From NCBI GenBank assembly GCA_016933195.1, contig JAFGBN010000064.1:1-45920 (forward strand): a DNA stretch of 45,920 nt, given 5' to 3'. Shown here piece by piece: positions 1-45,920 of the stretch. Both the position numbers and the translations under genes were made by a program. This stretch comes from Dehalococcoidia bacterium. Its GTDB lineage: Bacteria > Chloroflexota > Dehalococcoidia > GIF9 > AB-539-J10. The number at the start of each line of letters is the position of its first letter. The stretch's first letter is position 1. Under the pieces are notes generated by a model. It saw nothing but the letters and a program-made list of their open reading frames with translations. It was not told the DNA's origin and searched no databases.

Positions 1-1089
1 ATCGCGGCCACTAACGAGCTAAAAACCAAGCCAACACAACACAGCGTCAATGAGTTAAGGAGAATTGGTATTCAGCCTGATGTAATACTTTGTCGCAGCG
101 ATAAGGAGATAGCAGAGGGGATAAAGGATAAAATATCGCTGTTTTGCGATGTGGATAGGGAGGCGGTTATCCCTCTAGTGACTAGTGAGACTATTTACGA
201 AGTGCCCTTATTGCTAGAAGATGCCGGGTTAGGGGAGGTTATGGTTAGCCGGTTAGGCCTAAAAGCTAAGAGGAGCGATTTGGCTGAGTGGCGAAACATG
301 GTAGCTAAGCTAAAAGCTCCCAGAGAGCCGGTAGTTATCGGCCTGGTGGGCAAATATGTGGAACTTCAAGATGCTTATTACTCTGTTCGTGAGGCATTAT
401 GTCATGCAGCCTTGGCTCACAACCGTGAGATAAGACTAGAATGGCTTGATTCAGAAGAGATAGAGAGCGGTGAGGATGACAAGCTTAGACAAGTCCAGGG
501 TATAATCGTCCCTGGCGGCTTTGGCTATCGAGGAATTGAGGGCATGATAAAAGCCACCAATTTTGCTAGAGAAAAAGAAATCCCTTACCTTGGCTTATGT
601 CTGGGAATGCATACTATGGTCATCGAACTTGGACGCCATGTTTTCCATACTGAAAAGGTAAATTCTACTGAGTTTGATTCGGATACTGCTTATCCCGTGA
701 TTGACCTCCTCCCCGAGCAGCACGATATAAGCCAAAAGGGAGGAACCATGAGGCTTGGGACTTATCCCTGCAACTTAGTAGCGGGAACGAAGGCAGCTCA
801 GGCTTACGGCACGGAGGTCACTTACGAGAGGCATCGCCATCGCTTTGAATTCAACAACTCTTTTCGCCAACAACTGGGACAGGCCGGGCTTATACCTAGC
901 GGCCTATCTCCAAACGGGGAACTGGTGGAGATTGCTGAGCTTGAAGGCCATCCCTGGATGCTTGCTTGCCAATTCCATCCTGAGTTTAAATCTCGCCCCG
1001 ATTCCCCGCACCCATTATTCATGGATTTTATTGGAGCAGCGGAAAAAATACTTGTCGAAGGTGTCCAAACGAGCTTGCCGCTGAATTAG
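1..1089 (+). CDS. pyrG: CTP synthase, C-terminal part (5' end outside window)
   Basis: Makes CTP from UTP, ATP and glutamine in the cytoplasm. The frame is open from base 1, so 362 residues of the C-terminal part are visible and the start lies upstream. The run KTKPTQHSVNELR near window residues 8-20 is typical of the end of the synthetase domain. The class I glutamine amidotransferase domain follows, with the nucleophile Cys at window residue 200 in GLCLGMH and the His-Glu pair at residues 326 and 328 in CQFHPEFKSRP. All three catalytic residues are present, so this portion appears functional. The next gene starts 5 bases after the stop, which suggests co-transcription with the transaldolase and rho. 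Identification is secure; only completeness is unknown. Confidence 0.97.
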   Translation: MAATNELKTKPTQHSVNELRRIGIQPDVILCRSDKEIAEGIKDKISLFCDVDREAVIPLVTSETIYEVPLLLEDAGLGEVMVSRLGLKAKRSDLAEWRNMVAKLKAPREPVVIGLVGKYVELQDAYYSVREALCHAALAHNREIRLEWLDSEEIESGEDDKLRQVQGIIVPGGFGYRGIEGMIKATNFAREKEIPYLGLCLGMHTMVIELGRHVFHTEKVNSTEFDSDTAYPVIDLLPEQHDISQKGGTMRLGTYPCNLVAGTKAAQAYGTEVTYERHRHRFEFNNSFRQQLGQAGLIPSGLSPNGELVEIAELEGHPWMLACQFHPEFKSRPDSPHPLFMDFIGAAEKILVEGVQTSLPLN

Positions 1090-1094
1090 GTGAA

Positions 1095-1772
1095 ATGGAA
1101 TTATTTTTAGATACTGCTAATATAGAACACATCCGCCATGGGGTGAAACTGGGGGTAATCAGTGGAGTAACTACAAATCCCACTATACTATCTCGAGAAG
1201 GTCAAGTTGATTACCAGGACCTGGTCAAGAAAATCTGCTCCATTGTTCCCGGTCCTGTATCCACTGAAGTTCTGAGTCGGGATGCCCCCGGAATGGTAGC
1301 TGAAGCCAGAGAAATAGCTAAGTGGGCGGAGAATATCGTGGTCAAGATACCCGCTAACCTGGAAGGAGTGGAGGCTACCTCAGTGCTGTCTAAGGAAAAC
1401 ATAAGGGTGAATTTTACCCTGTGCTTCTCCCTAAACCAGGCTTTATTGGGAGCAGCAGCAGGAGCTGCCTTTGTCAGTCCTTTCGTAGGCAGACTTGATG
1501 ACATCGGTGAGGACGGCATGGAACTGGTGGCTGATATTGTAGAGTATTTGGACTACTATCAACTACCTACTCAAGTTATAGCTGCTAGTATCAGGCATCC
1601 TCAACATTGCCTGACAGCAGCCAAAATCGGGGCACATATCGCCACCGTACCCTATAAAGTGCTACTACAAATGATACAGCATCCCCTTACTGATATTGGC
1701 GTTGAACGTTTCTTGGATGATTGGAAGAGAGTCATGGGAGAAAAGACTGAGAGGTTTCCGACAAAACCATAG
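1095..1772 (+). CDS. Transaldolase / fructose-6-phosphate aldolase family (TalC/Fsa-like)
   Basis: 225 residues, the usual size of the short transaldolase subfamily. It begins MELFLDTANIEHI and contains GVTTNPTIL; the Schiff-base lysine is K84 in the strand VVKIPA, equivalent to the catalytic Lys of Fsa/TalC enzymes. It should interconvert C3, C4, C6 and C7 sugar phosphates in the non-oxidative pentose phosphate pathway. True transaldolase and fructose-6-phosphate aldolase activity cannot be told apart from sequence by eye. The ATG is preceded by AGGTG overlapping the pyrG stop region, and the gene lies between pyrG and rho on the same strand, consistent with one operon. Confidence 0.93.
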   Translation: MELFLDTANIEHIRHGVKLGVISGVTTNPTILSREGQVDYQDLVKKICSIVPGPVSTEVLSRDAPGMVAEAREIAKWAENIVVKIPANLEGVEATSVLSKENIRVNFTLCFSLNQALLGAAAGAAFVSPFVGRLDDIGEDGMELVADIVEYLDYYQLPTQVIAASIRHPQHCLTAAKIGAHIATVPYKVLLQMIQHPLTDIGVERFLDDWKRVMGEKTERFPTKP

Positions 1773-1828
1773 ATTTTATTCGGTGGGAAGGATTGGAAAG
1801 TAGTAGCGGGTGACTAAGGAGAAGTATT

Positions 1829-3097
1829 ATGTTAAATATAACGCAACTGGAAAATAAAACTCGTGATGAGCTTGAAGCTCTGGCTAAGGAGTCTGGCATC
1901 AGTGGCTATTCTGCCTTAAAGAAAGCTGACCTTGCCCTCCATATTCTCAAATCGCAAACAGAACAACAGGGGAATTTGCTCATAACCGGTGTCCTGGAGA
2001 CCATGAGCGAGGGCTATGGCTTCCTGCGCCAGGACACCTTCCTGCGTAGTGCTCATGATGTTTATGTCTCAAATTCGCAGATTCGCCGCTTCAATTTAAG
2101 AGATGGCGATTATATCTGTGGCCAAGCTAGACCTCCCAAGGAAAGTGAGAAATATTATGGTTTGCTTCGAGTGGAAAGTATCAATGAGCTTGACCCTGAA
2201 CTGGCAAGAACACGGCGCCATTTCAGTTCACTGACGCCCATTTTCCCCAACAAGCTCATCGATCTGGAAACGGACTCAACCGATTTATCTACCCGTCTAA
2301 TTAACTTGGTGGCGCCTATAGGCAGGGGACAAAGAGGGCTTATCGTCTCACCACCTAAGGCAGGAAAAACTGTACTTCTTAAGAAAATTGCCAATGCCAT
2401 CACCACGAACTACAACGATATCCATCTTATAATTTGCCTCATTGGAGAGAGACCTGAGGAGGTTACCGATATGAAGAGGTCGGTGAAGGCTGAGGTTATA
2501 GCTGCTACCTTTGATGAACCAGTAGAAGGCCAGACCAAGGTTGCCGAATTAGCGCTGGAGAGAGCCAAAAGGTTAGTAGAAACAGACAAGGATGTGGTTA
2601 TCCTGCTTGATGGCATCACCAGGCTCACTCGAGCTTACAATTTAGCGATGCCTGCTAGCGGGCGTACTTTATCAGGTGGTATAGATTCAGCAGCCTTACA
2701 CCCTCCCAAGCGCTTCTTCGGTACCGCCCGCAATACTGACGAGGGTGGCAGCCTGACCATCATCGCTACTTGTCTGGTGGATACAGGTAGCCGCATGGAT
2801 GACCTCATATATGAAGAGTTTAAGGGAACAGGGAATATGGAGCTTCACTTAGACAGGAAATTGTCTGAGAAGAGGATTTTCCCTGCCATAAATATTGTGC
2901 CCAGTAGCACAAGAAGAGAAGAGCTGTTATTGGACGAAAATACTTTAAAGCAGATATGGCTTCTCAGACGCATAAGTGGCATGATAGATAGCGATTCCCC
3001 TAACCACCACGGTGAGGCAACACAAAGAATTCTGGAAAGATTGGCCAAGACGAGGAACAACGCTGAATTTTTAGCCACTTTGTCCAAGGATATGTAA
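1829..3097 (+). CDS. rho: Transcription termination factor Rho
   Basis: 422 residues, normal length for Rho. The N-terminal helical Rho_N domain covers about residues 1-45 and an OB-fold RNA-binding domain about 50-125 ([14 protein letters not shown]). The RecA-like ATPase follows, with Walker A in [14 protein letters not shown], Walker B in [16 protein letters not shown] and the loop [17 protein letters not shown]. It is a hexameric RNA helicase that ends transcription of untranslated RNA. The ATG at 1829 has AAGGAG 8 bases upstream. It sits 56 bases after the transaldolase on the same strand. No lesion is seen. Confidence 0.98.
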
Positions 3098-3104
3098 ATC
3101 TACC

Positions 3105-3278
3105 ATGAGTGCTAGAGGACCAAGCTGGGCTTCTAAAATTAAACTTAGGATAAAGAGAGCCTTGGGTATGAATACCATCTTATGCGACAGTTGTAAATGG
3201 AACTGGCGGAGTGCTTGCCACCACCCTGAGCGCCCCAATGCTGCTTGGTGCCCCGATTACGAGAAAAAGGGTAAATAA
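3105..3278 (+). CDS. Small Cys-rich protein, unknown function
   Basis: 57 codons from the ATG 7 bases after the rho stop to TAA. The N-terminal third is basic (KIKLRIKRALG). The C-terminal part holds four cysteines in the order C-x2-C, then C in SACHHPERP and C in AWCPDYEKK, with nearby His-His, which suggests a small zinc-binding fold. It occupies the place where rpmE often follows rho, but it has none of the L31 features, so I do not call it L31. Codon use looks like its neighbours and it is closely spaced behind rho, which favours a real gene. Function unknown. Confidence 0.6.
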   Translation: MSARGPSWASKIKLRIKRALGMNTILCDSCKWNWRSACHHPERPNAAWCPDYEKKGK

Positions 3279-3382
3279 CTATATCTCCTCTCTTAGCCCA
3301 CTAACTACCTTTCTACAAGAATCGGCAAAGAAGTTGAACGGTCTATTTAGATAAAATATAATAGGCTGCAGATTTGAATGTA

Positions 3383-3495
3383 TCTCTCCGAGTTGCTTGC
3401 CTAAAGAGAAATCCATGGTAAGCAACCGGGAGACTGAAAAGGTCTCAAGGGTGTAGGTAGAAATGCCTGGGCCTCCCGTGGTTGGAAAGGAGAGA
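3383..3495 (+). promoter_or_regulatory. Moco/Tuco-type riboswitch candidate
   Basis: Nested helices can be traced directly. TCTCTCC (3383-3389) pairs with GGAGAGA (3489-3495). GTTGCTTGCC (3392-3401) pairs with GGTAAGCAAC (3417-3426) with one G-U. CGGGAG (3427-3432) pairs with CTCCCG (3473-3478), enclosing a GAAA-type loop and a small AGGT/GCCT hairpin. The conserved-looking strings CTCCGAG, GGGCCTCCCGT and GGAAAGGAGA resemble, from memory, the Moco RNA motif that senses molybdenum or tungsten cofactor. The context (tungstate-binding protein remnant, then moaA) fits. The AAGGAG ribosome-binding site lies inside the closing helix, implying translational control. A covariance-model search against Rfam RF01055 would decide. 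Confidence 0.72.
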
Positions 3496-3497
3496 AG

Positions 3498-4410
3498 ATA
3501 GAGTTTAGTTTTCTAACAGCAGTGCTCGTAACGGTTCTTGGCTGTGCCGAGCAAGCAGAAACGCTGACAATTTTTCACGCGGGAAGCCTGGCGGTGCCGT
3601 TTGAGGATTTGAAAGCGAAGTTTGAAGAAGAACATTCTACTGGTGGTATCGTGTTTGAATCGGGAGGAAGTGCTGAGATAATAAGCAGAGCAATAACATA
3701 AGAGCAAGCTGGTGAGGCTCCTTCAGATATAATTGCCTCCGCCAATTACAAGCTCATTCCTGACAGGTTGTACGAAGATGGCTACGCTGATTGGTATATT
3801 GCGTTTGCTAGAAAATAGTTAGCCGAGATGTATTACTATGATAACGCTACAGACTTTGGCCTTGAGCCGGGCCCTGATGCTGCGAACCTATATGACGTGC
3901 TTATTCCTGGAAGCGAGCATGAAAGAGGCAGGACTGGTCGCACTAGCGAAGCCAGGCCCAGTGGCATCGAAGAAGTTGTGAGCGCAAAGTCGATTGACCT
4001 CATCACTGCCCTTCAGGCGGGTGACCTAGATTACGCTTATGAGTATCGCTCCGTAGCTGTGCAAAACGAGTTGAATTATATTGAGCTTGACGACCATATT
4101 AACCTGTCTAAAACAAGTGCAGAGCTTCCTGGCGTTGAAGAGTTTTACAGCGAAGCGTCTATAGAAATCATAAGGAGGCTGGCCCTCCGCCAACTTATGC
4201 AGCCAAATATGGAGGAGCCATCGTGTATGGCATCACCATACCCTTGCATGCTGAGAATAAGGAGCTTGCTGCAGAATTCATTAATTCCTTCTTTCTGAAG
4301 CAGGAAAAGAGGTGATGGAAGTTAAAAATGGTCAACCAATGCTTGGTCCGCCGATATGCGACCACTCTGAAAATCTGCCCGCTCTGTTAAAGCAAGCAGT
4401 GGAAAAGTGA
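3498..4410 (+). pseudogene. Broken tungstate/molybdate ABC transporter substrate-binding protein (WtpA-like)
   Basis: Translated pieces match the WtpA family in order: a lipoprotein-like start ending LGCA, LTIFHAGSLAVPFEDLK, SDIIASANYKLIPD, ADWYIAFARK, then LDYAYEYRSVAVQ, YGGAIVYGITIPLHAEN and a C-terminal tail ending VEK at 4410. The intact protein would bind tungstate or molybdate outside the membrane for an ABC importer. Lesions visible: ATA (3498) at the expected start, in-frame TAA at 3699 and TAG at 3816, loss of roughly the central third before about 3940, and frameshifts near 4170 and 4293. No permease or ATPase gene follows. The longest open part (3828-4298) could look like a separate gene but is only the middle of this remnant. 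Confidence 0.85.
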
Positions 4411-4497
4411 GGAGCACGCATCTATCGCCAGATTTGTGTTATGCTTATGCTATAGATATCACTGCTGGAGTAAAGCTACCGAAACAAGGAAAACAAT

Positions 4498-4540
4498 TCG
4501 TCCCGCAAACCAAGGCACCATTTTTAGCCAAGCGGGACGA
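4498..4540 (+). promoter_or_regulatory. Perfect 9-bp inverted repeat upstream of moaA
   Basis: TCGTCCCGC at 4498-4506 pairs with GCGGGACGA at 4532-4540, enclosing a 25-base loop. It lies 35 bases before the moaA start. No T-run follows the stem, so an intrinsic terminator is unlikely; a leader hairpin or protein-binding site is possible. Confidence 0.45.
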
Positions 4541-4575
4541 GTAAAATTCGCAGATGCTAACTAAAGAGAGGAAGA

Positions 4576-5550
4576 ATGACAGGTCTTTTTGACTCCTTTG
4601 TACGCTGTATAAATTACCTCAGGATCTCAGTTACCGATAGATGCAACCTGCGCTGCATCTATTGCATGCCACCTGAGGGTATTTCCTGGATATCACATAG
4701 CGAGCTCCTCTCTTATGAGGAAATTTCAGCTATTGTCCAGATAGCAGCGGAGCTGGGAGTCAACAAGATAAGGCTCACCGGCGGCGAGCCATTAGCTAGA
4801 GCAGATTTGCCTAAACTTATTGAGATGCTCTCTCAGCTAGAGAGGGTTGAGGAGGTGTCTTTGACTACAAACGGAACACTCCTCAAGAAATATGCTTTAG
4901 AACTTAAACAGGCGGGCTTAAGGCGAGTCAATATTAGTCTGGATACACTTAAGGCTGATAAATTTCAGAAAATTACCCGCTTGGGAGAGTTAAAGGATGC
5001 TCTTAGTGGCATTGAGGCATCAAAGGAGGCTGGCTTGCACCCCATCAAGATAAACATGGTAGTCATGAAAAACATAAACGATGATGAGGTGCTGGATTTC
5101 GCTAGTATGACCTACAAGGAGGAATTGCACGTTCGGTTCATTGAGCTTATGCCCTTCAGTAAGGTAGCAGAACCTGTGCCAGCGAGTGAATTACGATGGC
5201 GCATTAGCAGGTCGCTTGGTATGCTTGAACCCTGCCCATCTCCCCCAGGGAATGGGCCCGCGCAATGCTACAGCTTACCCGGAGCTAGAGGCACTATAGG
5301 TTTTATCAGCCCAATCACTGAGCCCTTCTGCTCTAGTTGTAATCGCCTACGACTTACCTCATACGGGCAGTTATGCCCTTGCCTTTTGTCAGATGAGGGA
5401 ATTGATTTAAGGGGGCCGCTGCGCAATAATGCTTCAGCCAAGGAACTGGAGCACTTGATTTTAAGTGTAGTTGCTTCTAAGCCGGAGCAACATAAATTAG
5501 CAGACGGTATCGTGCCAATGAAGAGGAATATGTCTCAAATCGGAGGTTAA
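4576..5550 (+). CDS. moaA: GTP 3',8-cyclase MoaA (molybdenum cofactor synthesis)
   Basis: Radical SAM enzyme for the first step of molybdopterin synthesis, converting GTP to 3',8-cyclo-GTP. 324 residues, normal size. The SAM cluster motif is C23-x3-C27-x2-C30 in CNLRCIYC, followed by the GGEP motif (residues 69-72). The C-terminal GTP-binding cluster uses C252, C255 and probably C269 (C267 is also nearby). The protein ends in the functionally important Gly-Gly. The ATG is preceded by AGAGAGGAAGA. moaC follows 2 bases later, so the two are co-translated. The product would support the formate dehydrogenase and hydroxylase genes in this window. Confidence 0.96.
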   Translation: MTGLFDSFVRCINYLRISVTDRCNLRCIYCMPPEGISWISHSELLSYEEISAIVQIAAELGVNKIRLTGGEPLARADLPKLIEMLSQLERVEEVSLTTNGTLLKKYALELKQAGLRRVNISLDTLKADKFQKITRLGELKDALSGIEASKEAGLHPIKINMVVMKNINDDEVLDFASMTYKEELHVRFIELMPFSKVAEPVPASELRWRISRSLGMLEPCPSPPGNGPAQCYSLPGARGTIGFISPITEPFCSSCNRLRLTSYGQLCPCLLSDEGIDLRGPLRNNASAKELEHLILSVVASKPEQHKLADGIVPMKRNMSQIGG

Positions 5551-5552
5551 GA

Positions 5553-6023
5553 ATGGACATGCCAGAATCAGCAGAGCGAGTACGCATGCTGGATGTTACC
5601 GGGAAGGCGGAAACAGAACGCCAAGCAGTAGCTACAGGCAAGGTGAGGATGAAGCCCTCCACCCTGGAGCTCATTCGCCGAGGAGAAACAGCAAAAGGAG
5701 ATGTTTTATCCTGCGCACAAACAGCCGGGATTATGGCAGCAAAGGAAACTCCTCGCCTCATACCGCTATGTCACCCGTTGCTACTCACAAACGTTGCAGT
5801 TGAATTTTATCTTCCTAATGATGGTGACTTCATTGAGATTACTGCTACTGCTAAGGGTATAGGGAAAACAGGATTTGAAATGGAGGCGCTGGTTGCTGTG
5901 TCTGTAAGCGCTCTGAGTATTTATGATATGTGTAAGGGAATAGATAGAGGCATGACTATCGAGGGAATACGTTTAACAAAGAAGAGCGGTGGGAAAAGCG
6001 GGGTCTATATTGCCGATGGCTAA
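5553..6023 (+). CDS. moaC: Cyclic pyranopterin monophosphate synthase MoaC
   Basis: 156 residues, the normal MoaC length. It acts directly after MoaA, rearranging 3',8-cyclo-GTP to cyclic pyranopterin monophosphate. Family motifs are present: MLDVTGKAET, RLIPLCHPL, the GKTGFEMEALVAV segment (usually GxTGVEMEAL) and YDMCK. The ATG lies 2 bases after the moaA stop and uses GGAGG inside the end of moaA. The stop overlaps the next gene by 8 bases. No defects seen. Confidence 0.96.
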   Translation: MDMPESAERVRMLDVTGKAETERQAVATGKVRMKPSTLELIRRGETAKGDVLSCAQTAGIMAAKETPRLIPLCHPLLLTNVAVEFYLPNDGDFIEITATAKGIGKTGFEMEALVAVSVSALSIYDMCKGIDRGMTIEGIRLTKKSGGKSGVYIADG

Positions 6024-6423
6024 GATAGTCGCAGTTTGTTTGAGCCAGGAGAAAGAAAACAAGAAGCAGCCTGTTAGCCAGGGCTTTCTTAAGGAAGGTT
6101 ATGGCCTTGTTGGTGATGCTCATGCTGGCGGCCCTCGCCAAGTTAGCCTTCTCGCCATGGAGAGTATTGAGAGAGTGCGCGATGAAGGTGTCAAAATAGG
6201 CCCTGGCGATTCTGCTGAAAACCTTGTCACTGAGGGGGTAGATTTAGTTCACTTGCCTCTTGGCACACGAATATACATTGGAAAGGATATCATTTTGGAA
6301 ATTACTCAGATTGGCAAGGAACATGACCATCCAGAATTTCATCTTCTTCCTCGCGAGGGAGTATTTGCTCAAGTAATTCACGAAGGCATGGTACAGCCAG
6401 GCGATAGCTTGAGGGTTGAGTGA
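6016..6423 (+). CDS. MOSC domain protein
   Basis: 135 residues from the ATG overlapping the moaC stop; a longer reading from 5989 would add nine residues inside moaC and is less likely. MOSC domains are Mo-cofactor-associated sulfur-carrier folds. Here the recognisable parts are GLVGDAHAGGPRQVSLLA and GDSAENLVTEGVDL with the PLGTRIYIG and GVFAQVIHEG strands. It is a stand-alone short MOSC, often found in moa operons, with an unproven role in cofactor handling or sulfur transfer. The overlap with moaC indicates translational coupling. Confidence 0.85.
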   Translation: MAKIVAVCLSQEKENKKQPVSQGFLKEGYGLVGDAHAGGPRQVSLLAMESIERVRDEGVKIGPGDSAENLVTEGVDLVHLPLGTRIYIGKDIILEITQIGKEHDHPEFHLLPREGVFAQVIHEGMVQPGDSLRVE

Positions 6424-6821
6424 AACAGAAGAATTCTATCTTTTGCCAACGTCTGTTCTTGTGGAAAGCGCTTCCCTTTAATAATGATAAACTCTAACCT
6501 CGTGTAGGGTTGGAGTTTCAATTGTATCTAAGATAGTCAGAGTTGCCCGCCACTGCAGGTGCCTTCCTGAAGGTAATCCTGAAGTAACTGGGGAGGTTCC
6601 TCCCACTGAAATCCAGGAGGGGGTAGCAGCATCTTTAGCGAATGAGGCATCGCTGACTCTAACCTCAAAGGTTATAACTGAAAGAATGCGCCTGATGGAT
6701 TAACCTTAGACAATTCACCTCTACTGGCCAGTTTCGATTACAGCACTCAATTACCTGCTTACATCACACTGCATCATCTTGACCACTTCAAGACTGCCCG
6801 ATGCACATCGCTCGGACGTCC
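6424..6821. other. Intergenic region with an open remnant (6491-6703, +)
   Basis: This stretch separates the + strand moa genes from the - strand hdrA. On the + strand a 70-codon stop-to-stop frame (TAA at 6488, TAA at 6701) includes VARHCRCLPEGNPEV and VPPTEIQEGVAASL. It reads like protein but has no ATG near its beginning and no ribosome-binding site. It may be a decayed gene end. I do not recognise it and see no clear terminator for either operon. Confidence 0.3.
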
Positions 6822-9800
6822 TTAAGTTAAGGGCACCGCCTCCAAGGCAGCAGATATCATAGATGAAATCTGGGCCGTAGTGAAGCCCCTCTGTTGAGCA
6901 GCGCCTGAGGGGCAAGCAGCGGAGCAGGTGCCACAACCCTTACATAAAGCTTCGTTAACTTTGGCTACCTTCTTATCCCTATCAATAGTAATAGCCCCGT
7001 AAGGACAAAGAGCTTCACAGATACCACAACCTGAGCAAATATTTTCGTTTACGGAGGCAACGATGCCCTCAGCTATAACGGCATCTTTGGATAATATGGT
7101 AGTGGCTCGGGAGGCAGCAGCTTTGGCCTGGGCAATGCTTTCCTCGATTGACTTAGGAGCATGGGCAAGCCCGCAGACGAAGACTCCATCGGTGGCAAAA
7201 TCCACCGGACGAAGCTTTACATGTGCCTCCAGGAAGAAGTTATCCTCATTTAAGGGCACTTTGTAAAGCATGGCAAGCTCCCTGGCTTCTTCTGGGGGAA
7301 CCATGGGCACGCCCAAGGCAAGAATGTCAGCATCAATAGCTACTTCTTCCCCAAGCACTGGATCTTGACTCTCAACCCTTAGCAAAAGCTGGCCATTCTT
7401 TCTCTCTTGACTCACCCGAGGTTTATCTTCTGGCTCATAGCGGAGGAAAACAATCCCCTTTTGCCTTGCCTCCTGGTAATATTCCTCATAAAATCCGTAT
7501 GTCCTCATATCTCGGTAGAGGATGTAAATATTCATTTCGGGCTTCATTTCCTTAAGTTTTAAAGCATTCTTAATCGCCTGATTGCAGCAAACCCGGCTGC
7601 AATAAGGTCGCTCACCATTGCGGGAGCCCACACACTGGATCATCACCAGGTTATCGCAGTTGATAACATCGGGGGTTCCTCTGGCTATTTCCTCTTCCAG
7701 CTCAAGTTGGGTAAGCACTCTTGGGTCTCTTCCGTAAAGGTATTCATCAGGTTTATGTTCTTGAGCCCCGGTAGCAATGATAGTCACGCCATGATCTATC
7801 TTCTCCATCACTCTACCTCGATATCTCATTACCTCGGTAGTAAAGTTCCCCACATACCCATAAGCATCTACAATCCAAGCATTAGTATAGACCTGGATCT
7901 TGGGATGTTCCTCGACCCTTTTAACGAGATCGGAAAGGAAAGTCTGAACATCTCCGTTATCAATAGTATAATGTATTCTCCTTGCCATCCCGCCAAGCTC
8001 GATTTCTCTCTCGATAAGATAGACTCCGAAGCCCTGGTCCGCCAAGTTTAAGGCACTTACCATCCCTGCTATTCCTCCTCCAACAACCAGAGCAGAGCGA
8101 TTAATTGGAAGAGACAAAGGTTTTAATGGTTCTTTTAACCTTGCATTTGCCACCGCCATCCTAACCAAATCTTTCGCCTTTTGCGTAGCCTTCTCCGGCT
8201 CATGCATATGAACCCAGGAGCATTGGTCACGGATATTGGCAAGCTCAAAGAGGTATTTATTCAAGCCAGCTTCTCTGATAGTCTCCTGGAACAAAGGCTC
8301 ATGGGTTCTGGGGGTGCACGAGGCAACTATAACGCGGTTTAGATTATGTTCCTCTATCATCGCCTTTATTCTCTCTTGGGTGTCCTGAGAGCAGGTGAAA
8401 AGGTTATTTTCAGCGTAGGCTACATTGGGAAGGTTCTTAGCATATTCGGTAACAGCGGGAACATTCACATATCCGCCAATGTTGATTCCACAGTGGCAGA
8501 CGAATACTCCTATCCTCGGCTCCTCTCCGCTGACGTCTTTCTCCGGGGGATATTCCTTGACCTTAGCGAGTGTATTTCGGGCTGGGGCAAGCAAAGCAGA
8601 TGCGCTTCCCGCTGCTCCGCTTGCCTGCATCACTGTCTCTGGGATATCCTTAGGTCCCTGAAAGGCACCAGCGACAAAAATCCCCGGCTTGGAAGTTTCC
8701 ACTGGCGAGAATGTATCCGTGTAGCAAAATCCATATTTATTAAGCTGGATGTCAAGCCTCTTTGCTAGCTCAATGCTTGCCGGAGAAGGCTGAAAACCCA
8801 CGGATAACACGACTAGATCAAACTCACGGGTGCTCGGTCTATCATCATCACCGACATACTTAAGGAGCAAATTACCCGTGCCATCTAATTCCTCAACTAC
8901 ATAGGCCTTCGCCCTTACAAACTCTATCCCTTCTCTCTTTCCCCGCTCATGGAATTTATCGAAGTCCTTCCCTTGGGTTCTTACATCCATAAAGAAGATG
9001 CTTTCTTCCAGCTCCAGGGGGACATGCTCTTTGGCGATAATAGCTTCTTTCACAGCGTAGGTGCAACATACCGAAGAGCAATATCCGTGACCTAGGCTTT
9101 CATCCCTAGAACCAACGCATTGAATCCAGGCAATCCTTTCAGGTGGTTTTCCATCTGAAGGCCTCTTAAGCTCTCCTTGGTATGGTCCTGAGGCGGAGAG
9201 CATTCTCTCAAATTCTATGCTGCTTACCACATTGGGATATTTCGTGTATCCGTAGTTGTTAAGAGGAGTGGGATCAAATTTGTCGAATCCGGAACAAAGA
9301 ACCACAGAGCCTACATTTAGCTCCACAATCTCTTCTCTCATAGAGTGATCGATAGCATTAGCTTTACAAGCAGCAACACATTGCATGCACTCAGAGCAAA
9401 TCCCACAAGCAAGGCAGCGACTTGCCTCTCTGACCGCGAGTTTCTCGGAAAAGCCAAGCTCTATCTCCCTAAACCCAGAAATCCTTTCCTCTAACGGGAT
9501 AGTTGGCATCTTCTGTCTTGGCTCTCTGGTTCTGCCAAAAGGAACAAAAGTAACATCGGAAGGCTTCCTTTCCACAGGTAACCTTCCTTCTTTAAGGTCT
9601 TGATGCTTGAGGTATCTAATAATGGATTCTGCTGCCCGAGTACCGGCAGCCACAGCTTCAATTGCAATGGAAGGCCCAGTCTGGCAGTCCCCCCCAGAAA
9701 AGACTCCTTCCCTGCTCGTTTCCAAAGTCAGCGGGTCGACTCCGACCCTGCCTCGCCTGGAGATATTTACTCCACTATTTTCTAAGAAGGAAAGGGCCGG

Positions 9801-11291
9801 GGCTTGCCCGATTGCCGGAATTACCATATCAATTTTCAAATCGAATTCGGAACCCGAAATAGGGACAGGACGCCTCCTTCCTGTAGCGTCTGGCTCGCCA
9901 AGTTCCATACGAATACACCTTATCCCAGTAACTTCGCCATCAGCAGCCAAAACCTCTACAGGCGCAACCAAGTATTCTATCTTTACCCCCTCAACTTCAG
10001 CTGCCTTGACCTCATCCTCCCTAGCTGGCATCTCAACCCTTGTTCTCCTATAAAGGACGGTAACTTCCTCAGCACCCAAGCGAAGAGCGGAGCGGGCTGA
10101 ATCTACAGCAACATCTCCACCACCTATTACTACCACCCCCCCTTCTGTCTTAGTCTCCTTCCCTAAAATAACAGCTCTCAAGAAATCAACTCCATGAATT
10201 ACCCCCTTGGCATCTTCCCCCGGAACATGAAGTCGTTGACTATGATGTGCCCCCACGCCGATAAATATGGCTTTATATCCCTGTTTAAAGAGATCATTGA
10301 TGGTAATTTCTTTACCAATAGAGACATTGGTTTTTATCTCTACCCCCAGGCGTTTTATCTCCTCGACCTCTTTCTCAATGACATCTTTAGGCAAGCGGTA
10401 CTCAGGAATACCCACATAAAGCATTCCTCCAGCTACGGGGAGAGCTTCAAAGATAGTAACCTTATATCCCTCACGTCGCAACCGCAAGGCGCAGGCAAGC
10501 CCTGCTGGCCCAGACCCAACAATAGCAACCTTCTCCTCCTTCTCCTCTGCTTCAGGAAAGGGAAGTTCATCCACAACAGTATCAGCGACGAATCTCTTTA
10601 TAGCTCGGATGGAGATAGGCTCTTCTAAAAGTTTGCGGTTGCATTTCTCTTCGCAAGGAGCAGGACAAATCCTTCCAAGCACCCTTGGGATAGGGAGTTT
10701 TTCTTTTATCAAGGAGAGTGCCTCTTTATACTTCCCCTTGGCGCTTAAAGCTACATACCCTTGAACATTTGTCCCAGCGGGACAAGATAAAACGCATGGC
10801 GGTCTTTCTCTCTTCTCAATGGCGAAAGCATTAGGGTAAGCCTGGGCGAATGGTCTGAATATAGCTTTCCTCGAAGCTAAGTTCTGCTCAAACTCGCTAG
10901 GAACTTCTACGGGACAAACTTCGGCACACTCCGCACACCCAGTGCACTTGGTAACATCAACATATCTTGGATGCTTTAGAACCTTAGCCTTAAAATTCCC
11001 TGGCTTCCCTTCAACCTCCAAAAGTTCTGAGCAAGAAAGCAACTCAATATTAGGATGTCTTCCGCACTCAATAAGCTTGGGAGAAAGGATACACATGGAG
11101 CAGTCTAAAGTGGGGAAGGTCTTATCAAGCTGAGCCATTACTCCACCAATAGCGGGGGATTTTTCCACTAAGTAAACTTTATATCCCGACTCAGCTAAAT
11201 CAAGTGCTGCCTGAATCCCTCCGATTCCTCCCCCAAGCACCAATACCGCTCCAACCTTCTCATTTGCTGAATCTGGATTACCCGTATTCAC
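6822..11291 (-). CDS. Giant HdrA-like flavoprotein with embedded GltD/NfnB-type NADPH module
   Basis: 1489 residues from GTG at 11291, preceded by AGAGAG; an in-frame TTG at 11342 would add a basic 17-residue leader and overlap hdrC. Approximate domains from the GTG: FAD Rossmann (13-85, GGGIGG); ferredoxin cluster (CTGCAECAEVCP, 116-127); Cys-rich Fer4_20-like part (165-220); GltD/NfnB-type oxidoreductase with two Rossmann folds (255-560; IVGSGPAGLA, then VIGGGDVAVDSA with downstream YRR typical of NADPH binding); cluster CLACGICSECMQC (626-); CVGSR...CSSVCC (725-743); a second HdrA with VCHCG (931-), FAD (1068-) and CSRVCC (1231-); and two C-terminal [4Fe-4S] ferredoxin motifs (1419-1461). 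HdrA is the bifurcating flavin subunit of heterodisulfide reductase-type complexes. The NADPH module suggests NAD(P)H as donor or acceptor, which is inference. Confidence 0.9.
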   Translation of the reverse strand: MNTGNPDSANEKVGAVLVLGGGIGGIQAALDLAESGYKVYLVEKSPAIGGVMAQLDKTFPTLDCSMCILSPKLIECGRHPNIELLSCSELLEVEGKPGNFKAKVLKHPRYVDVTKCTGCAECAEVCPVEVPSEFEQNLASRKAIFRPFAQAYPNAFAIEKRERPPCVLSCPAGTNVQGYVALSAKGKYKEALSLIKEKLPIPRVLGRICPAPCEEKCNRKLLEEPISIRAIKRFVADTVVDELPFPEAEEKEEKVAIVGSGPAGLACALRLRREGYKVTIFEALPVAGGMLYVGIPEYRLPKDVIEKEVEEIKRLGVEIKTNVSIGKEITINDLFKQGYKAIFIGVGAHHSQRLHVPGEDAKGVIHGVDFLRAVILGKETKTEGGVVVIGGGDVAVDSARSALRLGAEEVTVLYRRTRVEMPAREDEVKAAEVEGVKIEYLVAPVEVLAADGEVTGIRCIRMELGEPDATGRRRPVPISGSEFDLKIDMVIPAIGQAPALSFLENSGVNISRRGRVGVDPLTLETSREGVFSGGDCQTGPSIAIEAVAAGTRAAESIIRYLKHQDLKEGRLPVERKPSDVTFVPFGRTREPRQKMPTIPLEERISGFREIELGFSEKLAVREASRCLACGICSECMQCVAACKANAIDHSMREEIVELNVGSVVLCSGFDKFDPTPLNNYGYTKYPNVVSSIEFERMLSASGPYQGELKRPSDGKPPERIAWIQCVGSRDESLGHGYCSSVCCTYAVKEAIIAKEHVPLELEESIFFMDVRTQGKDFDKFHERGKREGIEFVRAKAYVVEELDGTGNLLLKYVGDDDRPSTREFDLVVLSVGFQPSPASIELAKRLDIQLNKYGFCYTDTFSPVETSKPGIFVAGAFQGPKDIPETVMQASGAAGSASALLAPARNTLAKVKEYPPEKDVSGEEPRIGVFVCHCGINIGGYVNVPAVTEYAKNLPNVAYAENNLFTCSQDTQERIKAMIEEHNLNRVIVASCTPRTHEPLFQETIREAGLNKYLFELANIRDQCSWVHMHEPEKATQKAKDLVRMAVANARLKEPLKPLSLPINRSALVVGGGIAGMVSALNLADQGFGVYLIEREIELGGMARRIHYTIDNGDVQTFLSDLVKRVEEHPKIQVYTNAWIVDAYGYVGNFTTEVMRYRGRVMEKIDHGVTIIATGAQEHKPDEYLYGRDPRVLTQLELEEEIARGTPDVINCDNLVMIQCVGSRNGERPYCSRVCCNQAIKNALKLKEMKPEMNIYILYRDMRTYGFYEEYYQEARQKGIVFLRYEPEDKPRVSQERKNGQLLLRVESQDPVLGEEVAIDADILALGVPMVPPEEARELAMLYKVPLNEDNFFLEAHVKLRPVDFATDGVFVCGLAHAPKSIEESIAQAKAAASRATTILSKDAVIAEGIVASVNENICSGCGICEALCPYGAITIDRDKKVAKVNEALCKGCGTCSAACPSGAAQQRGFTTAQISSMISAALEAVPLT

Positions 11292-11307
11292 AAAAATACT
11301 CTCTTTC

Positions 11308-11781
11308 TTAGGCTTTCTGTTTCTCCAGTGCCTCCTCCGCAAGCTTCGCCGGGTCTATTTTTGCTTCCTCAGATTTCTTATCTACAACTGATAGCACCAT
11401 CTGGTGGCGTAGCTTTTGAGAGAAAGTGTCAATTTCTTTTATTTGTTCCGCAAAAGAGGGATGAACATACCCCTCTCGCACTGCCATGCTTCGTAGGGCC
11501 TTCATCACATCGGAGAATTTCACATTCTGAGGGCAGTGAGCCTGGCAGGTATAACATTGAGTGCAAAGCCAGGGGAAATTAGAAGAAAGGACCTCCTTTC
11601 TTATCCCCAGAATTACCATACGAATTATCTTCCTGGGGTTATATTCGGGGTCAATATCCGCAACAGGGCAGCTAGCGGTACAAAGCCCACAGGCAAAGCA
11701 AAGTTTGATATTTTCCCCTCCGGGCTCCTCAGCCACTTCGTACTTGAATTTGGTGTCCTGTTCGTTTAACACTATTGCCAT
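11308..11781 (-). CDS. HdrC-like iron-sulfur subunit
   Basis: 157 residues with two [4Fe-4S] motifs: C28, C31, C34, C38 and C73, C76, C79, C83. This is the HdrC layout of heterodisulfide reductase complexes, passing electrons between HdrA and a catalytic partner. The ATG has a strong ribosome-binding site, TAAGGAGG. The stop is 16 bases before the GTG of the giant hdrA, so the two are likely made together. No HdrB (CCG domain) gene is present in this cluster; the partner here is probably MetV/MetF rather than a disulfide-reducing HdrB. That partner assignment is inference from gene order. Confidence 0.92.
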   Translation of the reverse strand: MAIVLNEQDTKFKYEVAEEPGGENIKLCFACGLCTASCPVADIDPEYNPRKIIRMVILGIRKEVLSSNFPWLCTQCYTCQAHCPQNVKFSDVMKALRSMAVREGYVHPSFAEQIKEIDTFSQKLRHQMVLSVVDKKSEEAKIDPAKLAEEALEKQKA

Positions 11782-11817
11782 TCTCTTTCCTCCTTAGAAT
11801 GTGCCCAATAAGGTGTG

Positions 11818-11957
11818 GAAAATCCTAAATCCCAAGCACCAAATCCTAAGCAAATTCAAACATCTAACCTCAAAATTCAAAGCCTTTATGTTTTGGTCAT
11901 TCAAATTTTGGTATTTGATATTATTTAGCATTTCGGATTTAGTATTTACAATTTCGA
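11818..11957. repeat. AT-rich degenerate inverted-repeat intergenic element
   Basis: A 140-base block between metF and hdrC built from variants of AAATCCTAAA, CCAAATCC and CAAATTCAA on one side and their reverse complements (GGATTTAGTATTT, TTTGGTATTTGATA) on the other. It is unlike the neighbouring coding DNA and has the look of a small dispersed MITE-like repeat. A self-comparison of the genome would show whether copies exist. Confidence 0.55.
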
Positions 11958-11987
11958 AGCCCGTCATGTTTTGAGCCACTATCCCCC

Positions 11988-12878
11988 TTATATTCCAGCG
12001 GCTTCCAGGATATCAGGAACCCTTTCTTCACGACCTATAAACATGATGTGAACCCCGTCGCAAATTTTCTCTCCCTTCATTTGTCTTATCATCCTGGCAG
12101 CTATCTCTATTCCTTTAGAAACTCCCGTTCCCTTGGGAGCCTGAGCCAGCTCGTCAATGATATACTGGGGAACAAAAATACCCGGGACGTTTTCATTCAT
12201 ATATGCAGCCATCTTCGTTCCAATGACAGGGACTATCCCGGCTAAGATCTTAACTTCTCTATCCGTTTTACGGGCATGTTCCACAAATCTCTTGAACTCA
12301 CCCAGGTCATACACGGCTTGAGTTTGAATGAAGCCCACCCCAGCATTTAGTTTCTTTTCGAATTTAATAAGCTGAGGCTCGATTGGGTCTGCTGAGGGGG
12401 TAGCAGATGCTCCAATACAGAAATCAACACCCCCATCAAGTTCATTCCCTGTCATATCCTTGCCGGAATTCAGGGTATGAACTAGATGAATGAGCTGCAC
12501 CGAATCAAGATCGAAGACGGGCTTTGCTTCTTTATGATCGCCAACATCAATAGAGTCGCCGGTAAGGCAGAGGACATTATTTATTCCTCTAGAGTAGGCA
12601 AAAAGGAGGTCTGCCTGAATTGCTAAACGGTTTCGATCGCGGCAGGTTATCTGAAGGATAGGCTCACCACCATACTCCTTGATGAGAAGGCAAGCCCCAA
12701 GTGAGGGATAGCGCATCACCGAACTTTGATTATCGGTCACATTTAAACCGTCCACCCTGTCTTTTAGAAGCTCAATGTGCTCGATCATCTTCGTCACATT
12801 GGAGCCCTTTACCGGACCTGCCTCAGCGGTTACAACGAAATCTTTTGTTTCCAGCGTTTCCCTAAAGGGCTTTGTCAT
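11988..12878 (-). CDS. metF: 5,10-methylenetetrahydrofolate reductase, MetF (first copy)
   Basis: 296 residues forming the (beta/alpha)8 FAD-binding MTHFR fold. It reduces methylene-THF to methyl-THF, the last step of the methyl branch of the Wood-Ljungdahl pathway. Typical strings are VTAEAGP at the N-terminus, LQITCRDRNRLAIQADLL (folate/FAD region), NVLCLTGDS and GVGFIQTQAVYD. It is the short clostridial-type enzyme lacking an NADH domain, so it needs partner subunits. metV, mvhD and hdr genes lie directly upstream and hdrC and hdrA downstream, as in the MetFV-Hdr-MvhD complex described from acetogens such as Moorella. The ATG is preceded by AGGGGGGTG. metV ends 11 bases upstream. Confidence 0.95.
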   Translation of the reverse strand: MTKPFRETLETKDFVVTAEAGPVKGSNVTKMIEHIELLKDRVDGLNVTDNQSSVMRYPSLGACLLIKEYGGEPILQITCRDRNRLAIQADLLFAYSRGINNVLCLTGDSIDVGDHKEAKPVFDLDSVQLIHLVHTLNSGKDMTGNELDGGVDFCIGASATPSADPIEPQLIKFEKKLNAGVGFIQTQAVYDLGEFKRFVEHARKTDREVKILAGIVPVIGTKMAAYMNENVPGIFVPQYIIDELAQAPKGTGVSKGIEIAARMIRQMKGEKICDGVHIMFIGREERVPDILEAAGI

Positions 12879-12889
12879 TTTGCACCCCC

Positions 12890-13549
12890 CTAAGCCTGCA
12901 CGGCTTGAACTTTACCGGGTCTTTTCACTGCCCGATAGTTCTTAGCCTCGTAATATCTCCTCATTAGCTCAAGCCTGCCTTGCTTTTCCAGTCTTCGGTA
13001 AATAAGAACCCAGGCACAATCTTTCTCCGGATCTATCTCGCACTTCCCACCCTTCCTTGTGCCGCCACAGGGTCCGTTGAGGAGCCCTTTAGCACAGCGT
13101 ACAATCGGGCAGATTCCTCCAGTTCTATCTAGGAAGCAATCTCCACAGGCCCCGCACATCTCAGTCCAAAGTCCTTCCCCCTCAGGCATCCCTATAAATG
13201 CAGTATTAAGTGCCGGGAAGACAGGCTTGTCCTCAAATATGTCAGCAACGGTTTGCACTCCAGCACCACACCCCAGGGAAAGGACTGCCTCCACCTCCTT
13301 AACCCTGTCCCTCAATTCCTCCACCATTTCCTTCTCACATTGCCTTTCAACTACCGCTTCTTGGATGGAAAGTTCATTTCCCTCTTTACTGGAAGCGAGC
13401 CTGAGCTGGGAGGAAAGGATTCCTACTTCCTTCTCCCCACCAGCCCAACAGATGGTGACACAAGTTCCACATCCCACCACCAAAATCCTTTTATACCCAG
13501 CGATCATATTTTTAATTTCCTCTAAAGGCTTCCTTTCGGCGATTATCAT
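12890..13549 (-). CDS. metV: MetV-like zinc/iron-sulfur subunit of methylene-THF reductase
   Basis: 219 residues of the MTHFR C-terminal (MetV) family. It has many cysteines: VVGCGTCVTIC at about 25-34, LGCGAGVQT near 93, then MCGACGDCFL, GGICPIVRCAKGLLNGPCGG and KDCAWVLIY. In acetogens MetV binds MetF and carries iron-sulfur clusters that bring electrons to the MetF flavin. Its start overlaps the mvhD stop by 4 bases (ATGA), and metF follows 11 bases later, so these three are coupled. All expected Cys groups appear present. Confidence 0.93.
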   Translation of the reverse strand: MIIAERKPLEEIKNMIAGYKRILVVGCGTCVTICWAGGEKEVGILSSQLRLASSKEGNELSIQEAVVERQCEKEMVEELRDRVKEVEAVLSLGCGAGVQTVADIFEDKPVFPALNTAFIGMPEGEGLWTEMCGACGDCFLDRTGGICPIVRCAKGLLNGPCGGTRKGGKCEIDPEKDCAWVLIYRRLEKQGRLELMRRYYEAKNYRAVKRPGKVQAVQA

Positions 13550-13935
13550 TTACCCTCCTTTATCTTTTCCACCATCTCCTTGATCTCACGGACGAACTTT
13601 TGAGCCATGTCAGGGCCGAAATTGACCATTTTAACTCGCTCTCTATTTATTCCTACCTCTTGGAGCAAGTTAGCTGCATATTTCACTCTCTCCTTCGCTC
13701 TGGTATTGCCTGTAAGATGTTGACAAGCACCTTCCTGACAGCCCATTACCAGCACCCCAGCGGCGCCTTTTTCAAAGGCTTTGAGAATGTGAAGCACGCT
13801 CACCCTCCCAGCACAAGGGACCCGAATGACCCTAACATTATCTGGGTAGCGAATCCTGAGCCTCCCGGCTCTATCGGCTGCCCGATAAGCTGACTCGGCA
13901 CAGCAAAAGGCGATGATCCTACCCACTTTCTCCAT
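13546..13935 (-). CDS. mvhD: MvhD-like [2Fe-2S] electron-transfer subunit
   Basis: 129 residues of the MvhD / methyl-viologen hydrogenase delta family. Cysteines C11, C12, C41, C66 and C71 (FCCAES, PCAGR, GCQEGAC) match the family pattern. MvhD passes electrons between an HdrA flavoprotein and a hydrogenase, formate dehydrogenase or other donor. Its place between hdrA2 and metV supports a MetFV-MvhD-HdrA assembly. A second, divergent copy lies with fdhA at 25988. The ATG is followed closely downstream by metV with a 4-base overlap. Confidence 0.93.
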   Translation of the reverse strand: MEKVGRIIAFCCAESAYRAADRAGRLRIRYPDNVRVIRVPCAGRVSVLHILKAFEKGAAGVLVMGCQEGACQHLTGNTRAKERVKYAANLLQEVGINRERVKMVNFGPDMAQKFVREIKEMVEKIKEGK

Positions 13936-13968
13936 AATTATTCTCCGTAATAGTTGAATACCCTCTTT

Positions 13969-14037
13969 CTTGTCACCCTGAGCAAAGCGAAGGGGCTAAA
14001 CGCTCCAGAGATTCTTCGCTACTCTCAGAATGACAAG
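13969..14037. repeat. REP-like palindromic element
   Basis: CTTGTCACCCTGAGCAAAGC at the left end is matched by the reverse complement of the right end (CTTGTCATTCTGAGAGTAGC), giving two arms of about 27 bases with a few mismatches. It sits in the short gap between mvhD and hdrA2. Elements of the form TGTCATTCTGAG...GCGAAG are common dispersed intergenic repeats in several bacterial groups. It could fold as a hairpin in the operon mRNA and affect relative expression. Confidence 0.65.
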
Positions 14038-14047
14038 GCAACTGTTA

Positions 14048-15697
14048 TCATTTTCCTATTGTTTTCACTTCAGCCAGTATCTGCTCATCACTATAGCCCT
14101 CAAGCTTTATCGCATTTGCTGGACAGATGGCAGCGCAGACGCCACATCCGTCACAGGCAAGGTCATAGATTTTGGCGACCCATTTTTCGGTATCCACTCG
14201 GACTAGCCGAATTGCGTCATGGGGGCAAACCCGGATGCAAGTGAGGCAAGCCCGACACTTCTGACTATCTGCCTTTACCTTTTCCACCTCCACCATTGCC
14301 TCCCCCAGAGATAAAAGCTCATGGATGCTCATCACGGCAGATGCAATATCGGTCAAAGCCCGGCTGATAGCTAAGTTCCCCCGGCAACCACCAACAAAAA
14401 ACATCCCTTTCCTGGCTGATTCTACGGGAAAGAGATGCACGTTTTCATCCTGATAAAAGCCTTGGAAGTCGGTTCCTATATTCAGCATAGAACTTAAGGA
14501 TTTAGTTCCTTCAGGGGGCAAAGCTTTTTCCTCAGCCACCAAGAGGTCACAAAGGAGTGTTACCTCCTCACCTAGAAGAATATCCTTTGCCTTCACCTTT
14601 ACTCGGCCATCCTCACCGTATATCTGTGGTGACTCGTCAAATTTTAAAAACATTACTCCGCGATTGCGCGCCTCCCGATAAAGCTTCTCTGTCCCTTCGC
14701 TATCCACCTTCAAATTCCTACAAAACACGTAAACCTCGCTCCCCAGCTCCTCTTTAACCGCCAAGGCATTGTTCAGAGCAGAGAGGGTAGGGAGACGGGA
14801 ATTTTCGTTAGAGACATCGAAAACAAAGCCTATAGTTTCAGGTTTTCGTTCCAACTTCTCTGGAGCTCGAAGCATCTCGACAAGCTCCAGCTGCGAGATG
14901 ATATTAACTCCAGGTTTAAGCTCAAAGTCTTGGGCAACAATTTCTGTTTTATATCCGGTGGCAAAGATGATTGCTCCGAAGCTCCGAGAGATTTCCTTTC
15001 CCTCTCTTCTTATCCTTACAGCAAAATCCCCCACCTCCCCTTGCACCCTTGCTACCTCAGCAGAAGTTAGAACCTCGATATTCTCATCTCCCTCTATCGC
15101 CTTTGTCATCAAGTTGAGCATCTCTTTCGGGCTTGTCTCAAGTCCGTAAAAGCCTTCAAGCTCCTTAAGCTTCCCCCCAAAGGCCAACTCTCTTTCCACA
15201 ACAGTTGTCCTAATCCCAAGCTGAGAAAGCTCAAGAGCTGATCTCATCCCAGAGAATCCTCCGCCTACCACTAGAACCTCTTTGTTTACCGGAACCATGG
15301 TTCTTTTCATAGGCTGAAGCAACCGAGCTTTATTTATAGCCATCCTTATGAGTTCCAGGGCCTTCCCTGTGACATCCCTTTCATGAGCCCAAGAACATTG
15401 CTCCCTGATGTTTGCTAAGGAAAGAAGATTGGGATTAAGCCGAAGCCTTTCTAGAAGCCCGGTAAAAATGTGCTCACAGAGCTCCAGCGAGCAAGCAGCG
15501 ATTACTACTCCATTTATGTTCTCAGCCAGGATTCTGGAGGTCATCGCCTTCTCTGCTTCTTCAAGGCACAAGTTATGGCTTATGTCTACAAAGGCAATGT
15601 CTTCAAGCTTCTCTAAATCCGCACTGATTCTGGGGAAATCTATGTTCTTCAGACTCCCCCCACAATCGCAGAGGAAAACGCCCATCTTTACTTGCAT
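14048..15697 (-). CDS. HdrA-like flavoprotein, C-terminal-half type (hdrA2)
   Basis: 549 residues from ATG at 15697 (TTTGGAGAG just upstream); ATG at 15685 is an alternative and a reading from 15778 runs deep into hdrA1. It matches the second half of the giant HdrA in order: an N-terminal HdrA domain with FLCDCGG and REQCSWAH, an FAD Rossmann fold (VVGGGFSGM), and two C-terminal [4Fe-4S] motifs (CRACLTCIRVCP and CDGCGVCAAICP). The mid-region, where HdrA usually has CVGSR...CSRVCC, reads FVFDVSNENSRLPTLSALNN, so those cysteines are lost. It overlaps hdrA1 by 10 bases and is presumably a partner of it. Confidence 0.88.
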   Translation of the reverse strand: MQVKMGVFLCDCGGSLKNIDFPRISADLEKLEDIAFVDISHNLCLEEAEKAMTSRILAENINGVVIAACSLELCEHIFTGLLERLRLNPNLLSLANIREQCSWAHERDVTGKALELIRMAINKARLLQPMKRTMVPVNKEVLVVGGGFSGMRSALELSQLGIRTTVVERELAFGGKLKELEGFYGLETSPKEMLNLMTKAIEGDENIEVLTSAEVARVQGEVGDFAVRIRREGKEISRSFGAIIFATGYKTEIVAQDFELKPGVNIISQLELVEMLRAPEKLERKPETIGFVFDVSNENSRLPTLSALNNALAVKEELGSEVYVFCRNLKVDSEGTEKLYREARNRGVMFLKFDESPQIYGEDGRVKVKAKDILLGEEVTLLCDLLVAEEKALPPEGTKSLSSMLNIGTDFQGFYQDENVHLFPVESARKGMFFVGGCRGNLAISRALTDIASAVMSIHELLSLGEAMVEVEKVKADSQKCRACLTCIRVCPHDAIRLVRVDTEKWVAKIYDLACDGCGVCAAICPANAIKLEGYSDEQILAEVKTIGK

Positions 15698-16932
15698 CTC
15701 TCCAAAGCCTCCGTTGCTCTTTCCGCTGCCGAGATTCCATGGGCGATGGAATCGGGGATATCCTTTGGACTCTGACAAGTTCCGGCGAGGAAAATCCCCT
15801 CAACGTTGGTCTCTATAGAATTAAAAGGCTCTTTGGTATCAAAGAATCCATAATCGCCTAAATTTATTCCCAAGATTCTCGCCATCTCCCAAGAATCTTT
15901 TCTGGGAGCGATGCCTACCGAAAGGATCACCAGGTCAAAGAGCTCCCTGCCCACCTTTCCTTGTAAAATATTCTCAAATCTCACCTCGAGTTCCCTGGAG
16001 GAAGTTTCCAAAATTTCCACAGGTACCCCTCGAACAAATCGAATACTTTCCCGACACTCCTCATAAAACTCGGCGAAGCCCTTTCCAGCAGTCTGAAGAT
16101 CAATATAAAAGATAGTCACCTGGGCATCAGGGTTTTGATATTTGATAACTCTAGCGAACCTCATTGCGTACTTACAGCATATCTGGGAGCAATAGCCATG
16201 GCTTTCATCCCTTGAGCCCACACATTGAATAAAGGCGATATTCTGAGGTTCTTTCCCTCTTGAGGGGAGCTTAAGACAGCCTTCCCGGCTGAAAATTCTT
16301 TCCAAGTCAAGACCAGTTAAAACGTTAGGATATCTACCGTAACTCAAGGAGCCGATTTCTCGGGCGTTAAAGACATCAAAGCCAGTGGCGACGATGATGG
16401 CACCGACGCTTAGCTCCTTCCTTTCCTGCTCCCGGTCAAAATCCATAGCGTTCGTGGGACATACTCCCTGACAAAGGTTGCACTTCTGACCTCTGAGGCG
16501 AAAACATTGGGATTCATCGATGACATAGGAATAAGGAACTGCCTCCGGGGAAGGGGGATGGATTGCCTTAGGCTCGGTAGGACATATCTCGAGACATATT
16601 CCGCAAGCGATGCATCTTTCCCTGGAAATATATTGGGGCTTTTGCCAAAGCTCGACCTGGAAATTGCCAACCCCACCGGTTACCCTCGTCACCATCGAAT
16701 CGGTCAAGATTGAAATTCGGGGGTGAGTTGCCACCTCCTTGAGCTTTTGGGGAACAAGGCAGGCGGAGCACTTAGTGCAAACCTCCGTTGCTTTACAACA
16801 AAAGAAAGCAGCTTGTCCTCCAATTGCTGCTTCCCTCTCTATTAAGTATACTCCAAAGTCGCTATTGGCTAATCTCAATGCTGAAGTCATTCCAGCTACG
16901 CCGCTACCTATAACTAGAACAGGCTTCTTCAC
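15688..16932 (-). CDS. HdrA-like flavoprotein, N-terminal-half type (hdrA1)
   Basis: 414 residues from GTG at 16932, with GGAGAAGATGA just upstream. It starts directly with the FAD Rossmann fold (VIGSGVAGMTSALRL), then a Cys-rich patch (FFCCKATEVCTKCSACL), two ferredoxin-like clusters (CIACGICLEICP and CNLCQGVCP) and the HdrA CVGSR...YCSQICC motif. This corresponds to the first half of the giant HdrA without the GltD module. With hdrA2 it forms a split version of the same architecture. It follows the receiver gene by 23 bases in the same train, so it is likely co-expressed with the two-component genes. Confidence 0.9.
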   Translation of the reverse strand: MKKPVLVIGSGVAGMTSALRLANSDFGVYLIEREAAIGGQAAFFCCKATEVCTKCSACLVPQKLKEVATHPRISILTDSMVTRVTGGVGNFQVELWQKPQYISRERCIACGICLEICPTEPKAIHPPSPEAVPYSYVIDESQCFRLRGQKCNLCQGVCPTNAMDFDREQERKELSVGAIIVATGFDVFNAREIGSLSYGRYPNVLTGLDLERIFSREGCLKLPSRGKEPQNIAFIQCVGSRDESHGYCSQICCKYAMRFARVIKYQNPDAQVTIFYIDLQTAGKGFAEFYEECRESIRFVRGVPVEILETSSRELEVRFENILQGKVGRELFDLVILSVGIAPRKDSWEMARILGINLGDYGFFDTKEPFNSIETNVEGIFLAGTCQSPKDIPDSIAHGISAAERATEALERCK

Positions 16933-16955
16933 TCATCTTCTCCGAAGTAACAAAT

Positions 16956-17360
16956 TCAGCTCTTCTCTTTTAGCAATTCCCCTACTCGATTCAGCAGTTC
17001 GTCGGGATCAAAGGGCTTATGTAGGTAGTCCTCTGCTTCCATCGTCATCCCCTCCCGCATAGAGAGGTGCATCTCTTCTCTATCCTCAGGATAGACGGTT
17101 AGCATCAGCACGGGGATCTGGGAAAACGAGTGGTATTTGTGATGAGTCTTGAGTTCTTTGCAAACCTCAAATCCACTCTTACCTGGCATTATTACATCTA
17201 GAATGATCAAATCAGGCTTTTCCTCCACTACCTTTCGCAAACCTTCGTCCCCATCAAGTGCAGTAACCACTTGATAGGACTTGCTTTCAAGCACTTTCTT
17301 CACCGCCGTGTGTATATTAGGATCATCGTCAATGGACAGTATCTTAATTTGCTTCTGCAT
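16956..17360 (-). CDS. Single-domain response regulator (receiver)
   Basis: 134 residues with a complete receiver domain: acidic pocket D11-D12-D13, phospho-acceptor D55 in LIILDVIMPG, T88 and K115. There is no output domain. The loop before the conserved Lys is unusually long (REEMHLSMREGMTMEAEDY) and is shared in form with the receiver at 18580. The ATG has GGAGGG upstream. It is encoded between the cNMP-domain kinase and hdrA1, so it is a likely partner of that kinase and may act by protein contact rather than on DNA. Confidence 0.9.
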   Translation of the reverse strand: MQKQIKILSIDDDPNIHTAVKKVLESKSYQVVTALDGDEGLRKVVEEKPDLIILDVIMPGKSGFEVCKELKTHHKYHSFSQIPVLMLTVYPEDREEMHLSMREGMTMEAEDYLHKPFDPDELLNRVGELLKEKS

Positions 17361-17401
17361 CTTTCCCTCCTGGTATATTAGACTTGCTTAGCTCGCTCGA
17401 C

Positions 17402-18550
17402 CTACAATTCTTTCTTAACTACCTTCAAATCCTTAGGCAGCGTAAAAATAAATTGACTCCCTTTGTTACTCCCGGGGCAAGGACTTGCTACCCATACCTT
17501 ACCTTGGTGAGCTTCAATTATCCTCTTGGCTATGGACAATCCTAAACCGGCTCCTTTCTCAGTCAAATCGAGACCTCGATAATAATCGTCAAATATCTTA
17601 GGCAACTCCTCAGCAGGAATACCGACTCCGGTGTCCATGATCTCCACCTGGATATCATCAGTGCCATCCTCTGCTTTGACTGCCACCATGCCTCCAGTAG
17701 GAGTAAACTTAATAGCATTCGATAGCAAGTTTATAACCACCTGCTTAAGTCGCTCTTGAGCTCCGTAAACAGGAGGGAGCTCCTCAGCTACCTCAGCTTT
17801 AAGTTGTAACCCTTTCTCTTCAGCTAAAGGTTGCATCGCTTCAACAGAATCCATTATCACTTGCGCCAAGGATATTTTGCTTATAGCCAAGTCTTTGACA
17901 TCGACTCGAGACACATCCATTATATTGGTTACTAAACTTAGAAGGTCTGAGACCCTCTTACTGCTGCTTCGCAACATACTTTTTTGTTCCTCATTGAGTT
18001 CCCCTGCATAGCCACCCAGTATCACTCGATTCTGGCACTCAAGTGCCGCTAGAGGAGCCTTAAAATCATGAAAAACGACGGATAAAACATGCCCCAGGGT
18101 TTCCCTCGTATGTTGGAACCTCGAAGCAACTATCTTAGCGAGGTTATTCATCGTCTTACGCCCTATTTCGGAGTTCTCTTCGAGCAAGCTCTTGAGCTGT
18201 AAGTTATCTGCGGCAATAACCTCAGTTGCCTCAAGGACTCGGCCGGTTGCAGTAAGAACATAAGGGTCTATGAGCCCTGAACAGCACAAGCTGCCACCTC
18301 GAGTTATAACATCAATTGTCGTGCTTTCCTCGGCCTGACCAACATGAAGATTTCTCTCCAGAGCCACCTTGCCCGATTCGACGATATACATAGTATGGCA
18401 TGGAGCTCCTTCAGAGAAAATAATTGTGCCAGCTTTGTACACCTCCTCCCGGCAGAGCGGTAACAGCTTTTTAAGCTCCCCATCGCTCAGTCCGCCAAAT
18501 AGGTCAGACATTCTTAAAATGCCTTCAATAAAATCCATTTCCCCTTCCAT
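17402..18550 (-). CDS. Histidine kinase with N-terminal cNMP-binding-like sensor domain
   Basis: 382 residues. Residues about 15-130 resemble a CRP/cyclic-nucleotide-binding fold (LFGGLSDGELKKLLPLC, GTIIFSEGAP, MYIVESGKVAL). HisKA follows with phospho-acceptor H161 in VVFHDFKAPLAAL, then the ATPase with N box NLLSNAIKFT, G1 DTGVGIP and G2 GAGLGLSIAK. No membrane segment is seen, so it should be cytoplasmic. The domain order (CRP-like sensor on a soluble kinase) suggests sensing of a small molecule or redox state; two cysteines at 89-90 could matter. It lies between two receivers at the head of the hdr-metFV train. Confidence 0.92.
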   Translation of the reverse strand: MEGEMDFIEGILRMSDLFGGLSDGELKKLLPLCREEVYKAGTIIFSEGAPCHTMYIVESGKVALERNLHVGQAEESTTIDVITRGGSLCCSGLIDPYVLTATGRVLEATEVIAADNLQLKSLLEENSEIGRKTMNNLAKIVASRFQHTRETLGHVLSVVFHDFKAPLAALECQNRVILGGYAGELNEEQKSMLRSSSKRVSDLLSLVTNIMDVSRVDVKDLAISKISLAQVIMDSVEAMQPLAEEKGLQLKAEVAEELPPVYGAQERLKQVVINLLSNAIKFTPTGGMVAVKAEDGTDDIQVEIMDTGVGIPAEELPKIFDDYYRGLDLTEKGAGLGLSIAKRIIEAHQGKVWVASPCPGSNKGSQFIFTLPKDLKVVKKEL

Positions 18551-18579
18551 TCATCTTAAGGATTGCAAGCTAAAACAAT

Positions 18580-19077
18580 CTATTTAGCCAGCACTTTCTC
18601 TATCTTTTCCACCCGTTTCAAAACTTTTTCCATCTGTTCTAAGATACCCCTTAACTCCACCGATTTCGGGGCAACTCTTTCAAAGATATCTTCCACTAGC
18701 TCCCTCAGTTCAGTGGATTCTATCGGCCGAGAGACGTAATCCTCGGCATCCATCTGCATCCCTTCTTCCTTTCTCCATCCCTTTCGGGAATGCTCCTCGG
18801 GGCAAACATCTACCACTAACAAAGGAATCCCTTTAGTCTTAGGCCCTTTCCTGAGTTCCTTATGAAGCTTGAAAGCATCACCTCGTGGCTCGAGAAAACC
18901 CACTATGCCCATATCGGGAGATTCTCTTTCCGCCTTTCCCAACCCTTCCTTTCTTGTAGAGGCTACGCTCACTTCATAAAAACTCCCTAAAGCTTCCCTC
19001 ACCGTCCTAGCCAAATCAGGCTCCCTATCCACCACTAAAATCTTTTGCCTTCCCATCCCTCCATCTCTTTTTCCCAC
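18580..19077 (-). CDS. Pseudo-receiver protein with C-terminal helix
   Basis: 165 residues from GTG at 19077 (GAGG upstream); ATG at 19056 is an alternative. The fold is that of a receiver (KILVVDREPDLARTV), but the phospho-acceptor position is G60 (PDMGIVGFLEP), the usual Thr/Ser site reads VDV, and the conserved Lys is replaced by Arg (SRPIES). Phosphorylation is therefore unlikely. Residues about 140-165 (LEQMEKVLKRVEKIEKVL) form a coiled-coil-like helix. The extended loop with EEGMQMDAEDY matches that of the receiver at 16956. It is the first gene of the train. Confidence 0.8.
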   Translation of the reverse strand: MGKRDGGMGRQKILVVDREPDLARTVREALGSFYEVSVASTRKEGLGKAERESPDMGIVGFLEPRGDAFKLHKELRKGPKTKGIPLLVVDVCPEEHSRKGWRKEEGMQMDAEDYVSRPIESTELRELVEDIFERVAPKSVELRGILEQMEKVLKRVEKIEKVLAK

Positions 19078-19356
19078 TTTACCTCGCTATCTCATGGCTG
19101 ACAAGCGCCAAATGGCGTACGCTTTTACCGCAAAAGACGAAAATCTAGAGAGAGAAAAACTAGTCCTTGCTTTGTTGTTCCTTTTCTCACAGAGTTGTAG
19201 TATCACAAAATCAGGGACGATATGAACTGAGGCTAAACCCGACTTTGCCACATTTCGATTATAGGGAGAACTTGTTACAATATAATGTGACAGCGCCAGA
19301 TCAGGACACATGTGAAAAAATTGTGCCCGAATTAAGAAGCAGGAGGAGGATTTGAA
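19078..19356. promoter_or_regulatory. Divergent intergenic region between the hdr-metFV train and metF2
   Basis: 279 bases with no convincing gene. On the + strand TATAAT occurs at 19281-19286 within TTACAATATAATGTGAC, a possible -10 box for metF2, but no good -35 is found at the right distance. The - strand promoter of the long train must also lie here or just inside; I cannot point to it. Confidence 0.35.
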
Positions 19357-20280
19357 ATGAAGACAAAAAGCAATCTTGAGAGTGTGCTTGAGGCAGGTCA
19401 TTTTGCTGTCACTGCTGAACTCGGGCCTTCTCAAAACGCTGACCCTGAAGTGATAAGGAGGAAAGCCGGTATCATTAAAGGCTATGTTGATGCTTTCAAT
19501 GTCCCTGATGGACAGTCGGCGGTGGTAGCGATGGCAAGCTGGGCAGCCTGCCTTATAGGGAAACAGGAAGGCCTCGATCCCATCGTGCAAATGACTTGTC
19601 GCGATAGAAATCGGATTGCTCTCCAAATGGACATTCTGGGCATCGCTGCCCTTGGAGTAAATAATATGCTTTGCCTCTCTGGAGATCCCGTTTCCTTTGG
19701 AAATCATCCTCAAGCAAAGCCTGTCCTGGATGTTGACTCTATCCAGCTTGTAAAGATAGTCAAGGATCTCCGGGATGAAAAGAGGTTTCAAAATGGGGGG
19801 CCGATACAGGGAAGAGAGCCCCAGCTCTTCATTGGAGCTGTAACAAATCCTTTCGCCGAACTCCTTGACCATGAAGTTATTCGCCTTGAGGGGAAATTTA
19901 ATGCAGGGGCAAACTTCGTACAAACTCAAAGTGTTTATAACATTAAGAGGTTTGAAAGATGGATGGAAATAGTTCGGGAGAGGGAACTACACAGGAAAGT
20001 AAAAATCATTGCCGGAATTACTCCGCTAAAATCTCTAGCAATAGCGAGATTTATGAAGACAAAGCTTCCTGGAGTGGATATTCCTGATGAGCTCATTGAG
20101 CGCATCCGCAAGGCTAATACCAAGGAGCAAGTGCAGAGGGAAGGTATAAAAATTGCTGCCGAGACCATAAGCAGGCTGAAGCAAATAGAAGGGGTATCAG
20201 GTATCCATATCATGCCTATTGAATGGGAGAAAGCCATCCCAGAAATCTGTGAGGCTAGTGGTCTTTATCCTCGCCCTTAG
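19357..20280 (+). CDS. metF: 5,10-methylenetetrahydrofolate reductase, MetF (second copy)
   Basis: 307 residues, same short MTHFR fold as the copy at 11988 and diverged from it. Shared strings include VTAELGPSQN, the folate/FAD region MTCRDRNRIALQMDIL, NMLCLSGDP and GANFVQTQSVYN. The ATG has a strong AGGAGGAGG upstream. It has no metV, hdr or mvhD neighbour on its own strand; instead a NarL-type regulator and sensor kinase follow. It may be a differently regulated or differently partnered reductase, or act in methionine/folate metabolism. It is transcribed divergently from the hdr-metFV train. Confidence 0.93.
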   Translation: MKTKSNLESVLEAGHFAVTAELGPSQNADPEVIRRKAGIIKGYVDAFNVPDGQSAVVAMASWAACLIGKQEGLDPIVQMTCRDRNRIALQMDILGIAALGVNNMLCLSGDPVSFGNHPQAKPVLDVDSIQLVKIVKDLRDEKRFQNGGPIQGREPQLFIGAVTNPFAELLDHEVIRLEGKFNAGANFVQTQSVYNIKRFERWMEIVRERELHRKVKIIAGITPLKSLAIARFMKTKLPGVDIPDELIERIRKANTKEQVQREGIKIAAETISRLKQIEGVSGIHIMPIEWEKAIPEICEASGLYPRP

Positions 20281-20367
20281 TCTGAAGGATCGGCAGTGTT
20301 GGAATAATAGAAGGAATAAGGGCAAAACTGGTACACTTCTTCGGGGGAACGGGAAAGTCTAAAGCGG

Positions 20368-20373
20368 TATAAT
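20368..20373 (+). promoter_or_regulatory. Possible -10 box placed for a leaderless mRNA
   Basis: TATAAT ends 9 bases before the ATG at 20383, and the intervening bases (TTGCTTAAA) contain no ribosome-binding site. Transcription starting 6-8 bases after the box would begin almost at the start codon. The -35 region is weak, so this is tentative. Confidence 0.35.
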
Positions 20374-20382
20374 TTGCTTAAA

Positions 20383-21051
20383 ATGGGAAGTGTTAGAGTC
20401 CTTTTAGCTGAGGATCATGTGGTAGTGCGAGAGGGCATACGGGAACTTATTCAGCGCGAAGAGGGTATGGAGATAGTAGGGGAGGCAGGGGACGGGGAGG
20501 AAGCCGTCCAACTGGCGGAGCGACTGAAGCCTGATATCATCCTTATGGACATCTCCATGCCTAAGTTGAATGGCATCGAGGCCACCCAACGAATAAAGGG
20601 CCTTCACCCTTCTATCAGCGTCCTTGTTTTGACTGCCTACGACAACGAAGAATTCATCTTAGCCCTTCTGGAAGCAGGGGCGGCGGGATATTTATTAAAA
20701 AACGTGCGAAGCAGGGAGTTGATTAATGCTATTCGTGCGGTATATGACGGGGAATCCGTGCTCCACCCCGTAATTGCTAACAAAGTCTTCAGCCGCTTAC
20801 AGCTTGGGAAGAGGAAGCACTCAGAGCAGGAAAGGGGTGAGCTTCTAACTGACCGGGAACTGGAGGTGCTTAGATTAGGGACTCAGGGCTTAGCCAACAA
20901 GGAGATCGCCACAGGCCTTTTCTTGGGAGAACGCACTATCCAAACCCATTGGAGGAATATTTTCAATAAGCTGGGGGTTAGCTCTCGAACTGAGGCAATA
21001 ATGTACTGCCTAAGAAAGGGTTGGATCAGCATGAACCAAGAGGAGGAATAA
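20383..21051 (+). CDS. NarL/FixJ-type response regulator
   Basis: 222 residues from ATG at 20383; a TTG at 20374 would add three residues. The receiver has D56 in ILMDISMPKLNG, preceded by the acidic pair in LLAEDH, with T and K in VLTAY and LLKNV. The LuxR-type HTH occupies about residues 155-215 (LTDRELEVLRLGTQGLANKE, then ERTIQTHWRNIFNKLGV). It should bind DNA when phosphorylated. The cognate kinase starts 3 bases after its stop. It lies 102 bases after metF2 and may control it or the adjacent C1 genes (inference). Confidence 0.93.
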   Translation: MGSVRVLLAEDHVVVREGIRELIQREEGMEIVGEAGDGEEAVQLAERLKPDIILMDISMPKLNGIEATQRIKGLHPSISVLVLTAYDNEEFILALLEAGAAGYLLKNVRSRELINAIRAVYDGESVLHPVIANKVFSRLQLGKRKHSEQERGELLTDRELEVLRLGTQGLANKEIATGLFLGERTIQTHWRNIFNKLGVSSRTEAIMYCLRKGWISMNQEEE

Positions 21052-21054
21052 CAG

Positions 21055-22710
21055 GTGAGAATTAACCGGTGGATCGAGTCTCGACGTAGAGAGAGTGGGC
21101 TGCGAGAGCAGGCTTTGCTGAAGTTGGAAGCAAGTCGGCGAGAACTCCAATCTTATATCCAGAAGATTAAAGAGAATGAAAAGCGCCTCTCTGCTCTCCA
21201 TTCTATTTGCGCCGTAATCAATCAATCCCTGGTATTGGAAGAGATGCTCCATGCCGCCGCTGATAAAATCAAAGAGGTAACAAACATAGATGCGATATTG
21301 ATCTTTATCTTAGATGAGAAGGCAGGACGGCTGGAGCTCAAAGTCCACCAAGGAGTTTCGGAAGAATTCGCTTCCATGGTAAACGGGTTAAAAATAGGGG
21401 AGGGGTTTAACGGGCGGGTCGCCCAAACAGGAGAACCATGCCTGGTAAAAGATTCAACCTCGGATCCCAGACTCTCACTAGAGGTGGTAAAGCAGGAGGG
21501 GATAAAATCTCAGCTTATTCTGCCTTTGAAATCCAGTGATAAAGTGATAGGTACGCTCTGTGCTGCAACGCACGATGTAAGACAATTTAGCCCAGAGGAA
21601 GAGGAACTTCTAGCTCTTATAAGCATTCAGCTTGGCGTGGCTGCTGAGAAAGCCCACTTTTGTCAGGAAGCACAAAGAGTTGGGAGAAGGTTTCAGGAGG
21701 TATTCGAGAAAGCCTATGATGCCATTTGGATTCACGATTTCCAGGGGAGAATTACTGATGCCAATCAAGCTACTGCCAGACTCACTGGATATGAATTGGA
21801 AGAGTTGATCGGAAGAAATGTATCTCAATTCCTCACTCCTGAAGGGCTTGAACTCGCAAGGCAAGTTCAGCAGAAATTACTCCATGGTGAAAAAATAAAG
21901 CAACCTTACGAACAGCGGATAGTAAGGAAAGATGGGACGCAGGCGATTCTTATGTTGACCAGTAGCTTGCTTGAGAACGAAGGCGTGCCGTTGGCTTTCC
22001 AGCAGATTGCCAGAGATATTACTGACGAGAGAAGACTTCAGGAAAATCTCCGCCTTTACGCTGATCAAATTAGCAAAGCGCATGAAGAAGAGCGCGAGCG
22101 TATCGCCAGGGAGCTCCATGATGATACTATTCAGACTATGGTTGCTGTTTCTCGCCGCCTAGATGACCTTACCTTCGGGGATTCGACAGCATTAAAGGAG
22201 ATGCCTAGGTCTCTGGCACGACTTCGGAGAGATATTGATGAAGCTTTAATCAGAACGCGGAGGTTCATCCAAGACCTCCGTCCTCCCACTTTAGAGTATC
22301 TCGGCCTCATCCCCGCTTTAAGAGAACTGGCAACCCAGGTACAGGAGCAGTCGGGCATAGAGGTGAATTTAAGGGTGGAGGGATTGGAGCGCCGCTTCAC
22401 TTCAGAAGAAGAGCTTTTGATCTATCGAATTGCTCAGGAAGCCTTAAGAAACATATGGAAGCATTCTGAAGCCACAAAAGCTGAGTTTATTATGGAGTTT
22501 GATGAAGAGAAGACCGTTGTAGCCATTGGCGATAACGGGAGGGGGTTCGAGGTCGGGGAAAGCTCGGAGTTCCTCGAGGCGGGAAAATTAGGACTTATGG
22601 GGATGCAGGAGAGGGCTCACCTTTTAGGAGGCACTTTGGACATCGGTTCGAACCAACGCAATGGGACAACAGTAACCCTTGGCATCCCTAACAAAAGTTT
22701 AGCAATGTAG
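21055..22710 (+). CDS. Sensor histidine kinase, GAF-PAS-HisKA_3 type
   Basis: 551 residues from GTG at 21055, with GGAGGAATAACAG upstream. An N-terminal coiled coil (about 15-48) leads into a GAF domain (about 55-200, with EGFNGRVAQTGEP), a PAS domain (about 213-330, with AYDAIWIHDFQGRITDAN), the HisKA_3 dimerisation box with H355 in ARELHDDTIQTM, and a NarX/DegS-type ATPase (EEELLIYRIAQEALRNIWKH, IGDNGRGF, LGLMGMQERAHLLGG). No membrane segments, so it is a soluble sensor. It pairs with the NarL-type regulator immediately upstream. Confidence 0.93.
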   Translation: MRINRWIESRRRESGLREQALLKLEASRRELQSYIQKIKENEKRLSALHSICAVINQSLVLEEMLHAAADKIKEVTNIDAILIFILDEKAGRLELKVHQGVSEEFASMVNGLKIGEGFNGRVAQTGEPCLVKDSTSDPRLSLEVVKQEGIKSQLILPLKSSDKVIGTLCAATHDVRQFSPEEEELLALISIQLGVAAEKAHFCQEAQRVGRRFQEVFEKAYDAIWIHDFQGRITDANQATARLTGYELEELIGRNVSQFLTPEGLELARQVQQKLLHGEKIKQPYEQRIVRKDGTQAILMLTSSLLENEGVPLAFQQIARDITDERRLQENLRLYADQISKAHEEERERIARELHDDTIQTMVAVSRRLDDLTFGDSTALKEMPRSLARLRRDIDEALIRTRRFIQDLRPPTLEYLGLIPALRELATQVQEQSGIEVNLRVEGLERRFTSEEELLIYRIAQEALRNIWKHSEATKAEFIMEFDEEKTVVAIGDNGRGFEVGESSEFLEAGKLGLMGMQERAHLLGGTLDIGSNQRNGTTVTLGIPNKSLAM

Positions 22711-22753
22711 CCACCGCTCCCTCATTCTGCAGCTAAAGTTATGATGTTCCTCG

Positions 22754-23998
22754 CTAAAGTGTAAGTTCAACACCTGGCATGGTCAATTCCCTGTCTGTAA
22801 CTGACCTGATAGGAGGGAGGCTCTCCACATCCATCCCGGGTTGATATTTAAAAACATCGGAGAGTTTCTTATTCAACATGAAGATTAGCCGGGCTAAGGG
22901 TATGCCAGCGGGGCATACATCCTGGCACTGCCCACAGTTCACACAGGAATCCATGACATGAGCTGTTCTTAACACAGGGAACATGGCATTAGGTGGCACT
23001 TCCCCAGGCATAACCACACCTCTGTCCGCCTCCAAAATGCAATCCTTGCAGTAGCATATGGGGCAAGCATCCCGACATCCATAGCATTTGATACACTGAC
23101 CAAATTGCTTCCACCAGTAATCGAACTTCTCCTCGATAGTCATATCTCTAAGTGGGGCAAAATCTGCCTCTTGCCACCTCAACGCTGAGTCGATTGCCTC
23201 TTGCTCTTTCTTCTTTCTCTCCTCTATAGCTTTGTCATCCGCCGGTTCAACATTTATATAGCCCGCCTTAATTGCTTCCTGGAAAAGTTCATCTCCCTTA
23301 TCGGAGCAAACTTCCACAAATGTTGTCTTCTTATTGTTAGGCACCCCCCACTTCCCGCAGGCAATATCCGCCATGGTGGGAATTTTAACCTCGCACCTTC
23401 GACAGTTTTCCCTACGTCCGTAGCCCTTCCCCTCCAGTTCCACTAGCCCCTGCGTCTTCTCCGTCCCATCCCTTAGCCTGATAATAAGCTTGTCATCCTC
23501 AATATCCTCACCAACAACATCCAGTGGGTCAGCTCCAAATTCTTCAACAATTGTCTTTCTAGCCACCATCGGCAGCAAGGTACCGCTGCAATTTAGGCCT
23601 ATGAGAAACAGGTTATCGAGCTTGATTTGCTCCCTTTTAACTAGCTCGATAATTCCTCTGATGTCACACGGCTTGCCCACCACCGCCAACTTCGTATCAA
23701 AAGCACCATCAAGATATTCCTTGATGTATCTAGGAATATTGACAGTGACGCAATGTAAAGAGCCAGCAGTTGTTATTACCTCCTCGGGATCACTAATCAA
23801 GACAGGAATGCCATCGTATCTATTGTCACCCCTCGCCTTTACTGCCACCACAGCGTCTACCCGTTTAGTCTCCAAGGCAAATTTGAGTAAGGAAGTAACT
23901 ACACCTCCATTCTCAGCTCTCTTCAGAATCCCATCATCTGAAGACCGCGCAAGATACATATCTCCTTTCACTGTTTCACCTTTATCTTGACAGCGCAT
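22754..23998 (-). CDS. FrhB/FdhB-like flavin and iron-sulfur subunit of the formate dehydrogenase module
   Basis: 414 residues of the coenzyme F420 hydrogenase/dehydrogenase beta family. N-terminal FrhB part: [34 protein letters not shown] and the Cys-rich [22 protein letters not shown]-terminal ferredoxin part has [19 protein letters not shown] and [14 protein letters not shown]. In related enzymes it carries FAD and clusters linking FdhA to F420, NAD(P)H, ferredoxin or Hdr partners; the acceptor cannot be read from sequence. Starts: ATG at 23998 overlaps fdhA by 31 bases; GTG at 23971 (GTGA overlap) and ATG at 23959 (just after AAGGAG) are alternatives. It is last in its operon. Confidence 0.9.
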
Positions 23999-25998
23999 AC
24001 CTTAGTTTCAGCACATTTGCAACTGGGATCCAATGCTGAGTTTGTTAGCACATTGGCACAGGAATCAGGAAAGTGTAAGGGGATAAACAGCAACCCTGGT
24101 TGTACTTCATCAGTCACCCTAACTTCGGCTTCAATGCTGCCTCGCCTTGTCTCCAGAGTAACTATATCCTTATCTCTAACTCCTACCTTAACAGCATCCT
24201 CGGGATTGATCTCAACGAAGCCCTGATGGGCCTCATTAATTAGCTTTGGAGTCCTCCTCGTCATATGTCCAGTATGATAGTGAAATATACTTCTCCCTGT
24301 TGTCAGAAAGTAGGAGTACTCTTCGTCTGGCACCTCTGCTGGGGGCTTGTACTCTACCACCTGAAAATGGCCGAGACCATCAGGTGTGCCAAATTTCTGT
24401 AAAAACATGGTTGGCGTGCCAGGATGATCCTCTGAAGGGCAGGGCCAGTGAATTCCGCCTGTCGTCTTCTCTAGTCGTTCGTAGGTTATCCCCTTATATT
24501 GGGGAACGCAGTTTCTTATCTCCTCAAATATTTCCCCAGCGGAATCGAAATTAAATTTATCCTTGTGGCCCATCCTTTCAGCTAACTGGCTTACAATCCA
24601 CCAATCAGGCTTCGCCTCACCAGGAGGGTCAATGAACTTATTTATCTTTTGTACCCTTCTATCTATAAAGGTATGGGTGCCCTCTCGTTCCACCCAAGTA
24701 GCAGCTGGTAGCACTACGTGAGCAAGCTTGGCAATCTCAGTGAGGAATATGTCCTGAACTACTATAAAGCTCATACTCTGAAGTGCCTTCTTCACATTAT
24801 TAACATCGGGCACTACCATCATAGGATCTCCACCAACCATGTAGAGAAAGCCGCACTTATATAGCTGGTCAATATAGGTAATCCCAGGCTTCATAGGCAG
24901 GTTACTGACCCCCCACGCCTCCTCGAAAAACTTCACTGTTTCCTCGCCCACACGTTTGAATCCGGGATAGAAAACACACAAACAGCCCATATCACCGCTG
25001 CCTTCACCGTTTATCTGTCCTCTCATTGAGTTTACCCCACTCCCGGGCTTACCCGCATGCCCGCAAAGCAGAGCCAGGTCAGCATGAAGCTTGACATTGT
25101 CACCACCAACGGTGTGCTGACATATACCCTGGTCATAGAGTATGCAGCCTCTATCTGCCTTGGCATACGTAATTGCTGCCTCCCTAATCTTTTCAAGTGG
25201 CACCCCTGTAATTTCCTCTGCTTGCTTTAAATCTACCTTGGAGAGGAAATTTCGTAATTCATCGAATCCGGCAGTTTTTGAGGCGATAAACTCTTTATCC
25301 TCTAGCCCCTCAGCCAGAATAATGCTCATCATAGCATTTATCAGGGCTGCATCTGTGCCTGACTTTAACTGCAAGTGTATGTCAGCCAGATGCTTGGCTG
25401 TAGCCGTGTTTCTGGGATCAGTATAAAAAACCTTGGCTCCCTTGGCCTTCGCACGGAGCACTCTCCTAGCTATCAAGGGAAAAGTCTCCTTAATGTTAAC
25501 ACCTGCTAGGAAAATACAGTCTGACAACTCAATTTCAGGCTGAGAGGTCTGCATCACTCCGGAGCCCATTGTAGGAACTAACCCAGCTACTGCCGACGAG
25601 TGGCATAATCTACCACAGTATTCCACATTATTGGTGCCCATAACCACCCGGGCAAATTTTTGCATCACATAAGCATCCTCATTGCTATTCCTGCACGAGG
25701 CGATAAGGCCAAAGTTCTCCGGGGTGGCCTCCTTTAGGTTAGCTGCAACTAGATCAAGCGCCTCATCCCAGGAACTTTCCTGCAGGATACCATTTTTTCT
25801 CACCAGTGGCATTTTCAGTCTATCTTCACTGTAGATATACTCATAGGCATTCTTACCCTTCGGGCAGTTCGCCCCTTCGTTTACCGGATGCTCCTTCCAT
25901 GGCTCTACACCAATTATCCTGCCGTCTTTGACCACGAGATATATTCCGCACCCGCAACTACAATAAGGGCAAATTGTAGGCACATATTTAATGCCCAT
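23968..25998 (-). CDS. fdhA: Formate dehydrogenase catalytic subunit, Cys type (Mo/W-bisPGD)
   Basis: 676 residues of the DMSO-reductase superfamily. The N-terminal [4Fe-4S] site uses C10, C13, C17 and C45 (CPYCSCGCG ... NCPKGK). The active-site motif [13 protein letters not shown] gives the metal ligand C132 and H133, where many relatives have selenocysteine, so this is a Sec-independent enzyme. The central molybdopterin region ([32 protein letters not shown]) and the C-terminal MopB barrel ([17 protein letters not shown]) are intact. It interconverts CO2 and formate. The ATG has AGGAGG upstream; its 5' end overlaps mvhD and its 3' end overlaps the fdhB-like gene. Mo versus W cannot be decided. 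Confidence 0.95.
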
Positions 25999-26389
25999 TT
26001 CGCCTCCTGTTAAGTGGGCTTGGACCGAGTTCCTTTATCGTTTGGGTGAAACTCTTAACTGTCTCGGCAAACTTTGGTCCCTCGGAAGCTCCTATCCATT
26101 CTAACCTCAATCTTTCAGGCTCGACTCCTATAGCTTCAAGGAAAGGTTTTATGCCCACGACCCTTCTTCTAGCACTCAAGTTGCCTTTCATATAATGGCA
26201 GTCTCCAGGATGGCAGCCAGCGACTAGAACGCCGTCCGCGCCAGAAGTGAAGGCCTTAAATATCAGAAGCTCGCTAATTCTCCCTGAGCACATCACTCTT
26301 ATCATCCTGATATTTGACGGATATTGCATCCGAGAGGTGCCAGCGAGATCAGCAGCAGCATAGGAGCACCAGTTGCAGCAAAAACCCAC
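25988..26389 (-). CDS. mvhD: MvhD-like [2Fe-2S] subunit (second copy), start codon unusual
   Basis: 133 residues from GTG at 26389, with cysteines C4, C5, C8, C34, C59 and C64 ([20 protein letters not shown]). The family normally has about ten more residues before the first Cys pair, and the in-frame codons upstream ([10 protein letters not shown]) look like genuine family sequence. They lead to an ATA at 26417-26419, overlapping the previous stop as ATAA, 7 bases after AAGGAG, exactly where ATGA would be expected. So the real start may be AUA, or a mutation has removed the ATG. The gene overlaps fdhA by 11 bases and would connect FDH with the HdrC-HdrB protein. Confidence 0.85.
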
Positions 26390-26415
26390 AATTACAGGTT
26401 CAAATTCGTTCTCTT

Positions 26416-26556
26416 TTATGCCAACGCTCCTTCCAACACTCCTTCTACCTGAGCGCTAATTTCCTCGTTGGCAAATTGCCTTGCAGCTATTGCCTCTACC
26501 TCACCATAGGACAATCCGCCGTGGCAAACATAAACACCAATCTTTGCTTCTTCCAC
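26416..26556 (-). CDS. Small ORF resembling an HdrA N-terminal fragment
   Basis: 46 codons from GTG at 26556, one base after the stop of the hdrCB fusion, to TAA overlapping the next reading frame. It begins with [20 protein letters not shown], close to the HdrA motif IGVFVCHCG, and ends after EGVLEGALA. Only one Cys remains. It may be the remnant of an hdrA whose FAD and ferredoxin parts were deleted, or a kept mini-protein. The absence of a frameshift and the tight spacing on both sides favour translation. No function can be assigned. Confidence 0.5.
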
Positions 26557-26557
26557 T

Positions 26558-27715
26558 TTACAACCCTGTCATTGCCTCAGCAACAAGCTCAGCTATATCT
26601 TTTACCTCGATCGCCTCTGTCTTGTCCATGGAGAGCACGCTATCTCTATAATTTAAGAAGCAATAAGGGCAGGCTAAAGCTATTATCTCTGCACCCTTCT
26701 CAATAGCTTGTTCAACCCTTATATCGGAGAACCTTTCCCCTTTCGGTGTATCCATCCAAATTCTGCCACCACCGCCACCACAACAAAGAGCATCCTCATT
26801 TGAATCAGGAAATTCCATTAATTCTAAACCAGGAATACTCTGTAATACCTTTCTTGGCTCGTCATATATGCCATTGTGCCGTCCCAGATAACAAGGATCA
26901 GAGTAAATCACCTTCTTCTTTATTTCTTTAGAAAAGTTCAACTTCCCTTGGTCAATAAGCGAAGCTAGATATTGAGTGATATGGAGCACCTGGAATTTGC
27001 CTCCGAGCTCAGGATATTCATTCTTAAAGGCATGGTAGCAATGGGGTGAAGAGACGACCACAGTCTTAACGTCGTTGTCGTTAAAAGCAGCAATGTTACT
27101 CTGAGCCAGGCTTTGGAATGTATCTTCATGGCCAGCCTTTCTAATCGCTTCGCCACAACATTTCTCCTCACTACCCAAAATGCCAAAGTCAATCCCTAGC
27201 TTGCTAAGAACAGTGGCGGTAGCTTGAGATATTCTTTTGGCATCAGGATCATAGGCAGGAACACAACAAGGGAAATAGAGTATCTCGGTACCTGGAGTGA
27301 ATCTTTTTACTCCTAATTCCTTAGCCCAATCAGCTCGCTTTTCTGGTTCTTCACCCAGCGGATTACCTACGCCAGCAATATTCTTGGCTGAAATTCGGAG
27401 AGCATCAGAAACAATGCCAATACCTAAGCTAACCACAGCCCGGCGCATAGCCCTCATAATATCGATTATTTCCACCCCACGGGGGCACCTCTGAACACAA
27501 GCTCCACAGGTAGCACAGGCCCAAACATCCTCGCTGCCAAAATCGGTTGCCCCAAGCTGAGCTTCATGGATAATGCGGCGAACTGGGAAACTTCGAACCA
27601 AATTCCAGGGGCAAACAGCAGTACAAGTCCCACACTGGTAACATAATTTTAGAGGTTCACCGCCAGCCTCAAGTATCACATCTGTAGCTTCTTTATAGGG
27701 ACTTAGCACTTCCAT
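26558..27715 (-). CDS. HdrC-HdrB fusion (HdrD-like) iron-sulfur protein
   Basis: 385 residues. The HdrC part has two [4Fe-4S] motifs: C25, C28, C31, C35 and C67, C70, C73, C77. The HdrB part has two CCG domains: FPCCVPAY (C150-C151) with EKCCGE (C186-C187) and SPHC, then DPCYLGR with ALCCGGGGG and CPYC. CCG domains hold the non-cubane clusters that reduce disulfides in heterodisulfide reductase; in relatives they act on other acceptors. It opens the formate operon, followed by the small ORF, mvhD, fdhA and fdhB. A fused HdrCB next to FDH but without a full HdrA is notable. ATG start; no clear promoter identified upstream. Confidence 0.93.
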   Translation of the reverse strand: MEVLSPYKEATDVILEAGGEPLKLCYQCGTCTAVCPWNLVRSFPVRRIIHEAQLGATDFGSEDVWACATCGACVQRCPRGVEIIDIMRAMRRAVVSLGIGIVSDALRISAKNIAGVGNPLGEEPEKRADWAKELGVKRFTPGTEILYFPCCVPAYDPDAKRISQATATVLSKLGIDFGILGSEEKCCGEAIRKAGHEDTFQSLAQSNIAAFNDNDVKTVVVSSPHCYHAFKNEYPELGGKFQVLHITQYLASLIDQGKLNFSKEIKKKVIYSDPCYLGRHNGIYDEPRKVLQSIPGLELMEFPDSNEDALCCGGGGGRIWMDTPKGERFSDIRVEQAIEKGAEIIALACPYCFLNYRDSVLSMDKTEAIEVKDIAELVAEAMTGL

Positions 27716-27964
27716 TTCACCATTAACCTCGTCTTTTCAGAAATTGGCAAAAAAAAGAGGGCTACGGTAAAGGACTTCGCAGCGACTCTTCTTTCTCCAC
27801 AGGGTAGAGTGAAACACGAGCAATAAGCATAACAAGATATCACCCCAAAAAGCAAACTTGAGCCAGAGAGATTGTTTAGCAACTTCTTGAGAAGGTGCCT
27901 TTGACAAAGCTAGCCAGATAATTTCAAAGCTATTATGCTAAAGCAAAAATTTGGAGGCTTAAGC

Positions 27965-28309
27965 ATGACAAAGGTGGGATGTAAAGGAACAAACATGGAC
28001 TCTTTCTTTGGCCGCTTCCTTTACGAGCAGAAGGTGTCCCAAAAGCATTTCCTGAGAAGGCTAAACGAGGTCATAGATTGGGATAGGTTTACAAGGAAAC
28101 TTCTTAGCCCCTACAAAGGCAAGGGAGAGATAGGGCAGGCGCCATACAACCCCACTCTTATTCTAAAGGTGCTTCTTCTCTCTTACCTAGGGAACACCTC
28201 AAAAGAATGATAGCGATACTGGTTAATGGCAGTTTGTCCATCGGCTTCTTCCTAGGAACTTGGTGCTGATGAGAAAGCCCCTATCCATTCCACGCTGACT
28301 CTATTGTAA
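27965..28309 (+). pseudogene. Remnant of an IS5/IS1182-type transposase (N-terminal part)
   Basis: From ATG at 27965 (GGAGG upstream; ATG at 27935 is an alternative) the frame gives FFGRFLYEQKVSQKHFLRRL and LNEVIDWDRFTRK, then APYNPTLILKVLLLSYLGN, typical of the DUF772 N-terminal domain of IS5-group transposases. It stops at 28210. Beyond that, shifted frames still show VNGSLSIGFFLG and LGADEKAPIHSTLTLL up to 28309, so frameshifts and a 3' deletion have destroyed it. No terminal inverted repeats were found. The DDE catalytic region is absent. Confidence 0.8.
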
Positions 28310-28640
28310 GAATAGGTTGATTAACAATGCTGGCACGAAGGCTTACGTTGCTACACCTTCGGCTCGCAATGACAGTAGAGTCGCCAGAGATATCACCCAT
28401 CCATCCCAACCAATTTAAGTGGATATTTGAGTTAGTTGGACTGGTTGGAATTTCTAACCAAATACTGATTGCTGCCGATTGCCAGACTGCTGGTGAAGTG
28501 ACTGGCCTACCTTTCAAGTCTCTACGTCAGAACCGATAACTTTCAACCTTTTGGAGAACATCTCTGTTGGAGGCAAACCTACATAGCTTAAGCCGATGAT
28601 GCAGACTACGAGCTGCTCTGAGTCACATTTAGGCCTCAGT
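28310..28640. other. Non-coding stretch with a REP-like half element
   Basis: At 28331-28373 GGCACGAAGGCTTACGTTGC is followed by ACACCTTCGGCTCGCAATGAC, giving partly self-complementary arms around CGAAGG/CCTTCG and ending in the AATGAC motif seen in dispersed repeats. TGGTT and AACCA flank 28456-28474. No credible gene is seen; open frames here include the repeat and have no ribosome-binding site. Confidence 0.4.
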
Positions 28641-29237
28641 TTAATTTTCGATAGGAAAAGTCAGGTAGGAGCCAAGCATATCCAATTCTGCCTCTAATTG
28701 AGAGGCAAATTGCTCGATATCCAGGGCTTCCACAAAGAAATACAGGCCTGGCCCATATCCACCATAATAGGTGTCCACTTGGTTGGGATAGTCAATCCAT
28801 ACATCCACACTAAATAGATTGGGGGGATGAGTAGTGGATTGTCTTCTATCACCAGTTGATATCTCTGCAGAAATCTTGGCTGTTGATGAGGCTGTCCCTG
28901 CAGCACCGCTTTCAGCTGGGCTGCGAATGGTCAGTCCAAAGTCAGGTTCAATGGGATCAAATGTCATCTCACTCTTCTCACCGCTTGCCAGTTGCCGAAG
29001 CTCCTCAATCAACTTTCTTATATCCTCGAGGACGAGTGCGGTATCTTTTTCACTTTGATATGCAATACAATCGCCTACTCCCAACGTCATACGGTATTTA
29101 ATCCACAGGGTATAGGGCTCACCCAATGGCACTGTTTCTGTGTCAGAATACCCCCTCTCAGAGCTATACTGTTCCCATACCAAGAGCCTTAAATCAAATG
29201 CGCAAGGATATTGTTCATTGTGTGTCAAAGTAGCCAT
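28641..29237 (-). CDS. Hypothetical protein, unknown function
   Basis: 198 residues. The start is well supported: ATG at 29237 with AAGGAGGA 9 bases upstream. N-terminal segment MATLTHNEQYPCAFDLRLLV, middle helix LVLEDIRKLIEELRQLASGE, and a C-terminal beta-rich part VDVWIDYPNQVDTY ending in DIEQFASQLEAELDMLGSYL. No signal peptide, membrane span or known catalytic motif is visible. The general shape (helix of LEELRQL type, then strand-rich part and a terminal helix) is reminiscent of small immunity-like proteins, but that is only an impression. It overlaps the small Cys protein upstream by 23 bases. Confidence 0.7.
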   Translation of the reverse strand: MATLTHNEQYPCAFDLRLLVWEQYSSERGYSDTETVPLGEPYTLWIKYRMTLGVGDCIAYQSEKDTALVLEDIRKLIEELRQLASGEKSEMTFDPIEPDFGLTIRSPAESGAAGTASSTAKISAEISTGDRRQSTTHPPNLFSVDVWIDYPNQVDTYYGGYGPGLYFFVEALDIEQFASQLEAELDMLGSYLTFPIEN

Positions 29238-29349
29238 TCAAATGTCCTCCTTCTTCCCTTAATTTTCTCTCGCACGACTTCTCCCCAGAAATAGAATCAA
29301 TATTTTCACGGCACATTGGGCAGCTATATCCTTTATCAAGATAGCCCAT
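29215..29349 (-). CDS. Small Cys-containing ORF behind the epimerase gene
   Basis: 44 codons: ATG at 29349 lies 13 bases after the epimerase stop, with AGAGGGA 8 bases upstream, and it ends at TGA 29215-29217. The peptide MGYLDKGYSCPMCRENIDSI has a C-x2-C pair and a third Cys later (KSCERKL), which could bind zinc. It overlaps the next gene start, a sign of coupling. It is short, so a spurious ORF cannot be excluded. Confidence 0.45.
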   Translation of the reverse strand: MGYLDKGYSCPMCRENIDSISGEKSCERKLREEGGHLNGYFDTQ

Positions 29350-29362
29350 GTCAAATATCCCT

Positions 29363-30292
29363 CTATCTTCTAATTCCGCTTATGGTTTCCTGCAGCGCTT
29401 GTTCTAGTCCATACCTGGGGTTATAGCCAAGTTCCTCCTTGGCCCTGGAAATATCAGCAAGACTGTGCCTTATATCTCCCGGCCTTGGCTCCTCGTGAAT
29501 CGGTTCAACGTTGTTCCCTACAAGCTTGATGGTGAGCCCAGCCAGCCAGTTTATGCTGGTTTTCTCACCTCTCCCAACATTGAAGACGCCGATGCTATTG
29601 CTTTGGGCCGCCAGAATATTTGCTTCTACTACATCTTTGACGAAGGTGAAATCCCTGGTCTGCTCACCGTCTCCCAAAATAATAGGGGGCTTTCCTTGTG
29701 AAGCTCTAGTTATAAATCTGGGAATAACAGCAGCATATTGGGAATCCGGGTCCTGCCTTGGTCCATAAACATTGAAATATCTGAGATAAATTGTGGGAAG
29801 TCCATAAACTTTCCGAAAGACCTGGCAGTAATATTCTCCAGCAAGCTTGGTTGCAGCATAGGGAGATTGGGGATTTGGCGACATATCCTCCCTCTTGGGA
29901 AGGGTAGGAGTGTCACCATAGATTGATGAGGACGAAGCATAGACCAACTTCTTGACACTGTTATCTCTTGCTGCCATGAGCACATTCAGAGTCCCAGTGA
30001 TGTTTACCTCATGGGAGATGAGAGGCTTTTCTATGCTCCGGGGAACACTGGAAATAGCAGCTTCGTGAAAGATATAGTCGACGCCCCGAAAAAGTTTTTG
30101 AAGCAGCGGAAGGTTGACAATGCTACCCTGGATGAACTCCACATTCTCCTTACTGAGCAATGGTTCTATGTTCCCAATCTTCCCGGTGGAGAGGTCATCG
30201 AGGATAATAACGTGATAATCTCGCCACGCTAGTTCTTCGGCGATATGTGAGCCAATGAAGCCAGCCCCACCAGTAACAACTATCTTCGTCAT
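29363..30292 (-). CDS. NAD-dependent NDP-sugar epimerase (UDP-glucose/UDP-GlcNAc 4-epimerase family)
   Basis: 309 residues, extended short-chain dehydrogenase fold. NAD-binding GGAGFIGS at 8-15; active-site Ser group SSSSIYGD at about 120-126 and catalytic Y145-x3-K149 in SPYAATK; substrate-side motif YFNVYGPRQDP. The preferred sugar cannot be read. It would provide a sugar nucleotide for surface polysaccharide. ATG at 30292. It is followed by the two small unknown genes on the same strand; no other polysaccharide genes are adjacent, although a glycosyltransferase-like gene lies at 40514. Confidence 0.92.
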   Translation of the reverse strand: MTKIVVTGGAGFIGSHIAEELAWRDYHVIILDDLSTGKIGNIEPLLSKENVEFIQGSIVNLPLLQKLFRGVDYIFHEAAISSVPRSIEKPLISHEVNITGTLNVLMAARDNSVKKLVYASSSSIYGDTPTLPKREDMSPNPQSPYAATKLAGEYYCQVFRKVYGLPTIYLRYFNVYGPRQDPDSQYAAVIPRFITRASQGKPPIILGDGEQTRDFTFVKDVVEANILAAQSNSIGVFNVGRGEKTSINWLAGLTIKLVGNNVEPIHEEPRPGDIRHSLADISRAKEELGYNPRYGLEQALQETISGIRR

Positions 30293-30482
30293 TTATTCTC
30301 TGCTTTGCTCCCCGACAGCATGTTATGCCAATCATTATAACCCCAGCAAGCTGGTAATGCCACCAGCGCAAAGGCCATCAAACCCATGATAGGCAATTAA
30401 TAAGGGGTCAACGTCCAGAGCATCAGCATATAGAGATTAGCGTTTTGATTCAAATTCAGCTGAATAGTCAAACTTTCATTAC

Positions 30483-30512
30483 TTGACAAACTAGTAAGAA
30501 AAATCATACAAT
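30483..30512 (+). promoter_or_regulatory. Sigma-70-type promoter of the abrB-macAB genes
   Basis: TTGACA at 30483-30488 and TACAAT at 30507-30512 are separated by 18 bases. The expected transcription start is about 30 bases before the abrB-like ATG at 30550. The region from 30293 to here otherwise shows nothing recognisable. Confidence 0.7.
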
Positions 30513-30549
30513 CCCAAACTTAGAACCAAGCCCATTATGGGAGGAAGAG

Positions 30550-30828
30550 ATGGAACAAGAGGATAAACGTGCAGTGCACAAGTGTTTTGGCTCTGCGGTA
30601 GTTGGACCGCGTGGGCAACTGGTAATTCCCGTAGAGGCACGAAGAGAATTGGGCATAGGTGTTGGCACTAAACTTCTGGCTTTCAATCTCCCCCAGGGAG
30701 AAGGACTACTCTTTGTCAAAGTTGAGGCGGTGGAAGACTTAATTACCATGATGAGCCTCCAGGTCAAAGACTTTACCAAGTTGCTGAGGGAAGCCGAAAC
30801 TGCAAACATAGAGCATGCCGGCAATTGA
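30550..30828 (+). CDS. SpoVT/AbrB-type DNA-binding regulator
   Basis: 92 residues. The swapped-hairpin domain is clear at about residues 13-52: VVGPRGQLVIPVEARRELGI then GTKLLAF. The C-terminal half is helical (EDLITMMSLQVKDFTKLL). Such proteins act as dimeric transition-type regulators or antitoxins. No toxin gene is adjacent; a membrane-fusion protein gene follows after 107 bases, so control of that exporter is plausible. ATG with GGAGGAAGAG upstream and a good promoter. Confidence 0.88.
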   Translation: MEQEDKRAVHKCFGSAVVGPRGQLVIPVEARRELGIGVGTKLLAFNLPQGEGLLFVKVEAVEDLITMMSLQVKDFTKLLREAETANIEHAGN

Positions 30829-30935
30829 AACTAACAACCAAAGCAAAGCTTCTGGTCATTTTGGCTCTACGTTTTAAGGTAGGGTTAGCGATACAATATG
30901 CAGTTTAGAGCAAAACGAAAAGGGGTAAGGGAAAA

Positions 30936-32165
30936 ATGAAGAAATGGCTAGCGCTAATAATAGCAATCAGCTTAGTTAGCACAATATTCACTGGCTGTGC
31001 GCAGTCTGAAACTACAGAGCAGGAGACTGCCGTAGTCACTCGAGGTGATTTAGAGATAGGCGTCACAGTCAGTGGCAATTTAGAAATGCCCCACAAGACG
31101 GATTTATCATTCGGCATCACAGGCATGGTGGCAGAGGTACTGGTAAGCGAGGGAGATAGCGTAGTAGAAGGGCAAGATTTAGCCAGGCTTGATGCCAGTT
31201 CCCTGGAATTGAATGTAGAAGTGGCTCAGGCCAGATATGAAGCAGCTCAGATTGACTATAAAATGGCTGAAAATAAGCTCATGCAAACAATCTATCCTCA
31301 TTACACCAATACTTATTCTACCGATTTACCGGGAGTATGGTTAGTCCTGGATGAAGCTCAAGGTACTCTGGAGGAGGCTCAAAGGCTTCTGGAACAAGGG
31401 GAGACTGAAGAGGCGCAAGTCTTGCTGGATTCAGTCGAGGCGAGCTTAATCAAAGCACAGCAGAAATCGCAATCCAGGCCGTGGGCACTGCCTCTTTCCA
31501 TCAAATTGCTGGAGCTACAAGTAGACCAAGCTAAAATAGCTTTAGATACAGTCGAACTGGAATTAGCCAGCGTCAGGCTAGAGTTGACCAAAGCGGTGAT
31601 TACCGCCTCTTTCAATGGCATCGTGGCCGACGTTATGATAAGTGAGGGACAACAACTTTCAGCTATGACATATGCCAATCCAGCAATCCGCTTAATTGAC
31701 ACCAGTGAGATAAAAATGGATGGCGTTATTGATGAGATAGATATCTCCATGGTAAAGCTAGGCCAGGAGGCAAATATCACCCTGGACGCCTTGCCCGATA
31801 GAGAAATAAAAGGAAAGGTAACCTTTATCTCTCAAGCAGGCACAGTTCAGGCAGGAGTGGTATCGTACGAAAGCACCATAACTTTGGAGAAATGGGATGA
31901 AGAACTCAGAGATAGTATGAGTGCCACTGCTGAAATAGTCATTGAGCGTCGTGACGATGTGTTACTGCTGCCAAACCGGGCTATCCAGGGCAGTCTGGCA
32001 AATCCGAGTGCGGAGGTTGTTACAGGTGAGCAAGTCGAGCAGAGACAGATTACCCTGGGCTTATCTGATGGAATAAACACCGAGGTCTTGTCCGGACTAG
32101 AAGAAGGGGACAGGGTAGTAGTACCTCCTGTGACGCAATTTCCCTCTACGCTATTTGGAAGCTAA
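30936..32165 (+). CDS. Lipoprotein periplasmic adaptor of a MacA/HlyD-type exporter
   Basis: 409 residues. Lipoprotein signal peptide with lipobox FTGC (Cys at about 21). Adaptor layout: barrel-sandwich half VAEVLVSEGDSVVEGQDL, a long alpha-helical hairpin (about residues 90-210, rich in Glu, Gln, Ala), returning lipoyl half FNGIVADVMISEGQQLS, then beta-barrel and membrane-proximal strands. It links the MacB-like ABC pair encoded directly downstream (3 bases and then overlap) to export of a peptide, lipid or antibiotic. In a single-membrane (monoderm) Chloroflexi the role would be at the outer face; substrate unknown. Confidence 0.9.
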   Translation: MKKWLALIIAISLVSTIFTGCAQSETTEQETAVVTRGDLEIGVTVSGNLEMPHKTDLSFGITGMVAEVLVSEGDSVVEGQDLARLDASSLELNVEVAQARYEAAQIDYKMAENKLMQTIYPHYTNTYSTDLPGVWLVLDEAQGTLEEAQRLLEQGETEEAQVLLDSVEASLIKAQQKSQSRPWALPLSIKLLELQVDQAKIALDTVELELASVRLELTKAVITASFNGIVADVMISEGQQLSAMTYANPAIRLIDTSEIKMDGVIDEIDISMVKLGQEANITLDALPDREIKGKVTFISQAGTVQAGVVSYESTITLEKWDEELRDSMSATAEIVIERRDDVLLLPNRAIQGSLANPSAEVVTGEQVEQRQITLGLSDGINTEVLSGLEEGDRVVVPPVTQFPSTLFGS

Positions 32166-32168
32166 CAA

Positions 32169-32825
32169 ATGATTGAGCTGGATAATATAACCAAAGTGTA
32201 TAAAGCAGGCCAGACTGAAGTTCCTGCCCTGCGGACACTGAGCTGCCATATTGAGTCGGGAGAGATGGTATCCATTACAGGGCCATCAGGCTCAGGCAAA
32301 TCCACCCTGATGAACATTCTCGGATGCCTTGATAAACCTACTTCAGGACAATACCGCTTAGACGGAATCGAAGTGAGTAAACTAAGCGACAACAAATTAG
32401 CTGAGATAAGAAATAGAAAGATAGGCTTTGTTTTCCAGAGTTTCAACCTGTTGGCCAGAACTACAGCTCTGGCCAATGTGGAATTGCCGCTTATTTACGG
32501 CGGTGTTCGTAACCGCCGGCAACGAGCTTTACAGGCCTTAGAATCGGTAGGCCTGGCCCATCGAGCTACTCATAAGCCGAGTGAGCTGGCTGGAGGTGAA
32601 CAGCAAAGAGTAGCTATTGCCAGGGCATTAATAAATACTCCATCTCTCATTTTAGCCGATGAACCTACGGGTAATCTTGATACTCAGACTAGCAAGGAAG
32701 TTATGTTACTCTTTCAGCGGTTGAACCAGCAGGGAATAACCATTGTTTTGGTTACTCATGAGCCAGATATCGCCGCTTACACCCAGCGCACCATTAGAAT
32801 CCGGGATGGCCAAATAGAACAATGA
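32169..32825 (+). CDS. ABC transporter ATPase, MacB/LolD type
   Basis: 218 residues, complete ABC ATPase: Walker [11 protein letters not shown] loop FVFQSFNLL, signature [15 protein letters not shown] (LAGGE where LSGGQ is usual), Walker [13 protein letters not shown] and switch His in VTHEPD. Powers the permease encoded next, whose ATG overlaps this stop (ATGA). Same strand and near-zero spacing with the adaptor gene. Confidence 0.95.
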
Positions 32826-34069
32826 GACTATGGGATTGCTTTACTACTGCTCTACGTGCCTTGACTGGTAACAAGCTAAGGTCGGTTTTAACCATGCTGG
32901 GCATTTTAATTGGTGTAGCCGCGGTTATTTCTGTAGTATCTCTGGGAAGAACACAGGAGGCCATGACACACGAGGCTTTTGCCTCTCTAGGGTCTAATTT
33001 AATATACGTCATGCCTGGCGCCTCCAGCCACAGTGGGATGGGAGGAACGATGGGCACTGCGCTAACACTAACCATGGAAGATGCTGAGGCGATTGCCTCT
33101 AACGCCCACTCTGTCGCCGCTGTGGCACCGGTGGCGCAGCTTACTGCTCAAATTGCAGCAGGAAGAGAAAATGCCGGGGTTACGGTTGCCGGGATAACCC
33201 CGGAATATCAGTGGGTTAACAACCTTACCATAGCCCAGGGAAGCTTCATCACCGAGCGTGATTACAAAGCAAAGTCGAGAGTGGTGGTATTAGGAAGCCA
33301 ACTGGCTGAAACCCTTTTCGGGCAGCAGTTCGACCCTACGGGTCAGAGCGTACGGGTCAACGGGCGCAAATTCATCGTCATCGGTGTACTGGAAAGCAAA
33401 GGGAGTACCTTTGGATTTGAGGACTTAACGGCATATGCTCCATTATCTACCATTCAGTCCACCTTAGCAGCCCAACAGATAACCAGCTTGGGGCATAGCG
33501 TTCAGGTTATCAGCGTCCGGGCCGGGAGCGAGGACGAGATAGAATCTGCTGAGGAGGAGATTACCAGCATTCTGAGACAGCGTCATCGCATCAGAGAGGG
33601 ACAGGAGGATGACTTCACTGTTATGAGCATGAGTTCTGTGTCACGCATAGCTGACCAAATACTGGGAATAGTCCAACTTGTCCTGGCTGCCATAGCTGGC
33701 ATATCCTTGCTTGTTGGTGGCATTGGTATAATGAACATCATGCTGGTTTCGGTAACTGAGCGCACCAGGGAAATTGGTCTGCGCAAGGCAATAGGAGCCA
33801 AGCGCCGAGACATCTTAACTCAGTTCCTCACTGAAGCTGCCACGCTGAGTCTCTGTGGTGGCGCTATAGGAGTGGGTTTAGGATGGCTTCTGGTTAAGAT
33901 TGCCTCTATCGTAGCGGCAAACATGGGTTTCCCCATCCCCACTATGCTCCCAGGCGACGTCATTGCTCTGGCAGTGGGGGTTTCAATATTCATCGGGCTT
34001 GTTTCTGGTATTTACCCGGCGTTCCGAGGTGCGCGGCTTGACCCCATCGCGTCCCTGCGTCACGAATAG
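32822..34069 (+). CDS. MacB/FtsX-type ABC permease
   Basis: 415 residues. N-terminal membrane helix [20 protein letters not shown], a large extracytoplasmic domain (about 45-280) and three C-terminal helices around [20 protein letters not shown], the [20 protein letters not shown] region and [20 protein letters not shown]. Contains the MacB-family coupling string [20 protein letters not shown]. Forms the inner part of the tripartite exporter with the adaptor and ATPase. Its stop lies 1 base from the end of the convergent folE. Confidence 0.95.
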
Positions 34070-34070
34070 A

Positions 34071-34637
34071 CTACCTTCCCTGAATTAAGGACAGGAATTC
34101 GGAGCGAGTAATTGCCTTGCTGCGGAAAGTTCCCCTCATCGCTGAGGTTACCACATTCGTCCCCGGTTTTTTGATTCCGCGCATGACCATACACAAGTGT
34201 TCAGCTTGAATAACCACAGCTACGCCATCAGATTGGAGAGCTTCAAAGATAGTGTCAGCAATTTGCAGTGTCATTCTCTCCTGAATCTGGGGCCTCCTGG
34301 CAAATATCTCTACCACCCTGGCCAGCTTACTTATCCCCACAACTCTGCCATCCGCACCAGGAATATAGCCTATATGAGCCACACCGTAAAAGGGAAGCAG
34401 GTGGTGCTCACACATAGAATAGAAAGGTATGTCTTTGAGAACTACCATTTCCTGGTGCCCTATCTCAAAGCCCACTGTTAGCTCAGTTTTAGGGTCAGCA
34501 TCCAGGCCAGAAAAAAGCTCAGCATACATTTCAGCCACTCGCTGTGGAGTATTCTTTATGCCCTCCCTGAGTGGGTCTTCACCGATAGCCTCAATTATGG
34601 AAGTCATTGCCAATCTGATTGCATCTTGATTAATCAT
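34071..34637 (-). CDS. folE: GTP cyclohydrolase I
   Basis: 188 residues, standard FolE-type enzyme. It converts GTP to 7,8-dihydroneopterin triphosphate for folate synthesis; tetrahydrofolate is the C1 carrier used by the MetF enzymes in this window. Zinc ligands C76, H79 and C149 are present ([10 protein letters not shown] and AEHLCM). GVISKLAR-type substrate segment ([12 protein letters not shown]) and RPQIQERMT are intact. The ATG directly follows the TAG of the flavin reductase-like gene, so the two are coupled. Confidence 0.97.
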
Positions 34638-35204
34638 CTAAATTCCCTTCTTTATAAAGGTTAGGCTATTTTTATCTGTGGTAGCATAAAAATCTGAACC
34701 AAAATAAAGAAGCGGCTTGACCCTCTCCAGGTTGAGAATTCCTTCTCCAGCAAGCGCTTCCTCAAGATAACGCACCGCTACAATCTCACCGACAATCCAA
34801 ATATGGTCACCGTAGGGCTTGCTATCCACAAGTTTGCATTCATAAGCAACATAAGCATCTTTTAATACAGGCACTTTTGTCCTTGCAGGCTTCTCTGTCT
34901 CGATGCCCAACCGTTGAAATTTATCCGTTTCTTGCCCTGAAATGCCACCAACTCGAGCAGCCAGGGAGGCTTTCTCAAAAGGTATAAAGTTAATGCCAAA
35001 CTCTTTGCTTTCAGCAATGAGCCGATAGGTAAATCTGCTAGGCATCATAGAGACACCATAGAGAGGCGGAGTAAAAGAAATCGAGCTATGCCAGGCAGCA
35101 GTCATGGCATCCATTCTATCTTGAACACTTGCAGTAACTATGACCGCCACCTTGGGATAATGGTGGTTGAACTTCCCTATATCTTCTACAACAGCTTTAG
35201 GCAT
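34638..35204 (-). CDS. Flavin reductase-like (FMN-binding split-barrel) protein
   Basis: 188 residues of the flavin reductase/flavoredoxin fold: PKVAVIVTASVQDRMDAMTA, SFTPPLYGVSMMP, SKEFGINFIP, then the return strands YVAYECKLVDSKPYGDH. Such proteins bind FMN and move electrons, or reduce free flavin; the donor here is unknown. ATG at 35204 with GAGGTGAAAG upstream. A near-duplicate of that ribosome-binding site precedes a 12-codon leader frame just before it. folE follows with no gap. Confidence 0.85.
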   Translation of the reverse strand: MPKAVVEDIGKFNHHYPKVAVIVTASVQDRMDAMTAAWHSSISFTPPLYGVSMMPSRFTYRLIAESKEFGINFIPFEKASLAARVGGISGQETDKFQRLGIETEKPARTKVPVLKDAYVAYECKLVDSKPYGDHIWIVGEIVAVRYLEEALAGEGILNLERVKPLLYFGSDFYATTDKNSLTFIKKGI

Positions 35205-35235
35205 AGACTTTCACCTCTTCATTTTGTTTAGCCAT
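35197..35235 (-). other. 12-codon leader frame from a duplicated ribosome-binding site
   Basis: AGAGGTGAAAGTTTATG (start at 35235) and AGAGGTGAAAGTCTATG (start of the flavin reductase gene at 35204) are near copies 31 bases apart. The upstream ATG opens MAKQNEEVKVYA and stops at TAA 35197-35199, just inside the downstream gene. It could be a translated leader or only a duplication scar. Confidence 0.4.
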
Positions 35236-35280
35236 AAACTTTCACCTCTTTATTTTGAGGATATTTGCTCTCTTCAAACG

Positions 35281-36411
35281 TCATTCTGAGCCAGGCGGGG
35301 AACCCTTTAAGTCCTGAAACCCTGCTACATTATGTAATTCCGTATCAAGATAACGAGAGGGGCTTTCCAACTCCAAAGCTTTCTCAATGATAGACAGGTC
35401 AGCAGGAAGCTCTATTGGTGCTTGAGCATACTTAGCTGGCACGCCGGGGTCTTTTAACCCTGTCCCGGTAAAAATACAAACGACTCTCTTGTCAGAAAAG
35501 TCTTCCTTTTTCGCCAGCTTAATAAGTCCGGCCAGGGAAGCAGCCGAAGCTGGTTCGCCAAAAATACCTTCTTTAGCCGCCGCCAGTCTATAGGCATTCA
35601 TAATTTCATCATCGGTAACGCAGTCAATGGTGCCTCCTGATTCATCCCGGGCAGCCGCAGCCTTCTGCCAGCTAGCAGGGTTACCAATTCGAATGGCCGT
35701 AGCAATGGTCTTCGGTCGCTTGACAACCTTTTTGCGTACTATGGGAGCTGCGCCCGCAGCCTGGAATCCCATCATCTTTGGGGTATGGCTCGCCTTACCA
35801 ATCCGGTAATACTCGACAAATCCCTTCCAGTAGGCAGTGATATTGCCAGCATTGCCCACAGGTATGAAGAGGTAATGAGGAGCATCGCCTAAATCCTCCA
35901 CAATTTCAAAAGCCGCCGTCTTCTGACCTTCAATGCGGTTGGGGTTTATTGAGTTCACCAGTGTGATGGGATATTTTTGGGTTAAGGCACGGACTATTTG
36001 AAGCGCTTGGTCAAAATTACCTCTTATACCTACAATCTGGGCGTCATAGACTATGGCTTGTGCTAGCTTTCCCATAGCTATTTTGCCTTTAGGGATAATT
36101 ACAATGGTCTTAAGTCCAAATCTAGCTCCGTAGGCGGCAGCCGAAGCACTGGTATTGCCAGTGGAGGCGCAGATAATGCTGGAGCTGCTGCCCTCCACAG
36201 CTTTAGCTACCGCCACCACCATACCCCTGTCTTTAAACGAGCCAGTGGGATTACAACCCTCAAGCTTGAAATAAAGCTCACCACAGCCAAGTTCTTTCTC
36301 CAAAGTCCGTGACCTCACCAAAGGTGTGTCACCCTCACCAAGTGTAATCATGGGTGTGGCCGGAGTAACTGGCAAGAAATCATGATATTTACTTAGAATG
36401 CCTTGCTTCAT
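35281..36411 (-). CDS. thrC: Threonine synthase
   Basis: 376 residues, fold-type II PLP enzyme. The PLP lysine is K60 in NPTGSFKDRG; the phosphate-binding loop is VGNAGNITAYWKG. Makes threonine from O-phosphohomoserine. The ATG overlaps the stop of the homoserine dehydrogenase gene (ATGA at 36408-36411), so both are co-translated. A dedicated homoserine kinase gene is not in the window. No lesions. Confidence 0.95.
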   Translation of the reverse strand: MKQGILSKYHDFLPVTPATPMITLGEGDTPLVRSRTLEKELGCGELYFKLEGCNPTGSFKDRGMVVAVAKAVEGSSSSIICASTGNTSASAAAYGARFGLKTIVIIPKGKIAMGKLAQAIVYDAQIVGIRGNFDQALQIVRALTQKYPITLVNSINPNRIEGQKTAAFEIVEDLGDAPHYLFIPVGNAGNITAYWKGFVEYYRIGKASHTPKMMGFQAAGAAPIVRKKVVKRPKTIATAIRIGNPASWQKAAAARDESGGTIDCVTDDEIMNAYRLAAAKEGIFGEPASAASLAGLIKLAKKEDFSDKRVVCIFTGTGLKDPGVPAKYAQAPIELPADLSIIEKALELESPSRYLDTELHNVAGFQDLKGSPPGSE

Positions 36412-37703
36412 CTTTCAACCCTGATAAAGTTGCCAACTTCATGCACCACCGTTAGCTGTCCCACTTCCTTCAAAGCACTTTGCACTGATTTCTCCTCAGC
36501 CGGATGGGTCATAATGACAAGCACTGCAGTTTGAGACTCTAAGTCACTCTCTTTTTGAATTACAGAAGAAATGCTGATGGAGTTACGGCCTAAAACTTCC
36601 GAGATTTGTGCTAGAACACCAGGACGGTCAGCTACACTCAACCTGAAGTAATAACGTGTCTTTATACTGGACATAGGCTTTACGGCTAACTTATGATTTA
36701 TTTGTATCATAGGGACGCTAACCGCTCCGCGGCAAATGTTCCTGGCTATGGTTAGCACGTCAGCCATTATAGCGCTGGAGGCCCTTAAAGCTCCCGCCCC
36801 CTGCCCGTAAAAGACCAGATTTCCAGCCAAGTCGCTTTCCACCTGAATCGCATTATAAACGCCATCTACCTTGGCCAGCTGTGAATCCTCAGGTATAAAG
36901 ACAGGGTGGACACGCATTTCAATATCCCCATTATCCCGCTTGGCAATAGCTAGAAGCTTTATAGCGTAGCCGAATTCTCTGGCATAGCGGAAATCCTGGG
37001 GTTGAAGACGAGAGATGCCTTCACAATATACATCTTGAGAGTCCACAACAGTATGAAAAGCCAGGCCGGCCAGAATAGCCAGTTTATAAGCTGCATCCGT
37101 CCCTTCAATGTCGTTAGCTGGGCTAGCTTCGGCATAACCTAACTCCTGAGCATCCTTTAAAGCCGCAGAAAAAGGCAACCCCTCTCGTGACATCCTGGTA
37201 AGAATATAGTTGGTAGTGCCGTTAAGTATGGCATGAATAGCTGAGATTTCATTAGCCGCCAGATCTTGCTGAAAGGATGAGATAAGAGGTATACCGCTGC
37301 CTACACTGGCCTCATAACGAAGGTCCACTTTGTGTTCTCGGGCCAGAGATAACAACTCAAATCCGTGTTTGGCCATTACCTCCTTGTTAGCAGTAACTAC
37401 ATGCTTCCCATGTGAAATGGCCTGTTTTATGTATTCTGTGGCTGGGTATTCACCTCCAATAACCTCAATCATTATATCTACGTCAGGAGCAGCAAGAACC
37501 TCCTCAGCATGAGTGGTCAACTGGTGGGGTCCAAGCGTTACCGTGCGATGTTTGCTTACATCTTGTACCAGTACCTTCCTTAGCAGCAGCGGAGCACCCA
37601 GTTGCTTGGCCAGGCCATCCGCTTTGCCGAGCAAAACCTTAACTACTCCACTGCCTATAACACCCAGACCCAGTAAACCAATGCCGATACCCTTTTGAGT
37701 CAT
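36408..37703 (-). CDS. hom: Homoserine dehydrogenase with C-terminal ACT domain
   Basis: 431 residues from ATG at 37703, which has GGAGGGG upstream; an in-frame extension to 37802 would overlap the parvulin gene and is rejected. NAD(P)-binding GLLGLGVIGSGV at about 9-20, catalytic region VVTANKEVMAKHG and GTTNYILTRM, and a C-terminal ACT domain (RLSVADRPGVLAQISEVLG) that usually mediates threonine feedback inhibition. Converts aspartate semialdehyde to homoserine. Its start is 4 bases past the parvulin stop. Confidence 0.96.
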   Translation of the reverse strand: MTQKGIGIGLLGLGVIGSGVVKVLLGKADGLAKQLGAPLLLRKVLVQDVSKHRTVTLGPHQLTTHAEEVLAAPDVDIMIEVIGGEYPATEYIKQAISHGKHVVTANKEVMAKHGFELLSLAREHKVDLRYEASVGSGIPLISSFQQDLAANEISAIHAILNGTTNYILTRMSREGLPFSAALKDAQELGYAEASPANDIEGTDAAYKLAILAGLAFHTVVDSQDVYCEGISRLQPQDFRYAREFGYAIKLLAIAKRDNGDIEMRVHPVFIPEDSQLAKVDGVYNAIQVESDLAGNLVFYGQGAGALRASSAIMADVLTIARNICRGAVSVPMIQINHKLAVKPMSSIKTRYYFRLSVADRPGVLAQISEVLGRNSISISSVIQKESDLESQTAVLVIMTHPAEEKSVQSALKEVGQLTVVHEVGNFIRVER

Positions 37704-37707
37704 GGCG

Positions 37708-38940
37708 TTATTTCCCCTCCATAACTCTCTGTACAGCCCATAATTCCTTTTCTCCATCAATGTTAATGGTGCTGTTTTCTTCTCTTTCCTCAATCCAATC
37801 ACTGAAATGTTGATTATTCAGTGCCTCTTTGGCATCTTCACTGAGTTCATGCTCGCCTCTGTCCAAGTTCTTCACTACCCAATAACCTCCTGTGGTCTGA
37901 ACTGATGTATCCCTAACTGGCTCACTTAACTCATTGCTTGTAAGATTAAAGGCAACTTCGTCAAAAGCGTCACCCATATCTCCCTGCTTTATCCAGCCTA
38001 GCTCACCGCCGTTGTCCTTGCTCTCGTGCTGGGAATATTCCGTAGCCAGGTCGGCAAAATCCTCGCCCGAATCCAGCTTAGCTTTAATCCCATCGGCTTC
38101 TTCCTTGCTACCCAGCAACATAACTTTAGCTTGTATCCCTTCTTCCTCATCTGTGTCGGTAACCTGTATAAGCCAATAACCAACGCTCTTGCTTGTTGAC
38201 TCATCATAGATGGGCTGGCTTATCTCGCCCGGCTCAAGACTAAAAGCAACATCCCCTAAGGTATCTGACATTAATTCTCGAGGTAACCAGTCTAAGTCAC
38301 CACCAACCTCAGGGTTACAGGAGAGCTCTTCAGTCAGGGCAGTGAATTCCTGGCCGCTCTCGATTTTAGCCCTTACTTCATTAGCTATCTCTTTGCTCTC
38401 CACAAGCATAACCTGGACATGTGCTTGCTCCATTGTATCAGCTAGCTGAGGGCCGAAATAGTCCTCGAGAAGCTTTTCGTTTAATAAAATAGCGGTTATT
38501 GCGTCCCGATAAATGTCCTCATCAGGTAAATCAGTTTCTTCCAGGCTCTCATCTACCTCATGAGTCTCAACGCTTATTCCCAGGCTATCGGCACCTTGTC
38601 TAATCAATTCATCTCTTACAATTTGTCTGCTGGCAACGTCAGCCATATAGTAAACCTGGGATGCATCTTCGCCTTTGGTATAGGCATCGAGCAGCTTCAC
38701 ATAGTAACCTGTGGTAAACGAGGCGTCATTCACCTCTATCATAACCTCACGAAGAGGCCTAATTTCGGTATCATAGTATCCGTAGCCTACATCGTAGCCT
38801 ACATAACCCAGAATGCCAGCTAAGAAGACAGCAGCAGCGATTATTATTACTCGCTGCATCTTCTTCTGGCGCTGCCACCGGGAGAGCTGGCGCTTGGTGG
38901 GGACTTCCTTGGGTTTGACTTTCTTTTGCTTTTTAGCCAA
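37708..38940 (-). CDS. Membrane-anchored peptidyl-prolyl isomerase with two parvulin domains (PrsA/SurA-like)
   Basis: 410 residues. TTG is the apparent start at 38940, with AGGA upstream. A basic cytoplasmic N-terminus (KKQKKVKPK) precedes one membrane helix (about 31-50, VIIIAAAVFLAGILGYVGY). Then a SurA-N-like helical region and two PpiC parvulin repeats, at about 170-260 (VQVMLVESKEIANEV ... GDLDWLPRE) and 270-370 (AKVMLLGSKEEADGIKA ... GGELGWIKQG). It should help fold secreted proteins at the outer face of the membrane. Its stop is 4 bases before the hom ATG. Confidence 0.9.
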   Translation of the reverse strand: MAKKQKKVKPKEVPTKRQLSRWQRQKKMQRVIIIAAAVFLAGILGYVGYDVGYGYYDTEIRPLREVMIEVNDASFTTGYYVKLLDAYTKGEDASQVYYMADVASRQIVRDELIRQGADSLGISVETHEVDESLEETDLPDEDIYRDAITAILLNEKLLEDYFGPQLADTMEQAHVQVMLVESKEIANEVRAKIESGQEFTALTEELSCNPEVGGDLDWLPRELMSDTLGDVAFSLEPGEISQPIYDESTSKSVGYWLIQVTDTDEEEGIQAKVMLLGSKEEADGIKAKLDSGEDFADLATEYSQHESKDNGGELGWIKQGDMGDAFDEVAFNLTSNELSEPVRDTSVQTTGGYWVVKNLDRGEHELSEDAKEALNNQHFSDWIEEREENSTINIDGEKELWAVQRVMEGK

Positions 38941-39036
38941 AGCTACAAATCCTGCCTCTCACATTTTGAGTCCTGTGGGCCAAGAACCTTGTATATGAAC
39001 TCCTTGCCAGTCTCAGGCATAAATCTCTCACTTAAG

Positions 39037-39066
39037 TTCTTGTTGTTCCCACAACCCTGTTATGAT
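39037..39066 (+). promoter_or_regulatory. Probable promoter of tRNA-Pro
   Basis: TATGAT at 39061-39066 with TTCTTG at 39037-39042 (18-base spacing) or TTGTTG at 39040 (15-base spacing). Start would fall about 18 bases before the tRNA. Confidence 0.4.
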
Positions 39067-39090
39067 AGCATATAGAGAAGAGCTAAGCGA

Positions 39091-39164
39091 CGGGGTGTAG
39101 CGCAGCCTGGTAGCGCACCTGAATGGGGTTCAGGTGGTCGGAGGTTCAAATCCTCTCACCCCGA
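39091..39164 (+). tRNA. tRNA-Pro (anticodon GGG)
   Basis: Cloverleaf can be drawn by hand: acceptor CGGGGTG/CACCCCG with discriminator A, D arm GCGC/GCGC, anticodon stem CCTGA/TCAGG with loop ATGGGGT (anticodon GGG), variable TGGTC, and T arm GGAGG/CCTCT with TTCAAAT. CCA is not encoded. The part from the anticodon stem to the 3' end is repeated at 45235-45280, marking the gene as an integration site. Confidence 0.95.
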
Positions 39165-39165
39165 C
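39120..39165 (+). repeat. Attachment-site repeat, copy inside tRNA-Pro
   Basis: 46 bases from TGAATGGGGTTCAGG to TCACCCCGAC, identical to 45235-45280. It covers the 3' half of the anticodon arm through the 3' end of the tRNA, as is typical for integrase core sites. Confidence 0.88.
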
Positions 39166-39279
39166 ATTTAAACTGTTAACAGACTCTCCCCTCGATTTGT
39201 TAACAGCCGCACAGAGACAACGACCTTCCTCACACAACTCTCCGCAGCACAAGCTCAACTAAAACTGTCAGATAGGGCT

Positions 39280-40424
39280 TTGGCCAAGAGGCTATGTATT
39301 TCCATTGCCTATCTCTCTTACGTGAAACGAGGGTTGCGGGATATAACACCTGCCTTCATTGAAAAAGCTGCATCTGGTCTTAACTTTTCCGATAGCTTTT
39401 TCGCATATATCTCTATGGAGAGGATGACCAGAAGAAACAGGTTCAATCTCGAAGAGCAAGTGCAGCAATTCTTGATTGCCAAACAGGTGGAAGGAAAATC
39501 GCCAGTCACTTTGAACTTTTACCGTGAGAACCTTGGGCGTTTTTCGTGGTGGGTGCAGCATAATAGAGTTTCTCTCGACATAAGCAAGATACAAGTTCAA
39601 CACCTACGCTCTTTCCTAGCCTATATACAAACTACCCCTAACAGATGGAACGTGGGCTCAACTTCCTCGCAGCACTTGCCTTCAATGGCAACCGTTGACG
39701 TCTACTGGCGTTCGCTTCAGAGTTTTTTCGCCTGGCTAGTCAAAGAAGGTGTAATCGAAGCCAAAGATAGCCCCATGAAGAAGCTGCCGCGTCCCAAGGT
39801 TCCAAAGAAGATAGTAGAAGACATCCCTCTCGACTTAGTCAGGCGAGCTATAGATGAATTTGATGGCAATACCCTTATCGGTGCTCGTAATAGAGCAATT
39901 ATCCTTATGCTTCTCGATACTGGGATAAGGCTTTCGGAGTGTTCTAACTTGACTCTAGCCGACATTAACTTGGACACTGGCCTGATAAGGGTATGGGGCA
40001 AAGGAGGGAAACAAAGGCTGGTTCGATTAGGTGAGATAGCAAGGCAGGCCATGGAGGATTATCTTATCTTGCGCGGCTCTAATACCGGCGACTCTCTATG
40101 GGTCATAGCCACAAGCCTTTCACCAAGTACGGTATCCAGAGCATGATACGCAGACTCAAGAAGCCAGGAGGCAATGTGAGGTGGTCCCCACACACTTTCA
40201 GGAATACCTTCGCTATTAACTACCTCCGAGCTGGTGGTGACCCTTTCACACTACAGATATTCGGTGGATGGGAAGACTTGAAAATGCTACGGCACTATAT
40301 CGCCGCCCTCAAGGTTGAGGACGCCTTCAGTGTTCACCAAAAGGCAAGTCCAGCAAACCTGCTATATTCCTACCTTTCCAACCTGTGCAAAACAGTGTTT
40401 CTTGCCAATCATAGTTCTTGTTAG
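39280..40424 (+). pseudogene. Tyrosine recombinase (integrase) with HTH-like N-terminus, frameshifted
   Basis: The first frame runs to 40146 and carries an XRE-like helix-turn-helix (LSDRALAKRL ... YLSYVKRGLRD, beginning upstream of the TTG at 39280), a SAM-like core-binding domain (VQQFLIAKQVEGKSPVTLNF) and the first catalytic residues: Arg in DTGIRLSE and Lys in GKGGKQR. The rest continues in another frame from about 40100 to 40424: HTFRNTFAINYL (His-x2-Arg), GGWEDLKMLRHYIAA (Trp/His region and nucleophile Tyr). Together they make a full integrase split by one indel near 40100. Without ribosomal frameshifting it is inactive. ATG at 39415 could start a form without the HTH part. Confidence 0.85.
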
Positions 40425-40513
40425 CCTTTGACCTTGCTAGCTTTATATTACCTACAATTTGCCGAGTCTATCTTCAGAAGATGAGAATGAAAAAATCGAA
40501 ATTCTAGGATGCA

Positions 40514-41707
40514 CTATACTACCTCTTTATTCAGAAATTCATTAACCATTTTATCCGAGTATCTATGCAGGTTTGCTAATGAAAATTTCTCTGAATTGTT
40601 TAATGCCTCCCTTTGTAAATTTCGTAGCTTCTCACTGTTATTCATGAGGGTCTCCACTATCTCTTTTAACTCCCTAGCATCACTATATTTCAAAACAGAG
40701 GTTTTTAATTCTTTAGAAACTATGAATTTTTCAGGCGCGATGAAAGGCTTTGCATACTTTATACAATCAGACGTAACACCAGCACCTTTGGTAATAGAGT
40801 ACACTTCATCAAACCCTAAACCCAAAAGTGTGAAGTTTAGTTTAACAGGCGCTATTATAACGTCAGCTTTGCTGAATTTTTCTCTAAACATTGACTCTGG
40901 AATGTATTCTTCAAAATAGAATATATTGTAGCCCTCATTTTTCAGGTTCCTACAACGATTCATAATTTCTTGACCATATTCTCCTTGAGGAGCCCCCAAC
41001 ATATATAGCTCTATCCTCTTATGATAGCGGTGGAAGATTTCCCTAAAAATATCTATAACAGCTAAATAATCTCTTCTTTTTTCTGATATAGTGCCAGGCA
41101 CAATAAATCTGATTTTTTCATCCTCATTAAAAGGCTCGACACACTCATAGGGGAAATTTGGTAACACATATATGTTCTTCTTATAATTAAAATTCCTTGT
41201 GATATATTCTTTGATTGCTTGATACTCTACTATTATTCCATCGTATCTTCTTAGAATCATTTTTCTTATTATTGAACCTGTTATACCGTTTAACATAGGA
41301 GCTAGAAGTCCGTGTCTTCCTACTTCTCTAATGCTTCGAACACGATCTCTTAGAGACCGTGTTGATTTGAACCACCAGTTAGCGTTATAAATCTCTGCTA
41401 TCTTCTTGCACTTTGGTTTGAAAAATAGAAATGGCCAGATTCTAATGGTATTAACAACCAATAAATCAATTCTTTCATTACATATTCTTTCAACCCTTTT
41501 TAGAAATCTTAAATCGCTTTCTTCTTTCCGCTTTATTACCAATTCATATTCACCTATCTCCAATTCATCCTTTATTCGAGCAAATATTGGCTCTGATGTA
41601 AATACTGTCACCTTATTATTCTCTGTATTGAATATTTTGCATGAACCTGCTAGGCCATGATGTGCCTCTATTACTTCCAATATTCCTATCCTTCTCATAC
41701 GTCTCAC
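40514..41707 (-). CDS. Glycosyltransferase-like protein (GT4-like), AT-rich
   Basis: 397 residues from GTG at 41707 (ATG at 41698 is an alternative; neither has a strong ribosome-binding site). Rossmann-like N-terminal part (RIGILEVIEAHHGLAGSCKI), linker with NIYVLPNFPYE, and a second Rossmann part IRFIVPGTISEKRRDYLAVI, then FSKADVIIAPV and KGAGVTSDCIKYAKPFIAPE, like the donor-binding half of GT4/GT-B enzymes. The EX7E motif is not clean. The gene is markedly richer in A and T than its neighbours and is transcribed against the integrase and hydroxylase, consistent with cargo acquired from elsewhere. Confidence 0.7.
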   Translation of the reverse strand: MRRMRRIGILEVIEAHHGLAGSCKIFNTENNKVTVFTSEPIFARIKDELEIGEYELVIKRKEESDLRFLKRVERICNERIDLLVVNTIRIWPFLFFKPKCKKIAEIYNANWWFKSTRSLRDRVRSIREVGRHGLLAPMLNGITGSIIRKMILRRYDGIIVEYQAIKEYITRNFNYKKNIYVLPNFPYECVEPFNEDEKIRFIVPGTISEKRRDYLAVIDIFREIFHRYHKRIELYMLGAPQGEYGQEIMNRCRNLKNEGYNIFYFEEYIPESMFREKFSKADVIIAPVKLNFTLLGLGFDEVYSITKGAGVTSDCIKYAKPFIAPEKFIVSKELKTSVLKYSDARELKEIVETLMNNSEKLRNLQREALNNSEKFSLANLHRYSDKMVNEFLNKEVV

Positions 41708-41970
41708 TACTTTATTGCTTCTAAATTGAGGCTAACCTGATATTATCTTTCACCAATTTTTCTTTTCATGGAAGCTCAGTCCTCAAAGGAATTGAATTCA
41801 ACTTGAATCGTCCTGACGGTTAACATTAAGAGCCATAAACTCACTCCAATTTACTCACTTAGCACGCCTTAATCTGGCCCAAAGAAGCGTAGATTATCAT
41901 CACATCACGATATCAGTCAATAATAATTCAAAAAACAAGACACCGTACCTGTATTGTTCTCTAAGTTCAT
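41708..41970. other. Non-coding, AT-rich spacer
   Basis: Between the glycosyltransferase-like gene and the conserved leader. Short stop-rich frames on both strands and no recognisable repeats, RNA structure or promoter that I can defend. Confidence 0.4.
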
Positions 41971-42149
41971 CTCCTTTTGTCTGACTACATCCGGTATGAG
42001 GCTTGCTTTGCCTCCAGATTGAAGATATAGTTGAGGCAGTAATCAAGAATGCAGGCGTTCTAAGGGACTATGTCGTCGCCCGGTTACACAGCCGCTGGAT
42101 AGCTTTATCCAAGCATGTGACATCAAGTAGTTACAGGAGGATAAACAAG
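41971..42149 (+). repeat. Conserved leader before hydroxylase, copy 1
   Basis: About 180 bases that align, with substitutions but nearly no gaps, to 45549-45726, each ending in AGGAGGATAA plus 4-5 bases then ATG. In this copy one frame is open from a TTG at 42003 (reading QIEDIVEAVIKNAGVLRDYV), but the other copy has stops in that frame, so the block is more likely an untranslated leader or the end of a lost gene. Confidence 0.7.
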
Positions 42150-44630
42150 ATGGTACAAGAAGCAAAGCTAATGCCCAACAACCCCTTTGAGCACGATAAG
42201 TTCATGCCCGAGACATTCAATGTGGTAGGGAAGCAAGGTATGCGCCGCATAGACGGGTACAGGAAAGCGAGCGGAGCAGCAGTTTATACCAAGGATGTAC
42301 TATTGCAGGGAATGCTGTATGCCAAATTTCTCACATGTCCCTATCCCAATGCAAAGATTAAGAGCATGGATACGAGCAAGGCCGAGACATTGCCGGGTGT
42401 GAGAGCTGTTCTCAGATATGATGACCCGGAAATAAAGGGGAAAAAGGCGATAAGTACCAATGGTGGTGAGGAACTTATCCTGGCTGATTCTGCTTACTTC
42501 CAGGGACAGGAAGTAGGGGCTGTAGTGGCTGCAGACACCGAGGATGTAGCTGATAAAGCACTGAAATTAATAGATGTAGAATGGGAGGAGCGTCCATTTG
42601 TCCTGGACGAAGAGGAAGCGCTTAAGCCAGACGCTCCTCTAGCAAGGCCTGAAGAATTACCCAAAAATAATATATTACTACCGGGAAGTGGCCTTACCTG
42701 GATTCCTTCCCTTTTTGAATTAGGAGATGTAGAGAAAGGTTTCAAGGAAGCAGACAAGATAATTGAGTTCGAAGCTAGAAGGCGATATCACGGCTGCGCC
42801 GACGTGGAAACCCCTAATGGTATCACTAAGTGGGAAGGTGACTGGGCTGAGCTCTGGGTGCACCACCAGCATGCATACGAACATAAATGGGCCATGAACA
42901 AATGGTTTGGTACTCCTATGAACAAGGTCAAGATTAATTCCCTTTATAACGGGGCGATGTATGGGGGCTGGAACTGGATATATTACAGCATGATTCCTCA
43001 ATGTGTTAGCGCGATTCTGGCTAAAAGGACTGGCAGGCCTGTGAAGTGGATATTTAACAGAAGAGACGACTTCTACCTCGGGCAAATGGACGTAATGGTG
43101 GCTTATTTCAGGGTGGGATTTAAAAACGATGGAACTATTACCGCAGTGAAAGCGAGAACTGTGTTCGCCAACATTTCACTTCGTGATACCTTGGCGCACC
43201 TTGCCGAGAACACCAGTATTCCCAATCTATATTCCGAGAATGTTACGGTACAGGTCAATAAAGGGCCTGTTACGGCAATTCGATGTGAACAAGCTCCCCC
43301 GGCTCTTGGCATAACCCATGTATTTGACCGTGTAGCTGCTGAGCTGGGAATGGACCCCACCGAGCTCGCGCTGAAAAACGATGGTGCTGAAGGAAAAGAT
43401 ATGGAGTACCTTGCGGAATTCAAGCGTAAGCATGGTTTTCCTGTGAGGGATAGTCTCAAAGAGTGTGTAGAGGCAGGGAAGAAGGCAATGGGGTGGGACG
43501 AGAAGTGGCACGCCCCGGGTACGAAGAGACTTCCCAACGGGAAAATGCACGGCCTGGGCTTTATCTGGGACCATGAGTGGGACGATAACCGAGGAGCAGC
43601 AGTTGCTGGTGTGTTGATTCAACAGGACGGTTCGGTCAGCATCGTAGGTCAGCACTGCGATATAGGAGTTAATGGTGAGAGTGCATACTGCCAGGTCGTT
43701 GCCGAGGAACTGGGAATGCGATACGAAGATGTTGCTATCAGGCAGCAAGACGATGTGCATTTTGCCCTGATGACGCCTGACGGTTCCTGTAACCTGATTA
43801 CGAATGCGTATACCTTGAAGAAAGCTGCCAGGAAAGCAAAGCAAAAGCTGCTTGAATTAGCTACCAGCATTACTCCTGTAATGGAAGAGAGCATTCTGGC
43901 CGCTTTCCCTGACATGAAACGCGAGGACCTGGACGAGAGAGAGAGGGATATTCCAGCCGCTTTCCCGGGCATGAAGCCCGAAGACCTGGACGTCAAGGAC
44001 AGCGTGATTTATGTTAAAGCAGACCCATCAAATAGAAAGACAGTGGCCGAAGTGGTTAAAGATGTGGGGGGAAGTATAACTTTTAAACAGGAAATGGCAG
44101 GGATTCAAAATACACGCCACGAACCTGTCTATGCCTGGGCCTGGCATAGACAAGGAAGGTATGGAACGGAGCCCGGGCGAGAGCGCCTGTGCAGGCAAGC
44201 GCATTTCTGTGAAGTAGAGGTGGACGATGAGACTGGAGAGATTGAAGTAACCAGAGTAGTTAACGTCAATGATGTGGGCAAAGCAATATCTCCCGAGGCA
44301 GTAGCAGGCCAGATGTACGGCGGCACCTACATGGGTGCGGGCAGGAATAAGACCGAGGAGTGTGTCTGGGATGAGCAAACCGGGGTACTGCTTAACGGCG
44401 ATCTTCTAAACTACAAATTCGCCACCATGAATGACGTTGGGCCAATAGATACCATAATTGTAGAGACTGGTATGGGCTATGGCCCTTACGGGTCGGTGGG
44501 GATTGGCGAAAATATTGCCACTGTGGCAACATTTCTGCTTCAGGGCGCCGTATATAATGCTATAGGTAAATGGGTCGACGATTATCCTATCACGCCGGAC
44601 AAAGTTCTCAAAGCTTTAGGAAAAGCATAG
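42150..44630 (+). CDS. Xanthine dehydrogenase/aldehyde oxidase-family molybdenum hydroxylase, large subunit
   Basis: 826 residues from ATG at 42150 with AGGAGGATAAACAAG upstream. Begins with the hammerhead domain (RRIDGYRKASGAAVYTKDV, LPGVRAVLRYDDPEI) and continues with the molybdopterin-binding domains: NGVNGESAYCQVVAEELGM-type region, DVGKAISPEAVAGQMYGGTY and the catalytic base E787 in SVGIGENIAT. Where relatives have a GGGFGGK-like loop this protein has YNGAMYGGWNW. A 57-base tandem duplication lies within it. No FAD or [2Fe-2S] subunit gene is adjacent, so electron partners are unknown. Substrate cannot be inferred; likely hydroxylation of an aromatic or heterocyclic compound. Confidence 0.9.
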   Translation: MVQEAKLMPNNPFEHDKFMPETFNVVGKQGMRRIDGYRKASGAAVYTKDVLLQGMLYAKFLTCPYPNAKIKSMDTSKAETLPGVRAVLRYDDPEIKGKKAISTNGGEELILADSAYFQGQEVGAVVAADTEDVADKALKLIDVEWEERPFVLDEEEALKPDAPLARPEELPKNNILLPGSGLTWIPSLFELGDVEKGFKEADKIIEFEARRRYHGCADVETPNGITKWEGDWAELWVHHQHAYEHKWAMNKWFGTPMNKVKINSLYNGAMYGGWNWIYYSMIPQCVSAILAKRTGRPVKWIFNRRDDFYLGQMDVMVAYFRVGFKNDGTITAVKARTVFANISLRDTLAHLAENTSIPNLYSENVTVQVNKGPVTAIRCEQAPPALGITHVFDRVAAELGMDPTELALKNDGAEGKDMEYLAEFKRKHGFPVRDSLKECVEAGKKAMGWDEKWHAPGTKRLPNGKMHGLGFIWDHEWDDNRGAAVAGVLIQQDGSVSIVGQHCDIGVNGESAYCQVVAEELGMRYEDVAIRQQDDVHFALMTPDGSCNLITNAYTLKKAARKAKQKLLELATSITPVMEESILAAFPDMKREDLDERERDIPAAFPGMKPEDLDVKDSVIYVKADPSNRKTVAEVVKDVGGSITFKQEMAGIQNTRHEPVYAWAWHRQGRYGTEPGRERLCRQAHFCEVEVDDETGEIEVTRVVNVNDVGKAISPEAVAGQMYGGTYMGAGRNKTEECVWDEQTGVLLNGDLLNYKFATMNDVGPIDTIIVETGMGYGPYGSVGIGENIATVATFLLQGAVYNAIGKWVDDYPITPDKVLKALGKA
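43893..44006 (+). repeat. 57-base tandem duplication within the hydroxylase gene
   Basis: Two adjacent 57-base units (43893-43949, 43950-44006) encode ILAAFPDMKREDLDERERD and IPAAFPGMKPEDLDVKDSV. In-frame, moderately diverged, lying in a linker before VIYVKADPSNRKTV. Confidence 0.8.
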
Positions 44631-45234
44631 GAGAAATGAATAGAATAAAGAAAATTGCAGCAATTCCATAGAATTGTTTGAATTATCTGTCTGACCGAGA
44701 CCACACCCATGCGAGGCCAGCATTGGCCTGACAAAAGCAGCCAAACCGCTGCCTGAAACAAACAATAGTTTTGGCTATGAGGCATACGGGTGAAAGAATT
44801 ATGAGATGTAGCTGTGTTTTATCTCCGCTCTTGCAAAATTTTCATGGAGCTATACTCAGTGGGTGAAGTTTGAGGATAGCTTGAAGCTCCATAGCATAAT
44901 AGCAGACTAGGGGATTGTTCTTTTCGCTCTGGCTAATTGCGTAGTCTACACGTCTGTCAAAACCAAGGAAAGCGACCTTGACAATTGGGTATCCGTCTTA
45001 CCTCCCAAGACTTGATTTTGCCACTTTCTGTCAGCGGTACTAAAAGGTAATACTCCTTTCTACGTAAAGGCTCTACACCAGAAAGCAATGGCAAGTATTC
45101 GAGAATTGCTATGGCCTTGTACCTCCTTGGGTTGCCATCAAATTGCCAACCATCTTTGTAGAACAATCCACCGAACCTTTCCTTAATGTCCTGTTCAAGT
45201 TCTTCTGTAAGGTTAACTGGTGAAGCTAATTTAG
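44631..45234. other. Spacer before second tRNA fragment, with a - strand open fragment (44957-45166)
   Basis: On the - strand a frame open from the tRNA fragment (about 45230) to TGA at 44957 reads LEQDIKERFGGLFYKDGWQF and YKAIAILEYLPLLSGVEPLR, with protein-like composition but no ATG or ribosome-binding site. It looks like the 3' part of a gene cut by the integration end. The remainder, 44631-44956, shows nothing I can name. Confidence 0.35.
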
Positions 45235-45280
45235 TGAATGGGGTTCAGGTGGTCGGAGGTTCAAATCCTCTCACCCCGAC
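45235..45280 (+). repeat. Attachment-site repeat, isolated tRNA-Pro fragment
   Basis: Exact copy of 39120-39165. The 5' half of the tRNA is absent here (preceding bases GAAGCTAATTTAG do not fit a D arm), so it is not a functional tRNA but the far end of an integrated segment. Confidence 0.88.
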
Positions 45281-45351
45281 CATAGATTCGCATTCAAAAC
45301 CCCCAGAAAGTGTTAACTGCAAAGAGTTTATCACTGCATTCCCCAAGGAAA

Positions 45352-45545
45352 TTTCCACAAGGCAAGCTCAACCAGGGCTATGGGATAGAGCGTTGGCTGA
45401 GAGACTGGGCATCTACAAGGTTTATTTTTCTCACCTCAAACGAGGATTAAGGAATTAACGCCTAGCTTGGTTGAAAATTTTCGTCTGGTCTTAACTTCTG
45501 TGATTCCTTTTTCGCATATATACCTTTAGAAGAGATGGCCAGAAT
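45352..45545 (+). pseudogene. Remnant of a second integrase N-terminus
   Basis: Aligns with the HTH-like start of the integrase at about 39247-39425: QAQPGLWDRALAERL matches QAQLKLSDRALAKRL, and HLKRGLRN matches YVKRGLRD. A stop follows at 45456-45458, but similarity continues in nucleotides (TCTGGTCTTAACTT, TTTTTCGCATATAT) to about 45540. The rest of the recombinase is missing and the sequence jumps straight into the hydroxylase leader. Confidence 0.75.
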
Positions 45546-45548
45546 GTC

Positions 45549-45726
45549 CCACTTTTGCCAACTAAGCACAGTATAAGGCTTGTTTTCTCTCCAAATTGAA
45601 GATATAGTTTAGGCAGGGATGAAGAATATGGGCGTTTTAAGGAACTATGCTGTCGCCTGATTACACAGCCATCGGGTAGCTTTATCCAAATAGGTGACAT
45701 CGAGTAGGTATAGGAGGATAAGTAAT
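45549..45726 (+). repeat. Conserved leader before hydroxylase, copy 2
   Basis: Counterpart of 41971-42149. Shared strings include TTGAAGATATAGTT, TAGCTTTATCCAA and AGGAGGATAA. Its in-frame TAG early in the block shows that it is not coding in this copy. Confidence 0.7.
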
Positions 45727-45920
45727 ATGGAACAAGAAGTTAAGCTAATGCCCAGCAATCCCTATGAGCACGATAAGTACATGCCTGAAACATTTAACGT
45801 GGTAGGGAAGCGGGGTGTGCGCCGCATAGATGGGTACAGGAAGGCGAGCGGAGAAGCAATATACACCAAAGATATAGATTTTCTAGGGATGCTGTATGCG
45901 AAGTTTCTCAAATGCCCCTA
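45727..45920 (+). CDS. Second molybdenum hydroxylase large subunit, 5' part only (runs off window)
   Basis: 64 codons from ATG at 45727 with AGGAGGATAA upstream. The N-terminus (EHDKYMPETFNVVGKRGVRR, then GYRKASGEAIYTKDI) is clearly a paralogue of the gene at 42150, about three quarters identical at residue level over this short stretch. Open to the window end. It shows that the hydroxylase gene is duplicated in tandem with its leader. Confidence 0.88.
   Translation, partial: MEQEVKLMPSNPYEHDKYMPETFNVVGKRGVRRIDGYRKASGEAIYTKDIDFLGMLYAKFLKCP

Follow-up and report, generated by a model that had tools for sequence, protein, structure and literature searches.

Two related units downstream of a tRNA-Pro gene

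The window analysed here is the complete contig G000:C104 of the source genome, 45,920 bp in length. Its sole tRNA gene encodes tRNA-Pro(GGG). The last 46 nt of this gene, from the anticodon stem to the 3′ end, recur on the same strand 3′ of the tRNA as a perfect direct repeat, with a distance of 6,115 bp from core to core. The 29 nt to the left of the second copy match the tRNA 5′ half at only 17% and are unrelated to it. The repeat is a standard att core, and after each copy the same blocks follow in the same order: a helix-turn-helix (HTH)/integrase start, a leader and the start of a molybdenum (Mo) hydroxylase gene. The two resulting units, or elements, comprise the following features.

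39091–39165, plus strand: tRNA-Pro(GGG), integration target (ARAGORN; Rfam RF00005, 63.1 bits)
39120–39165, plus strand: att core inside the intact tRNA-Pro(GGG), attL side (46/46 direct repeat of 45235–45280)
39220–39444, plus strand: XRE-like HTH stretch, sharing the frame of the integrase start (Pfam HTH_3, E = 1.4e-6)
39280–40146, plus strand: tyrosine integrase, N-terminal and core part (Pfam Phage_integrase, 8e-14; Phage_int_SAM_4)
40098–40424, plus strand: tyrosine integrase, C-terminal part in another frame (Pfam Phage_integrase, positions 101–169)
40514–41707, minus strand: glycosyltransferase-like gene, cargo of element 1 (Pfam Glyco_transf_4, E = 6e-4, below cut-off; PHROG glycosyltransferase, 2.6e-5)
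41994–42149, plus strand: hydroxylase-cassette leader of unit 1 (80% to 45571–45726)
42150–44630, plus strand: stand-alone Mo-hydroxylase large subunit, 826 aa, intact (Pfam Ald_Xan_dh_C, MoCoBD_1, MoCoBD_2)
44631–44889, plus strand: non-coding block common to unit 1 and contig C78 (85% to C78)
44957–45244, minus strand: open frame of 95 codons, right end of element 1 (translation)
45235–45280, plus strand: displaced tRNA-Pro 3′ fragment without the tRNA 5′ half, att between elements 1 and 2 (46/46)
45333–45544, plus strand: HTH/integrase start of element 2, pseudogene remnant (69% to 39220–39433, with indels and a stop)
45571–45726, plus strand: leader of element 2 (80% to 41994–42149)
45727–45920, plus strand: hydroxylase start of element 2, cut by the contig end (78% amino acid identity to unit 1)

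Element 1 is about 6.1 kb long, and unit 1 with the tRNA and both cores extends from 39091 to 45280. An open frame covers the HTH stretch and the integrase from 39172 to 40146, with no canonical start codon before 39280. The integrase is interrupted by a single frameshift near 40100. Reading both frames by eye, one finds the catalytic residues R, K, H, R, H/W and Y, the position of the second H being occupied by W; the HxxR motif and Y are present in the C-terminal part. The two parts share 39% and 44% identity, respectively, with an integrase adjoining the same tRNA in genome G033. Because of the frameshift, activity of the element 1 integrase today is doubtful. The glycosyltransferase-like gene has a G+C content of 34% versus about 47% in its surroundings. 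An AGGAGG motif lies closely upstream of the hydroxylase start codon (ATG at 42150), and the hydroxylase is not accompanied by an iron-sulphur or FAD subunit. The 95-codon frame has no Pfam or PHROG match, and the open reading frames of element 1 are an integrase, a glycosyltransferase, a hydroxylase and one unmatched frame; searches against Pfam and PHROG revealed no recognised transfer or excision gene among them.

Element 2 lacks the integrase body and the glycosyltransferase, as had been described in the first-pass annotation, and its integrase start runs straight into the leader. This leader contains three in-frame stops, whereas that of unit 1 contains none. Being more decayed than element 1, element 2 is best read as an older, deleted relic by comparison.

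The contig ends inside element 2 after the first 194 bp of the unit 2 hydroxylase gene. It breaks at 45920 because its last 53 bp are an exact repeat shared with contig C121. Contig C78 begins about 61 bp further in gene coordinates, covers hydroxylase residues 86–826 with 737 codons intact, and has the downstream block of about 250 bp in common with unit 1 at 85% identity. We ruled out a continuation of C121 into C78, as their overlap shows 9% divergence; C121 instead fits contig C40 with a 1-bp gap, giving a complete operon of iron-sulphur, large and FAD subunits. Because C121 fits C40 and conflicts with C78, the most economical join is that of C104 to C78, and judged from these sequences element 2 probably continues there. 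C78 carries no core, and the whole assembly contains only two; a third tRNA fragment, proposed earlier as something to look for, was absent. The other matches to the core in the assembly are the intact tRNA-Pro(CGG), the intact tRNA-Pro(TGG) and a short match on contig C59. Since the contig ends at 45920, we infer the right end of element 2.

The hydroxylases and their paralogues

The unit 1 hydroxylase belongs to the xanthine dehydrogenase/CoxL superfamily. The nearest NCBIfam model is the 4-hydroxybenzoyl-CoA reductase alpha subunit, with a best score of 299.6 against a cut-off of 994.55. The protein falls far short of all curated cut-offs for known enzymes (4-hydroxybenzoyl-CoA reductase, CO dehydrogenase, xanthine dehydrogenase), and therefore no substrate can be assigned to it.

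The source genome contains seven members of this clade, namely those of unit 1, unit 2 and the C121/C40 operon, one each on contigs C57 and C85, and two in tandem on contig C42. Only the first two are linked to tRNA-Pro(GGG), the other five paralogues having no link to this tRNA. In a tree of the N-terminal halves, unit 2 groups with the operon copy on C121 (bootstrap 100), and in a tree of the C-terminal halves it is unit 1 that groups with the operon copy (bootstrap 91). The two tRNA-linked hydroxylases are hence not sisters throughout their length, yet they have the leader and the downstream flank in common, both absent from the operon copy. The likeliest cause of this mosaic, as far as the trees indicate, would be recombination among the unit 1, unit 2 and operon copies.

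Pairwise dN/dS over all shared codons ranges from 0.12 to 0.15 among unit 1, unit 2 and the operon copy, which means that selection acted on the orphan subunits during most of their divergence. Partner subunits for the orphan large subunits would presumably be supplied by the operon.

The same tRNA gene in related genomes

Relatives of the integrase lie directly 3′ of tRNA-Pro(GGG) in genomes G033, G016, G028 and G058 (35–40% identity; tblastn E ≤ 1e-42). With a profile built from this family, a further member was found beside tRNA-Pro(GGG) in G418, which brings the count to five other genomes of the order. Pairwise values are given for the integrases, as profile E-values are inflated for those that entered the profile. 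At the level of the class, the HTH/integrase start had no match in 393 genomes. A phage origin was considered and rejected, with IMG/VR integrase matches only 23–25% identical.

Fragments consisting only of the 3′ part of tRNA-Pro(GGG) occur in 13 genomes of the family, the source genome included (the others are G034 and G030, each with two, and G023, G031, G029, G033, G388, G289, G417, G016, G011 and G256). In G034, G023, G029, G031 and G289, a displaced core follows the intact tRNA within the same contig; G034 shows this twice over, with three cores on a single contig. The cargo at tRNA-Pro in these relatives includes a DNA methylase and another integrase (G034) and a peptidase (G031); a clamp-loader-like ATPase is encoded near the integrase in G016. 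None of the relatives' tRNA-Pro islands contains the hydroxylase, its clade being absent from the other family members that were searched. We conclude that tRNA-Pro(GGG) is an integration hotspot and that the hydroxylase is cargo of the source genome.

This bears on the suggestion in the first-pass annotation that a mechanism anchored at the tRNA expands the hydroxylase family. With two of seven paralogues at this tRNA and other cargo in the relatives' islands, the case for such an amplification is weak. Further copies were to be sought: the two cores are confirmed, but there is no third one in the assembly, and the leader occurs in none of 100 relatives' genomes. The two tRNA-linked hydroxylases had been expected to be sister genes, which they are not in the N-terminal half. 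The absence of further copies together with non-sister hydroxylases had been named as what would speak against amplification, and this is largely what we found.

Block-by-block comparison and formation of the locus

The recurrence of the unit in the same order, claimed before, is borne out by alignment of the individual blocks. The core is identical (46/46), the HTH/integrase starts (39220–39433 and 45333–45544) agree at 147 of 212 positions (69%), the leaders at 125 of 156 (80%), and the hydroxylase starts (42150–42343 and 45727–45920) at 161 of 194 (83%). The similarity between the units greatly exceeds what chance would give (BLASTN, E = 3e-95 and 6e-28). Divergence differs strongly between blocks, from 0/46 in the core to 42% between core and HTH, 31% in the integrase start, 20% in the leader and 15% in the downstream block; the difference between core and integrase start is significant (Fisher p = 4e-7). 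With separation of the units in place and a divergence of 18–31%, the 46 nt should have accumulated 8–14 changes. We know of no function for a displaced tRNA fragment, nor of selection acting on it. The comparison suggests that the att between the units is younger than the divergence of the units themselves.

We consider it very likely that the locus is a tandem array built by accretion, in which two related non-autonomous integrative elements sit at tRNA-Pro(GGG) in the order attL, element 1, att, element 2. A tyrosine integrase would recombine the tRNA 3′ part carried by an element with the chromosomal tRNA gene, so that the tRNA is rebuilt and the old 3′ fragment displaced downstream. The two elements, both carrying a cassette of common descent (leader, stand-alone Mo-hydroxylase large subunit and 250 bp), would have diverged first and met later. 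Element 2 would have arrived first and subsequently lost its integrase body; element 1, a diverged relative, would then have integrated at the rebuilt tRNA, leaving an identical 46-nt att between the elements. This order of arrival is presumed from the mechanism: since each incoming element inserts at the rebuilt tRNA, unit 1, which lies proximal, is expected to be the younger of the two, and its lesser decay agrees with this. Repeated insertion at tRNA-Pro, one of two origins put forward in the first-pass annotation, thus finds support in the att core, in the integrase relatives of five genomes of the order and in the fragments of 13 family genomes.

The other origin put forward was unequal duplication of one unit. 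An ancestral unit reaching from the tRNA 3′ end to the hydroxylase would have been doubled in place by unequal recombination and then have diverged and decayed, which would account for the identical block order and for the leader and 250 bp downstream that both cassettes share and the operon copy lacks. However, two halves of equal age should not combine an unchanged core with adjacent blocks that diverge by 42% and 31%, nor should the block divergences be so unequal. An identical core between flanks diverging by 15–42% therefore disfavours a single tandem duplication, which we regard as improbable.

We judge it just as improbable that one strain carries element 1 and another element 2 at this tRNA, and that the assembler linked the two via the 46-bp core. 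The assembly is a fragmented metagenome bin of 125 contigs with 5% contamination, and the join of the array across the 46-bp repeat is that of this assembly. Contigs of G016, G032 and G052 end at the tRNA-Pro core, and the contig studied here itself ends within a 53-bp exact repeat. Yet the assembler broke at the 53-bp repeat and not at the core, which was probably spanned by longer words, and the tRNA and displaced core on single contigs in the five family members named above demonstrate that this family contains such islands and arrays.

The least probable of these alternatives is that the operon hydroxylase was captured twice independently into tRNA-Pro islands, as the N-terminal grouping of unit 2 with the operon copy might suggest. 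Independent captures would not yield a leader and downstream block that both units possess and the operon lacks, and the mosaic tree is better accounted for by recombination with the operon copy.

Some observations count against the tandem array of two elements: the frameshifted integrase of element 1, the missing right boundary of element 2, the lack of a recognised transfer or excision gene in element 1, and the fragmented, partly contaminated assembly on which the join at the 46-bp repeat depends.

Relation to known tandem islands

Stacking of foreign genes at tRNA genes is a well-known route in bacteria. Integration into a tRNA gene is recognised by a displaced 3′ fragment on the same strand together with a tyrosine integrase beside the intact tRNA (PMC4383910). 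The Islander catalogue lists 3,919 such islands and 125 tandems of two or more (PMC4383910). Like the Islander tandem arrays, our locus comprises an intact tRNA gene with a downstream 3′ fragment on the same strand (39091–39165 and 45235–45280), an anticodon-centred site (class A) and a tyrosine integrase between the two (39280–40424, frameshifted and probably inactive), and its length of 6,115 bp from core to core lies within the 2–200 kb range used there. In the Islander tandems, each island has its own fragment and its own integrase (PMC4383910), whereas the second member here retains no more of its integrase than a remnant, and the assembly contains no far fragment for it.

A second parallel are the ssrA genomic islands (ssrA-GIs) of Dehalococcoides, in which 47 reductive dehalogenase genes were located in 31 islands (McMurdie et al. 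2011, PMC3146451); judged by a single distant match to a Dehalococcoidia MAG, their hosts and the source genome possibly belong to the same bacterial class. There too, multiple islands lie in tandem, with an RNA gene or a direct-repeat fragment of it at their borders, the cargo comes from a respiratory gene family (rdhA), integration and cargo modules have discordant histories, and some islands lack an integration module (PMC3146451). These islands thereby do for reductive dehalogenase genes what had been proposed for the hydroxylases here. They are, however, defined by a tmRNA target, a 20-bp repeat and the serine recombinase DsiB (PMC3146451). Our locus shows neither ssrA integration nor DsiB, but tRNA-Pro(GGG), a 46-nt repeat, a tyrosine integrase and a Mo-hydroxylase subunit in two copies.

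In the tandem accretion of ICE/CIME elements (ICESt1-related; Pavlovic et al. 2004, cited in PMC3146451), site-specific recombination piles up related elements at a single site, some of which have lost their integrase but keep the att sites. Our locus is similar, with the difference that no conjugation genes were seen among the open reading frames of element 1.

Tandem islands at tRNA genes are thus already known; it is the target, the integrase family and the cargo that differ here, the cargo being unusual. The locus adds a tRNA-Pro(GGG) hotspot and a tyrosine-integrase family for an uncultured bacterial family that probably belongs to the Dehalococcoidia, beside the ssrA hotspot of Dehalococcoides. 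The identical att core also offers a clean way to separate stacked insertions from tandem duplication. More speculatively, the tRNA-Pro array might serve as a platform for modular diversification of a complex: related elements would deliver diverged stand-alone Mo subunits, which would pair with the operon's iron-sulphur and FAD subunits, and sequence would be exchanged between them and the operon's large subunit. We hold this to be unlikely. If the orphan hydroxylase subunits were indeed active with operon partners, tRNA-gene elements would be one route to vary a respiratory or catabolic complex.

The leader and the downstream block

The leader (20%) and the downstream block (15%) diverge less between the units than the synonymous sites of the hydroxylase (dS about 0.5–0.9), although neither region has clear coding capacity or a conserved fold. 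The position of the leader before the large subunit gene prompted its reading as a 3′ remnant of an iron-sulphur subunit gene, which was rejected for want of Pfam support and of similarity to the small-subunit gene of the operon. A structured RNA was likewise dismissed (no Rfam match; fold z-scores of −1.5 and +0.4, with differing structures), as was a coding gene in the downstream block, where differences show no codon phase and no frame is open in both copies. Simple promoter and terminator scans yielded no more hits than shuffled sequences. The distal part of the downstream block (about 44772–44897) is a dispersed repeat with more copies on contigs C82, C28, C84 and C121. The end of this repeat is similar to the C-terminus of integrases from a second family, and the repeat may be debris of other elements.

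Hydroxylase cassette flanks and paralogues

In the two cassettes compared, the flanks of the hydroxylase cassette (the leader, 41994-42149, and the downstream block, 44631-44889) show less divergence than the synonymous sites of the enclosed genes, and despite this low divergence they appear non-coding. The hydroxylase of the window itself carries a 57-bp in-frame tandem duplication (43893-44006), which is common to the copies on contigs C78 and C40 of the same assembly. In the hydroxylase operon, the FAD-subunit gene on C40 (L029:4873-7221) carries a large GltD-like NAD(P)-binding oxidoreductase domain, inserted into the sequence of the FAD subunit. Two more large-subunit paralogues, 82% identical, lie in direct tandem on contig C42 (L032:7471-13408), with no linkage to tRNA-Pro.

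Dispersed repeat and possible further mobile-element loci

Downstream of the hydroxylase of element 1, a dispersed repeat of ~110 bp (44772-44897) was found that also occurs at loci L170 (contig C82), L171, L172, L027:11164-11195 and L028. The 14 codons at its end are similar to the C-terminal sequence YTRSVKFEDSLRLY of the integrases on C84 and C82, and the copy on C28 is located ~80 bp from a tRNA-Val gene, on the 3′ side of that gene. The repeat is possibly debris of decayed integrative elements.

Contig C82 also encodes an integrase of a second family (L170:9411-9950), whose frame opens with the peptide QGVVGSSPSRPT, typical of a read-through tRNA 3′ end. Because ARAGORN detected no intact tRNA at this locus, it may represent another tDNA element with its own att fragment. 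An isolated tRNA 3′-half fragment without a full tRNA gene on contig C59 (L006:1500-1534; C59:8891-8924) is possibly an att scar left by another element. Within the window, a short ORF (27935-28210) is a candidate N-terminus of an IS5-type transposase and probably a remnant.
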